DNA of 64,000 bases from Imbricaverruca yamaguchii (lineage: Eukaryota; Arthropoda; Thecostraca; Neoverrucidae), in the NCBI GenBank assembly GCA_034440575.1, contig JAOTOL010001614.1, positions 1,054,001 to 1,118,000 of the forward strand, in the 5' to 3' direction. The translations under genes were made by a program, and so were the position numbers. This document shows positions 1-64,000 of the stretch, piece after piece (positions within the stretch are counted from its first letter, which is position 1; every line of letters begins with the position of its first letter). Under the pieces are notes generated by a model. That model was not told where the DNA came from. It searched no databases and saw nothing but the letters and a program-made list of their open reading frames with translations.

Positions 1-129
1 GGTTGGAGAGTGACTGCCAACTGGATCAGATGCAGCAGAAGAAAAGGTAACCACAGTAAATGCAGTATATAGAAATGCAAATGCATGCATACACATGCAC
101 TATATACACATTGAAATAAATATATGCGA

Positions 130-227
<98 letters not shown>

Positions 228-602
228 ACATATGCAAATACTTTTTCAGTGCGAAGAAATACAACGAAGCAGCCGCCAGTGTTCGGAGACACTTCCCGCG
301 CAAAACAGCAAAAGTTATTGTGGTTCAGATATCCCTACTGGTCACGTATTATCTTCAGGATTGGGTGCCAGAAGTGTAAAATCAACGGAAAGGCTAGATG
401 AGGTGCTATATTTTCTATGAGGGCTATCACAGGGCTCGGAAAATACGTTCGTATTGCACTGGCGCGGGCTGAGCTTGGCTGGTTGTCGTTCGACATGCTG
501 GCGAGGAGCGATTTGCGACAGCATCTGGCGCATACTACGAGACAGCAAAAGGTTCACAGCGACTAAATTCACTTATCGAAACGCGCTTTTGTGTGTAGTT
601 GA
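1..602. other. unassigned sequence around a TA microsatellite
   Basis: Apart from the TA run listed separately, no coding signature, RNA gene or repeat is recognisable here. Short open frames cross the TA run but encode only Ile/Tyr alternation. Confidence 0.5.
137..225. repeat. (TA)n microsatellite
   Basis: An almost pure alternating TA tract of about 90 bp, interrupted once by a TATTATA step, followed by TATG variants. Confidence 0.95.
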
Positions 603-750
603 GATGACCCGAGCCAAGGTATCAGGGCAAACTGACCAAGATGACCCGAGCCAAGGTGTCGGAGCAAACTGACCAAGATGACCCGAGCCAAGGTGTGGGA
701 GCAAACTGACCAAGATGACCCGAGCCAAGGTGTGGGAGCAAACTGACCAT
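603..750. repeat. 37-bp minisatellite, 4 copies
   Basis: Four tandem copies start at 603, 640, 677 and 714, each beginning GATGACCCGAGCCAAGG. The first copy differs (TATCAGG instead of TGTGGGA) and the last two are identical. Confidence 0.95.
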
Positions 751-2423
751 TGAGTCTGCAGCCTGGTCATCAGCAGTGCAGCAGACTCTGGATGCTATTC
801 CCAGCTGGCCATTATTATTCAGGTATAACTCGACATTCTTCTGGAGTAAGCCTACGTATTCTGCTCACGGTAGGTGGCTATCTCGTCGGCTTTACCAGCT
901 CCAATTCGGTAAATTTTATCAAATCTAGCACGCGAAATGCCCTGCCATTGTGTACTTAACTAATCCAAATTTCCGATACTGAGTTTTCGCATTGCATTGA
1001 TGATCAGAATGTCTCAGAATCCCCACCGTTAAAAAACTGCATTGCAATGCCGCACTGGGCTTCTTTAACCTTCGCAGGCGTATCGATGTTTTTATATATA
1101 TATTATGAATCAATCAAATCAACTTAATATCTACAAATGTTATGGTCAGACAAAAGCAGATATATGTGCCGATTTCTAAGTGTCAGGTAATTCAGTTTGC
1201 CGATCAACTGATGCTAACGCATTGAAATTTGATTGCTACGCAGTTAAATGACTAATAGTTGACTAATAGTTGAATAATTAAGCCTGCCATAGTCAAGATC
1301 ACCGTTATTACCTCACATTAGCTGCCGTTGGATGTAGAAGCAAATACATAAATGCTTGTATTTTGAGTGAGCTAAGCATATGCACGGAAACATGGATACC
1401 GACCTGGGAGAAGTGACAGGCTCTGGAAGACGTGAGAGCATACCGACCAACAGCACATAATCCTGTGCTGATAATACCGTTATCGCCCGCACGTGTGGGA
1501 GCACTACACCAGTCCGCCCCATAGCTATGTGACTCCGCATTCGAGGTCGTCTTGGTATAGCCTTCGTCCCGTAGGCTATATCAAGTCTCCGCACGAGAAC
1601 CCCTTCCCACTTTCGGAGCCCCCTAACCGCTTCAATGTCCACAAAGACCTCTTCGCTCTTCACCATCTGCACATATGGTTCTGGTGGGTCCCGCTGCTCT
1701 GCTACTGCGTAAGGCTTTTGGCTGGCATGGAAAGCGAAAGGGGCGGTAGCCAATATCATGTACTGCTTATGCATGTAGAGCTTATGGTCCAACTTGCGAT
1801 GAGAAAAGATGCTTACTACGGTTATTCCTGAAATTCGCTCCCGCCCTTAACATTTTTTAATGCACAAATACGAGAATCGAACGCACGGGACTTCATCTTC
1901 CCAGCGAAACATAGCGCAGTGTTATGAATGTCGGACATGCTGGTGTAAGGTGATATCAATACCCCAATGAATTGACACCGCACAACTTATGCCGCTGTTG
2001 GGATATTCGCCTTGCGTTCGAGCTGGCATAACTGGCGAAAGTATTTAGTTCGAAATCACCAGCTTAAGAAGCAAAGAATGATATAATGAACCATGGTCAG
2101 AGAAAAGCTCTTCCGTTTAAATATGTGCGACATGACCCCGAGCAAATGTTTAGTCTACCATGCAAAAACAGGGCATGTGTGGCATATATTTCCATTATTG
2201 AACAGCAATGCATTTGTAGTCTTCCCCGCCCCGGATGTTTATAAGGTCTCCTGTTAATATAATGATGTCATGCTGATCCCAGGAGATGTTTCATGGCATG
2301 CTCTTTCAGCTGATTTGAAGAACACGTTAATCTTATCAACAAATATTCGAAAAAGCTTTCCAAAAAATTATACAGGGAACTAACTCAAAGCGTACCCCAC
2401 GCTGGAACATCCACAAGTGATGC
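751..2423. other. unassigned sequence
   Basis: No recognised gene. The longest open frame is on the minus strand (1313-1792, about 159 codons). It has mixed, protein-like composition but matches no family I recognise. Around 1863-1935 the minus strand carries a box-B-like GCGTTCGATTCTCG, a possible remnant of a tRNA-derived element. Confidence 0.4.
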
Positions 2424-2482
2424 CCGAGTTAGTTAGTTATTAGGGCTTTAGGGCGCATCGACTACATGGTCATGTAGCGCCC
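2424..2482 (-). repeat. stand-alone SINE family 2 type 3' domain
   Basis: The plus strand reads GTTAGTTAGTTATTAGGGC then TTTAGGGCGCATCGAC and CATGTAGCGCCC. On the minus strand this is GGGCGCTACATGACC, a GTCGATGCGCCCTAAA core and a CTAA-repeat tail. The same layout ends the full-length SINE family 2 copies (GGCGACGCTACATGAC, GTCGATG, TAAAACTAATAACC). It is read as a 5'-truncated or related SINE 3' end. Confidence 0.65.
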
Positions 2483-2549
2483 ATAAGTGATGCCCGAATA
2501 CACTTCAAAACCAATCACTGAAACCGATGGGAACTGGAGCGATTCGGGA

Positions 2550-2615
2550 AGTGGTTGGTTGCTTATTGGGGTTTATGGGCGCATAGACTGCGTCGGCCAT
2601 GCAGCGCTCGACGCA
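2550..2615 (-). repeat. diverged SINE 3' domain next to a satellite array
   Basis: GGTTGGTTGCTTATTGGGG, then TTTATGGGCGCATAGAC and GGCCATGCAGCGCTC, match the 3' domain at 2424-2482 with several substitutions and the same orientation. It ends about 12 bp before the first unit of the 69-bp array. Confidence 0.5.
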
Positions 2616-2626
2616 GGGAGTGGCTC

Positions 2627-3660
2627 GGCCCCGCGTTACCAGCGATCGTCTCCATCCCGCCCGAGGTGTGTGACGGTGGTCGATACTGCAGCCGCGGCCC
2701 CGCGTTACCAGCGATCGTCTCCATCCCGCCCAAGGTGTGTGACGGTGGTCGATATTGCAGCCGCGGCCCCGCGTTACCAGCGATCGTCTCCATCCCGCCC
2801 AAGGTGTGTGACGGTGGTCGATATTGCAGCCGCGGCCCCGCGTTACCAGCGATCGTCTCCATCCCGCCCAAGGTGTGTGACGGTGGTCGATATTGCAGCC
2901 GCGGCCCCGCGTTACCAGCGATCGTCTCCATCCCGCCCAAGGTGTGTGACGGTGGTCGATATTGCAGCCGCGGCCCCGCGTTACCAGCGATCGTCTCCAT
3001 CCCGCCCAAGGTGTGTGACGGTGGTCGATATTGCAGCCGCGGCCCCGCGTTACCAGCGATCGTCTCCATCCCGCCCAAGGTGTGTGACGGTGGTCGATAT
3101 TGCAGCCGCGGCCCCGCGTTACCAGCGATCGTCTCCATCCCGCCCAAGGTGTGTGACGGTGGTCGATATTGCAGCCGCGGCCCCGCGTTACCAGCGATCG
3201 TCTCCATCCGCCCAAGGTGTGTGACGGTGGTCAATATTGCAGCCGCGGCCCCGCGTTACCAGCGATCGTCTCCATCCCGCCCAAGGTGTGTGACGGTGGT
3301 CAATATTGCAGCCGCGGCCCCGCGTTACCAGCGATCGTCTCCATCCCGCCCAAGGTGTGTGACGGTGGTCAATATTGCAGCCGCGGCCCCGCGTTACCAG
3401 CGATCGTCTCCATCCCGCCCAAGGTGTGTGACGGTGGTCAATATTGCAGCCGCGGCCCCGCGTTACCAGCGATCGTCTCCATCCCGCCCAAGGTGTGTGA
3501 CGGTGGTCAATATTGCAGCCGCGGCCCCGCGTTACCAGCGATCGTCTCCATCCCGCCCAAGGTGTGTGACGGTGGTCAATATTGCAGCCGCGGCCCCGCG
3601 TTACCAGCGACCGTCTCCATCCCGCCCAAGGTGTGTGACGGTGGTCGATATTGCAGCCGC
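2627..3660. repeat. 69-bp minisatellite, 15 copies
   Basis: Units start GGCCCCGCGTTACCAGCG every 69 bp from 2627 to 3592, with one register shift caused by a 1-bp deletion near 3207. Copies are nearly identical. The first eight carry GGTCGATATTGC (the very first reads GATACTGC), the next six carry GGTCAATATTGC, and the last returns to GGTCGATATTGC. Because 69 is 23 codons and the unit lacks stops in several frames, open frames of up to about 420 codons run through it. They are repeats, not genes. The unit contains CCGCGG and CGATCG palindromes. Confidence 0.97.
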
Positions 3661-3927
3661 CATCAGGTGGTACACCGGCATACCGCCAACAGATCACGCC
3701 GACGGAGCCCGGCTGGGCCGTCACGTGACGCGACTGGTGCGGCCGCCCCCCACCCCCACCGGCACAATCTGCATTTCTGACCGCCAGTGTTGTTGTAACC
3801 GGAGCCGGCCGCTTTAATTGGGCACCGCCTCCGGGTGTCACTTAGGCGGCCGGCCGGGTCACGTGACGTGACCAGTGTCACGTGACACTGGGCGGCGCCG
3901 ACATGACCGCACGGTCCGTCGCGCCGC
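3661..3927. other. GC-rich spacer with CACGTGAC words
   Basis: Holds repeated TCACGTGAC / GTGACGTGACC words around 3720-3735 and 3857-3890, including an imperfect inverted repeat (GTGTCACGTGACAC). No coding sequence is recognised. Confidence 0.5.
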
Positions 3928-4100
3928 TGCGCAACTCCAGCAGTGGCGCTGCGCAACTCCAGCGGTGGCGCTGCGCAACTCCGCCCGGGTCGCTGTGCAC
4001 CACCGGCATTGGCGCTGCGTATCTCCAGCGGTGGCGCTGCGCAACTCCAGCGGTGACGCTGCGCAACTCCAGCAGTTGCGCTGCGCACTACCGGCGTTCG
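3928..4100. repeat. 22-bp degenerate minisatellite
   Basis: About seven copies of a unit near GCGCTGCGCAACTCCAGCGG, with variants (GTATCTCCAGC, ACTCCGCCCGGG, ACTACCGGCG). Open frames on both strands across it are repeat-derived. Confidence 0.85.
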
Positions 4101-4263
4101 GCGCGCGATCGTCAGGCGCACAAACGGCGGCGCTGCGCGAGCGACCCAGGCGCTCGCGCAGCTCGTATTTTTATTGGAATGCATGGAATCAAAGTCTTCA
4201 GCAAGGCTCTAGTTGCAGATTCCCAAGTTGGAGTTGTAGGCCCAGAGCCAGTGCTAGAGACAA

Positions 4264-5397
4264 CTAGAGCTAGAGAGAGCTAGAGCTAGAGAGCTAGAGC
4301 TAGATCTAGAGAGCTAGAGCTAGATCTAGAGAGCTAGAGCTAGAGCTAGAGCTAGAGAGCTAGAGCTAGAGCTAGAGAGCTAGAGAGCTAGAGAGCTAGA
4401 GCTAGAGAGCTAGAGCTAGAGAGCTAGAGCTAGAGAGCTAGAGCTAGGAGAGCTAGAGCTAGAGAGCTAGAGCTAGAGAGCTAGAGCTAGAGAGCTAGAG
4501 CTAGAGAGCTAGAGAGCTAGAGCTAGAGAGCTAGAGCTAGAGAGCTAGAGCTAGAGAGCTAGAGCTAGAGAGCTAGAGCTAGAGAGCTAGAGCTAGAGAG
4601 CTAGAGCTAGAGAGCTAGAGCTAGAGAGCTAGAGCTAGAGAGCTAGAGCTAGAGAGCTAGAGCTAGAGAGCTAGAGCTAGAGAGCTAGAGCTAAGAGCTA
4701 GAGCTAGAGAGCTAAGAGCTAGAGCTAGAGAGCTAGAGCTAGAGAGCTAGAGAGCTAGAGAGCTAGAGCTAGAGCTAGAGAGCTAGAGCTAGAGAGCTAG
4801 AGCTAGAGAGCTAGAGCTAGAGAGCTAGAGCTAGAGAGCTAGAGCTAGAGAGCTAGAGCTAGAGAGCTAGAGCTAGAGAGCTAGAGAGCTAGAGCTAGAG
4901 AGCTAGAGCTAGAGAGCTAGAGCTAGAGAGCTAGAGCTAGAGAGCTAGAGCTAAGAGCTAGAGCTAGAGAGCTAGAGCTAGAGAGCTAGAGCTAGAGAGC
5001 TAGAGCTAGAGCTAGAGAGCTAGAGCTAGAGAGCTAGAGCTAGAGGCTAGAGCTAGAGGCTAGAGCTAGAGAGCTAGAGCTAGAGCTAGAGAGCTAGAGC
5101 TAGAGAGCTAGAGAGCTAGAGCTAGAGAGCTAGAGCTAGAGAGCTAGAGCTAGAGAGCTAGAGCTAGAGAGCTAGAGCTAGAGAGCTAGAGCTAGAGAGC
5201 TAGAGCTAGAGAGCTAGAGCTAGAGAGCTAGAGCTAGAGAGCTAGAGCTAGAGCTAGAGAGCTAGAGCTAGAGAGCTAGAGCTAGAGAGCTAGAGCTAGA
5301 GAGCTAGAGCTAGAGAGCTAGAGCTAGAGAGCTAGAGCTAGAGAGCTAGAGCTAGAGAGCTAGAGCTAGAGAGCTAGAGAGCTAGAGCTAGAGAGCT
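4264..5397. repeat. 14-bp GAGAGCTAGAGCTA satellite, about 1.1 kb
   Basis: A nearly pure array of GAGAGCTAGAGCTA with occasional 6- or 8-bp slips (GAGCTA doublets, a few AAGAGCTA and AGGCTAG variants). The unit is built of the palindromes AGCT and CTAG, so both strands read similarly. About 80 units. Confidence 0.97.
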
Positions 5398-5402
5398 ACC
5401 CC

Positions 5403-5545
5403 GACCGTGATGTGGACGGCCCCGTGGTGTGGTGTGTACGGCCCGTGGCGTGGACGGCGTGTGGACGGCGTGCGGACGGCGTGCGGACGGCGTGTGGACG
5501 GCGTGTGGACGGCGTGTGGACGGCATGTGGACGGCGTGTCGACGG
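5403..5545. repeat. 11-bp GTGGACGGCGT minisatellite
   Basis: Tandem GTGGACGGCGT / GCGGACGGCGT units, with a looser start (GTGGACGGCCCCGTGG). Begins directly after the 14-bp array ends. Confidence 0.9.
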
Positions 5546-7369
5546 CCCCGGCCGAACGCACCCGGCGGGCTGGTTGCTGGCGGACCGGTCGCCGGCGGGC
5601 CGGTCGCAGTCAGCCATCTCGACGACATTATTGCGCCAACATTACCACGCCAGCTGACTCGCCGACACGGCCGCCAGGCTCGCCATTAGTATCAATTGAA
5701 TTCAGTCTACTTCGTCGTAACATATCGTCTTCAGTTAGATGCGGTCTGGAACACTCGAAGAGAACCCTTGAAGATAATGGCCATGCGGGTTCTAGTCGTT
5801 AGCAGGTGGACCAGGCTTGCCACGTGAGCAGGACGCCAGGACTTCGTCAAAGTGGCGCTTAAGCACGATGCATCTTTAGTGTCGCTGGGCCCTTCTGAAG
5901 AATGGATAAGTTTCATCCAGATTTAGCGGAAGTCTCAAATTTATTAAAAATAGACAACCGATTAACGTTCAGTCGGACAAAGAAAAAAAACTATTTTTAT
6001 GACGTGCAAGTTGTAAGCAGGGATGTGGTCTCCGAAAAGAAGCATTGTGGATGCCCGAGCGGTATTTATGTTTGCATGGCTTAGTGTACGGCCATTACTC
6101 TTAATTAAGGGCTAATTAAGGACCAATAGGCTTAATTAAGGGCTAAGTCAACAATCATTGTGAGCGCTCAAGGATTGTATGGGTGGCCAGCCACCCACAA
6201 AGAGACAGGAACACCCCTGGCTGGAAGATTATCATGAAATACAACAGGTCACAGGCGATTCGATGCATCAGCGGCTAATGGGATTCCAACGCGCAGCCTC
6301 ACGGTCACAGGCAGCTGCATTTCACCTGCAGCACCATGTCGACTGCAGAAGAAGAGCATGACGCATACGACCAAGACAGCCTCGTGCCTCGGTCGGGCGG
6401 GAGGGGGGGGGGAGCGCCGGGCCGACACTGAAGAGAGTGAGGGAACGGGCCGGCCGAGACAATCCTTCATCGGCGGGCTTATTAAGATCAGACGCGATAG
6501 CACAGCGTCTGGCGACAATCGCGCGCGCAGATCGACGCGTCCGTGCCGACAGAGGGCGCTGACGGAGGACACCGACGGCCACCGTCGGCGGAGCAGCTCC
6601 AGTTGCGAGCGAGCGCGGCCTTGCCGGTGATTGAGAGCGGTGTGAAAAAAGCCGCCAGACGGACGGGTGGGGGGGGGGTGAACAAGGCGAGCTGTCGGTG
6701 GACGCGGGGTCATCCGAGTAGCAGAGGTCTATCTGTCACCCCTCAGAGTACAAACAACTACATGAGGAAATGACAATGAAGATACACGACGAGCCGACGT
6801 CTAATGTGATGGGAAGAAGAGTGCGCATTGCGGCCTGTAGTCGCTAACGGCAATGATCATTCTTTGCAAGATAAAATATACAACTGTGTGATCCAGATCA
6901 GCTCAAATCGCACCCAGAAAATCGCTCCGCTGGCAGTAGTATTAATCGGTTAACTTCAAGTTTCAGAGGGTCGAGAAATGAAATAGTCCTGGCAGTTTCA
7001 GGTGTGGCAAGATACAATTGAGTCGCTTTCATTATTATTTCACGAGAAGGACAACAAATCATCGTTATAATTGCTAGAAGCACGTCTACCGGCGTCGGCA
7101 TCCATTGTTTAGCATTGCTTAGCTTTACACTGTGCACCTTATATAAATTTGAATAACTTTGCACTCCTTAACGTCTGAAAAGGTGACAAGTAATTCGACC
7201 AAAACACTTTCCCTGAAGGCAGTGTTCAGAGGTGTGGCTAGGGAACATACCAAACATTTGGTATGAAAGAGGCCGTAGCTGGTGGAAAATGTGCACAGCG
7301 AAAGGAAGTACGATAGTGAGGGAATGATAATACAATTAGCAAGTAGGGGCATAAACTAACACGGAGATT
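5546..7369. other. unassigned sequence
   Basis: No gene recognised. 6095-6150 holds several TTAATTAAGGGC words. 6350-6720 is GC-rich with G tracts and open frames on both strands that lack family features. 6780-7370 is ordinary AT-richer sequence. Confidence 0.4.
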
Positions 7370-7530
7370 GTGGTTATTGATTTTATGACACGTCGACCGT
7401 TCAATCATGTAGCGTCGCCAATCTCTCACGCCGTCTGGTCGCTGGCGAAAAGTAGCAACAGGTGAGAGTCGAACCCACAATCCTACGATTGTGAGACTAG
7501 CAGCTTACCTCTAAACGACCCTTCCCCCAG
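7370..7530 (-). repeat. SINE family 2 copy
   Basis: The minus strand starts at GGGAAGGGTCGTTTAGAGG and has a box-B-like GGGTTCGACTCTC. It continues with the family's body (GTCTGGTCGCTGGCGAAAAG on the plus strand) and ends with GTCGACGTGTCATAAAATC and an AATAACC tail. Clearly homologous to 10575-10739 and 32656-32820 but more diverged. No target-site duplication seen. Confidence 0.8.
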
Positions 7531-8456
7531 CACGGGGGCGATAGGCGGTGAAAAGTAATATAGCTGACAAACACTTTACATAGTGATTCGCGGGCAGGAT
7601 GTAGCACACACAAAATTAATCGAGAGAAAAGCAAGATATTGTCTATGTGCATTGCATTACCAAAACAAAACAAAATTACGAGACATCCTTTGGAATTCAA
7701 TGGTGCTAAATGGCAAAGAAAGAACACCGGAGAACAGAAACCGTCTATATCAAAAGTCTATGTTCAGCTAACGCCAAAATAGCTCGTAGAATTGCCTTAA
7801 ACACCACGCAATAATTGAAGTTAAAAATTACAACATTTCGCATACACGTAATATGCAGGGATGTAGTGTGCCCAAAGATATTCATAGATGTAATGTATGA
7901 GTTGCATATCGAGTGCGAGCTTTGCGCGGAAGAGTCGCGATAGACGGAGGAAAAGGAAGTGGCGGAACTAAATATAACGTTCAGAATTTACCGAGTTCCA
8001 TACCTTTTCACCACTTGCCTCCTCAAGCTCGATTCCCCTATATCTTATGAATTCTACGTTTTCCCATATATTTTACCACTCCCCTGTTTATTGTTTTGCC
8101 TACAGTCGTAACTGTTTCCCACTGACCACTTCCCTTCTCCAAATTCACACCTTGATGAAGTCGACGAAACTCGCACGCCCTTCGCAGTGTAGCAATGGCG
8201 AGCGGCAGCAGTGCCGATGCACAGTCGGAGGACAGAACGGCCTGCACCGACAGAAGGTAATCCTACAATCGAACACGCACCCGGTGGTTGCCTCTGAGCG
8301 TCTTTTTTCACTCGATATATATTCAATTCCCCGCAGTTCATCTCGAGCATGTAGATGGTGATAAAGTGGAGTCATATTTTAGGAGGCGGCTTTTGCAAGC
8401 ATCCCACTCGCCCGCCATTCTGGTTTGTTGCCAAGCTGGGACTGATGACACAGCTG
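7531..8456. other. unassigned sequence
   Basis: AT-richer unique sequence with no recognisable gene or repeat. Confidence 0.4.
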
Positions 8457-8958
8457 GCAGCAGCCGTCAGCAGTCGTCAGCAGCCGTCAGCAGCCGTCAG
8501 CAGCCGTCAGCAGCCGTCAGCAGTCGTCAGCAGCCGTCAGCAGCCGTCAGCAGCCGTCAGCAGCCGTCAGCAGCCGTCAGCAGCCGTCAGCAGCCGTCAG
8601 CAGCCGTCAGCAGCCGTCAGCAGCCGTCAGCAGCCGTCAGCAGCCGTCAGCAGCCGTCAGCAGTCGTCAGCAGCCGTCAGCAGCCGCCAGGGTATCAGCG
8701 GGTGTCAGCAGCCGTCAGCAGCCGTCAGCAGTCGTCAGCAGTCGTCAGGTCGTCAGCAGTCGTCAGCAGCCGTCAGCAGCCGCCAGGGTATCAGCGGGTG
8801 TCAGCAGCCGTCGGCAGCCGTCAGCAGTCGTCAGCAGCCGCCAGCCGTCAGCAGTCGTCAGCAGCCGTCAGCAGCCGTCAGCAGCCGTCAGCAGCCGTCA
8901 GCAGCCGTCAGCAGCCGTCAGCAGCCGTCAGCAGCCGTCAGGGTATCAGCGGGTGTCG
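8457..8958. repeat. 10-bp CAGCCGTCAG minisatellite with higher-order breaks
   Basis: Tandem CAGCCGTCAG with scattered CAGTCGTCAG variants. Three times (near 8688, 8782 and at the end near 8939) the array is broken by a longer insert, CAGGGTATCAGCGGGTGTC. That suggests block duplication of array plus flank. All open frames across it (poly Ser-Arg-Gln) are repeat-derived. Confidence 0.95.
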
Positions 8959-10574
8959 GCGGGGCGGCCGGGACACGTCGGAGGCGACAGGCCGGTCGGC
9001 CGCGCCGGCAGGTGGCTCCGCTCAGAGACGTCATAACCGGCGGCGAGGCCGACGCCCCCGCGGCCGTCGGAGCTCCGACGACTGTCCCGACACCTGGTGA
9101 CCTTGGCAGGAGGGCGTGTCGGATGAGCTCGTCAGACAAACTCAGCACACTGTTTCTAATCCATTGAGATCGCAGCAAATCACGGTCTGACCACACCGTG
9201 TGTAGCAGATCCAAGCGGTCGGCTGCTGCCGCGCTTAACGTATGCGCCAGAAGTGTGATAGTGGTGATGCCGATCCTGGTGGCCCGGACAGATACCCAAC
9301 AGCTGATGATCAGCCGGCGCGATGATACCGTACACAACGGACAGTCCGCCAGTAGAGCTATGCGGGCCACAGGTCGCCGACACTGTCTGCGATCTGCTGG
9401 TAATGATCTTCCGTCGGATGAACGTCTGACCCCTTCGTGACATATTAGTGGCAACGCAGACGTTTGACAGTAATTCAATGCTAATTGGTGTCAGCACCGT
9501 GGACGTTGGAAGAAGGGGCTGAAAAAATCAACACTCACTACAGCAGAGCCGTCTGGCTCAGAGTAAGATTGATCATAGTTGGAGTTGACGAAGCTATGAG
9601 TTGATGCCAAGAGCGTGGGAACCGGGCGGTGAAAAGATCAGTGCTCTCCCCATTAATTTTTGTTAAAAACTTTAGACGAGTCTATTTAGACGTTAGCATG
9701 GATGTTGAACGGGAAAAAATCGGCTTAAATATGCACCCTGCACCCACTGAACTTTGCAATATTCACGTGCCACTGGTGGTTGTTGAGCCGGCCAGTCGGT
9801 AGCGGGAGGTCATTTGCTGCGACGTGAGGCCGATCCCATCGCTGTGATATCGGTGGGTTTCCCTGACACGTGCCGCAAGCTGCAGGCCACAGGCCGCCGT
9901 CACCCCCTCCCCCAATGCTAGTCACAGGGTCACGTTACGGTTACGTCACGCGTCACCACCAGCCGCTGACCGGACTGGTGCCACCCCCTCGGCGGAGGTG
10001 CGCCACCGGCCCTGTGACACGTCACAGTGGCCTCAGTCACTGCCTGCGTCACTCCACCTGACCAGGGGCGTGCCGGGAGCAGGCAGGCACGTGATGTCAC
10101 CAACTCACGAGTCCGGGCACGTGACGTGACGACACGTGACGGAAACACACGGAAGCCTCTGCGGCTTTTTCGCGTGAAGAAAATCACCGGCTCTCGTGCT
10201 GGCTGCGCTGAGCACTTTACAAGGAGGTGAGAATGGCGGCTGCATGTGAGAATTGTCCTCACGGACGAGGCGGGGTCTGGACGGGGACGAGTGAAAACGG
10301 CTTGCTGTGGAAACGGAGCAGATCTGCTTCCCGTGGTCGAAGAATCGGTATGCACAATTGCTGCCGATTTCGAATGTAGTTCTCGCCAGCCACTCCACAC
10401 TTACACACTCAAGCTAGTGTAACATCTGGCTAATTTACCATTTTTCCGGAACCTACTTCACTTTAGTCCATGTTTTCTCCAGCGGCTCACCCGACTTCGA
10501 TCCGACTGGCGGTGGCAATGCATACACCTCAAAACTGATACCACCAAACTGGCGATCACAGTGGGTGACCCAGT
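8959..10574. other. unassigned sequence with CACGTG/GTGAC-rich stretch
   Basis: No gene recognised. 9915-10145 is rich in GTGAC/GTCAC words, including GGGCACGTGACGTGACGAC and ACACGTGACGG. They resemble the words at 3720-3890, 31020-31100 and 36830-36850. Confidence 0.4.
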
Positions 10575-10739
10575 CGGTTGGTGGTCACTGGTTTTACGAC
10601 ACACCGACCGTTGAGTCATGCAGCGTCGCCTATCGCTCACGCCGATTGGTCGCGAGCGAAGAGTAGCGACAGGTGAGACTCGAGCCCACAACCTTTCGAT
10701 CGTGAGACGGGTAACTTACCCCTAGACTACTCGTCCCCC
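10575..10739 (-). repeat. SINE family 2 copy
   Basis: Minus-strand head reads CGAGTAGTCTAGGGGTAAG, where TAGTCTAGGGG fits the pol III box A. A box-B-like GGGCTCGAGTCTCACC follows. The body is shared with 7370-7530 and 32656-32820, then GGCGACGCTGCATGACTC, GGTCGGTGTGTCGTAAAACC and a CCACCAACC tail. A target-site duplication is not obvious. Confidence 0.85.
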
Positions 10740-11724
10740 GCGGATGTACCAGAAAATTGGCGCCATCAAACTAGCTGTAACGGCCGGTGCCGGTCAACTG
10801 ACAAACTAGCTGACCTTCAATCGCTGAACGTGACGAACTGGAATGATGGGCAATAACAGGCCACAGTTGCAACATAACAGACGCACAGTTGTAAGTTTTT
10901 AACAGGTGCGCCGATCGCGGTGGGAAATGTCCAGCCGTTGGACGCATTATTCCGTTCTGAGAGAAAGTTCCCAGCTTTCAGTGTCATTCATCATAAAAAG
11001 GCAAATTGAAACCATCTCTCTCTTACCAAAAGAGATCTGATTTTTCATCACAATATCGAGTTCGTAGTTGTTCGTAATCATGTGCATGTTCTGAACAACT
11101 GAAAAATCGGAAATTACTATCACATGATTCAAGATTCGCCGGTGGTGGTGTGGTGGCTGTGGTGCAGTGGTTGTGTGCTAGTGGTAGTCTGGTGGTGTGG
11201 TGGTGATGTCGCGCACGGCTGAGATGACTCGGACAAATACTGTCCGAGTAATCTCAGGGGCGCACTTTGAATCTGGACATTTTAGTAGTAATGCGCCAAA
11301 TGGGCAATTGTCAACAATTCGTTCGGGTAAGATACGAAAGTAGTCCTTTTTAGCGGCTGTGACTGTGAAAAGCCGACAAACACGTTGTCAGGTGCTTCAC
11401 GGTCAAATGGGTGCTGGGAAGAGAAACCTTTAAAGGGATCTATTGGAATGAATAAAAGGGCAAATAGTATATCCGAACGAGTTGTTTTAATACATTGTGC
11501 TGATCGATTGAGCTCTCTCCAAACTGCATAGCTAATTCTTAGCTGGCACAATTATTCCGGAACTATAGTACATAATTACTGTTCAGTAGTTCACGCAAGG
11601 AGGGCCCATCAACAATATAATCATGCGCTTCATAAATTATGTAGTACATTAGTGGCAGCCTACGTGCGTGCTTGGTATTGCTGCAAGATGCCTAAAATGC
11701 CTACTTACGTTACACATCAAACAT

Positions 11725-11731
<7 letters not shown>
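10740..11731. other. unassigned sequence
   Basis: Unique AT-richer sequence. 11130-11200 has a GGTGGTGTGGTGG-rich stretch. No gene recognised. Confidence 0.4.
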
Positions 11732-11814
<83 letters not shown>

Positions 11815-11832
11815 ATATATATATATATATAA
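11732..11832. repeat. (TA)n microsatellite
   Basis: About 100 bp of alternating TA with one TTTTA interruption near 11810. Confidence 0.95.
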
Positions 11833-12086
11833 CGGGAAATATGTGCACCAGTAGCCCAGATCACTTTGCGCACTACTGATCGCTACTCAGTTAGTAGTCG
11901 CGAAATGGGTTACATTGCTCTGTGATCCGACGCAGTCTGAAACTCGTAATCCAAAGGAACAGCAAACTGTGTCAAACCTTTTTCTCCGTCTTCGGTGTAA
12001 GTAGACCAGCATTTTTGTTTGCTTGTTCACGTCTATGGACTACTTCGCCACATCACATCGGTGGCGGTCAGAGCTGAATGGACTGA

Positions 12087-12318
12087 GCAGCAGCCCGAGT
12101 AGCGGCCCGAGTAGCGACCCGAGTAGCGGCCCGAGTAGCGGCCCGAGTAGCGACCCGAGTAGCGGCCCGAGTAGCGGCCCGAGTAGCGGCCCGAGTAGCG
12201 GCCCGAGCAGCGGCCCGAGCAGCGGCCCGAGCAGCGGCCCGAGCAGCGGCCCGAGCAGCGGCCCGAGCAGCGTCCCGAGCAGCGGCCCGAGGAACGTCCC
12301 GAGCAGCAGCCCGACCAG
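12087..12318. repeat. 12-bp GAGYAGCGGCCC minisatellite
   Basis: About 18 tandem 12-bp units. The left half carries GAGTAGCGGCCC, the right half GAGCAGCGGCCC, with a few GACCC and GTCCC variants. The T-to-C switch near the middle gives the array a polarity. Frames read Ser-Ser-Gly-Pro on the plus strand. Confidence 0.95.
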
Positions 12319-12375
12319 CGGCCCCGCAATGTCCCGCGGCCCCGCAATGTCCCGCGGCCCCGCAATGTCCCGCGC
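12319..12375. repeat. 18-bp GGCCCCGCAATGTCCCGC, 3 copies
   Basis: Three perfect tandem copies directly after the 12-bp array. Confidence 0.93.
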
Positions 12376-13172
12376 GTCCAACGGCGTCCGACAGCGTTCC
12401 GCCGCGTCGGCGGCTCGGAGAACAAGGCGGCCATGTCAGCGCGACGCGCAGCGGCCACCCGTCGACCGAATGCCGCCGACGCCGCCGAAGACGCAGCGCC
12501 GGTTCACGCCGCATTCTGCCGCGTCGCGAGCGACGTTCTGATCGACGGGCGAGCCGGCCGGCGGGCCAAAACAACGCGACCGCCGATCGACGAGAATAAT
12601 GGCGCACAAATAGGACGGCACGCCGGCGCGGCGGCGACGACTGTCGGCATCCCATCGACGACAGAGCGCGCCGTCGGCGACGACGCGGGACGAGTCTGCG
12701 GCCGGAGGGCAGGCAGAGAGGGCCGCACGCGCTCTCTACCTGTCTCGATCCGGCTGGAGCCTATTACGTGACGTTTGTCTCGGATCTCCGGCGCGACTCG
12801 TTACTCGCAGGAGCAGGATTGAGGATGCCCGGACTTGATCGTTACATGCACACGGAGTGTGCGGCGCTGGAGAATTGCGGTACCATGCGTCTAGTTTTCG
12901 AAGCTGTATGCTGGTTAAAGCCGTTTCAGGAAAATGCACACTAGCACTGCTTCGCGATGGGCCGCATCCAGCCAAAGGAAAGTCACGCGGCAGAAATTGA
13001 CAACTCAATCCAAACAAGCATCAGCTGAGAGCCTGATGCTGCTACACACACCAGGGTGCGCTGAGAGACCGGGACGCTAGCCTCGGGCAGACAGCCGGGA
13101 TGGCCACCTCCTACCCTCCTGCCTCCTACTCCGCACTGAGCCGCCAGCGGGTCGCAGTCGAGTCGTACCGAC
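12376..13172. other. eya intron 3' of the last visible exon
   Basis: Starts (minus strand) with the donor GTCGGTACGA at 13172-13163. GC-rich near 12400-12720, then unique sequence. The next coding segment expected from the EYA family, the one with the MEEMIFNLAD-type block, was looked for by eye from here down to position 1 and not found. Confidence 0.5.
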
Positions 13173-13327
13173 CTTTCCGTTCTCGCGGGCGTACTGGCCG
13201 GTCAACAGCGAGTGGAACACAATGATGGTCTCGTCCAGGTCCCAGATGAAGATCCGGTCGATCTTCTGGGCCAAGTCGTCGTCGGGGGACGGCTCTCCCC
13301 GTCGCCGTCGACGGCTCGTACTCCCAC
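13173..13327 (-). CDS. eya: eya exon: linker and start of EYA phosphatase domain
   Basis: 155 bp between acceptor CCCGTCACAG and donor GTCGGTAC. The first two bases (GT) complete a Gly codon with the previous exon's last G. It encodes a run of five Arg ([11 protein letters not shown]), possibly a nuclear-localisation patch, then [10 protein letters not shown] and the catalytic-domain start [19 protein letters not shown]. In the HAD motif DLDET the first Asp is the nucleophile position and the second the acid/base position; both are present. The exon ends in phase 0 after ENGK, where the vertebrate family reads YGK or YGR. The basic, Pro/Ser-rich linker before the domain also matches the family. 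No satellite touches either splice site, unlike the upstream exons. Confidence 0.96.
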
Positions 13328-16300
13328 CTGTGACGGGGACGCCGGAGTCACGGCTGCATCACGCGACAGGCGGCTGCCTCACGCCGCAGTGACGTCACAC
13401 CAGTGTTGCGTCACTGCGGCGTTGAGAACAGGGGGAGGTCACTTTAAAGTCGTACTTTCGATGTCATGTTACAAGGGTAGTTTTACGTGTCTACAACTTA
13501 GAGGGGTATATTGGTTAGAAACATGAACAAACCCTACTAGGTAGGTCAGTATCAGCAGATGAGAATATAAGGTACCGTTAGTAAGTTAGTTTTTTAGCTT
13601 TAGGGCACGTCGACAACTATGGCCATATTGTGCCCAACTATGGTACCTAAAGCAAATGACAGAACGCTGATGTCACAACAGAGCTATGATTAGTCTTTCA
13701 GGGAACATGAAGCAATCGTTAAATACTAGTAACGTTCGGTGCCAAATACCGCTTCTCAAATATTTATCGAAAGTACCAGGTACAGTCGTATAGATTTCTG
13801 CATTTTTGTGGAATGAATATGACAACGTGCTGCAATATATGACTATTACCGTCATCGCACAAAGTTTGTTGTGAAAAAATGTGAGAAATCTACACATCCT
13901 TCACCGTGAGGATCCAATGAAAATATTATGTGTAAAACGGAGATTAAATAAAACCCGATGGTGTCTGCAGGGCGAATCTGGACTCAGTGCCAAAATAATC
14001 GCCATGAAAGGTAACAATAAGCCCGGCAAAGGGGGACGGGGATGGACGAGAAGCAAACATGTTGAGCTCTGGGCGCTGAAGGTTCCGGGTTCAACACTCG
14101 CGCCACTCGGGACATTTCCCAATCGCGCGGCCCACCGGCGAAGCAGTGTGGGCGGCGCCATTAACCGTGATCGTGCATAAAGTGCGTCGAAAACCACCCA
14201 ATAAACAAAGAAGTCTGACAAAGGTCCGAAAACAACGACCCGCGCGTGCAATAAACCCGGACTGCGCCGTACCCATGACAACCGCGTGGGCCATGACAAC
14301 CGTGTAGCCATGACAACCACGTGGGAGTCCGACCGGACACCGCCCGGCGGACGGAGGCCAGCGGCAGCTTTAAGGGCGGCCGAGCCGGCCACAGAAGTTC
14401 ACCCTCCCCCCTCAGAGTGGCCGCACTCTGCTTACGGCCGTCAAAAACAGGCGATCGGCTGCCCCCCCCCCCCCGAACCCGGTGCGGGATGCCGGCGGCT
14501 TGCGCGAGTTGGGCAGCGGCGCCTCAGCGGAGCAGCTTACTTCCGTTGCTGTTGCGTCTCCGTCGGCCCGTGCCCAGCGTCGGCGAGTGGTGCAGGAACG
14601 GAGTCGACTCGGAGAACTCGGAGCCTGGAACGCGCCGTGTCGAGCATATCAATATACGATCCGGAGCGGCCGGCTGGCCGTGTAAACATTCATCGCGAGA
14701 GCGCTGCACATTTCGCGAAACCCATGTCATGAACACAACTACATAAACACACACAGACCGACAGCCAGAAATAAATCGAGAGAGGTCCAGAGATCATTAT
14801 CCAGGCTTCACTAATGAGGGTTGATTATCCAGGGCTCATTACGCGGTGGTTTGTAGAAAAACGTTTGCAATCGCGACGAAGAATAGTAAAATATGCTTGG
14901 AAGTTTCCACCTTAAAGGAATTTGGAAAGACTTGTTTCGTTGATCAATCTAGCTGGGGAGATGATTTTCGTGATATCACAATGTCACAAGCTCACGCTAT
15001 TAAACACTGCATTCAGCGATGAAACGAAATAAACCTTTTTGCATGTGTATGTGCTCCACAGCGACTTTGAGCATTGCGGTACCGACTTCAGCACTTTTTC
15101 ACCGACCACTTTACTTTTGATTCGAAACATATTGGGTGGTGTCCCCTAAAGTGGTGATTGTCCCCTCAAATTTATTTCGTGTTCACCCCCCCCAAAAAAA
15201 AAAAAACCCTCAGCAATCTGAATATGATGGCCACAAAGTCATACGCAATAATTTTTAGTGAAAATAAATATAGATATAAATATATGTATATACAATCAAC
15301 GAGCTTCTATGGGTTATCTGTCGTCACAAAATCTCCGAATAGTAAATCAGCAAACAGAAATGTTTGCTTCCGGGCCATTCTTGAATAACATGAACCTTGA
15401 CCATCGTGTGTTCTGGCTTGGGTGGAAAATTGCCCTTTGTGTGGCAACACATTTGCATTATCGTAAGATTTTATACATCTTAGGTTGTATTCTCCTGCGC
15501 ATGTATTGATATGTGTTGACGAAACGTGACTGGGTGCATTTTCTGGGTGCAGTTTCCTTGGGTATCTTCAAGACCATGGAGGGGAGTTCCGGATAGCCCT
15601 AAGCACACACGTCAAGTTAACGTCGTATTCGCATTCGTGTTCAGCGACGAGTTCACCAGTGGCGTATTTGTATTGGCATTGGCATTGAGCGACGAGTTTA
15701 TGATCGCTCGAATCAATTACCACAAATGCTTCTGCTTGCACTGAATTGAACACGCTGGAAACGATTACATGGTTCTCGCATTACCACTTGAATGGTCAGG
15801 GTCCAACGCAAACCGGTTTCTTCGGTAGCCTCCTATTTTTTCCGTTTTCTCCAAAACCTGCCAAATATGGCCACAGGCGGTAACGCGTGATGAACCATCG
15901 TGTAACATTTCAAACCGGTAGATGCCAAAGTTAAACTTCAAGGTCAAAGGCAGCGCGATTTATTAGATGACGATATTAAAGCGATATCGGCCGAACGCGC
16001 GATTCGGTTGCTATCACATCAAATTCCATCAAATGAACGTCATTCGATGTGGCTTGTTATGCTGCATCAGAAAGATAAGCAATCAATTTGTTGTCTAGGG
16101 GCAAAGGTTGAGCTGACCCTTCGATCGCCTCAATATTTTTTTTTCGTTTTCGCTCAAACATATCCAAATTGGTATCAAGCCAGCGCCAGCGGTGAACGCT
16201 CAGTAACATTTCAAACCGGGACATGTCAAGGTTGAAGGTTTCACTGAGTTTCTTTTTCTCGATGGCCTCGCGTTTCGTCGCTATGGTTTCAATTTGCAGA

Positions 16301-19300
16301 AAACAGATGTCATTCGACGTCGCTTTTTGTGCGGAGCCAGAAAAATGAAAAATGTCAGCAATAATCACGACTGGCTAAAATTCAAGCTGATTTCTTCGAT
16401 CGCCTCACACTTTTTTTTTTGGGGGGGGGTTCGCCAAAGCATACCCAGATCCGCTATCAAGCGATACCCCATGATGAACCTTCGAATAGCATTTTGAAAC
16501 TGGGATATGTCAAGGTCAAACCTCAAGGTGAAAGACTAGTTTTAATTTTCGAAGACCTCGAAGCCACTCGTCAATTTACACCAAGTGGGTGTTTTTAGAC
16601 GTGTCTTGTGCCGTAGCATAATGCAACGAAATCGTACTAATTTCAAAGGTCGAAGGTCAAACCGATCAATTTCGCCTCGCATTTTTCATTCGAAGGGTCG
16701 CCTTTTCCCGGCCGGTGGAACTACACTTTCCATGTGGGTGGCACATGTCCTAAGTGCCATACCCTTTATCCGACCTGGTTGTCATTGCATCAAAATTTCT
16801 CACCGTAAAACGGGAAAGAATGGGAAAGGTTTTTGGGTGTCTATATGTACTACAATAAAACCATAGTCACATATTTTATTTTTGCCTGCTACAAGTGGGC
16901 AACGTCTAACGTACTGACGGCGTTGCTCTGCAGTGGTTGTGAAATCGGGACAAGCACATGCGACATAAAACTGGATGTTCAAAGGCAGTGATAAGGAGTA
17001 AAACTTGTGGCTGAAATCCAAGGATTTTTTTTCGGGGGGGGTTAAGGCCCCTCTATCCTGTCCAAGCTTACCGCGTCTCTAGTTTGTCCCCCCCCCCCAT
17101 TTCGAAACCGTAGTTACACCCATGTTGACAATATAGCATAGGTAACAATTCACATATGCCACATCCAAGTCTCTGTGTGTTAAATCAAGTCGCACGTGTT
17201 GTATGGTAAGGAAACACGTTCTCGCCGTGCCATCTGCTGACCAGACATCTCCTTGCCACAGGATCCAGGGGCCAAAAATTAACCCACCGTGCAATCTGTG
17301 GACCAGACACGTTCCCACCATTGGGTCCAGGGGCCAAACATTCACCCACCGTCCAGTCTGTGGGCGAAGCACGTCTCTACCACAGGGTCCAGGGGCCAAT
17401 ATTTCACCCACCGTAACGTCTGTGAGCTAGGCACGTCTCTACCATATGGTCCAGGGGCCAATCATTTACCCACCGTGCAGTCTGTGGGCCAGGTACGTCC
17501 CGCCATAGGGTTCAGGGACAAAACATTAGCCCACCCGGGGCCCAGGGGCCAAGCACTACCCACCGCGGCGTCTAGGGGCCAGATACGTCCCCACCGCGGG
17601 GCCCAGGGGCCTAACATGTCCCAACCTCCGGATCTAGGGGACGGACACGTCCCCACCCTGGTGTTGGGGGGCCGGACACGTCCCCACCATGGTATCGGAG
17701 GGCCGGACACGTCCCCACCCTGGTGTTGGGGGGCCGGACACGTCCCCACCATGGTATCGGAGGGCCGGACACGTCCCCACCCTGGTGTTGGGGGGCCGGA
17801 CACGTCCCCACCCTGGTGTCGGAGGACCGGACACGTCCCCACCCTGGTGTCGGAGGGCCGGACACGTCCCCACCCTGGTATCTGGGTGCCGGACACGTCC
17901 CCACCGTGCGGACACCACCCACCGTCCGATGTAGAGACAGCCGGCAGTGGCGCCAGGTGGTAGGTCTGCGCCGTGACGGCCGACCCGCCGCTGGACAGCG
18001 TGTGGGCGCCAGTCGCCGGCGCGCCGTACGAGCTGAACCCAGCGGCGCCGTAGTAAAACGCCTGCGGCGAGTAGGTGGAGTAGCCGCCGTAGTCGGCAGC
18101 AACCTGCCGGAGTCAGACGAGAGTCGGACGAGAGTCGGACGAGAGTCGGACGAGAGTCGGACGAGAGTCGTCGGACGAGAGTCGTCGGACGAGAGTCGTC
18201 GGACGAGAGTCGTCGGACGAGAGTCGTCGGACGAGAGTCGTCGGACGAGAGTCGTCGGACGAGAGTCGTCGGACGAGAGTCGTCGGACGAGAGTCGTCGG
18301 ACGAGAGTCGTCGGACGAGAGTCGTCGGACGAGAGTCGTCGGACGAGAGTCGTCGGACGAGAGTCGTCGGACGAGAGTCGTCGGACGAGAGTCGTCGGAC
18401 GAGAGTCGTCGGACGAGAGTCGTCGGACGAGAGTCGGACGAGAGTCGTCGGACGAGAGTCGTCGGACGAGAGTCGTCGGACGAGAGTCGTCGGACGAGAG
18501 TCGTCGGACGAGAGTCAGACGAGAGTCAGACGAGAGTCAGACGAGAGTCTGACGGGAGTTGGACGGTGTCGGACGGGAGTCAGATCCGATGGGTCAGATG
18601 GGGTTCGACGGGGTCAGATTGGGAACGGCGGGGTTACTGTCGAGGATGTACATATACTGTAAGTGCATTCATTGACTGGTGGCAAAGCCAGGGACCACAG
18701 GCGGGCCACAGGCGGGCCAACGACAGGCAATCGAAGGACCAATGGGCACACGCAAGATGCACTGAAAAGAAAAAGGATCGCTGAACGGATCAGGGATCAT
18801 CAGAGGTCAGGACACATCAGACATCACTGACTGAGGACAGGGTTCAGTGACCTGGACTCGCAACCAGATCACGTGTGGCGGTCGGCGGCATGGACCAAGG
18901 TGCCTAAACCAGGGCACATGATATGACGTGTGTGGTGACCGGTGACCCTGACCAGAGTGCCTGACAGGACAGGTGTGATGACCAATGGTGACCCGGACCA
19001 GGGGCACATGACATGACATGTGTGGTGACCGGTGACCCTGACCAGAGTGCCTGACAGGACAGGTGTGATGACCAATGGTGACCCGGACCAGGGGCACATG
19101 ACATGACATGTGTGGTGACCGGTGACCCTGACCAGAGGGTCTGACAGGACAGGTGTGATGACCGGTGACCAGACCAGGGGGCCTGACAGGACAGGTGCGA
19201 TGACCGATGACCGGTGACCGGTGACCGGTGACCGGTGACCGGTGACCCAGGCCCGGCTGCACCCACCTGCTGTGAGACGGCCGAGTATGCCGCCTGGTTG

Positions 19301-22300
19301 AGCGGCGGCGCCGCCAACCCTGAGCCGCCGCCGTAGCTGTAGGCCGCCGACATGTAGGTGTTCTGGCCGGTCTGAGAGACCGCAGACGAGCCCAGGCCGC
19401 CGCCGTACGGCGTCAGGAAGTTCTGGCCCAGGCCGGACGTCCGCTGCTGACCCCGCTGACCTGGCGACACAGCACCACAGACGTCACACGGGACTCTGGC
19501 GTCACGAGTCGACGTCACGCGTGACGGCCATCGTACGGCTTTTGTTGACAACACGTTTGATCAGCTCAGCGTCTATCACAAGGGGGCCGGCCATATCCCT
19601 CTCCCTGCTTAAGTTGTTCTCATCAGTGTGCCGATATATTTTATGAGGCGCCCCCCCGAACACACACCCTAGTTCGCCCTCCATGACGCGGTCCAGCTAC
19701 ACCACAAAGACACCCGAGGGTGGACATGCAAGGTACTCAGTGCACCACTCATGCTACGGGTGACAATAAACGCCATTCAGTAGCCCTTGAAGGGCGGAAT
19801 AAACAAATGCATGGCACTTACATGTGACATGTGGCAGCTTACTGGGCGCCAAATTGGCCCGATAACGGTTCATCGATAGGCGTTCCTGTTTGAATATCTC
19901 TGTCTCAGGAACTAGTAACGCTGTACAGGGCGACCTTCGGTGAAAAGTCCATAGACGCTATTTTGTAATTGTACTGGAGCCTGATTATGACCTTTGTCTG
20001 GTCAGGCTAGGTTACAACGTCTAACGGTGCTGTTTCAAGAAACGTAACATGGCTACACCACGAACTATGAATGTCAAACATAGCAAGACTGTGGCATAGC
20101 TCTTGAAATGCTGAATATGGCACCATAGGATATTGATGTATGTGGAGAGGTCGAGGATCTGATGCGGTAAAACGCCGTCACTAGTCAAGGTGTCCTTATT
20201 TCCTTCACGCTAAAACGCTGCCATTATATCCTTAATCACCTACCATGATCAGCCAAGAGAACACCATCGCGTCAACTGATATGAACAATAAGTGGACAGT
20301 TTCACAGCTCCTATTTGCATACATGGCGGAGATTGCGTGGGTGCAGCAGCAGCTCCGCAGTGCACTTGCTAAGTCCTCTGAAGGTGAGCGAACTTGATGT
20401 ACCGTACCATTGCCGTGCTTTAAGCAGTACTGGACACGAATATAACGGCAACAACCAACCATAAACATCAGCCCAGTACGCTTGAACGTTTGTGCACGCC
20501 TTACACAAGGCCATGGTCATAACTTGGATGCTTGCGCCAGGAACACATGCCTCCACCGGCAATCAACTAGATGGCGCAGTGCAGATAGCATAGCCAGACA
20601 ACGTTGGGGTGTCACCTACTGTTGAATGGCGAGCATTAAGGTGTCACTTACTCACACCGCAACGGTTGCCATAGATGGTTAATTAAGGTGCTACTTATTG
20701 CCACTAAGATGTCACATTTTGACCCCACAACGGCTGCCATAGATGGCGAATGGAGGTGTCACTGTCATTAAGGTCCCACTTAATGGCTCCATGACAGCTC
20801 CCACGGGTGGCAAATTAAGCTTCCACCTATTGCCCTTCTGGCATCGCTTACTGGCCCCACGACTGCCATAAATGGTGAATTAATGTCCCACCTACTGTCA
20901 TTAGAGTCCCATTCGATTCCACAGCCGCTGCCATGGATGGTGAATGGGACTAGGCCTGCTTTGGCGTTTCACATCAGAAATTAGGACGAACGGATGGACA
21001 CTGCCGACGAAAAGACCTCGTCCCCAAGGTTATTTCGTGTGCTGAGTGGATTTTTGTCAAGTTTGTGTGCCTGCAGCAAGTTGAATTTTCGACCTGTCCG
21101 CCGATCGCAACGAATGCGTTGTTTGACAATGGCCTATGGTAGAAACGTCGTGATAAATATCTACATTTTTTCTAACATTGACTCGTTCCTGGATCTAGAA
21201 GATCAATTTAGCTGTTAATATATCCACAACAATGACTGGCCAGGAAATACAGGCATATCTGAACTACGTACGTTATACATTATTCCGTCCCATCAGCCCC
21301 GTCTTAGGTCCGATCTCCGGTTCGCTGGCCACATCCGAACCGTGAGAACCTGGGAAGTGGAACTTAGCGAACATGCCTAGCCTGTATTTTGAAACATTGT
21401 ATTAACAGTCCAGCATGATCGGAAACACATCCAGTTGTCTGGATGTGTCAATGTTTTCAGCATGTTTTGCCGCTTCCGTCGCTTACCTGGATGTTAGTCT
21501 AGGCACAGGTGCATTTGTGATAATGCCGAACGGAGAAATAATATGCGAAAAAAGCAGCCTTAAATAAAACCTAGGGGAAATTGCGTTTAATGCATGTTCC
21601 AATGATCGACTTTCCCTGAGTTATCGCGGGAAGAAAGGCATCGTGTCGACAGTACAGCACGGTATCGTGGGGGGGTAGGGCATCGTGTCGACAGCACAGC
21701 ACGGCATCGTGGGAGGGCAGGGCATCGTGTCGACAGCACAGCACGACATCATGTCGACAGTACAGCACGGCATCGTGGGAGGTCAGGGCATCGTGTCGAC
21801 ACCACAACACGACATCGTGGGAGGGTAGGGCGTCGTGTCGACAGCACAGCACGACATCGTGGGAGGGTAGGGCGTCGTGTCGACAGCACAGCACGACATC
21901 GTGGGAGGGCAGGGCATCGTGTCGACAGCACAGCACGACATCGTGGGAGGGTAGGGCGTCGTGTCGACAGCACAGCACGACATCGTGGGAGGGTAGGGCA
22001 TCGTGTCGACAGCACAGCACGACATCGTGGGAGGGCAGGGCATCGTGTCGACAGCACAGCACGACATGTCGACAGTACAGCACGGCATCGTGGGAGGTCA
22101 GGGCATCGTGTCGACAGCACAGCACGACATCATGTCGACAGCACAGCACGGCATCGTGGGAGGGCAGGGCATCGTGTCGACAGCACAGCACGACATCATG
22201 TCGACAGTACAGCACGGCATCGTGGGAGGTCAGGGCATCGTGTCGACACCACAACACGACATCGTGGGAGGGTAGGGCGTCGTGTCGACAGCACAGCACG

Positions 22301-25300
22301 ACATCGTGGGAGGGTAGGGCGTCGTGTCGACAGCACAGCACGACATCGTGGGAGGTCAGGGCATCGTGTCGACAGCACAGCACGACATCGTGGGAGGGTA
22401 GGGCGTCGTGTCGACAGCACAGCACGACATCGTGGTAGGGTAGGGCATCGTGTCACATCCTAAACGCAGAAACATGCTAGACACTGCTCTACGCGTTCCA
22501 AGATCCCTTCATGAGGGAATGTGAACCAACAGAAAGATAATGTATGAGGAGCACAGGATGGTGTCTATCTGGCAATGTGGCCCCACAGAATGGTGGTGCA
22601 TGGCCACAGCAGAACAGGATGGTGTCTTTATCTGGCAAAGTGACCCCACAGAAGGATGGTGCATGACCCCGGCCGCAAAGCATATGAATAAAGCAGAACT
22701 TCGAACAACACCAACAGTGTGGGGAGATCCACGACCAGCCAGACGTAAAGTGGAACAATATGAAGTTAAAGCCGTCATACATAGCTCAGTTGGGTTGACA
22801 TGGCCGGTAATGGCGCTCAGTAAATGTAAAATTAATTGGAGGAGTGCACGGGCGGGGCGGGCGGTTTGTGCCCTTCTCTTGCGCCAACATGCCCAACGAA
22901 CAATCACCTGGCCACTGCGCGATCTCACCTGGGAGGGTGCAACAACGTGCGCTTTATCACCACAGCGAGACCAGCAGTGGAAGTGACGTCATCACGACAC
23001 ACTCACGACGTCGTCGCGGGACAGACCACAGCCCACGTGACGAACTGGCAGCTTGGCAGCAGGCGCCAGTGACGTCATCGCGGCGCAACTGGCGACGTAC
23101 GAGCCGCAGCCGCATGGCCGCCTATAGTCTCGAACCTGCGCCGCGCGCAGCCATCGCGTGGCCCTCCCGCGTGGCGACACGAACAGACGAGCCCGCCCCA
23201 CACTCAGTCACAGACACACACAGTCTTCGAGCGGCACACATTCGGAGTCTTCTCTTGAGCCCAGCATCCGATCGACGCAACGGCCCGGACAGCAAAAACA
23301 CGACAGGATGCACCACAGGATCCTGAACGGCGCCCTCAGCAGCGCCCCGCACAGCGACAGGAGCGCAATACAGTCCTGGGCGTCGGCGCACATGTCGACG
23401 CCAGCGGGCAGCGCGGCGCACCGCTCAGCACAGCACAGCCAGCTGCGGGCGGCTGGCTGGACGACTGTGAGGCAGCGGCATCGACGGGCCGGCCCACCTC
23501 GACGGCACGCGACGTCCGCCGTCACCTGAACCGCACCTGAACCGCTCTCCCAGCGGCAGACAGTCGAGACGACGCTGACGCAGCAGCCCGGACAATGGCC
23601 AAGTTAACACCCCGAACGCCAGCTGATACTGACGCCCAGCCGGCCAGCGAGGCAACGGCCGGAACCCAGGTAACAGCCGCCAAGGGAACAGGCAGGCCGA
23701 CAGACAAAACAACAGCTCAAATATCAAGCCAACAGAGCAGCCGAGACAACAGCCGAGACAACAGCCCAGGCAACAGCCCAGGCAACAGCCCAGGCAACAG
23801 CCCAGGCAACAGCCCAGGCAACAGCCCAGGCAACAGCCCAGGCAACAGCCCAGGCAACAGCCCAGGCAACAGCCCAGGCAACAGCCCAGGCAACAGCCCA
23901 GGCAACAGCCCAGGCAACAGCCCAGGCAACAGCCCAGGCAACAGCCCAGGCAACAGCCCAGGCAACAGCCCAGGCAACAGCCCAGGCAACAGACCAGGCA
24001 ACAGCCCATGTGGCAGTTCAGATTATGGCCGTGGTAACAGTCGAGCCTACGGCGCAGGCAACAGCAGAAATACCAGTCAAGTCTGGGCAGGGTAACAGTC
24101 AAGACTGTGACAGAGCCAAACAGACGAAATATCAGTAAAAGTCTAGGCAGGGTAACAGTCGAGAATGTGGCGCAACCAAACAGAAGAAATAGCAGTGAAA
24201 TCGAGGCTGGGTAACAGTCGAAAATGTGGCACAACCAAACAGCAGAAATATCAGTCAAGTCTAGGCTGTCCACAGACGTGTTTGAATTTGATTAAAAAAA
24301 ACGAGTCAAGGCCGACTTGAGAACACAAAACAGACTCACGACAGTCCGTTGCGGCCTAGAAACGCACTTCAGGCTGACTCCAGGCGGACTCCAGGCGGAG
24401 CCATGACAAGCTCAATAAAACTCCAGAGACTGGCACAATTAGTCATGGACGCCTTTTTCTCTTCGTTAGCGGGGGGGGGGGGAGTGTCCTTAAAACAAGG
24501 ATTTTTTTTCCATATCGATTATTGAGCTGTTTCAGCACGTCTATAATGTATGCATCATATCCACAATTACCTACTTTCACCTGTCAAAACGTCAGATTAG
24601 GCCGCTAATTACAACTCTCCATTTAAGCAAGACTACAGACCCCACCACAGAATACAGACCCAGTCACACATTGCAGACTCAATTACAGACCACATATCAC
24701 AGACCCAGTCACAGATCACAGACACAGTCACAGACATAGTCACAGACACAGTCACAGATCACGGACCATCCACAGACACAGCCACAGCCACATACCCGGC
24801 TACAGGCTACAGGCAACAGACACAGACACAGTCACAGTCACAAATCACAGACCCAGTGAAAGAGCAGTCCCAGTCACAGATCACATAACCAGCCGAAGAT
24901 CATACATCACGGATCCAACCACAGATAACAAACCCGGTCACAGACGCAGTCACAAACCCAGTCACAGATCACAGACCCAGTTGCAGATCACAGACCCAGT
25001 CACAGATCACAGACCCAGTCACAGATCACGGACCCAGTCACAGATCACAGATCCAGCCACAGACCACATACCACATACCAAGACAGACCACTTACCCAGC
25101 TACAGGCCACAGACCACAAACGTAGCCACAGCCGCTCGCTCTTCAGAGACTCGTTAGGCCAATTGCGTTCAGTTCCTCCTGTGTCACGAAAACATTTCCA
25201 ATTCATATGCGCAGCAACAACTAAATGCATTGAATTGGCCCTGATGTTGAAAACGATATACCAGCCAAGTGCTTTGATTATTGCGCAAGGATCTTCACAG

Positions 25301-28300
25301 TAAATGATGTCCACAGAAGATGTGGTAATTCTTCGAGATAGTAAAGCGCGGAATTGCCGTCAAGTGCGTTTGCGCACCTCTTCACTTCATGATTCCGACA
25401 AAGTTATGGTCGTGTTCGCCGATATTCCTGGACCTTTTTTAGCTAGACGGGAATGGAACAGAGCTTAAGCAATAATTACCAGCTTATTTTGTTTAGGTTG
25501 GCGTCATTTTCTGTTCTCAGGACCGCATCGTTTAAAAATCAATTCTAAGACATTTTTTTATAAAGAATAGAAAGATACTGATCCAGATTATGATTGAATC
25601 CTGAAGTTGATGTTCGGGATGCCTTACATGTAGGTGTTCCACATGGTTAGAGTATTTCCTATGGGTTGTGTCCTACATTTAGATGTTGTGCATGATTAGA
25701 ATACTTGCTATGTACTGTGAGGTACATGCGCGTAACTAGGGTACTTACTGTTGGCTGTGCTGTACATGCAAGTGTTGTGCGTGGTTAAAGTACTGAATGT
25801 GGGCCGTGCCGTACATGTAGGTGTTGCACATGGTTAGATTACTTACTGTGAGATGTACCGTATATGTAGGTGTTGTACATGTAGGTGTTGCAGCACATGG
25901 TTGGAGTACTTACTGTGGGCCGTACCGTAAATGTAGGTGTTGTTCACGTAGCAATTGTACATAGTTGGAGTACTTACTGTGGGCTGTGCCGTACATGTAG
26001 CTGTTGTACATGGCTGGCGCCTGCAGGCAGGCGGCCGGTGACGCCTGGGAGCCGTACCCCTGCATCGACAGGCTGAGGGACACAGAGCAGGCTGGTCAGG
26101 CTGGGGATGGGCACCGACTGCCGCCGACGTGAATCTGCCACTGACGTGACTCTGCCACTGACGTGACGCTGCGTCAGACGTGACACTGCCACTGACGTGA
26201 CACTGCCACGGACGTGACGCTGCCACGGACGTGAACCCGATACTGACGTGACTGCCACTGACGTGACGCTGCCACTGACGTGATTATGTCACCAACGTGA
26301 CTACCACTGACGTGACTCTGCTACTGACGTGCTGCGTCACTGACGTGACGCTGTCACTGACGTGATACTGCCACTGACGTGTCTCTGCCACTGACGTGAC
26401 ACTGCCACTGACGTGACACTGCCACTGACGTGACTCTGCCACTGACGTGACTCTGCAACTGACGTGACACTGCCACTGACGTGACGCTGCCACTGACGTG
26501 AACCCGATACTGACGTGACTGCCACTGACGTGACGCTGCCACTGACGTGAACCCGATACTGACGTGACTGCCACTGACGTGACGCTGCCACTGACGTGAT
26601 TATGTCACCAACGTGACTGCCACTGACGTGACTCTGCTACTGACGTGCTGCGTCACTAACGTGACTGTCACTGACGTGACGCTGCCACTGACGTGATGCT
26701 GCCACTGACGTGACGCTGTCACTGACATGATACTGCCACTGACGTGACACTGTCACTGACGTGATACTGCCACTGACGTGACTCTGCCACTGACGTGACT
26801 CTTTCACTGACGTGATGCTGCCACTGACGTGACTCTGCCACTGACGTGATGTTGCCACTGACGTGATGCTGCCACTGACGTGACGCTGCCACTGCAGGCT
26901 GCTGGAACTTTCCAATGGCATTTGATGCAGACAAATGCCATTGCAAAGTTGGAATCTATGAGGCGCTAGGGTATTCATAAATAGAGAATCATAGTCGATT
27001 TGGACCATCATTAACGATCCCCATGGCGGCGCGGGGATGGCCGAGTGGTTAAGGTGTTGGGCTCTGGGTACCAAAGGTCCCGGGTTCGACACGAGCGCCG
27101 CTCCGGACATTTCCCAATCCCGCGACCCACCGGCGATACAGTGGGCGGCGTCATTAGCCATGAATATGCAGAAAGTGCGTCGTGAAGTACCCAATAAACA
27201 AAAGCGATCCCCATGAAAATTGATTATTTGAGCGAAAATACTGGAAAGCAATCCCGTTCCAGCCACTCAGAAAAGTCTTATCATAGCCGAGTGCTCGAGA
27301 GCAGGCTCTCCCTCGTCGCCCTGAGCCCTCCGCAAGCCAGAGCAGATTAACTGTGCCGACATGTGTTCCGTTGTTAGCAGCACTAGGGCGCCACGCACCA
27401 GGGCGCCACCAGGTCACACACCAGAGGAAACACACTAGGGTGCCACGTCTGCGCAGAATGGGTCACGAGCCTGAGGTGCAGGGGCGGGGATGCCGAGTGA
27501 TTAAGGTGTCGGACTACGGGTATCAAAGGTCCCGGGTTCGACACTAGCGCCGGTCAGGACATTTCCCAATCCCGCGGCCCACCGACGAAACAGTGTGGGC
27601 CGTGAATTGCATAAAGTGCGTCGTGAACTGCCCAATAAACAAACAGAGCCTGAGGTGCAAATGGCACGGCTCCAACCACACTGAAGTCCGGTCGCGAATG
27701 TTACCGGGCCGAGTATACTGGAATCGAATGGCGAGCAGCTGATATATATGTCCTGCCGGTGTGCGTCATGCCAACTGTGTCATCTGATGATCGGTATCCA
27801 GCCATCTGATGCCCAGTATCCGGCTGTACAATTTGCTGATTGGTACGTGACTATGTCATCTGATGCCCGGTATGTGGCTGTGTCACTTGATGCACGGTAT
27901 CCGGCTGTACCATCTGGTGCCCGGTATCTGGCTATACCATCTGATGCCCGGTATCCGGCTGTACCATCTAGTGCCCGGTATCTGTCTGTGTCATCTGATC
28001 CTCGGCACCTGGTCGTATCAGCTTATCGTGTGCACTAGGCACGTTCTCTGACCAGCTGAATGTTTCAGATGCCTACGTCTCTGACCGACCTCTGCCGATC
28101 GCAACTCATGATCTCTGACCTCTGATTTTGCAGGCACTATACCAGTGCAAGACCCCACTTGGGGGTTTCGACAAGCGAGAGCAAAAGGGGGCTGAGTGGT
28201 CCCGGTGCTGCAGACACAGCATGTGGCACCACACCGCTCTCGACACCGAGCGATGGTGGCGAGGTGGCGGCCACCACAGGTGCGTGGCATCACACCGCTC

Positions 28301-31300
28301 TCGACACCGAGCGATGGTGGCGGGGTGGCGGCCACCACAGGTGCGTGGCACCACACCGCTCTCGACACCGAGCGATGGTGGCGAGGTGGCGGCCACCACA
28401 GGTGCGTGGCATCACACCGCTCTCGACACCGAGCGATGGTGGCGGGGTGGCGGCCACCACAGGTGCGTGGCATCACACCGCTCTCGACACCGAGCGATGG
28501 TGGCGAGGTGGCGGCCACCACAGGTGCGTGGCATCACACCGCTCTCGACACCGAGCGATGGTGGCGAGGTGGCGGCCACCACAGGTGCGTGGCATCACAC
28601 CGCTCTCGACACCGAGCGATGGTGGCGAGGTGGCGGCCACCACAGGTGCGTGGCATCACACCGCTCTCGACACCGAGCGATGGTGGCGAGGTGGCGGCCA
28701 CCACAGGTGCGTGGCACCACACCGCTCTCGACACCGAGCGATGGTGGCGAGGTGGCGGCCACCGCAGGTGCGTGGCATCACACCGCTCTCGACACCGAGC
28801 GATGGTGGCGAGGTGGCGGCCACCGCAGGTGCGTGGCATCACACCGCTCTCGACACCGAGCGATGGTGGCGAGGTGGCGGCCACCGTAGGTGCGTGGCAC
28901 CACACCGGTCTCGACACCGAGCGATGGTGGCGAGGTGGCGGCCACCGCAGGTGCGTGGCATCACACCGCTCTCGACACCGAGCGATGGTGGCGAGGTGGC
29001 GGCCACCGCAGGTGCGTGGCATCACACCGCTCTCGACACCGAGCGATGGTGGCGAGGTGGCGGCCACCGCAGCGTGCGTGGCATCACACCGCTCTCGACA
29101 CCGAGCGATGGTGGCGAGGTGGCGGCCACCGCAGGTGCGTGGCACCACACCGCTCTCGACACCGAGCGATGGTGGCGAGGTGGCGGCCACCACAGGTGCG
29201 TGGCACCACACCGCTCTCGACACCGAGCGATGGTGGCGAGGTGGCGGCCACCGCAGGTGCGTGGCATCACACCGCTCTCGACACCGAGCGATGGTGGCGA
29301 GGTGGCGGCCACCACAGGTGCGTGGCATCACACCGCTCTCGACACCGAGCGATGGTGGCGAGGTGGCGGCCACCACAGGTGCGTGGCATCACACCGCTCT
29401 CGACACCGAGCGATGGTGGCGAGGTGGCGGCCACCGCAGGTGCGTGGCATCACACCGCTCTCGACACCGAGCGATGGTGGCGAGGTGGCGGCCACCACAG
29501 GTGCGTGGCATCACACCGCTCTCGACACCGAGCGATGGTGGCGAGGTGGCGGCCACCACAGGTGCGTGGCATCACACCGCTCTCGACACCGAGCGACGGT
29601 GGCGAGGTGGCGGCCACCGCAGGTGCTAACTGCGGACTTGGCATGCAGTCACACACGAGTGGGCCATCACAGACAGGCTAACCCAGCGCAAGAAGTAGCA
29701 AAAAAAGATTTTCTCTGAACGCCAATGGTGTGAGTACTTCGAAGGAATGATTGGGTTTAAACTCGAAAAATAACCGATGAAAAAGTAAGTTTAATTGTCG
29801 GTGAAGAGAGTAGACCTAACGTTGCAGCGAACAAAATATGAAGGCTTCGAAACCGTGACGATCAAGACTCATGTCGGGCCGGAGCGTGGACGCTCACATG
29901 ACCTTCGTTGCACGACACACGGAAGTAGCCTCGCTCCCTGATCAATTTCCTCTGTTAACGTCATGGCAGCTCCTCTGATAAGCAAGGCTCTTTCATCTAT
30001 GACCTTAAAACGACATTTGGCCCTTCCTATCTCTTCAGACATCCACATGACCGCTGTCCAATCTCTCTCTGGCATCCTCAGGTACCCGTGTGTGCAGGTC
30101 TCATCTCTTCAGGTACTCGTGTGTGCAGGTCTCATCTCTTCAGGTACTCGTGTGTGCAGGTCTCACCTCTTCAGGTACTCGTGTGTGCAGGCCTCACCTC
30201 TTCAGGTACTCGTGTGTGCAGGTCTCACCTCTTCAGGTACTCGTGTGTGCAGGTCTCACCTCTTCAGGTACTCGTGTGTGCAGGTCTCACCTCTTCAGGT
30301 ACTCGTGTGTGCAGGCCTCACCTCTTCAGGTACACTGTGTGCAGGTCTCACCTCTTCAGGTACTCGTGTGTGCAGGTCTCACCTCTTCAGGTACTCGTTG
30401 TCAATCAGCTACTCTTCAGGTACTCGTGTGTCGCGTCTCACCTCTTCAGGTACTTGTGTGCAGGTCTATCTTAAGGTCAGGTCTCACCTCTTCAGGTACT
30501 CGTGTGTGCAGGTCTCACCTCTTCAGGTACTCGTGTGTGCAGGTCTCACCTCTTCAGGTACTCGTGTGTGCAGGCCTCACCTCTTCAGGTACTCGTGTGT
30601 GCAGGTCTCACATCTTCAGGTACTCGTGTGTGCAGGTCTCACCTCTTCAGGTACTCGTGTGTGCAGGCCTCACCACTTCAGGTACTCGTGTGTGCAGGCC
30701 TCACCTCTTCAGGTACACGTGTGTGCAGGTCTCACCTCTTCAGGTACTCGTGTGTGCAGGTCTCACCTCTTCAGGTACCCGTGTGTTCAGGTCTCACCTC
30801 TTCAGGTACTCGTGTGTGAAGGCGTCAGAGCCGGCCGACGAGATGGCGGCCGGCTGGCCGGCGGCCGGGTCAGAGCCGTAGCCGCCGAACACCAGCTCGC
30901 CCTGGCCGGTGGTGCCGGCGTGCTCCAGCAGGGCGTCAGAGTAGGAGCGCTGGTAGCAGTCGGGCGACACGGACGGCTCGTGCTTGGTGACTGCCGGAAC
31001 ACACACGTCGGCACAGGGTCACGTGCTGTCGTCACGGCCAGTCTTCAGATGTCGCATGTCGTCACGTGACGTGTGTCACGAGTCACGTGCCGTATGTCGC
31101 GTGTCATACGCGCGACAAATTACGCAGGTGGTGTCGACCTATATATCATATGGAGCCAAGGCAGGATCTAAACTGCCACAGAAGGTTATGAAAATATAAA
31201 AAAGTACGCTTGGTTAAGAAGTGTTATTGCAGGTGACAGGCAGTCACAGGGACATGCCGAACATAAATCACTGACGATCGGTTCAGGTAATGAGATGCAG

Positions 31301-34300
31301 GCATACTTATAAGTGAGCAATAGCTATGCCTGCAAGGCCACGGCAAGTTCATACATAATAATGCACAGTAAGGCTATTTAAATGGGGTCCGACAGCGGCG
31401 GGGCCAATACTTCGACCGCGCGACAAAGTGCTCTCCAAAATGGATCATGTTGGCAACAGGCGGTCCTGGCGACGAGAATGGGCTGTGAAGTCATTTTCAC
31501 CAGAAGTTCATTTGTAGCATAAGTGCAATGGTGTGTCGAACTCCGGAAACCTTATGAAAGACCCAATGCGCCAGTGGATGTCATTTAGCTCTTTTTCTGA
31601 AAGGCTGGGCAAATTATGCTTCTGGCGACTTGAGGCCTATACATTTAAATAATTCCTGGATGCCCTCCTGCTTGGTAGTCGCATCACCAGGGTGAAACGT
31701 TCAGTATATTCAAGGCAGCATCGATTTTGAACTCACAAACAATCAACTTGAGAAAAATTCGCTAAATACTAAGTCACATCACACAAATTTTGATAAACCA
31801 AACACAGAATGTTACAAAATGGCGACGTGTCGACCGATTTCCGGAGCAGTCAAGGTTATTAAATTCCAGATATGCCGTATGTAGTTTGTGCGAGACCGTC
31901 CTGCTGATATATGAATTGGATAACGTCGGCTTATCCTTCTTGTAGAGACACCTAAAGCCGTGGGGCGGCCGCTTTACTGAAGATGTCCACGAGCTGAAGT
32001 ACAAAAGGCGGAAAAGGGGGCTCTAACCAGCGTAGCGCAGTTCAGACGGCCTCGGGAGTTAATTCCCATCCTAAGGTTTAGTCCGATTGACTTCAGAACT
32101 GCTGATGACATCACATTGAGATGTGACGTACACGCACAAAACTGAATCGCGCATCGCTTCCTGCTAGATTTGACCCACCACCACGTCCGGTTCCGGCGTT
32201 CCGACAAGTCACCGTAAGCCCTTCCCCTCCAGCCGAACAGCCTTTTTAGTTCCATCTCAGAACATGTCGCAAACACGCAAGCAAATCAAACATGTTCACA
32301 ATAAAGACAAGGACAAGTGAGGAATATGATGCATGGAGGATTGACTACAGAAGAATACCAAGATAGCTAAGTCAGTGTATGGTGGCGAAATAAGAGATAA
32401 GCAAAGCATAAATAAATAAGAGTATGTGACGTACAATATCTAAATTCTTACAACATAGGAAAATTAAGAAAATCAGGCGCATGTTCCAAAGATATTTTAG
32501 TCATTCCTGCAGAACGACGTTCATTAACGTGAAGGCATCTGTCTGGTAGGGTGTGCCGCCGTACACGGGTATCTGGCGGTGCAGTCTACCCAGCTGACAG
32601 GTAAGTCACCAAATGAAATCGCGCCACTGCACTTGATGCGTGCTGGGCGAGGGGTTGGTTGGTTGGTTATTAGTTTTACGAGACATCGACCGTTGAGTCA
32701 TGTAGCGTCGCCAATCTCTCACGCCGATCGGTCGCGGGCGAAGAGTAGCGACAGGTGAGACTCGAACCCACAACCTTTCGATTGTGAGACGAGCAACTTA
32801 CCCCTGGGTTACTCGTTCCCCTGGGCGAGGGGTGATTTAAGGATTATAGAGGTTAGCGAATTGTATGTCCCTATCACTCTAGGTGTATATATTCTGCCAA
32901 AAAACTGCCGTCAATAAAGGTCCTGCTGTAGGTGCATGCTCAAAGAGTTTTATAGTTATGCCGCTTAAGCATATAGGTATAGTTATGCAGTTATAAGCAT
33001 ATAGTTATAGTCCGCTTATAGTTATACCACTTTCAGTGATTGCGAACACGAGTGTCACATTGTGAAATTGATTGGGGAAGGGAAATTGATATCTTATGGC
33101 ATTTTTATCCGGATAGGGGCGCTATCGTTAGCAAAAAAAAACTCCATCAACGGGGCGGGATGCACTCGAGCGTTCTGTAAGGGGCCCTTCATTGGCCTAA
33201 TGGTTAGGCTTTGGTTTGATTGGGATACAAATGAATGATTCGGGGCTAGTTGTCCCTGAGAGCGTACACCGCTAATTGCGAATGAGTAGCAGCTATTTGT
33301 CCATCATGCAAAGTGGGAGCCGTGATCCTCTTCGGTGGCCACAGTCAGATAGAATGTTATGACACGGGTTGGGGTTTGTTTATTTTACTCCTGGATGAGA
33401 AGGATATTTGCGAGTGTAGAGAGGATATTTTTTCAAATATGTGACATCAGACACTCAGGTTACACTTTCCAGTGAATCTTGAGTGCTGTCATAAAGCAGT
33501 TCGTTGTCAAGCAGCACCATTCAAGTGGCAAAAATAAGAGGACAGAAGTCACAAAAAGGATAATTTTTTCCCGAAAACTATAATGTTCTGGAAGTAAAAA
33601 AAACAGGAACGGACTGTTTTCCCGGCGCTGTCTATGACACCATGAAACACAGTTCAGTCACAACATCGTCAAGGTGTACCACAGCCGCGGTACGCAGCAC
33701 TCCTACCAGTTAGCTTTTGCCGGTAGCACTTCGAAACACCTGCTGAGCTGGTTAGGATCATGTTTGGACTCATGGTGAGTTTTTTAAACACTGCTGTCGA
33801 TATCGGAGAAGTTGGCTCTACATATTTGGCAACGCTATGTTCTGCTTCCAGGTTGGAAAAAAAAGAATTGTAAGAGAAACGCGAATTCTAGCAACCGTTA
33901 AATTATTTGTCCCTCTCATTTAATTGAAATTTTTACTCTGGATGAGGAAAACTTGAGAGACCACCCACCGGTCCCAGGAGACCAACCACCGGTCTCGAGA
34001 GACCACCAACCGGTCCAGAGAGACTATCCACCGGTCCCGAGAGACCACCCACCGGTCCAGAGAGACTACTTACCGGTCCCGAGAGACCGCCCACCGGTCC
34101 CGAGAGACCGCCCACCGGTCCCGAGAGACCACCCACCGGTCCCGAGAGACCGCCCACCGGTCCCGAGAGACCGCCCACCGGTCCAGAGAGACTACCCACC
34201 GGTCCCGAGAGACCGCCCACCGGTCCCAAGAGATCGCCCACCGGTCCCGAGAGACCGCCCATCGGTCCCGAGAGACCACCCACCGGTCCCAAGAGATCGC

Positions 34301-34653
34301 CCACCGGTCCAGAGAGACCGCCCACCGGTCCCGAGAGACCATCCACCGGTCTCGGTGAGACTGGTCTCGACGAGCATCCACTCACCAATATCGAGTAACC
34401 ATCGAATACTATCCAAATACCGTCCATATCTCAACAGCCGCAGCCGCACATCTCACCTAGGCCGAAGTCTGGGACGCCGTAGCCCGGGACTACGTGTGGG
34501 TAGCCGTGACTGTGACTGTGGCCGTGACTATGACTGTGGCCGTGACCGTGACCGTGGCTTGAGTCCGCCGTCAGCTCGCCAGCGGCGGTGGGCGTGGCTG
34601 GCGCGCTGGTTTGGAACGGGCTGGCTGGCAGACCGAGCACCTCCGACGGCGAC
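13173..34653 (-). CDS. eya: eyes absent (eya) family transcription cofactor/phosphatase, partial gene, six exons
   Basis: EYA proteins are nuclear cofactors of SIX homeodomain factors and also protein phosphatases of the HAD class. The gene is read as join of 34653-34457, 30990-30798, 26072-25978, 19460-19267, 18103-17923 and 13327-13173 (minus strand). These give 1015 coding bases, 338 codons. Every intron starts GT and ends AG, and junction phases are 1, 2, 1, 0, 1, so all five junctions keep one open frame. The first five exons give a Tyr/Ser/Gly/Ala-rich region like the EYA transactivation segment. The last gives a basic linker and [19 protein letters not shown], the family's hallmark start of the catalytic domain. 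Start codon, 5' exons and the rest of the catalytic domain are not in view. The family call is very sure. Single-gene status and exon order rest on phase agreement plus domain order. Confidence 0.95.
13577..13635 (-). repeat. stand-alone SINE 3' domain
   Basis: GTTAGTAAGTTAGTTTTTTAG, CTTTAGGGCACGTCGAC and GGCCATATTGTGCCC on the plus strand match the domain at 2424-2482, same orientation, moderately diverged. Confidence 0.55.
14033..14209 (+). repeat. SINE family 1 copy (tRNA-Ser-like head)
   Basis: Head GGGACGGGGATGGACGAG is degraded in box A. Box B, GGTTCAACACTCGCG, is near 14098. The family body follows (GACATTTCCCAATCGCGCGG, CATAAAGTGCGTCG), then the CCCAATAAACAAA tail. About 85% like the copies at 27026 and 27481 by eye. 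A clear target-site duplication was not found. Confidence 0.85.
15780..16560. repeat. three degenerate copies of a roughly 250-300 bp repeat
   Basis: Recurring landmarks in the same order: TTCGATCGCCTCA (or TAGCCTCCTA), a T-run followed by CGTTTTC or G-run, CAAA(C/G)(A/C)TATCC-like words, a GATGAACC/GGTGAACG word, AACATTTCAAACCGG and GTCAAGGT(C/T)AA. Examples are 15905-15945, 16205-16235 and 16485-16525 for the ACATTTCAAACCGG block. An old dispersed or tandem repeat; no coding frame. Confidence 0.6.
16561..17217. other. unassigned intron sequence with homopolymer G/C runs
   Basis: Contains T8-C-G8 near 17025-17040 and a C13 run near 17086-17098. No gene or RNA recognised. Confidence 0.4.
17218..17912. 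repeat. 62-bp then 31-bp minisatellite abutting an eya donor
   Basis: Left part: about five 62-bp units, with (AC)CCACCGT landmarks at boundaries near 17287, 17349, 17411, 17474 and 17534. Right part: 31-32-bp units of the type GGCCGGACACGTCCCCACC. On the minus strand the landmark reads GGACGGTGGGTG at the clearest copy (about 17350), the same 12 bases as the genuine donor (GGACG|GTGGGTG) at 17923. The array ends about 10 bp from that exon. Confidence 0.85.
17923..18103 (-). CDS. eya: eya exon: Tyr/Ser/Gly-rich transactivation segment
   Basis: 181 bp, acceptor CTCCGGCAG, donor GTGGGTGG. It starts in phase 0 ([14 protein letters not shown]) and ends with one base after STSD. The segment is rich in Tyr, Ser, Ala and Gly ([14 protein letters not shown]), as in the EYA N-terminal transactivation region just before the catalytic domain. 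Both splice sites sit against minisatellites: 10 bp separate the acceptor from the 14-bp array on the intron side, and the donor sequence recurs in the array downstream. The following exon starts with GT, completing the Gly codon, which fixes the order. Confidence 0.92.
18113..18560. repeat. 14-bp GAGAGTCGTCGGAC minisatellite next to an eya acceptor
   Basis: About 28 units of 14 bp, flanked at both ends by shorter GACGAGAGTCG / GAGTCAGAC units of 10-11 bp. On the gene's strand the array is CT-rich (GACTCTCGTCC repeated) and lies directly upstream of the acceptor CTCCGGCAG. It therefore occupies the position of the polypyrimidine tract and branch region. Confidence 0.95.
18561..18888. other. 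intron remainder
   Basis: Unique sequence with a short GGCGGGCCA doublet near 18698-18720. No coding signature. Confidence 0.4.
18889..19256. repeat. 90-bp minisatellite with a 7-bp GACCGGT block
   Basis: A 90-bp unit repeats with GGGGCACATGACATGACATG at 19001 and 19091 and a partial earlier copy near 18912. A right-hand block (19205-19248) is a pure GACCGGT-type 7-bp repeat that stops about 10 bp from the donor at 19266. Confidence 0.9.
19267..19460 (-). CDS. eya: eya exon: Gly/Ser/Tyr/Gln-rich segment
   Basis: 194 bp, acceptor CTGTGTCGCCAG, donor GTGGGTGCAG. The first two bases (GT) complete a Ser codon with the A ending the previous exon. It encodes [20 protein letters not shown] and a stretch with [15 protein letters not shown], ending SAVSQQ in phase 0. 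Composition and the LxxNFLTP-Y block resemble the vertebrate EYA region with SFSTP. A 7-bp tandem repeat begins 11 bp into the downstream intron. Confidence 0.92.
19461..21635. other. eya intron, mostly unique
   Basis: Part of the 6.5-kb intron between the exons at 26072-25978 and 19460-19267. Contains the degenerate repeat at 20600-20950; otherwise unique sequence without recognised genes. Confidence 0.5.
20600..20950. repeat. degenerate ~66-bp repeat, 5 copies
   Basis: Each copy ends GCTGCCATAGATGG(T/C) or a variant (near 20670, 20735, 20810, 20875, 20940), followed by (G/A)AATTAA or GAATGG and a GGTGTCAC / GTCCCAC word. Confidence 0.75.
21636..22455. repeat. 42-bp minisatellite with GTCGAC core
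   Basis: Units of about 42 bp (with shorter 25-bp deletion forms) around CATCGTGTCGACAGCACAGC and GACATCGTGGGAGGG. Variants alternate (GGCATCG/GGCGTCG, AGCACAG/AGTACAG/ACCACAA) in a mosaic. That indicates block duplication, not single-unit slippage alone. The 284-codon minus-strand frame is repeat-derived. Confidence 0.95.
22456..23751. other. intron sequence with a short 58-bp direct repeat
   Basis: 22555-22670 has two diverged copies of a segment with CACAGGATGGTGTCT(A/T)TAT and a later GGTGCATG(G/A)CC. The rest (22800-23700) is GC-rich with open frames on both strands but no recognisable domain. Confidence 0.4.
23752..24003. repeat. 12-bp CAACAGCCCAGG minisatellite
   Basis: About 21 nearly perfect copies. 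Edge units are diverged (AACAGCCGAGAC at the left, AACAGACCAGGC at the right). Confidence 0.96.
24060..24285. repeat. degenerate 62-bp repeat, about 3.5 copies
   Basis: GAAATA(T/C)CAGT(C/A)AA followed by a GGGTAACAGTCGA-type word and GGC(A/G)CAACCAAACAG recurs near 24068, 24126, 24187 and 24247. Confidence 0.8.
24286..24639. other. unassigned intron sequence
   Basis: Contains a G13 run near 24471-24483 and duplicated GGCGGACTCCAGGCGGA words near 24375-24400. No gene recognised. Confidence 0.4.
24640..25125. repeat. degenerate CAGTCACAGATCACAGACC repeat
   Basis: Imperfect 17-20-bp units (CCCAGTCACAGATCACAGA) with many substitutions, densest at 24960-25050. Confidence 0.85.
25126..25619. other. 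unassigned intron sequence
   Basis: AT-richer unique sequence; nothing recognised. Confidence 0.4.
25620..25977. repeat. degenerate 48-66-bp array containing copies of an eya donor
   Basis: Six diverged copies plus the genuine exon end. On the plus strand the landmark is TACTTAC|TGTGGGC(T/C)GT(G/A)CCGTA(C/A)ATGTAG, i.e. the end of the exon at 25978 and its GTAAGTA donor. Copies begin near 25654, 25702, 25742, 25791, 25840 and 25907. The donor is intact in 25742, 25840 and 25907 and mutated in the others (TACTTGC, TACTGAA, TATTTCC). Confidence 0.85.
25978..26072 (-). CDS. eya: eya exon: short Met/Tyr-rich segment
   Basis: 95 bp, acceptor TGTGTCCCTCAG, donor GTAAGTACTCC. Begins with C completing AGC (Ser) and ends with A, which joins GT of the next exon (AGT, Ser). 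Encodes [12 protein letters not shown] and [11 protein letters not shown], typical of the low-complexity Tyr-rich EYA N-terminal half. Its last bases and donor are copied several times in the intron just downstream. Confidence 0.9.
26073..26129. other. eya intron end with polypyrimidine tract
   Basis: On the minus strand: CCCATCCCCAGCCTGACC, then CTGCTCTGTGTCCCTCAG ending at the acceptor of the 26072 exon. Confidence 0.7.
26130..26896. repeat. 15-16-bp CTGCCACTGACGTGA minisatellite
   Basis: About 45-50 units of (A/G)CTGCCACTGACGTGA with variants (CTGTCACTGACGTGA, CTCTGCCAC, CCCGATACTGACGTGA). A longer block with AACCCGATACTGACGTGAC appears at about 26224, 26500 and 26555. The sequence from TTATGTCACCAACGTGACT to GACGTGCTGCGTCACT occurs twice (about 26282 and 26598), so blocks of several units were duplicated. 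Every unit carries TGACGTGA, close to the bZIP site TGACGTCA. Confidence 0.95.
26897..27025. other. unassigned intron sequence
   Basis: Unique; contains the left target-site duplication of the next SINE (27015-27025). Confidence 0.5.
27026..27204 (+). repeat. SINE family 1, full copy with target-site duplication
   Basis: Flanked by the 11-bp direct repeat CGATCCCCATG (27015-27025 and 27205-27215), a sign of LINE-mediated retroposition. Head resembles tRNA-Ser: GGGGATGGCCGAGTGGTTAAGG with box A TGGCCGAGTGG at 27038-27048, box B GGTTCGACAC at 27083-27092. Body CGGACATTTCCCAATCCCGCG, then CAGAAAGTGCGTCGTGAAG, and an A-rich tail CCCAATAAACAAAAG. Confidence 0.93.
27216..27466. other. unassigned intron sequence
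   Basis: Unique sequence with GGGCGCCAC words near 27390-27440; no gene recognised. Confidence 0.4.
27481..27645 (+). repeat. SINE family 1, second full copy with target-site duplication
   Basis: Flanked by the 14-bp direct repeat GAGCCTGAGGTGCA (27467-27480 and 27646-27659). Box A region ATGCCGAGTGATTAAGG (one base missing versus 27038), box B GGTTCGACAC at 27535-27544. Same body and CCCAATAAACAAACA tail. A 13-bp deletion relative to 27026 lies around the GGCGGCGTCATTAGCC segment. Confidence 0.93.
27746..28025. repeat. 27-bp minisatellite, degenerate
   Basis: About ten units of the type CCATCTGATGCCCGGTATC plus CGGCTGTA, increasingly diverged towards both ends. 27 bp is nine codons, so a frame of about 96 codons passes through without meaning. 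Confidence 0.9.
28026..28221. other. intron spacer
   Basis: Unique sequence between two arrays; nothing recognised. Confidence 0.4.
28222..29626. repeat. 61-bp minisatellite, about 23 copies
   Basis: Each unit contains GTGCGTGGCATCACACCGC, TCTCGACACCGAGCGATGG and GGCGAGGTGGCGGCCACC. Two common binary variants (GGCATCACAC/GGCACCACAC; CCACCACAG/CCACCGCAG) are distributed patchily, GCAG forms clustering at 28760-29150. One copy (29071) has an extra 2 bp (GCAGCGTGCG). Since 61 is 3n+1, each frame re-enters every third unit and all frames stay open for up to about 500 codons. Confidence 0.97.
29627..30085. other. unassigned intron sequence
   Basis: Unique sequence between the 61-bp and 31-bp arrays. 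Confidence 0.4.
30086..30797. repeat. 31-bp array of duplicated eya splice donors
   Basis: About 23 tandem copies of a 31-bp unit; a 24th is the genuine exon end at 30798. On the gene's strand each unit reads CACACGAGTACCTGAAGAG then GTGAGACCTG, so it contains the last 19 or so exon bases and the donor. Seventeen array copies keep an intact GAAGAG|GTGAG. The two farthest copies have GT changed to AT, two near 30405 and 30465 are scrambled, and two (30611, 30672) have a changed exon-side base. A TGA follows in frame at each donor (AGG TGA), so retention of the array would stop translation at once. Confidence 0.95.
30798..30990 (-). CDS. eya: eya exon: N-terminal region segment
   Basis: 193 bp, acceptor GTGTTCCGGCAG, donor GTGAGACC. 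Starts with TC, completing GTC (Val) with the G of the previous exon, and ends with AG, completing AGC (Ser) with the next. Encodes [20 protein letters not shown] and later [15 protein letters not shown] and [10 protein letters not shown] recognise no named domain; position and phase place it in the poorly conserved EYA N-terminal half. The 31-bp array starts exactly at its donor. Confidence 0.9.
30991..32642. other. eya intron, mostly unique
   Basis: 31020-31110 is dense in GTCACGTGAC-type words. The rest is AT-richer. An open minus-strand stretch at 31974-32276 shows no recognisable domain. Confidence 0.5.
32656..32820 (-). repeat. SINE family 2, best copy, with target-site duplication
   Basis: Bounded by the 13-bp direct repeat CTGGGCGAGGGGT (32643-32655 and 32821-32833). 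On the minus strand it begins GGGAACGAGTAACCCAGGGG and has a box-B-like GGGTTCGAGTCTCACC (complement at about 32755-32770). It continues with CGATCGGCGTGAGAGATTGG, then GGCGACGCTACATGACTC, GGTCGATGTCTCGTAAAAC and ends in an AATAACCAACCAACCAA tail. Head resembles a tRNA; three copies in the window have the same orientation as eya. Confidence 0.93.
32834..33954. other. eya intron, unassigned
   Basis: Short repeats of GCTTATAGTTAT(A/G)C near 32960-33030. Near 33195-33215 ATTGGCCTAATGGTTAGGC resembles a tRNA box A region but no convincing box B or cloverleaf follows. Confidence 0.4.
33955..34376. repeat. 21-bp GAGAGACCGCCCACCGGTCCC minisatellite
   Basis: About 20 units with ACCGGT palindromes. 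Variants are GAGACCAC/GAGACCGC, CCAGAGAGACTA and CCAAGAGATCG. Frames on both strands read seven-residue repeats (PPVPRDR / GGLSGPV) and are not genes. Confidence 0.95.
34457..34653 (-). CDS. eya: eya exon: His-rich N-terminal segment (most 5' exon found)
   Basis: 197 bp, acceptor GTATTGACCTCAG, donor GTGAGATG. Starts with one base G (two bases of the split codon lie in an unseen upstream exon), then [19 protein letters not shown] His-Gly/His-Ser run follows at codons 33-50 ([18 protein letters not shown]), encoded by an expanded GTGACTGTG-like 6-bp repeat at 34500-34557 on the plus strand. The exon ends GYGVPDFGL plus G. The His run is a likely length-polymorphic low-complexity tract. The acceptor is tandemly copied upstream. 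Confidence 0.85.
34500..34557. repeat. 6-bp coding microsatellite in eya
   Basis: GTGACTGTGGCCGTGACTATG-like units translate on the minus strand to alternating His with Gly or Ser, eighteen residues. Confidence 0.85.
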
Positions 34654-34770
34654 CTGAGGTCAATACGACGGGTCAGTACACTCCCACCGGCGACCTGAGG
34701 TAAATACGACGGGTCAGTACACTCCCACCAGCTGCCTGAGGTAAACACGACGGGTCAGTACCATCCCACC
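34654..34770. repeat. 41-bp repeat carrying the eya acceptor, 3 copies
   Basis: CCTGAGGT(C/A)AA(T/C)ACGACGG recurs at 34654, 34695 and 34736 (period 41). On the gene's strand each copy is a CCGTCGTATTTACCTCAG-type acceptor. The nearest upstream copy is followed by GTCGCCGG (the exon itself starts GTCGCCGT), the farthest by GCAGCTGG. Confidence 0.9.
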
Positions 34771-34915
34771 GACATACCGCCGCTCAGTACACTCCTACTG
34801 ACATACCGCCGCTCAGTACACTCTTACTGACATACCGCCGGTCAGTACACTCCTACTGACATATCGCCGGTCAGTAAACTCCTACTGACATACCGCCGCT
34901 CAGTACACTCCCACC
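34771..34915. repeat. 29-bp GACATACCGCCGCTCAGTACACTCCTACT repeat
   Basis: About five units (GACAT(A)CCGCCG(C/G)TCAGTA). Shares the TCAGTACACTCC(C/T)AC word with the neighbouring 41-bp acceptor repeat, so the two arrays may have a common origin. Confidence 0.88.
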
Positions 34916-35937
34916 AACATGTTGCCGACATGGGAAAGGTGACAAATTATCAGAATGTACCATAAAAGGTGTGTGGTGATGAAACAATGATGAAGCTACG
35001 TAAGGATGCGACATCAGTGAAGGGAATGTTTGGCAGCGGAAGTGGGGGCACGACAAAGACATTCCGAGGTGTCTGGGCACGCTGAACTAAATGAAATCAA
35101 ATGGATACCGGGAGGTTAAGTGTTCATGTTGGTGTTCATATAACTAACAAACATATCTGAAGGAAAGACTGCGACATATACTAATTACGCGATTGAATTG
35201 AACCGCGTGGAGCCAAAAGAGTATTAGTTCCAAGCTTCTGCCACTGCGCTGCCATACAACTTTAATACTTTCGAGTTTTGCAAAGGAACGAACACCCATA
35301 ATAGTTTTGCAAAGGAACGAAAAACGGCTTTTGTTAGAGCAATATAAAGCCCCAGAGCACCAGAACTTCATATCGAAACACAGTGCTCGTCTAGTAACCG
35401 AAGAGTCGCGGGTTCAAGGTGCGCTGACCGAACGCACTTTCGGGTTCTCTGCGGTCATTCGGCATGGAGAAATGGCGACGCTGTAACGCTGTAGCATATC
35501 GCAGACCGGGTGAGGGCTTTTTAAAAGAACATATTCATCGTCTTGTGTCTCCACCATCTGAAAGCTTTCCTGGGTCCATATATATTTTCATCCGATCATT
35601 AAAGCACGAGATATTGACCAGTGCAGCGTCACTACGGTCAACATCAGCACGGTCAGCATTATTACGGTTCATGGGTCATAGTTTGCCAGCGCAGCTTGCA
35701 TTATGTTGTTCGATCTTGTTTTTGGAGGGGAGGCGGCCAGGTGGTATGTACTGACTGATTGCAAGTCACCACTATAATAAGCTACTGATTACAAGTTTCT
35801 GAAGTACTGAGCTACTGGTAACATGATAATACCATCTTGATATACTAATTGCATGAGTCTGTTTCACTGAGTTACTGATCAGACCAAAGATTGCTGGTTT
35901 GTGGATCACGTACTCCAGCCACTGCCGACTAGCATAT
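34916..35937. other. unassigned sequence upstream of the first visible eya exon
   Basis: AT-richer; 35385-35440 has a weak box-B-like CGGGTTCAAGGTGCG. No coding exon recognised. Confidence 0.4.
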
Positions 35938-36077
35938 ACACGGAACTCTGACGGAACTCTGACGGAACTCTGACGGAACTCTGACGGAACTCTGACGGAA
36001 CTCTGATGGAACTCTGATGGAACTCTGATGGAACTCTGATGGAACTCTGATGGAACTCTGATGGAACTCTGATGGAA
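35938..36077. repeat. 11-bp GGAACTCTGAC/TGGAACTCTGA minisatellite
   Basis: Twelve units: the left five or six ACGGAACTCTG, the right ones ATGGAACTCTG, a clean C-to-T switch in mid-array. Confidence 0.95.
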
Positions 36078-36189
36078 TTATGTTGCACCCCTCACAGTCG
36101 CCTGCTCCGGCTATGTATGCATGACTCCGCCCCGTCTACTGGCTGTATAGCAGGTAGGGTCAGAGCTGCGGGACGACCGGCCTCACGAC

Positions 36190-36245
36190 CTGTGTGTGAT
36201 TGTGGTTTTAGGGCGCATCGACCATGGTTGGTCATTTAGCGGCCT
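36190..36245 (-). repeat. stand-alone SINE 3' domain
   Basis: GTGGTTTTAGGGCGCATCGACC then GGTCATTTAGCGGC; same orientation as the other copies. Confidence 0.6.
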
Positions 36246-37940
36246 CACGACCTCACGTGACCGGTCGGCGGTGACCTGTTCGTACGGGTCGGGGTCATGA
36301 GCTGCACGTTTCCAGCCGTGTGAAGGCGACCGTGTGGCGGACCAGCATGCAGATGCCCGTGCCTCAGTCTGTGCCGATGCACGCTGGAAAAACATCGGCA
36401 TGTGCTATTGACGAGATGACCGATACGAGTCTACCAGTTGGTCCGCACCATCGAGTCGCTGACGTCAAGCGGAAATGCCGCCGGCTGACGTGCTTCTCCA
36501 GCAGACCGCAGGACCATCATGCCGGGCTCAATGTTCAACACATTTCCATGAGACGTAAATAGCACTCAGTCCATCTAAACACATCAGACGAGAGAAGGAT
36601 CTGCACGGCAAGCCTGGAATGGCATCTAAACAGCCAACCAGCACTATTTGGTTTTTGTGCATATTGCTATTGACTTACCGTCTCTGTCAGAGAACAGAAA
36701 AGCTGTGGGTTTCCTTCGTCAACCGTGTGCCACATTATCGTTTTACGCAGAAGTCATGATGTAGCCCGCACCAAAAGCGGGACATGGCCGAATCTCACTT
36801 GGAGGACGAACTGAATCATTGGTACCCGTGACGTGACGTGACGTGACGGGTCGCACGGATCACACAGCCACACCCGCTTCAGCTGTCACTCTGAAGCGTC
36901 CAGAGACAGCGTGAATCAACCTATCTTCCTCCGGACTCCACCTCCTTGCAAATCATCGCGTAGACCACAGCCGCCCGGAGTCGCTTCCCCACCCGTGGGG
37001 CGCCGACGGGCTGGAACGTGGCGCGGCGGTCACATCTGACGGAACGTCAGCGGTGACTTCTAACGGACACCGGCTGCCTAGTCCCGGACAGGCTGGCCAC
37101 CAGCTGCCAGTGAAATAAACCTGCGACGGTGGCGGACCGGCCATCGGCGACGGATGCAACTGACGCTCGCCTCTGGCAGCATAAACAATTAGCGATAATC
37201 GGAGTGATTCATGTGTCAAACAAGTGGGCGGCGACAAGGCTCGTGGCCTTCGTGTTTATGGAACTTCGTCGACGGCAGCAACAAATAGGGTCGGCCCTAC
37301 ACTTCCCTAGGGGTGTAAAGCTCACGTACCAAGAACGCACCGGTCACCTGCTACCGGCCGTGGTAAGGACGCAAAGGACGGGCGGCAATGATGCGGCTGT
37401 CGTCGACACCGGGGTATTGGCTGCGGAATGTGTGGCAGGTACAAGCACGCCGGCGGAGACACATGTGTTTCTGTGTCGGTGCAAGTGCAACGCCGGTGCT
37501 GCAGGTGCGATAGCAACAGTGCAAGCGTGACGGCCGCGGCTCAACTGTGATAACTTCAGTAGCAATGTGGCACATTCACCAGAACGGGAGTGTTGAGGAA
37601 GGCCGGGCCAAACAAAGTCAATCGAAAGCAGCCAAAGTTGGCCCTTGTCCTTGGATCAGGCCTTCTAGCCACGGCACCGGTACGAAACCTCTCGTGGCAG
37701 CAAGAGGTGAACAACGAATGTTAGTGTTCACAAAGTCACGGATCTGTTAGCAGCTATTTCCTTCGCCTTCAGCCTGTTGCACAATACCGTCTCAATTTAT
37801 TTAGTTTATGTACATCTCGAACTACGCACCACGAACGTGTATCGAAATGCCCGGCATCGCCCTGCAGTCGTCATGCGGTTATACTGTCTTCGCCGACGTC
37901 ACCGCGTGAATCTCGCCAGAGCAACACTACCAAAGACTGA
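36246..37940. other. unassigned sequence
   Basis: 36825-36850 has four GTGAC-type tandem words. 36950-37540 is GC-rich with open frames on both strands and no recognisable domain. No eya 5' exon identified. Confidence 0.4.
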
Positions 37941-38165
37941 AGGTGAATACCCGAGGATTGCAGGTGAGGACCCGATGGCTACCGAGGGATGCTGGTGAAG
38001 ACCTGAGGGCTGCAGGTCAGGCTACCGAGGGCTGCAGGAGAAGACCCGAGGGTTGCAGGTGAGGACCCGAGGGGTACCGAGGGATGCTGGTGAAGACCTG
38101 AGGGCTGCAGGTGAAGACCCGAGGGTTGCAGGTGAAGATCCAAGGGCTGCAGGTCAAGCTAACGA
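37941..38165. repeat. degenerate ~22-bp GGGCTGCAGGTGAAGACCCGA repeat
   Basis: About ten imperfect copies; GACCTGAGGGCTGCAGGT and GGGATGCTGGTGAAGACC occur repeatedly, partly as larger blocks (37978-38010 and 38078-38115). Confidence 0.85.
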
Positions 38166-38394
38166 GGACTGCGGGTTACTTTCAGCAGAGTCGGAAGGGA
38201 CCGACAAAGGTGGCCTGCACTGTGTGGACCTCTGCGAGTCATGCTGGGCCGACAGTCGGACGAGACCGACATGAGTGGCCTGCACTGTGCGATCTCTGCG
38301 TCGGCAGCTGCAATGTAAACACGGTGTCCGGCCCGCGTCTGGCCGGACCGAGATGCCGACACAACGTCTGCGCCGCCAGCAACCACATGCTAAC
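38166..38394. other. unassigned spacer
   Basis: GC-rich with GTGGCCTGCACTGTG twice (38210, 38275); no gene recognised. Confidence 0.4.
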
Positions 38395-38850
38395 CCCAGC
38401 TCAGCCAGCAACCATAGACTGGCCCCCACCTCAGACGGTAACCACAGGCTGACCCATCTCAGCCGGTAACCATAGGTTGGCCCGCCTCAGACGGCAACCA
38501 CAGCCTGACCCATCTCAGCCGGTAACCACAGCCTGACCCATCTCAGCCGATAACCACAGACTGGCCCCATCTCAGCCGATAACCACAGACTGGCCCCAGC
38601 TCAGCCGATAACCACAGACTGGCCCCATCTCAGCCGGTAACCACAGGCTGACCCACCTCAGCCGGTAACCACAGGCTGACCCATCTCAGCCGGTAGCCAC
38701 AGGCTGGCCCAACCTCAGCCGGAGTCTCCACTGATACTACCTCAGCCGGCAGCTACAGACTTGGCCCCATACCAGTCACCACACTGATACTACCTCAGCC
38801 GCAACCACATGCTGGCCCCACCTCAGCCTGCAACCAAAGACTCACCCAGG
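38395..38850. repeat. 28-bp CTCAGCCGGTAACCACAGGC repeat
   Basis: About 15 units: CTCAGCCGGTAACCACAG, then GCTGACCCAT or ACTGGCCCCA; degenerate from 38700 onward. Confidence 0.92.
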
Positions 38851-39594
38851 GTTTGAGTTGTGTTTTGTGATCGTGCATGGGAAGAATCGAATAGGGATAG
38901 GACATTTGTCTTCGTATCCGTGGTATTAGAATGTCAGTTTCCACCTCCAGTAAATTTTGAGCACATCATCACGCAGGTAAATTCATTGTCGACAAACAAC
39001 ACCGTTCAACATCGAAATAAAAAATAATGATAGTTTTCTGCAGATCATAGGCACCAACAATCGAAGAACAGCCTATTTTTTCCAATCGAGAACTGACCCG
39101 ATGATAGCCGGAGACCCTCAGCACGGTGAATCCCACGCCGACCCGACACCCACCCAGCCACTACCATGCCGAGCTCGTCTCACACAGCATGACCCTACCT
39201 GACCGCGTCTAATGCGGCTTGACCTTGCCCAACATCGAATGCGGCGCAACCTCCCACGCGTGAACCTGACTACAATCGACGCAGGTCACGCTTGTGCGTC
39301 ACGGTCAGCGCCAGCCGTCACGGTGCAATTGTCCGTGACGTGATCCTTTGGTACAGGCGCGGCGGTTGTCGCCCCCCCTGAGCCAGGTCATTGAGGCTGT
39401 TCTTCCGACTGAAAGGTCACCAGACGCCGGCGCCATGCTACCCGAGCTGTACGTGGTCAGGGATGCGCTCCGTGATCGGTAGAATCTGAGCTGGAAATGG
39501 CCAATTGTTCGCCGGCTGGCGTTGGGACGTCCGTCGTGCTAGAGCGCCGCTGATACGGAGCCATGTTAGCATACGGAAGTGGGTACACTACCAC
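38851..39594. other. unassigned sequence
   Basis: Unique, GC-richer after 39110; no gene recognised. Confidence 0.4.
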
Positions 39595-39690
39595 CAGCCC
39601 CAGCCCCAGCCCCAGCCCCAGCCCCAGCCCCAGCCCCAGCCCCAACCCCAACCCCAACCCCAACGCCAACCCCAGCCCCAACCCTGGCCG
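39595..39690. repeat. CCCCAG/CCCCAA hexanucleotide repeat
   Basis: Nine CCCCAG units followed by about five CCCCAA units, then CCCCAG again. The minus strand is a (CTGGGG)n run able to form G-quadruplexes. Confidence 0.93.
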
Positions 39691-39959
39691 AACACGACCG
39701 GGCGCCTGAGCGCGGATACAACTAAACCCCTCGAGGACATCGTGTGATGGCATGACGCACTTAGCGGTAGTCAAAGCGAAATGATATAAATGCGTGTTGT
39801 TTTTATAATAAAATAATGCTAAGGTGGAGAATAATATTCAGGCGAATTGCTATTCTATCCTCCATTCAATTGCACTGCATCGTTGAGGTCCTTTTACCAA
39901 GCATTCAACTGACCGGCGCCACCACCACGCAGATTTGTGGCGGGTGGACTCGGCAATCA

Positions 39960-40029
39960 GGTTGTGGGACTCGAACACACGATCTTGCGATCAAGAGTTG
40001 AACGGCCTACCGACTGGGCTACCGCAACC
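39960..40029 (-). other. tRNA-like sequence, degenerate
   Basis: Minus strand: GGTTGCGGTAGCCCAGTCGG at the 5' end with box A TAGCCCAGTCGGTAG, and TGTTCGAGTCCCACAACC at the 3' end with box B. Acceptor arms pair with one mismatch and the T stem with one mismatch, but no normal five-pair anticodon stem can be drawn. A tRNA pseudogene or the head of another SINE is more likely than a working tRNA. Confidence 0.6.
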
Positions 40030-40854
40030 TTCATTTAACTGGACCCATGAGAGACAAACCAGAGCATGCTCATCTCCACATGGCGGACACTGTCTCTTTC
40101 TTGACCCGAAAAAATGGTTGCGTTAATATCACAATTAAAATTTCATATACGCAAAATGTATATAGTTTCTTATAAAATCAACATAACCATCTTTGTGGAT
40201 GATCCTGAACAACACTCAAGAATTTATCCGAGATTGTACCGTCTGTTTAGACTTCAAAGCAGCGTCGTTCTCACTCATCTCTCAGTATGACATCACGGCA
40301 AATTCATTTATCCGACCATTTCCTCTAGCTTCGAAGCCAGCGACAGAGTAGCCCGTGGTACGACATTCCACGATCCCAGGCATCAATACACACAGTCGCC
40401 GGCTATTCCCAGTCTCGATACAGATGCAACGCCGCGATCCCCAGTCTGGTCTCAGATGGCGCCCCGCCACTCGCGGTCCCACCACGTCATCTCACTAACT
40501 CATGTGTCGCCCTGAGCAGGCCTGAGCAGGCGCAGCAGCCATCAGTTTGTCTCGACCAGAGGACATCTGACGACGTTCCCGGTCGGCACGGCACGCCGCC
40601 CCCGAGTCGTGAAGGCCGTCCGAGCGGGCCTCCAGCAGCCGACAGGTGGTCACCAGTCCCCCCCCAAGAGGCCGCCGGCAGCCACCCCTTCGCCGCTGCG
40701 TCATGTCAAAATAGGCGCGCCGGAGAAAATGTGTCCAGGCCATAATGAGTCGGCGAGAAGGTGGAGGGGAGAGCGTCGCGCCGTCAGAAGTGAGGAGAGG
40801 CGCGGGGAGCGCCGCCGCTGACGTCTTATCAGACAATCCTCAGTCACCGTGCTG
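40030..40854. other. unassigned sequence
   Basis: 40495-40836 is GC-rich with overlapping open frames on both strands, none with recognisable domains. It could be an unrecognised exon or a GC-rich regulatory segment. Confidence 0.35.
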
Positions 40855-40915
40855 TAGCCAGCTGGTGAGGCGCTGTAGCCAGCTGGTGAGGCGCTGCGGC
40901 CAGCTGGTGATGAAA
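40850..40915. repeat. 21-bp GCTGTAGCCAGCTGGTGAGGC, 3 copies
   Basis: Three tandem copies, the last with GCGGCC in place of GTAGCC. Confidence 0.9.
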
Positions 40916-41043
40916 CTGACAAAGGGTAGCCTGCAACGCTAAGTTCCATGTATAGGCAAAATTACTTGCTCGTTGGGGGAATGATGGACATTAGTAAATT
41001 TGGTTTGCAGTTATAGCGGCACATAATCCCGCGGATGCTTTCT

Positions 41044-41223
41044 GTTTGTTTGTTTGTTTATTGGGTGGTTCTCGGCGCACTTTATGCACGATCACGGCTA
41101 GGACTCCGCCCACACTGTTTTGCCGGTGGGCAGCGGGATTTGTTCATATCCCGAGCGGTCCGAGTGTTGAACCCGGAACCTTCGGTACCCAGAGCCCAAC
41201 ACTTTAACCACTCGGACATCCCC
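41044..41223 (-). repeat. SINE family 1 copy
   Basis: Complement of the family: TTTGTTTGTTTATTGGGTGG tail at left, GGGTTCAACACTCGGACCG box B region, and CCACTCGGACATCCC (box A complement) at right. The tail is (TTTG)n, longer than at the other copies. No clear target-site duplication. Confidence 0.88.
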
Positions 41224-41507
41224 TCCGAAGGTGTTTTCGATTTTCGACTATATTGGTTGTGCTTTTCCGCAAGATGGTGTTGATTTTTCCGACGGTTCCG
41301 GCCATGATCTGGGGCCAGTAACACAACCACCTCAGTGGGCCAACCCAACCGGCAAATGAACCATCAATGATAGCTAAGTACTACTGTTCATTTTACTCTT
41401 CGGCTAAGTTCAATTTGGTGCGAGCCGTTGATGGTAAAGTTCAGGATCATGAATGTAAAGTACGACCATCAAGCAGAATCAATACTCCTGACGGCATGTT
41501 GTACAGT
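41224..41507. other. unassigned sequence
   Basis: Nothing recognised. Confidence 0.4.
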
Positions 41508-41562
41508 TAGTTAGTTGTTAGGGTTTTAGGGCGCATAAACTGCAGTGGTTATACAGCGGAGC
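41508..41562 (-). repeat. SINE 3' domain abutting a satellite array
   Basis: GTTAGTTAGTTGTTAGGG, TTTTAGGGCGCATAAAC and GGTTATACAGCGGAGC match the 3' domain; the array starts within about 10 bp. Confidence 0.6.
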
Positions 41563-42105
41563 GGGACAACTGGGACGGCTGGGACCGCTGGGACCGCTGG
41601 CGGGGACGGCTGGGACCGCTGGTGGGAATAGTGACCGCTGGTGAGGACGGCTGTGACCGCTGGCGGGGACGGCTGGGACCGCTGGTGGGGACAGTGACCG
41701 CTGGCGGGAACGACTGGGACCGCTGGTGGGGGACGGCTGGGACCGCTGGCGGGGACAGCTGGGACCGCTGGCGGGGACGGCTGGGACCGCTGGCGGGGGA
41801 CAGCTGGGACCGCTGGCGGGGACGGCTGGGACCGCTGGCGGGGGACAGCTGGGACCGCTGGCGGGGACTGCTGGGACCGCTGGCGGGGGACAGCTGGGAC
41901 CGCTGGCGGGGACGGCTGGGACCGCTGGCGGGGACGGCTGGGACCGCTGGCGGGGACGGCTGGGACCGCTGGCGGGGACGGCTGGGACCGCTGGCGGGGA
42001 CGGCTGGGACCGCTGGCGGGGGACAGCTGGGACCGCTGGCGGGGGACAGCTGGGACCGCTGGCGGGGGACAGCTGGGACCGCTGGCGGGGATGGGCGGGC
42101 CGCTG
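41563..42105. repeat. 22/23-bp GCTGGGACCGCTGGCGGGGACG minisatellite
   Basis: About 24 units. Two forms, GGGGACG (22 bp) and GGGGGACA (23 bp), are interspersed, so register shifts between frames. The left edge is degenerate (GTGGGAATAGTGACC, GTGAGGACGGCTGTGACC). Confidence 0.95.
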
Positions 42106-43085
42106 ATGCACGCTTGTGACTGGTTCAGCCGTAATTAGCGGTGTTCGTGTAAAAACGTCGCACCCGGGGCAGTCGTGTCGGCGAGCATTTGTTCACAGCT
42201 GATCTGGCGCCAGGCAAAAACGCCGTGCCGCCGGTGGCCTGATCCGATGGGGCTTCCAGCTCGCTTGAGCCGCCGTCCTGACAAGCTGGTCCGCGGTACG
42301 TTCTGCTCGGCTGGACAGCAGACCACGCCCACTTTCAGCAAATGTCCCCACAAGTGAGCCTTCCGCGAGGTGAACTTCCAGGCGATCCAACCCAGGGTGG
42401 AGCACTTGGGCGTTGTTGGGCCTGCAGCCAATCAATTGATCGGAGGATTTCTATATCCGAACAACCATCAGCAACAAGACGTTTAGCGTGGCAATTAGCC
42501 CAGAAGCCCTTCCCGTTTACGTGGACTAAATAATCGATCTATGAAAACAAATAACTATGATAAAGCAGATTTGCTCAGAGTTGAATTTGTCTACAATGCC
42601 CAACTGTGTCATCACTACTTTGAATTGGAGTTGAGTAAAACGGACCATTTCCTTACATAACGAAAGAGGAAACCTTGCCCCCCCCCCCAGCCTGTGACGT
42701 CATCGGGTGATGCATTCGATCTTGCTTAACGGCAACACAATCTGCAAACCATGTACAGTCGTGTCTGGCCAATCGTTGGTACTCACTAGCAAATGACACT
42801 GCCAGGCATGAGAGCAACTTTTCAGTTTTCTGGTAAAACTTTCATGTTTTATGATTCAGATTATGGTTACCCACACTGGAGTGTTTTTTTGTATTCATTC
42901 GGCAAAACAATCCCTTCAGATATAAATAATTATGCATCTATATGAGTCAAAGTCATGTCTTATACAACTGCTTCCGCTATATATCGCTATATAATTATAT
43001 TCTGATTGTTTGAATTGATTCCACGATACCATATTTTATTATGGCGTAGATTGGCCTAACTAATGTAACGTTTGTAGTTTGGAGA
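42106..43085. other. unassigned sequence
   Basis: 42120-42530 is GC-moderate; 42530-43085 AT-rich with a C12 run near 42677-42688. No gene recognised. Confidence 0.4.
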
Positions 43086-43087
43086 GC

Positions 43088-43152
43088 TGCTTAGTTAGTT
43101 AGTTATTTGGGCTTTAGGGCGCATCGACCAGGGTTGATCATTCGCGCCCAGG
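43088..43152 (-). repeat. stand-alone SINE 3' domain
   Basis: GCTTAGTTAGTTAGTTATTTG, GGCTTTAGGGCGCATCGACC and GGTTGATCATTCGCGCCC; the CTAA tail is clear on the minus strand. Flanking GGAGAGCTGCTTAG/GGAGAGCAGCTTA (about 43080 and 43151) may be a target-site duplication with one mismatch. Confidence 0.7.
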
Positions 43153-43199
43153 AGAGCAGCTTAAAAAATGAATGGTTTCACACATGTATCTTAGTTGAA

Positions 43200-43560
43200 T
43201 TTTGCCAGCCTGCCACCTTATGGTGATGTCGGCTCGTTCCGGCTGTTGAGAAGAGGTGTGAGAGAGTGATCAGCGTAGGGTACGAGGACTAAACGGATGG
43301 AGGATGGGTTAGTCGATCTGTTGAGCGATGTCGAAGCATAGTCGAAGTCGTCTTGAAGAGCAGAGTTGAGTTGGTCAGGATCGCTTAAAGATGTAGTAGC
43401 AGAGTTGTTTGACAGCCGGACATGATATAGTCGAGTAGAGATGTCAGTCCGGTCGGTGTCACATTGGGGTATGGGGTGCAATGTTGTGGGGGGGGGATTG
43501 GGGTCGGGTCATCGCCTATTGTAAGAATCAATTGGCGATTCAATCAATACTGAACATTGC
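43200..43560. other. unassigned sequence with a minus-strand open frame
   Basis: 43218-43481 (minus) is open for about 87 codons with mixed Ser/Thr/Asn/Leu content. It looks more protein-like than the satellites but is not recognised; possibly transposon-derived. Confidence 0.3.
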
Positions 43561-44760
43561 AAGAACGTGTTTTTCTTTCTTTTTGGAACGTATCTTATAT
43601 TTTTTCAGTTTTGCTGAGTTTTATTCATTTTGTCTTTAGTTTTTAACGTACTTTTCTTTTTGTTCTCCTTTTTCCATTTTTCTGTTTTTTCTCTATTTTT
43701 CACAATTGTTCTAATATACATGTGATGTTGAGGAAGTGGAAAAGGTGATCGTGTAATGTTGGATGGTTATCGTTAAGCAGTGTTGTGAGGTTCAGTGGGA
43801 TGTTGTGTGTGGTGTAATAGTTTGTGATATGTTGTCTTTGGTTGTTCTATTTGGTGCAGTATTTCGTGTATTCCCATGGGTATGTGCTGTATGCGTTGTA
43901 ATGGGTAGTTTATGTATGTGCAGTATTTTGGGTGAGGAGGTATTTGTATTTCGTGTATGATGGTATGCTTTGTAGTGCTGATTTTGCGTCTGTGGCCATG
44001 ATGTTGTGTTCCATTTTTGTGTTGTAGATGGTGCAGTATGCCGAAAAGATCGATGAACAATTATGCTGTGTATGTGGATGCTGTGTCGTGCAGACGGGCA
44101 CGAAAGATGACCCGCGGTGGGGTACATCACCGCCGCTGTGCCCGTCTGCTGTGTATTGTTGATTGATTTATTTGATTTTGATTTATTTATTTGATTTTAT
44201 TGATTTGATTGATTTATTTATTGATGCTGATCCGTCTGTATATATGATGTAGTTGGCGTATTGTGCTGTGAATTGTAAGAATATTTGTTGTATTTGTACG
44301 TGTGTATGTGTGTTTTTCGGTTTGTCAATTAGGAGGTGTGTTTTGGGTGTTGGTTCTTTCCACCATGTGATAGGTGTTGGGAATAGTGTTGTTCTGGGGA
44401 GTGTTATGTCCCAAAGTGTTTGCGAGTTGTTGTATACGGCAGCATATTGTAGCTTATAGCGGTGTTGTTCTCATGAGTGTTAAATATGTACGCGTGCTGT
44501 GGGGAGTTTTAGTGCCTGGGTGCATGGGTGTTGTTTAGTAAGTTGCGTCTTGTAGTGATATCTAAGCAGTGCTTCTGTGTGTTTGTGTTTGGGTTGTGGG
44601 ATGTGGTTGTATATATGAAGGGCCACATAGGTGATGCTATGTGGCTATTTTGAGGCATTGGTGTTGAAGTGTGTCTATAATTTTGAGGTTTGAGTAGGCT
44701 GCATTTCTTATGGTTGGCAAAGTCTACTACTTGAACCTGAACATAGTTCATCAACATATA
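43561..44760. other. strand-asymmetric GT-rich block
   Basis: The plus strand is strikingly rich in G and T and poor in C and A (for example GGATGTTGTGTGTGGTGTAA at 43799). Minus-strand frames are correspondingly His/Thr/Pro/Asn-rich and stay open for 80-110 codons. 44155-44225 is a TTGATTTATT repeat. The composition is unlike both sides; I infer an inserted element but can name no family. Confidence 0.45.
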
Positions 44761-45297
44761 CGTAGTTCAGTTATCAAGGCAGCTCAGGGCAGCAAGCGAG
44801 GCTATAATTCTGAACAGATTGAATATGCACATGCGTTGTCTTCCCAGGAATATATTTCAATCGGAGCTCCGCAACGTTTACAACTTCAGAGCTGATCGGA
44901 GCGAACCCGGTGATCTTCAGATGATGAGATGAGCGAGAACAAACTTTCGACAGGTTAGTTCACATCGACAAATTGCTATGATTTTGGGAACGGGACATGC
45001 ACAGCAGCAGACAATGATTTCGTCAGCCTAGCGGATAGTTCTCCGACTTGGGCTGAAGTGCAGCGTGGACCGGCACATTATGACCAGGATACAACTCGCA
45101 GCGTGACGATCGTCTTCTGAACGGAGCGCAACACTCAAAAATGTGCAAACTCACATTTTATTTCCTGGTTGCCCAACGTAAACGAAGCATTTTCATTTTG
45201 AGTCGCCAATGTTTCCTAGAAATTTGTAAGTAAGCAGAAGTACACATTGTCAAAACAACTGTATCTGTGAAAAGCGTGAGTTGTGAAAATTGATTTC
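44761..45297. other. unassigned sequence
   Basis: Nothing recognised. Confidence 0.4.
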
Positions 45298-46101
45298 TTA
45301 ACCCGCGCCGTCTTTCCGGTCATCCTCCCACGCCGTCTCGGGGGGGGGGGTTGAAGACCTCCTCTAAACCCCAAACTAAGCATCGCACGAAAACGAAATA
45401 GGTGTCATCGGAAAGCGCTCGACGAGTAGGGTCCGAGTCCACCCTCAAAAACAATTTCTCCCCAAAAGTGACGTCACCATGGGCTAGATTTTCACAACTT
45501 TTCAAGACTTACATTATGTTTTTGACTCTGGGGAGCTCATTTTGGGGGATATATGAAAAACAAAATGTATTTGGAATGAGAAAAGGACAGCGAAATCGAC
45601 CAGGGCTATAATTGTTTTGGCCCCCAACATTTTTTTAAACTTCAAAATTTTTATTTTCAAGTTCTTTAATTTTCCTTTTCTAATGGGTAGAGCAGACCGA
45701 GAAACGTTGTTGGAAGGCAACTTGCTCCAATAAAAGATGCTTACTTTAGCCAGAATCCTGTATTTGAACTGCAATTTGTCAAATATGCAACATTTATATG
45801 TAGTCAAAAACGAAAAAAAATGACAATTTCAACTCGTACGTCTTGTTGCATCCGTAAAGATAAGTAAACGCTGAAAGTTTCATTAAAATACCTGTATCCG
45901 TTAAAGCGTGACCGACTGGTTGAACGTTTTTGGGGGTGACCTCACTTGACCTTGACTAACTCGTTGATCCAGCATGTCAAATTTATGTGGGAAAGGGTAT
46001 GCCAAATTTGGGCGCGCTGTCGTGCGCCGTTCGTCCGCTATCCGCGAAAAACCTGAGGGGGGCGGCTGAAGACCCCCCCCCCCCGAAACGGGACGGGTTA
46101 A
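45298..46101. mobile_element. candidate non-autonomous DNA transposon with TTAA ends (piggyBac-like MITE)
   Basis: TTAA at 45298-45301 and 46098-46101 enclose 796 bp. The interior starts CCCGCGCCGTCTT and, read from the other end, CCCGTCCCGTTTC (10 of 13 identical). TTAA target duplication plus ends starting CCC is the piggyBac superfamily pattern. Near both ends is a G-run and a (T/C)TGAAGACC word in direct orientation (45350 and 46066). No transposase frame inside, so if real it is non-autonomous. Inverted repeats are imperfect and a chance match is possible. Confidence 0.45.
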
Positions 46102-46674
46102 TTATATTTATTTATTAATCATCATAGAACCGGAAATGAAAGATGCAGAGATATCTCGGGACACAGGTGGGACAGGAACACGTTTGTATTGACTTTCCTA
46201 TGTTGGAGGGTACTCAACTCCTCATTTTTTGGTTTGCCTACAATTATTTCATGATCTGACGAACTTCTGCTGGCGTCCCCCCCCCCCCAATGACATCTCG
46301 ACTCATTTAAATGCAGGGGACCCCTGGATGGTATTGCATCCTAGCCCAGCCACATGTCCGGACCGTCTGAGTTATGCTACACGTTAAGTCGCCTAATGTT
46401 CGGGAGCCCTAGATGATCTTCATACATCAACACCCGAATAGCCTATTCCGTAACCATTTTGTCCTTCCAATTCTCATTTACTGATGCCTTTGCCATGCAA
46501 GCTCCAGCAGCTGATTCAAGCGACTGCCGGCGAACTATGTTTTACCGGGTCGTGATGGCATAGTAATTATGTCAGTGCAGCTGCACCATGATCCCGGCGG
46601 TGTATTGAAGCGTCGAGATGTTGCTATTGTTTAGGATATACAGTACCGAAAGACGGTGACATGCACATTGTTGC
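46102..46674. other. unassigned sequence
   Basis: Contains a C13 run near 46277-46289. Nothing recognised. Confidence 0.4.
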
Positions 46675-46732
46675 GGTCCCGCTGTTGCTGCTGTTGCTGC
46701 TGTTGCTGCTGCTGCTGCTGCTACTGCTGTGT
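46675..46732. repeat. (GCT)n/(GTT) trinucleotide repeat
   Basis: GCTGTTGCTGCTGTTGCTGC then pure GCT units; reads poly-Ala or poly-Gln type tracts depending on strand and frame, with no evidence of a surrounding exon. Confidence 0.9.
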
Positions 46733-48774
46733 TGTGCCATGAAAGCTGGTGAAGTAAGGGTATTGGAGGCGTCGTTTTATGCGATCCCACGCCGAACTGT
46801 GGAATCATTGAGATTACAGCCGGTCTGAATCGGACATTGCTTTGCGAGGGCTCAAACCTCTCCAAACACAAAGGAAACATCGCCGACGCCAGCTTCATTC
46901 ACGCCAGTACGTGGGTTGTTTGTAGGCTTGTAGGTGCATTGAGAACGCCCGGCTACTTCGGTGCATTATTTACACGGCTGGACCAGCAACGCGCATTCCC
47001 ATAAAATAATATGCAATGCATATGGTAGTTTGCATCGAAATTCCCAACCAATCACCTTAGCTGGACGGAATCCTTGGCGGTGCCACCCGCCGCCTCTTCT
47101 CCCGCACCATTGCACGCTTAACGCTCAGCGTCGGTGCTTTGTGCGTTAACGTGTATTCTTGGAACATTCTGACTATGTTGCGTTTCGCTGACTTTCCGCA
47201 CAGAAAACACGAGCGAGGTGTGGACCGGCCTGATTTTGAAGACGCCTTGCGAGTATTGCGTCACCAATACAGCCGGCGTGCTCCTAAATGGACCAAACCA
47301 CCAGCCATCCGATGGTGAAGCAGAATGGTATGGCCACCTTCCTGGCAGCTGTGCTTTACAGACGCCTCAAATTTCGAAGCTAAAGCGCACTCCAGCGTGA
47401 TCGAAATGCGAACGAACGGAAGGGCGTACGAACATAGCCAATGGCTGATCAACACGAACGAGGAATCCTACACCAGGATACTGGTACAGCCTCAGCCTGC
47501 ACCATGAACTGTTGCATCGGCGACCGCAGCTGGTGCTTCGAACTGATCGGTCTAGCCAAAGTGCAACTGCCGCTGCAGCACCAGCCGTGATGCACGTGTG
47601 CAAACACCACTCAGTCTGGCATTCCGCGGGCCGGGCGTAGTCCGCGCCGAGACAAGCCGGACAGGCGTGACATTGGCCAGGGCTGTCCGCCTTGTATACA
47701 CATCGCGGCTGTCGGATTTCCGTTGTACCAGCAAACTGGACGAGAATAATGAATGATGAGCGCCCGGCGGGGGCGTGCGTAAGCAATTCAGACGCGATCG
47801 TTATCAATGGAGTCGCGTCGGCGATTGCGCCGGCGCTTGCCGACACTACGCCCGGATATTCCAGCTACGGCGGGGAGAGGGAGGTGGTGATGCGCGGAAC
47901 GACATGCCTAGATAAACTCCAACCGAAGAGCAATGGAGCGGCGATAATGTGATGGTGGAATAGGTGCATAAACTCCAGCACTGACATTGGATAAATATGA
48001 CGCTCCCTGCCCATGGCTGGTATGCTGTTCCATAACGTCTGACGTTGCTTCCCCCGACTGGTAGACGGACTATCCCGGCGGCTCAGAAATCCCCACGCAT
48101 CTGATCGGCTCACTATTCCGTCAGGTGTGGCGTTCGTTGTCCCTGTATGGCGGTAGTCCATCCAGTCAGGTCTGACGTTCGTCTTCCCTGACTGGTAGAC
48201 TATCCCGCCGGGCCCGCCGTCGCCGACTGCTGCCGTAGCGACGACGGCGCCCATTGTCGCAGCGTCGGCGGCGACGCCACTTTGTCGGCTCCCTGCCGGC
48301 CGGCCGGCCGAAACAAACACAACCGCCCCGACCCGGCCGTGCTGCCGCCGCCGCCGCCGCCGCCTGTATATTTACGTTCAATCCCCGTTCTGGGACAACA
48401 AATAAACCGCCACCGCGCCGTCGTGCCGCTGCCGCTGCAGCACGCCCCATTGCAGACATGCCATCACTTACACCCCATCACAGATGTGCCGGGCTGGGGT
48501 GTATTGGGCCGCGAGACAGCGGGTGGTCACCGCCCGCCCGCCGCGCGCGCGCATTCACACACATGAACCGACTGGCACACCGTGTTGCAACGCTGCACAA
48601 CATTGCAGACATTGCACACGTAGTGGTGGGTAGTAAACCAGCCGGCGCGAGGCACGGCTGGCCTGCCAGGGGCCATTAGTTTACCCTTGTTACCGGCCTC
48701 TCGCCGAGTTTAAATAAACACGCCAGCTGCACTGATGAGCGACGCCGGGGCTGGTCGGTAGTGACGGACGGTTG
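46733..48774. other. unassigned sequence with a GC-rich segment
   Basis: 48110-48205 has GTCAG(G/A)TGTG/CTGACGTTCGT words repeated. 48190-48560 is very GC- and CpG-rich with CCG runs (48346-48365). It could be a promoter-type segment or 5' UTR for eya (which would start on this side) or anything else; there is no transcript evidence in the sequence. Confidence 0.35.
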
Positions 48775-49350
48775 GGCGTGTTACGGCCCGGCGGTGTTAC
48801 GGCCCGGCGGTGTTACGGCCCGGCGGTGTTACGGCCCTGGCGGTGTTACGGTCCGGCGGTGTTACGGCCCGGCGGTGTTACGGCCCGGCAGTGTTACAGC
48901 CCGGCAGTGCTACAGCCCGGCGGTGTTACGGCCGCGCAGTGTTACAACCCAGCGGCGTTACGGCCAGGCGGCGTTACGACCAGGCGGTGTTACGACCAGG
49001 CGGTGTTACGGCCTAGCAGTGTTACGGCCTAGCGGTGTTACGGCCTAGCGGTGTTACGGCCTAGCGGCGTTACGGTCCGGCGGTGTTACGACCAGGCGGT
49101 GTTACGGCCCGGCGGTGTTACGGCCCGGCGGTGTTACGGCCCGGCGGTGTTACGGCCCGGCGGTGTTACGGCCCGGCGGTGTTACGGCCCGGCGGTGTTA
49201 CGGCCCGGCGGTGTTAGGACCCGGCGGTGTTACGACCAGGTAGTGTTACGGCCAGGCGGTGTTACGGCCGGGCGGCGTTACGGCCAGGCGGTGTGACCGG
49301 CCAGGCGGTGTTACGGCCAGGCGGTGTTACGGCCAGGCGGTGTTTCGGCC
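48775..49350. repeat. 16-bp GGCGGTGTTACGGCCC minisatellite
   Basis: About 36 units with local variant patches: GGCAGTG(T/C)TACAGCCC (48890-48925), AGGCGGTGTTACGACC (48960-49010), CTAGCGGTGTTACGGC (49010-49065) and pure GGCGGTGTTACGGCCC (49100-49210). Confidence 0.96.
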
Positions 49351-49689
49351 CGGCATTGCTCCGTCTCATTCGCCTCGGGCGGTGAGACAGCTGGGAGCAG
49401 ATCATGTGAACATCTGTAAAACAATGGAGCCATCGGGAAACCATAAAACGATTCGACATCACTAGACGGGACTGATCAGGTGGCAGATTAACCATTAGGC
49501 CGATCCGATCGCCCACGGAGGGAGAGGGGCAGGATGGACTCCCTGACATAGTTGATGCAAGTTCTGACGAAGATGTCCTGTCGTTGAAGCGAGTAGCGAT
49601 GATTATAAAGACTGTTCAGCAGAGCAGCGAAACATCAGGGCCACACATAGCCCGGCATACTTCCGATTACACAGGAACTCGTTAAGCAA
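49351..49689. other. unassigned sequence
   Basis: Nothing recognised. Confidence 0.4.
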
Positions 49690-49885
49690 CTATCACAGGA
49701 GCACAGGAACTTTCTCAAGAACTGTCAAAGGGACGTAGGAATACAAGAGGTCTCCCAGGAACTTTAAAATGAAGACAGGAACTATCTCAAGAACTATCAT
49801 AGGAACATAGGAACCCTCACATAGGAACACAGGGACAAAGGAGGACAGGAACACAGGACAGGAACACAGGAGCACAGTAACTACT
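49690..49885. repeat. degenerate AGGAACACAGGAAC repeat
   Basis: AGGAAC(A/T) words every 10-25 bp (AGGAGCACAGGAACTTTCTC, GGACAGGAACACAGGACAGG). Clear only at 49795-49875. Confidence 0.75.
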
Positions 49886-50574
49886 CTGCATCACCGCTCA
49901 CAGGTAGCAGACCGGACGTGGTAAATCATTGCTTCCGACACCGTACTTCAGAGCAGGGGCGCTCCCAGGATATTTTTTAGAAGGACCTGATCACAGCAAA
50001 AAAGTGATGTAACGGAGGCCGCTTTCGGCGGGCGAAGCGCGCGCAAAATTTCTGGTTCTGCGCAGTAAAATTCAAAAATGTATTGTTCGATTGTTACCAG
50101 ACCTAGCGCATCCTTGGTTGCTATGGGCCCTCCCCTTGGCTGCGCCTCTACTTCAAAACGTCACCATAGACCTGTACTACCCAATCTTTCAAGGGAGTAT
50201 TGTGTGGGGAAACACCAGTGTTGTTTTAGTCGCGCGCAAACTGTGGGTGCTCGTGCCGGATCCCGCCGGTACCGGATCTGACGGCACAGACGACAGCTTA
50301 CCGGGGGTCCGTGCCCCTCCCTCCTCCTCCTCCTCCCCCAACAGTCCTGGTCGGGGACGGACACCGGCTCACCGGGGGTCCGGGCCCCTCCCCTTCCAAC
50401 AGCCCTGGTCCGGGACGCCTCGAAGTTTGATATAGCAGTGTCTTAGGATTGCTTATCCGGGCAGCTCAAGGTCTTACAACAGCCTAAGCAACAGCATCAA
50501 AGCATGTTCCCTGTACCCTAAAACAGCATCAAAGCATGTTCTGAACATGTCACGACTGGTTTTCCGTTGTCCGT
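49886..50574. other. unassigned sequence
   Basis: 49953-49985 (CAGGGGCGCTCCCAGGATAT) resembles the CAGGGGCG-type end seen in some hAT-like elements. 50280-50410 contains two copies of ACCGGGGGTCCG(T/G)GCCCCTCCC. No gene recognised. Confidence 0.35.
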
Positions 50575-51228
50575 GACCGCGGGTGGTCGGGGTGGTGTTC
50601 ATGACCACAGGTGGTCTGTATGGTGCCCGGGACTACAGGTGGTCGGGGTGGTGTTCATGACCGCAGGTGGTCGGGGTGGTGTCCAGGACTACAGGTAGTC
50701 TGGTGGTGTCCAGGACTACAGGTGGTCGGGGTGGTGACCGGGACCACAGGTGGTCGAGGTGGTGTCCGGGACTACAGGTGGTCGGGGTGGTGTCCGAGAC
50801 TACAGGTGGTCTGGTGGTGTCCGTGACTGCAGGTGGTCGGGGTGGTGTCCGGGACTACAGGTGGTCGGGGTGGTGTCCGGGACTACAGGTGGTCGGGGTG
50901 GTGTCCGGAACTACAGGTGGTCGGGATGGTGTCCGGGACTACAGGTGGTCGGGGTGGTGTCCGGGACTACAGGTGGTCGGGGTGGTGTTCATGACTGCAG
51001 GTGGTCGGGGTGGTGTCCGGAACTACAGGTGGCCTGGGTGGTATCCGGGACTACAGGTGGTCGGGGTGGTGTCCGGGACTACAGGTGGCCGGGGTGGTGT
51101 CCGGGACTACAGGTGGTCGGGGTGGTGTTCGGGACTGCGGGTGATCGGGATGGTGTCCGGGACCGCGGGTGGTGTCCGGGACCGCAGGTGGTCGGGGTGG
51201 TGTCCGGGACTACAGATGGTCTGGATGG
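50575..51228. repeat. 28-bp GGTGGTCGGGGTGGTGTCCGGGACTACA minisatellite
   Basis: About 23 units; variants include TTCATGACC(G/T)CA and GTCTGGTGGTGTCC. G-rich on the plus strand. The open frames (GGRGGVRDYRWS type) are repeat-derived. Confidence 0.95.
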
Positions 51229-51244
51229 TTCCGACATGGCTGCG

Positions 51245-53262
51245 AGGACGCCTGTGTGGACGGGCATGGCTTTGTGGATAGACACGGCTATGTGGACGGA
51301 CACGGCTGTGTTGTGGACGGGCAAGGCTATGTGGACTGACACGGCTGTGTGGACGGACACGGCTGTGTGGACGGGCACGGCTATGTGGACGGGCAAGGCT
51401 ATGTGGACGGGCAAGGCTGTGTAGACGGGCAAGGCTGTGTAGACGGACACGGCTGTGTGGACGGACACGGCTATGTGGACGGACACGGCTGTGTGGACGG
51501 ACACGGCTGTGTGGACGGACACGGCTGTGTGGACGGACACGGCTATGTGGACGGACACGGCTGTGTGGACGGACGGCTGTGTAGACGGGCAAGGCTATGT
51601 GGACGGACACGGCTGTGTGGACGGACACGGCTGTGTGGACGGACACGGCTGTGTGGACGGACACAGCTCTGTGGACGTGCAAGGCTGTGTGGACGGGCAA
51701 GGCTGTGTGGACGGGCACGGCTGTGTGGACGGACACGGCTATGTGGACGGACACGGCTGTGTGGACGTGCAAGGCTATGTGGACGGGCACGGCTGTGTGG
51801 ACGGACACGGCTGTGTGGACGTGCAAGGCTATGTGGACGGACACGGCTGTGTGGACGGACACGGCTGTGTGGACGGGCACGGCTGTGTGGACGGACACGG
51901 CCATGTGGACGGGCAAGGCTATGTGGACGGGCACGGCTGTGTGGACGGGCACGGCTGTGTGGACGGGCACGGCTGTGTGGTCGGGCACGGCTCTGTGGAC
52001 GGACACGGCTGTGTGGACGGACACGGCTGTGTGGACGTGCACGGCTGTGTGGACGGGCACGGATGTGTGGACGGGCACGGCTGTGTGGACGGACACAGCT
52101 CTGTGGACGGGCACGGCTGTGTGGACGGGCACGGCCGTGTGGACGGACACAGCTCTGTGGACGGACACGGCTGTGTGGACGGGCACGCCTGTGTGGACGT
52201 GCAAGGCTATGTGGACGGACACAGCTCTGTGGACGGGCACGGCTGTGTGGACGGACACGGCTGTGTGGACGGGCACGGCTGTGTGGACGGACACAGCTCT
52301 GTGGACGGGCAAGGCTGTGTGGACGGACACAGCTCTGTGGACGGACACGGCTGTGTGGACGGACACAGCTCTGTGGACGGGCACGGCTGTGTGGACGGGC
52401 ACGGCTGTGTGGACGGGCACGGCTGTGTTGACGGGCACGGCTGTGTGGACGGACACAGCTCTGTGGACGGGCAAGGCTCTGTGGACGGGCACGGCTGTGT
52501 GGACGGGTATGGCTGTGTGGACGGGCACGGCTATGTGGACGGACACGGCTGTGTGGACGTGCACGGCTGTGTGGACGGACACAGCTCTGTGGACGGGCTA
52601 GGCTGTGTGGACGGACACAGCTCTGTGGACGGGCACGGCTGTGTGGACGGACACGGCTGTGTGGACGGACACAGCTGTATGGACGGGCATGGCTATGTGG
52701 ACGGGCAAGGCTATGTGGACGGGCACGGCTGTGTGGACGGACACAGCTCTGTGGACGGACACGGCTGTGTGGACGGGCACGGCTGTGAGGACGGGTACGC
52801 CTGTGTGGACGGGTACGGCTGTGTGGACGGACACGGCTGTGTGGACGTGCACGGCTGTGTGGACGTGCACGGCTGTGTGGACGGGCACGGCTGTGTGGAC
52901 GGGCACGGCTGTGTGGACGGACACAGCTCTGTGGACGGGCACGGCTGTGTGGACGGGCACGGCCGTGTGGACGGACACAGCTCTGTGGACGGACACGGCT
53001 GTGTGGACGGGCACGCCTGTGTGGACGTGCAAGGCTATGTGGACGGACACAGCTCTGTGGACGGGCACGGCTGTGTGGACGGGCACGGCTGTGTGGACGG
53101 GCACGGCTGTGTGGACGGGCACGGCTGTGTGGACGGACACAGCTCTGTGGACGGACACGGCTGTGTGGACGGGCACGGCTGTGTGGACGGGCACGGCTGT
53201 GTGGTCGGGCACGGCTCTGTGGACGGACACGGCTGTGTGGACGGACACGGCTGTGTGGACGC
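51245..53262. repeat. 18-bp GTGTGGACGGRCACGGCT satellite, about 112 units
   Basis: A 2-kb array of 18-bp units with a few frequent variants (GGACAC/GGGCAC/GTGCAC/GGGCAA, CGGCTGTG/CGGCTATG/CAGCTCTG). Rare variants pair at long distance: GCACGCCT at 52183 and 53011 (828 bp, 46 units) and GTGGTCGGGCAC at 51977 and 53201 (1224 bp, 68 units). That shows large segmental duplications inside the array. 18 is six codons, so frames of 300-700 codons are open on both strands and are not genes. Confidence 0.97.
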
Positions 53263-53686
53263 GGTGGCCGCTGCGACCGCTGACGTATCTCGCCATGGAC
53301 ACAGCTGGCGGCCACATGGGCCGGCTGGAGCCGCCGGAGCCGCCGCCGGCAGACGGGGTGACGGGCCGCCTGTACACCCGACTGCCGGGGACAGGGGTCC
53401 GGGGGGAGGGGACACCGACGGGAGCGACACAGCCACAACAGGGGCGACGGGAGACGCTCGGCCGCTGGCGGACACACACCACTGCACTGGTGGCTGCCAT
53501 AGCCCGTCACGGTCACGGTCAGCCTGTGCCGAAATCAGCCCGTCGATGTTGTCACATCTGTGCCGGTCAGCAATCTGCTGAATGCAGATTTATCCAATCA
53601 CATGGGCGATGTGATGACCAAACAACAACGCAACTTCCAGTGTTATTAAGTTAATGGAAGTTATGGATCCCATTGTGTCGTTTCAA
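53263..53686. other. GC-rich unassigned sequence
   Basis: 53263-53520 has open frames in several registers on both strands, with no recognised domain. Confidence 0.4.
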
Positions 53687-53740
53687 GGACCTTTGGAACC
53701 CAGAGCCCAACATCTTAACCACTCGGCTAACCCCGCTCCG
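53687..53740 (-). repeat. SINE family 1, 5' fragment
   Basis: Complement of GGGGTTAGCCGAGTGGTTAA then GATGTTGGGCTCTGGGTTCC and AAAGGTCC; only the tRNA-like 5' half is present, without box B and tail. Confidence 0.7.
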
Positions 53741-55495
53741 GATTCGATTGTGAACAGCATAAAAAAGTATCACCGTGCTATGCAAGCAAATAACATATGT
53801 TTACTCTAAACTCAATCCTTTTAATGGGGGTCATCATGTTCTTTCGTGCGTTTTGCAGAGGGGCAATACGTACAAGAAGGCTACAGCAAACACCTTCCTT
53901 AAATTATATGACGATTATTTCTGGATAATGCTCAAAGCATTGATATTCTTTCGAGAGAAATATAGTGATGCAAGTTAGTAAAGGTGAGGATGAAAATGAT
54001 GAGAGCAGGTCTTACGATGAGTGAAGAAATTCGAACGCGAAACGCTGCGACAAAGCTTACAACAAATCTTTCAAAACCATGACAGTCTTATCGGGCCTGG
54101 CCGCCCGGATAAAACTAGCACTATACTCACGGCAGCGGGCTCGATCGAACTTTGCCCCCGCTCAATGCTCCGAGTCAAGCCCCTTTGAGAAGCTCGAACC
54201 CAACACAGGGACTTGTTTGTGGGCTCAAAAATCTTCAACCTCGAATATTAGTTTGAACAAGCCAACCAGCACCCCTCCCCTTCCGCGTCCACATATCTGC
54301 TGTCAGCCGGCCACCTGATGTGCCAGCCAACTAGTTTTTTGTTTGTTTATTTGATCAGCCATAACATCATTAACTGCTCGCATCTATCGTTGTTTCAAGG
54401 CTCTGCGTGTGACTCGACGAACGCCGGCTCGCTAATCTCTGAGAGTCGTTTATCGAATCGCTCGCTTATCAAGCGACCAGTGAGCGAACCAGTATTCCTC
54501 CAGGCCAAAAGTGATGCTACTTATATGTCGGACTGGAAATATTTTCGGGATGTGGTGAAGATTTGACGATACCTCTGATGTACATGCTGCAGTGGGCGAA
54601 TCACTGCGAGGCCGTGCCTTGTCCGCCGCTCAGACGCACTGACTGGATGCCCGAGTGGTGGCGCACATCACAGTCGTCCGAATGAAAGAGTAACGAGCTT
54701 CGTCCGTGGAAGCTGATGTTTGACCTGTCTGCCGTCCGTTAGATAAACACAAGAAAACAGATGTCGCATTGCGTTCGCGAGAAGTTACGCTGGTTGGTTG
54801 AGACTTCTGCGGGAGCGGAGTGTGAAGTTCAGAGAAAATCAAGTGTGATGATTTCAAGAGCGGCTATAATTTCTCAGATGTATCGCAACCTTCATCTACT
54901 TGTTACAGTGCGAAAGGAGATTAAATAAATAAATGACAATACTGCATGAAATTCAGTAATGATAAGGAATGATATGAACGAACTATGGAAAACGAGCCAC
55001 TCTCGCGGCTACATAAGCTCCATTTATGCTACTTTGGTTTCATTATTGACTTCGATATACCTGGAAATCATAATGCGCCGAACAGTTCTCAGCACAACAG
55101 CTTTCTTTGAAACTCTAGTATGCACCTTCGTTGTAATGTTGTAAGCTGACCCAAGTGATATTCAAATACTGGGGAATAAAACACCCAGACTAAATTGTAA
55201 TTGTACCTTGGTGAAGTGCTTTGTGCCATGATGCCAATTACCAGCAACAATACGTGGCATTGCTTGCTTCAGCATCCTAACATTCACAATATTTTGTGTT
55301 TTCTGGGCAAGCCGACGTTGACGCCCAACACAAACAGCCCACAAGAGCACCTACAGCCTGTCTGATGTGCATCGCATTGCCAGCTCTGGGAAGCAGGGCT
55401 TCCGCGCACCCCATACCGACCGGCGGCAGTCTCACAATGTGAGGGTCAGTCGTGGCAGTCGATACCTGCTGGCAGAAGCTGACGGTCCGCCGCAG
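53741..55495. other. unassigned sequence
   Basis: AT-moderate unique sequence, no recognised gene. Confidence 0.4.
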
Positions 55496-56060
55496 TGCTG
55501 ACACCAGCTACGACAATGGCACCAGCCGAGACACTGACACCAGCCGAGACACTGACACCAGCCGAGACCCTGCCACCAACCGTGACCCTGACACTAGCTG
55601 CGACCCTGACACCGGCCGCGACCCTGACGCCGGCCGTGACCCTGACACCAGCCGAGACTGACACCAGCCGAGACTGACACCAGCCGAGACTACGCCGGCC
55701 GTGATGACACCAGCCGAGACTGCACCAGCGAGACTGACACCAGCCGAGACTGGACTGACAAGAGACTGACACCAGCCGAGACTGACACCAGCAGAGACTG
55801 ACACCAGCCGAGACTGACACCAACAGAGACTGACACCAGCCGAGACTGACACCAGCCGAGACTGACACCAGCAGAGACTGACACCAGCCGAGACTGACGC
55901 CGGCTGTGACCCTGGCATCAGTCGCGACACTGCCACAAACCGTGACCCCAACACCAACACTGACCTTGACACCGGCTGTGACCCGGCCACCAGTCGAGAC
56001 CTGACAACAACTGAAACCCTAACACCAGCTGCGATCTTTATACCAACTGCGAGCCTGACA
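55496..56060. repeat. 16-18-bp GACACCAGCCGAGACTGA repeat
   Basis: About 28 units. The left part has GACCCTGACACCGGCC forms, the core (55640-55890) ACTGACACCAGCCGAG, the right edge is degenerate (CTGACACCAAATATGGCC). Confidence 0.92.
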
Positions 56061-57149
56061 CCAAATATGGCCCTGACACCAGAGAAAACTGCCGGGATTC
56101 AGTTCACGATGGAAAACCAATGCTGAAAATGAGCATTTGTGTTAGCCTACAAACAATTATCTAACGCCGAATAGTTAACCGTTATTTACCACCGGAACGG
56201 AATTGACTCCTCTTGGAGTATTCTGACATTCCTTGGTATCCATGGAGATCCAGCGACGCCGTCCATAGCCGGACGTAATTATACGTCTGAACGGCTGAAA
56301 ATAGTTGTGAGATGGCAGCTTAGCCTCTATAGCTAATGCTACACAGAATAAGGAAAGTTCGTCACTGTGTATTTTCAAAGAACAAGCGCTTGAACCGAAA
56401 ATCATTAGGAAATCCTCCAATAACAGTGCTCAACGGAAGTCGCTTCCCCATGGAATTACAGAACTTCTGGCTGTGAACACACAGGAGAAAAAAGACACTC
56501 AGTGGCGCAGAAGGGAGCGGGGCATTGTCGGCCCTACGCCTTCCCGCTGATATTTCAGGAACCTTTATTTCCACGTGTTGAAAAAGGTTGGCAGTACGAC
56601 TTTCAGGGACACCTTACTCGTTGCAGGGCTATCCCATAGTCTGCAGAGGGATGTCCAGCCGTTGTAGGTACCCACAATGAGACTAATACCGAACAAATCC
56701 AGGTTTGTTGAAATTATTCAATTGGGACCGAAATATATGTAATCAGCTGCTGAATAAAATTAACTGCACTCGTGGGTGGCTTGCCCTCCAACAATTATGC
56801 TGTGTATAAGTGCCATGGGTAATCAAGTAGGAGGCGCACTAGCGGGAAGAGGCGCACTAACGGTACATCCGAGGGGAAGGGACACGGCTCCCACAGCAGG
56901 CTTCCCTCTCGTAAGATAATCCCCTGGGAGAGCCACTGACAACACTCGAGGCCGGACACCTCTCGCCTGGGCATCCACCCTGGAGGTTACGATTAGATCA
57001 CAGCACAGCCGCAGATGCCACAGTCCTGTGCATGGTTAGAAACAGCAGTATCATGGATACTTGTTCCTATCAAGAACATTATGTTTATGTTTAGCCATAC
57101 CTAGGTCGGGCTGAACATAAGACATTCATTAGCCCTAGGTAGGGTTGAG
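56061..57149. other. unassigned sequence
   Basis: Nothing recognised; 57095-57150 has two ACCTAGGTCGGG/CCCTAGGTAGGG words just before the retrotransposon fragment. Confidence 0.4.
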
Positions 57150-58000
57150 GAGTAGTGTTCAAATTTGCTGATGACATCAAGCTTGTAGGAGCGGCTAGCA
57201 GTAGTGCTCAATCTAGTAATATTCAACTAGACTTAATGACCTAAAAAGTGGGCTGATCAATGGGAGATGTCTCAACTATAGTAAATGTAAGGTTATGCAT
57301 CTGGGGTCTGGAGGTGCGACGTTCAGATATACAATGCGAGGGAGAGAACTGGATGTTATTGAAGAGGAAAGAAACTTTGGTGGTTTCAAGACCTTAAAAT
57401 AAACCCAAAAAACAATGATCTCAGCTGGGACCAGGACACCCAGGATGCTGGGATTCATTAATAGGAGTGTGAGATATACGAGCAAGTAAGTCATGAAAAA
57501 TACTGTACTTAGGACATATGCGACCCCACTTGGAATATTATGTACACGCATGGAGCCCTACCTAGAAAAAGATATCGATATGTAAGAAAGAGTGCAGCGC
57601 AAAGCCACTAGACTCATCAGTGGAATAGGCAACTTAGAATATGGGGAAAGGCTTATGGCATCAGACATGTGCTCACTCAAGCATAGGAGATTATGGAGGA
57701 CATGACTGAAATGTTCAAAATTGTTAAAGTGCTAGATCGGGTCGATTTCAATGATGCTCTTCGGTTTAGAGTATCACATAGAAGTCATCGATTCAGGTTA
57801 GACACGCTGAGATACAGGACTGTCATGCGGGAACAGGTCTTCAGCCAAAAGGTTGTTGATCAGTGGAATAAGCTGTCTGTTGATGTTGTTGGGAGTTCCT
57901 CATTGAATGTATTTTTAAGCATGGTGAACAATTTTTTACACAGGAAAGTCTTGTTTTTTTTAGTTCTAGTTGGTGGTGGATGGGGTGAGATTTATGCTAA
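57150..58000 (+). pseudogene. decayed CR1/L2-like non-LTR retrotransposon, RT C-terminal part
   Basis: Reading across frameshifts and stops on the plus strand gives the order expected of a CR1/L2/Jockey-type reverse transcriptase. FKFADDIKLVG near 57158 carries the catalytic ADD of the RT palm. NYSKCKVMHLG follows at about 57273, an EERNFGG block at about 57364, LGFINRSVRYTS at about 57448, ERVQRKATRLISG at about 57588, and NLEYGERL at about 57630. A final open stretch, 57693-58004, has MFKIVKVLD and FSQKVVDQWNKLSVDVVGSSSLNVF. At least four in-frame stops or frameshifts break it, and the endonuclease and RT N-terminal parts are absent (5' truncation). Inactive remnant. Confidence 0.85.
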
Positions 58001-58632
58001 GTAAGTGTACACGGTACAGACCACTTTGAGCAGGCATGGATACAGTTGGAAAATGATTGGTAAGGTATTCAATCCCCATGTGTATTGAGGGATCCAGGAA
58101 ATAAGGCTGGATAGTTATGGTAGAGAGGTATTGATAGGTGTGTGGAATGTTGGTGGGTGGTTTCCTTAGGAAGTGACGATGGTTCGGACGGGTCATTTTA
58201 CCGGAAGTATGGTATCTTCCATCTGCAGGCTTAACTGGATGAGCCTTTGGGGTTCTTATCAAGTCTAAACACTTCAGGACTTTATTATTTTCTCCTGTAA
58301 ATTATAATCTGCTCCTTTTACCAAGATATTTAATGGTGCTGTTTAATGATGACTACTCATTTTTCGATAAAAAGTTCATTGACCCTTCGGTGAAGTACAC
58401 AAAGGAGTTTGTGGTGTCAAAAACAAAATGCAAATTGTCATCCCACGTTGATGGCTGCAAAACGTTTCTCTCGACATCCAGGATTCCAAATCATAAATAT
58501 AATGATCGCCCCGTCTCAAAACCTGAAATTGTATTAACTGATTGCACCCTCAGCAAGCGATCACACGAGTTAGTTTTGAATGGATACGCTCCTGGCTGAG
58601 AGCAGCACGTACGGCGGTCGCCAAGTGTGGTC
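58001..58632. other. possible retrotransposon 3' tail, then unassigned
   Basis: The sequence after the RT fragment (58005-58290) may be its 3' untranslated region; no clear tail repeat or target duplication was found. 58333-58599 has a short open frame without recognisable domain. Confidence 0.35.
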
Positions 58633-58639
58633 CGTGGAC

Positions 58640-59093
58640 AGCCAGTCATCAGTGCTACCCGAGCACGGGAGCCAGTCATCAGTGCTACCCGAGCACGGGA
58701 GCCAGTCATCAGTGCTACCAGAGCACGGGAGCCAGTCATCAGTGCTACCAGAGCACGGGAGCCAGTCATTGGTGCTACCCGAGCACGGGAGCCAGTCATC
58801 AGTGCTACCCGAGCACGGGAGCCAGTCATCAGTGCTACCCGAGCACGGGAGCCAGTCATCAGTGCTACCCGAGCACGGGAGCCAGTCATCAGTGCTACCA
58901 GAGCACGGGAGCCAGTCATCAGTGCTACCAGAGCACGGGAGCCAGTCATCAGTGCTACCAGAGCACGGGAGCCAGTCATCAGTGCTACCCGAGCACGGGA
59001 GCCAGTCATCAGTGCTACCCGAGCACGGGAGCCAGTCATCAGTGCTACCAGAGCACGGGAGCCAGTCATCAGTGCTACCAGAGCACGGGAGCC
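58640..59093. repeat. 30-bp minisatellite, 15 copies
   Basis: CCAGTCATCAGTGCTACC then CGAGCACGGGAG, or AGAGCACGGGAG, in runs (C form x2, A x2, C x4, A x3, C x2, A x2). One unit at about 58763 has CATTGGTG. 30 bp is ten codons and all frames on both strands are open. Confidence 0.97.
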
Positions 59094-59544
59094 GATTAAA
59101 CTGGGCACAGGAGGCCATGTGCCACATACCCTGAAAGGGAGGCGCCCCTCTACCTGGAAAAGGCGCCCGTTGAGGGACGCTTCAGGGACACCGAGTGCAC
59201 CTCTCCTCATTCCCCTTGTATGCTTTAGCCAAAGGGAGAGGGAACAAAAAAGTATCTGAGGGACCCCTACCTGAGTGCGTCTCACAGGTGCCACTGGGAA
59301 AATGGTTCATTACCTCCCGAATGCTCCCCTACTCCTCTCCTCTCCTCCACCCAAGCAGAACTTCTGGAACCGCCCCTGTCCGAGAGTAGTTAACTTATGA
59401 GCATTTGTGCTTCGATGTGCACGATAAGCGCGACAAAACAGCGCCCCTTTCACCCGTCAAAGCTATTGCGAGCAGCTATACTCCAATGACCGCAACATTC
59501 AGTTAGTGCATGTAGCTAGCCAGGAATCGGCCATATCCGAGATC
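59094..59544. other. unassigned sequence
   Basis: Nothing recognised. Confidence 0.4.
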
Positions 59545-62057
59545 GACAGCAGAGTAGTATCAGAGTGATATCAGAGTAGTATCGGAGTGGTATCGGAGTG
59601 GTATCGGCGTGGTATCGGAGTGGTACCGGAGTGGTATCGGAGTGGTATCGGAGTGGTATCGGAGTGGTATCGGAGCGGTACCGGAGCGGTACCGGGCGGT
59701 ACCGGAGCGGTACCGGGCGGTACCGGAGCGGTACCGGAGCGGTACCGGAGCGGTACCGGAGCGGTACCGGGCGGTACCGGAGCGGTACCGGGCGGTACCG
59801 GGCGGTACCGGAGCGGTACCGGAGCGGTACCGGAGCGGTACCGGAGCGGTACCGGAGCGGTACCGGAGCGGTACGGAGCGGTACCGGAGCGGTACCGGAG
59901 CGGTACCGGAGCGGTACCGGAGCGGTACCGGAGCGGTACCGGAGCGGTACCGGAGCGGTACCGGAGCGGTACCGGAGCGGTACCGGAGCGGTACCGGAGC
60001 GGTACCGGAGCGGTACCGGAGCGGTACCGGAGCGGTACCGGAGCGGTACCGGAGCGGTACCGGGCGGACGAGCGGTACCGGAGCGGTACCGGAGCGGTAC
60101 CGGAGCGGTACCGGAGCGGTACCGGAGCGGTACCGGAGCGGTACCGGAGCGGTACCGGAGCGGTACCGGAGCGGTACCGGAGCGGTACCGGAGCGGTACC
60201 GGAGCGGTACCGGAGCGGTACCGGAGCGGTACCGGAGCGGTACCGGAGCGGTACCGGGCGGTACCGGGCGGTACCGGAGCGGTACCGGAGCGGTACCGGA
60301 GCGGTACCGGAGCGGTACCGGAGCGGTACCGGAGCGGTACCGGAGCGGTACCGGAGCGGTACCGGAGCGGTACCGGAGCGGTACCGGGCGGTACCGGAGC
60401 GGTACCGGAGCGGTACCGGAGCGGTACCGGAGCGGTACCGGAGCGGTACCGGAGCGGTACCGGAGCGGTACCGGAGCGGTACCGGAGCGGTACCGGAGCG
60501 GTACCGAGCGGTACCGGAGCGGTACCGGAGCGGTACCGGAGCGGTACCGGAGCGGTACCGGAGCGGTACCGGAGCGGTACCGGAGCGGTACCGGAGCGGT
60601 ACCGGAGCGGTACCGGAGCGGTACCGGAGCGGTACCGGAGCGGTACCGGAGCGGTACCGGAGCGGTACCGGAGCGGTACCGGAGCGGTACCGGAGCGGTA
60701 CCGGAGCGGTACCGGGCGGTACCGGAGCGGTACCGGAGCGGTACCGGAGCGGTACCGGAGCGGTACCGGAGCGGCGGTACCGGAGCGGTACCGGAGCGGT
60801 ACCGGAGCGGTACCGGAGCGGTACCGGAGCGGTACCGGAGCGGTACCGGAGCGGTACCGGAGCGGCACCGGAGCGGTACCGGAGCGGCACCGGAGCGGTA
60901 CCGGAGCGGTACCGGAGCGGCACCGGAGCGGCACCGGAGCGGCACCGGAGCGGCACCGGAGCGGCACCGGAGCGGCACCGGAGCGGCACCGGAGCGGCAC
61001 CGGAGCGGCACCGGAGCGGCACCGGAGCGGCACCGGAGCGGCACCGGAGCGGCACCGGAGCGGCCGGAGCGGCACCGGAGCGGCACCGGAGCGGCACCGG
61101 AGCGGCACCGGAGCGGCACCGGAGCGGCACCGGAGCGGCACCGGAGCGGCACCGGAGCGGCACCGGAGCGGCACCGGGCGGCACCGGAGCGGCACCGGAG
61201 CGGCACCGGAGCGGCACCGGAGCGGCACCGAGGGCGCCGAGCGGCACCAGAGCGGCACCAGAGCGGCACCAGAGCGGCACCAGAGTGGCACCAGAGTGGC
61301 ACCAGAGTGGCACCAGAGTGGCACCAGAGTGGCGCCAGAGTGGCGCCAGAGTGGCGCCAGAGTGGCGCCAGAGTGGCACCAGAGTGGCACCAGAGTGGCA
61401 CCAGAGTGGCACCAGAGTGGCACCAGAGTGGCACCAGAGTGGCACCAGAGTGGCACCAGAGTGGCACCAGAGTGGTACCAGAGTGGTACCAGAGTGGTAC
61501 CAGAGTGGTACCAGAGTGGTACCAGAGTGGCATCAGAGTGGAATCAGAGTGGAATCAGAGTGGAATCAGAGTGGAATCAGAGTGGAATCAGAGTGGAATC
61601 AGAGTGGAATCGGAGTGGAATCGGAGTGGAATCGGAGTGGAATCAGAGTGGAATCAGAGTGGCATCAGAGTGGCATCAGGGTGGTATCAGGGTGGTATCA
61701 GGGTGTATCAGGGTGGTATCAGGGTGGTATCAGGGTGGTATCAGGGAGATATCATGGGGATATCAGGTGGATATCAGGGGGATATCAGGGGGATATCAGG
61801 GGGATATCAGGGGGATATCTGGGCGATATCAGGGCGATATCAGAGTGGTATCTACCAGAGGGGTACCAGAGTGGTATCAGAGTGGTATCAGAGTGGTATC
61901 AGAGCGGTATCAGAGTGGTATCAGAGCGGTATCAGAGCGGTATCAGAGGGGTATCAGAGTGGTATCAGAGTGGTATCAGAGCGGTATCAGATCGGTATCA
62001 GAGCGGTATCAGATCGGTATCAGAGCGGTATCAGTGTGGTATCAGAGCGGTATCTGC
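59545..62057. repeat. 11-bp satellite with a continuous variant gradient, about 228 units
   Basis: From left to right the unit changes in zones: TATCAGAGTGG / TATCGGAGTGG (59550-59680), TACCGGAGCGG (59680-60870), CACCGGAGCGG (60860-61235), CACCAGAGTGG (61240-61470, with GCGCC at 61330-61375), TACCAGAGTGG (to 61530), AATCAGAGTGG (61530-61670), TATCAGGGTGG (61675-61745), GATATCAGGGG (61745-61845) and TATCAGAG(T/C)GG (61860-62057). Sporadic 8-bp units (TACCGGGCGG type) shift register. The GGTACC core makes CGGTACCG palindromes. Frames of 600-900 codons on both strands are repeat-derived. Confidence 0.98.
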
Positions 62058-62747
62058 CACGTGCCCGTGTGGCACGTGCACGTGTTTCGGCTGAGCACTT
62101 GCAGACTCAGAGCAGCGCGCGCCGCTGCCAACCGCATAGGTCGATTGGAGGTCCGAGACAAAGAGCTATCAACGCATACTACAGCAACAGTGGTGGGTTA
62201 TGGCTGTGCACGTGCTGCACATACTTGGCGGAATCGAACCGCCTTGTTATGCATGGCCTGCAATTCAGCCCATACAAACAGCCACACGACCCTGAAATAC
62301 GGTCAAATCGGACCGCTGGCACACCGGATTCTCAGGTCAACAGGTGGGTATGTTGAACCGTGCGTCGGTTAGCCACGTGAATCGTCTTGGACTCGCTTCT
62401 CCTGGTGCGCATGCGATCACTCAACTTGGAACGCGAGCAGCCTATCATAGGTCGCGCAGAAATTCCCCACTCTTAGCCAGGGGCGTAGCCAAACGCTACG
62501 GCGGGGTGTTAACTATGCTGGACGGCCGATGTTCGAGGGGGCTTCTTCCAGCATCCAGTGATACGAGACGTACTTATTCTTTGGCGAATTTGAATAGCCT
62601 GAGCTCCGTGCGCTTGATTGGAGTCTAACAATACGCACTTCACATCAATCACCAACTCACAGCGCATTTAACAAGCTTCAGGCTACCAAATTTGATTAAT
62701 TGATGCTTCCATATTGCACCAATGCACAATTTACCTAGGAAACATAC
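62058..62747. other. unassigned sequence
   Basis: 62060-62095 has GTGCCCGTGTGGCACGTGCACG. 62478-62500 (CAGGGGCGTAGCCAAACGC) resembles the CAGGGGCGTAGCC end of hAT-like elements, but no partner end was found. Confidence 0.35.
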
Positions 62748-64000
62748 GCCTGTACAGGCTGTCGTCTGTACAGGCTGCTGTCTGTGCAGGCTGCCGTCTG
62801 TGCAGGCTGCCGTCTGTACAGGCTGCCGTCTGTACAGGCTGCCGTCTGTACAGGCTGCCGTCTGTACAGGCTGCCGTCTGTACAGGCTGCCGTCTGTACA
62901 GGCTGCCGTCTGTACAGGCTGCCGTCTGTACAGGCTGCCGTCTGTACAGGCTGCCGTCTGCACAGGCTGCCGTCTGCACAGGCTGCCGTCTGCACAGGCT
63001 GCCGTCTGAACAGGCTGCCGTCTGCACAGGCTGCCGTCTGTACAGGCTGGCGTCTGTACAGGCTGGCGTCTGTACAGGCTGGCGTCTGTACAGGCTGCGT
63101 CTGTACAGGCTGCCGTCTGTACAGGCGCCGTCTGTACAGGCTGCCGTCTGTACAGGCTGCCGTCTGTACAGGCTGCCGTCTGTACAGGCTGCGTCTGTAC
63201 AGGCTGCCGTCTGTACAGGCTGCCGTCTGTACAGGCTGCCGTCTGTACAGGCTGCCGTCTGTACAGGCTGCCGTCTGTACAGGCTGCCGTCTGTACAGGC
63301 TGCCGTCTGTACAGGCTGCCGTCTGTACAGGCTGCCGTCTGTACAGGCTGCCGTCTGTACAGGCTGCCGTCTGTACAGGCTGCCGTCTGTACAGGCTGCC
63401 GTCTGTACAGGCTGCCGTCTGTACAGGCTGCCGTCTGTACAGGCTGCCGTCTGTACAGGCTGCCGTCTGTACAGGCTGCCGTCTGTACAGGCTGCCGTCT
63501 GTACAGGCTGCCGTCTGTACAGGCTGCCGTCTGTACAGGCTGCCGTCTGTACAGGCTGCCGTCTGTACAGGCTGCCGTCTGTACAGGCTGCCGTCTGTAC
63601 AGGCTGCCGTCTGTACAGGCTGCCGTCTGTACAGGCTGCCGTCTGTACAGGCTGCCGTTGTACAGGCTGCCTTTAGGCTGCCGTCTGTACAGGCTGCCGT
63701 CTGTACAGGCTGCCGTCTGTACAGGCTGCCTCTGTACAGGCTGCTGTGTACAGGCTGCCGTCTGTACATGGGCGTCTGTACAGGCTGCCGTCTGTACAGG
63801 CTGCCGTCTGTACAGGCTGCCGTCTGTACAGGCTGCCGTCTGTACAGGCTGCCGTCTGTACAGGCTGCCGTCTGTACAGGCTGGCCTCTGTACAGGCTGC
63901 TGTCTGTACAGGTTGGCCTCCGTATAGGCTGCCGTCCGCACAGGCTGCCGTCTGCACAGGCTGCCGTCTGCACAGGCTGCCGTCTGTACAGGCTGCCGTC
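62748..64000. repeat. 16-bp CTGCCGTCTGTACAGG satellite running off the right edge
   Basis: About 78 units. A pure core (63190-63655) is bordered by variant patches with CTGCACAGG (62950-63030, 63935-63980) and CTGGCGTCTGTACAGG (63045-63095). Several 1-2-bp deletions shift frame. Each unit carries the perfect palindrome CTGTACAG. The array continues beyond the window. Confidence 0.98.

Follow-up and report, generated by a model that had tools for sequence, protein, structure and literature searches.

The eya gene of Imbricaverruca yamaguchii carries a 31-bp tandem array (found by TRF) that runs, on the minus strand, from the end of one of its exons, exon A, into the following intron. On the sequence evidence, we consider it probable (roughly 0.8) that this array is a neutral, unstable boundary minisatellite of the mirage type, tolerated through use of the first donor. 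We read it as repeat growth that is tolerated, not as a built switch. The array itself is far beyond chance; the presence of a donor inside an array is not beyond chance in this genome. The phenomenon has been published, and the eya array belongs to the already known mirage kind. What may be new is how widespread such arrays are in a single genome, together with the observation that donors are struck like any other intron position.

The window (the whole stretch of DNA that was analysed, 64 kb) contains the following features of the gene. A bar in a motif marks the boundary between exon and intron.

30798..30990, minus strand: eya exon A (193 bp); open frame, acceptor CCGGCAG|TCACC, donor AAGAG|GTGAGA, phase 2
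30086..30797, minus strand: the 31-bp donor array within the intron; the exon end is followed by 23 copies, of which 17 have an intact GAG|GTGAG
25978..26072, minus strand: eya exon B (95 bp); entered in phase 2 and left in phase 1, donor CCCACA|GTAAGT
25600..25977, minus strand: a second donor array, degenerate, that follows exon B; about 7 copies including the exon end
19267..19460, minus strand: eya exon C; an array starts 19 bp past its donor, without exon sequence
17923..18103, minus strand: eya exon D; arrays flank it, 17 bp away on the donor side and 19 bp on the acceptor side
14541..14624, minus strand: eya exon E (GRRRRNSNG); from the codon-usage scan, predicted junctions
13173..13327, minus strand: first EYA-domain exon; human EYA2 4egc, E=8.4e-12; tblastn with EYA1, 6e-13

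A preliminary description of this DNA had named the neighbouring gene as eya and had called exon A together with its donor, and both calls stand. The exon at 13327-13173 matches the solved human EYA2 and EYA3, and more EYA exons lie beyond it on the minus strand in the 200 kb of flanks examined. A codon-usage scan, trained on the exons known by then, placed two Tyr/Ser/Gly-rich exons and a basic one in the interval from exon B to the EYA domain. The domain is strongly diverged from the human and fly sequences used as queries, with ~37-48% identity in the exons after the first, and one 14-residue stretch is kept despite this divergence. A Pfam search with exon A and the first EYA exon returned 0 families. 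The 11 predicted exons (A, B, C, D, E, ED1, ED2, ED2b, ED3, ED4 and ED5) span 71 kb, and all ten of their junctions join to give 499 residues with no stop; the junctions are predicted, and none of the 11 is assigned as the first or last exon of the gene. Exon A is an open frame with the donor AAGAG|GTGAGACC; its reading frame carries on through exon B as far as the EYA domain. Splicing from the genuine donor, at 30797, is thus predicted to give a continuous Eya protein.

TRF reports a period of 31 at 30078-30467 and 30478-30822, and periods of 62 and 93 across the whole of 30078-30822; exon bases 30798-30818 also fall within the 31-bp repeat. Cut at the anchor GTACCTGA, the array consists of 24 copies, with the exon end counted as copy 0. 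Copy 0 equals the array consensus, CACACACGAGTACCTGAAGAG|GTGAGACCTG, at 31 of 31 bases, and the unit is composed of 21 exonic and 10 intronic bases. It had been stated that the unit holds ~19 exon bases, that the donor sits at 30798 and that it is the last of 24 copies. The exon end is indeed in the unit, the donor is real and the copies number 24; however, the exonic part measures 21 nt, position 30798 is the last exon base with 30797 as the first intron base, and the genuine donor is the first copy in transcript order. The suggestion that the exon boundary was the source of the unit is borne out, since the 21 coding nt of the unit run on in frame into the next exon. Across the 767-Mb genome the 18-mer ACCTGAAGAGGTGAGACC has 13 occurrences, every one inside the eya array, and an exact search of the 767.5-Mb genome with this 18-mer found no second allele. 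Folding of five units showed no extra stability over shuffles (-43.7 vs -43.1, sd 3.9).

The motif GAG|GTGAG[A/G] occurs 18 times in the array, once at the genuine donor and at 17 decoys, in agreement with the 18 equivalent donors described at the outset. Two of the other intronic copies hold weaker decoys (8.2 and 6.5 bits) and four have no donor. Under a donor weight matrix the genuine site reaches 9.8 bits and four decoys reach 10.2 bits, while the first two decoys come out equal to the genuine donor, as if donor strength made no difference. This equality would point to a choice of donor by order or exon context. Eleven copies, that of the genuine donor included, are exact consensus 31-mers and share all bases from -21 to +10, so local sequence gives the first donor no advantage and the winner should not be set by the site itself.

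These features suggest how the array may have grown. A 31-bp piece straddling the boundary, with 21 coding bases from the end of exon A and 10 bases from the start of the intron, would have been duplicated head to tail, and the duplicated boundary would then have expanded into the intron, in a genome where minisatellites take up about a quarter to a third of the sequence examined. The real donor would stay next to the exon, and first in the transcript, because growth into coding sequence would be harmful; selection would in this way keep the array outside the exon. The first donor would most likely be the one spliced, being the earliest to be transcribed and the partner of the exon body and the upstream acceptor. 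Classic experiments with duplicated donors reportedly often favoured the intron-proximal copy, and not all of them favour the first site; like the lack of a local advantage for the first donor, this counts against the expected use of that donor.

Transcripts spliced at a decoy would meet an immediate TGA and would be degraded or truncated. A TGA directly follows ...CTGAAGAGG for any decoy, and likewise for intron retention, because the donor is a phase-2 AG|GTGA. The truncation had been ascribed to this TGA together with a unit length of 3n+1; the immediate stop is as described, but the unit length is irrelevant, since the phase-2 donor brings the TGA automatically. With 18 equal donors and a stop directly after each, the array could also be read as a splicing dose switch, in which the decoys titrate U1, or send a controlled fraction of the transcripts to the TGA, and lower Eya as copy number rises. 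We regard this as unlikely. Decoy donor columns were not more conserved than the rest of the unit: 8 of 153 cells were variant against 3 of 374 elsewhere, a difference toward more variation (Fisher p=0.003, with copies that are not independent of one another). This count used 17 of the 20 31-bp copies, leaving out three with more than 4 differences and the four copies of other length. Half of the variant donor cells (4 of 8) are one shared change at +6, which does not weaken the donor. With the first two decoys as strong as the genuine site, and with variation if anything higher in the donor columns, the decoys show no mark of being maintained. Furthermore, the array at the next eya donor, that of exon B, has decayed, and boundary arrays occur at the background rate in unrelated chaperonin genes. 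The dedicated-switch reading, raised in the preliminary description, was not favoured, for lack of conservation of the decoy donors above the rest of the unit and because donors carry arrays at the background rate.

Tolerated growth of this kind has precedents. In amphioxus, mirages have been described in Adh3, troponin C, the globins BflGb6 and BflGb9, and PGBD5; they have so far been reported in cephalochordates and are said to leave splicing undisturbed (PMC3087553, PMC3902484). The report that added PGBD5 states that Adh and troponin C yield no aberrant mRNAs (PMC3902484). As in mirages, the eya repeats span an exon-intron boundary with a unit that is part exonic and part intronic, and many copies keep their splice signals (17 of 23 intronic copies intact). 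By analogy, use of the first donor at eya would fit these precedents. The eya case differs in having 24 copies at a single donor and several affected boundaries in one gene, and in being measured against a background rate.

A human minisatellite at a donor site, too, was reportedly published in 1995. Human IFI6 (6-16, G1P3) has a donor-site minisatellite whose unit is short and keeps the frame. In IFI6, two repeat units further downstream act as donors as well, yielding three mRNAs (PMC4526556), so repeat donors can be used, a point in favour of a splicing switch at eya, and some use of decoys at eya is plausible. IFI6 and eya are alike in carrying the minisatellite at a donor site, but the eya unit is 31 bp long and meets TGA at once, so that any decoy product is predicted to be truncated.

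Introns have been proposed to arise when exon segments containing AGGT are duplicated in tandem, and mirages have been linked to this model (PMC3087553). The eya array shares with that model a tandem duplication across an AG|GT boundary. It differs in that the eya intron ends 4.7 kb away, at an exon B acceptor (CCCTCAG|CCTGTCG) that is not a copy of the unit, and we saw no sign of a new intron at the array. Intronic minisatellites in an earthworm metallothionein gene are not boundary repeats (PMC12783039). In a literature search with subscription papers mostly outside its reach, no boundary minisatellite in a crustacean was among the matches listed.

That the array at exon A is a singular device was not supported by comparison with the other eya boundaries and with chaperonin genes of the same genome, where the same pattern recurs. 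After exon B, TRF reports repeats between 25741 and 26012; the copies lie mostly 49-67 bp apart and include three further GTAAGT donors, CACA|GTAAGT at 25913 and 25846 and AACA|GTAAGT at 25748. The ED3 donor has one duplicate and the ED4 donor at least one clear copy. The ED3 acceptor forms the final unit of a 35-bp array of 14.7 copies (G000:C1381, about 1040045-1040538, in L010) whose units carry CCGCTCCAG|CAGCTACA or variants of it, with CCAGCA[AG]C present five times, the genuine site counted, and CCAACA[AG]C four times.

Among the chaperonin genes, one donor (in L032) belongs to a 96-bp duplication that repeats 49 exon bases without change along with the donor, and another has a 30-bp array. 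In L033, at about 4844-5266, nine 47-bp units precede a chaperonin exon and repeat the acceptor CCGTGCGCCAG|GT eight times exactly and once with a mismatch. A seven-unit acceptor array at 2604-3150 of L035, which lies outside the counted chaperonin junctions, ends in two units that share 47 identical coding bases. The same array is found on the reverse strand in L036, the two loci being 96%-identical assembled copies, alleles or paralogs; unit lengths differ between them, and the copy number is 7 in each. It is possible that the pair represents allelic variation of a boundary minisatellite.

These loci bear on two further explanations. An older intronic array might have supplied the donor, with the exon growing into its first copy, so that the array seeded the exon end; the identity of the exon end with the array consensus over 31 of 31 bases agrees with this order of events. 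Elsewhere, however, clearly coding ends have been copied, as with the 49 bases at the L032 donor and the 47 bases at the L035 acceptor, and we judge an array-first origin quite improbable. Assemblies also often misstate the copy number of long arrays, and the eya array could in principle be an expansion or collapse error. Against this, its copies vary by substitutions, the stretch at copies 10-13 is interrupted, and similar arrays occur at other loci, one of them in two assembled copies of one chaperonin gene. An artefact is very improbable indeed.

We asked how often boundaries are copied in a genome so rich in repeats. The 64-kb window holds 51 merged tandem arrays that make up 33% of it, a very heavy load of minisatellites, and tandem repeats make up 25.5% of 264 kb. 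TRF arrays cover 68 of the 1431 bases of ten eya exons, vs 31% of the eya span. GC content is 52.7% over the 264 kb and 51.2% over 45 kb, in an overall range of 51-54%, and the genome measures 767.5 Mb. Tandem copies across a boundary, within 500 bp on the intron side, were compared with those at random intron positions. The sample comprised 36 donors and 36 acceptors, from 11 eya junctions and, in six stretches of TCP-1 chaperonin genes, another 25; of the 29 junctions predicted for the chaperonins, four were left out for a length that did not fit the family gap. Counts of copies that span the boundary were as follows.

Threshold 28, pooled: donors 8/36 vs 6.6 expected, acceptors 2/36 vs 6.9
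Threshold 31, pooled: donors 7/36 vs 6.2 expected, acceptors 1/36 vs 6.3 (up to 4 with looser criteria)
Threshold 31, eya: donors 4/11 vs 3.0 expected, acceptors 0/11 vs 3.1
Threshold 31, chaperonin: donors 3/25 vs 3.3 expected, acceptors 1/25 vs 3.2
Threshold 36, pooled: donors 5/36 vs 5.6 expected, acceptors 0/36 vs 5.8

Donors are thus struck at the background rate and acceptors less often, in the pooled sample of 36 and 36 and with an acceptor deficit that is uncorrected for the choice of threshold. By score alone, the 25 chaperonin junctions gave 3/25 donors against a rate of 0.134 and 3/25 acceptors against 0.127. Eleven eya exons at threshold 31 gave 4/11 donors against a null of 0.275 and 0/11 acceptors against 0.284, and ten eya exons at threshold 32 gave 3/10 and 0/10 against 0.22. 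Two chaperonin acceptor arrays in L033, plain by eye, fail the spanning rule with only 3-5 exon bases. A first count on six eya exons, which used a different position for the ED3 acceptor, had given 4/6 donors and 1/6 acceptors, where ~20% of random positions reach such scores. An attraction of arrays to donors, hinted at by the 4/6 of that count alone, was discarded when the larger counts gave the background rate.

A wider reading, which we hold tentatively and at somewhat less than even odds, is that donors in this genome gain and keep tandem copies as readily as any intron position does, while acceptors look depleted. If so, about one fifth of donors would have at least one decoy with a very similar local sequence behind them, and the choice between these would have to follow transcription order or exon context, not the site. 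The eya array, with its 18 equal donors, would then be the cleanest natural test, and given RNA data it and similar loci would allow a direct test of first-transcribed against proximal-site models. The counts also suggest that boundary minisatellites may follow from a high minisatellite load and need not be a lancelet peculiarity.

Two other kinds of repeat were noticed in the window. Short-unit arrays at 18123-18516 and 26118-26894 end upstream of exons D and B, at 19 and 45 bp from the respective acceptors; they may provide context for the pyrimidine tract or the branch site. Neither a tRNA scan nor Rfam, used at gathering thresholds, found anything in the 64-kb window. Two families of dispersed short repeats, SINE-like by eye and with tRNA-like heads, are present in it.

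7371-7542, 10573-10739, 14038-14212, 27028-27202, 27481-27643, 32654-32836 and 41050-41223: dispersed SINE-like repeats
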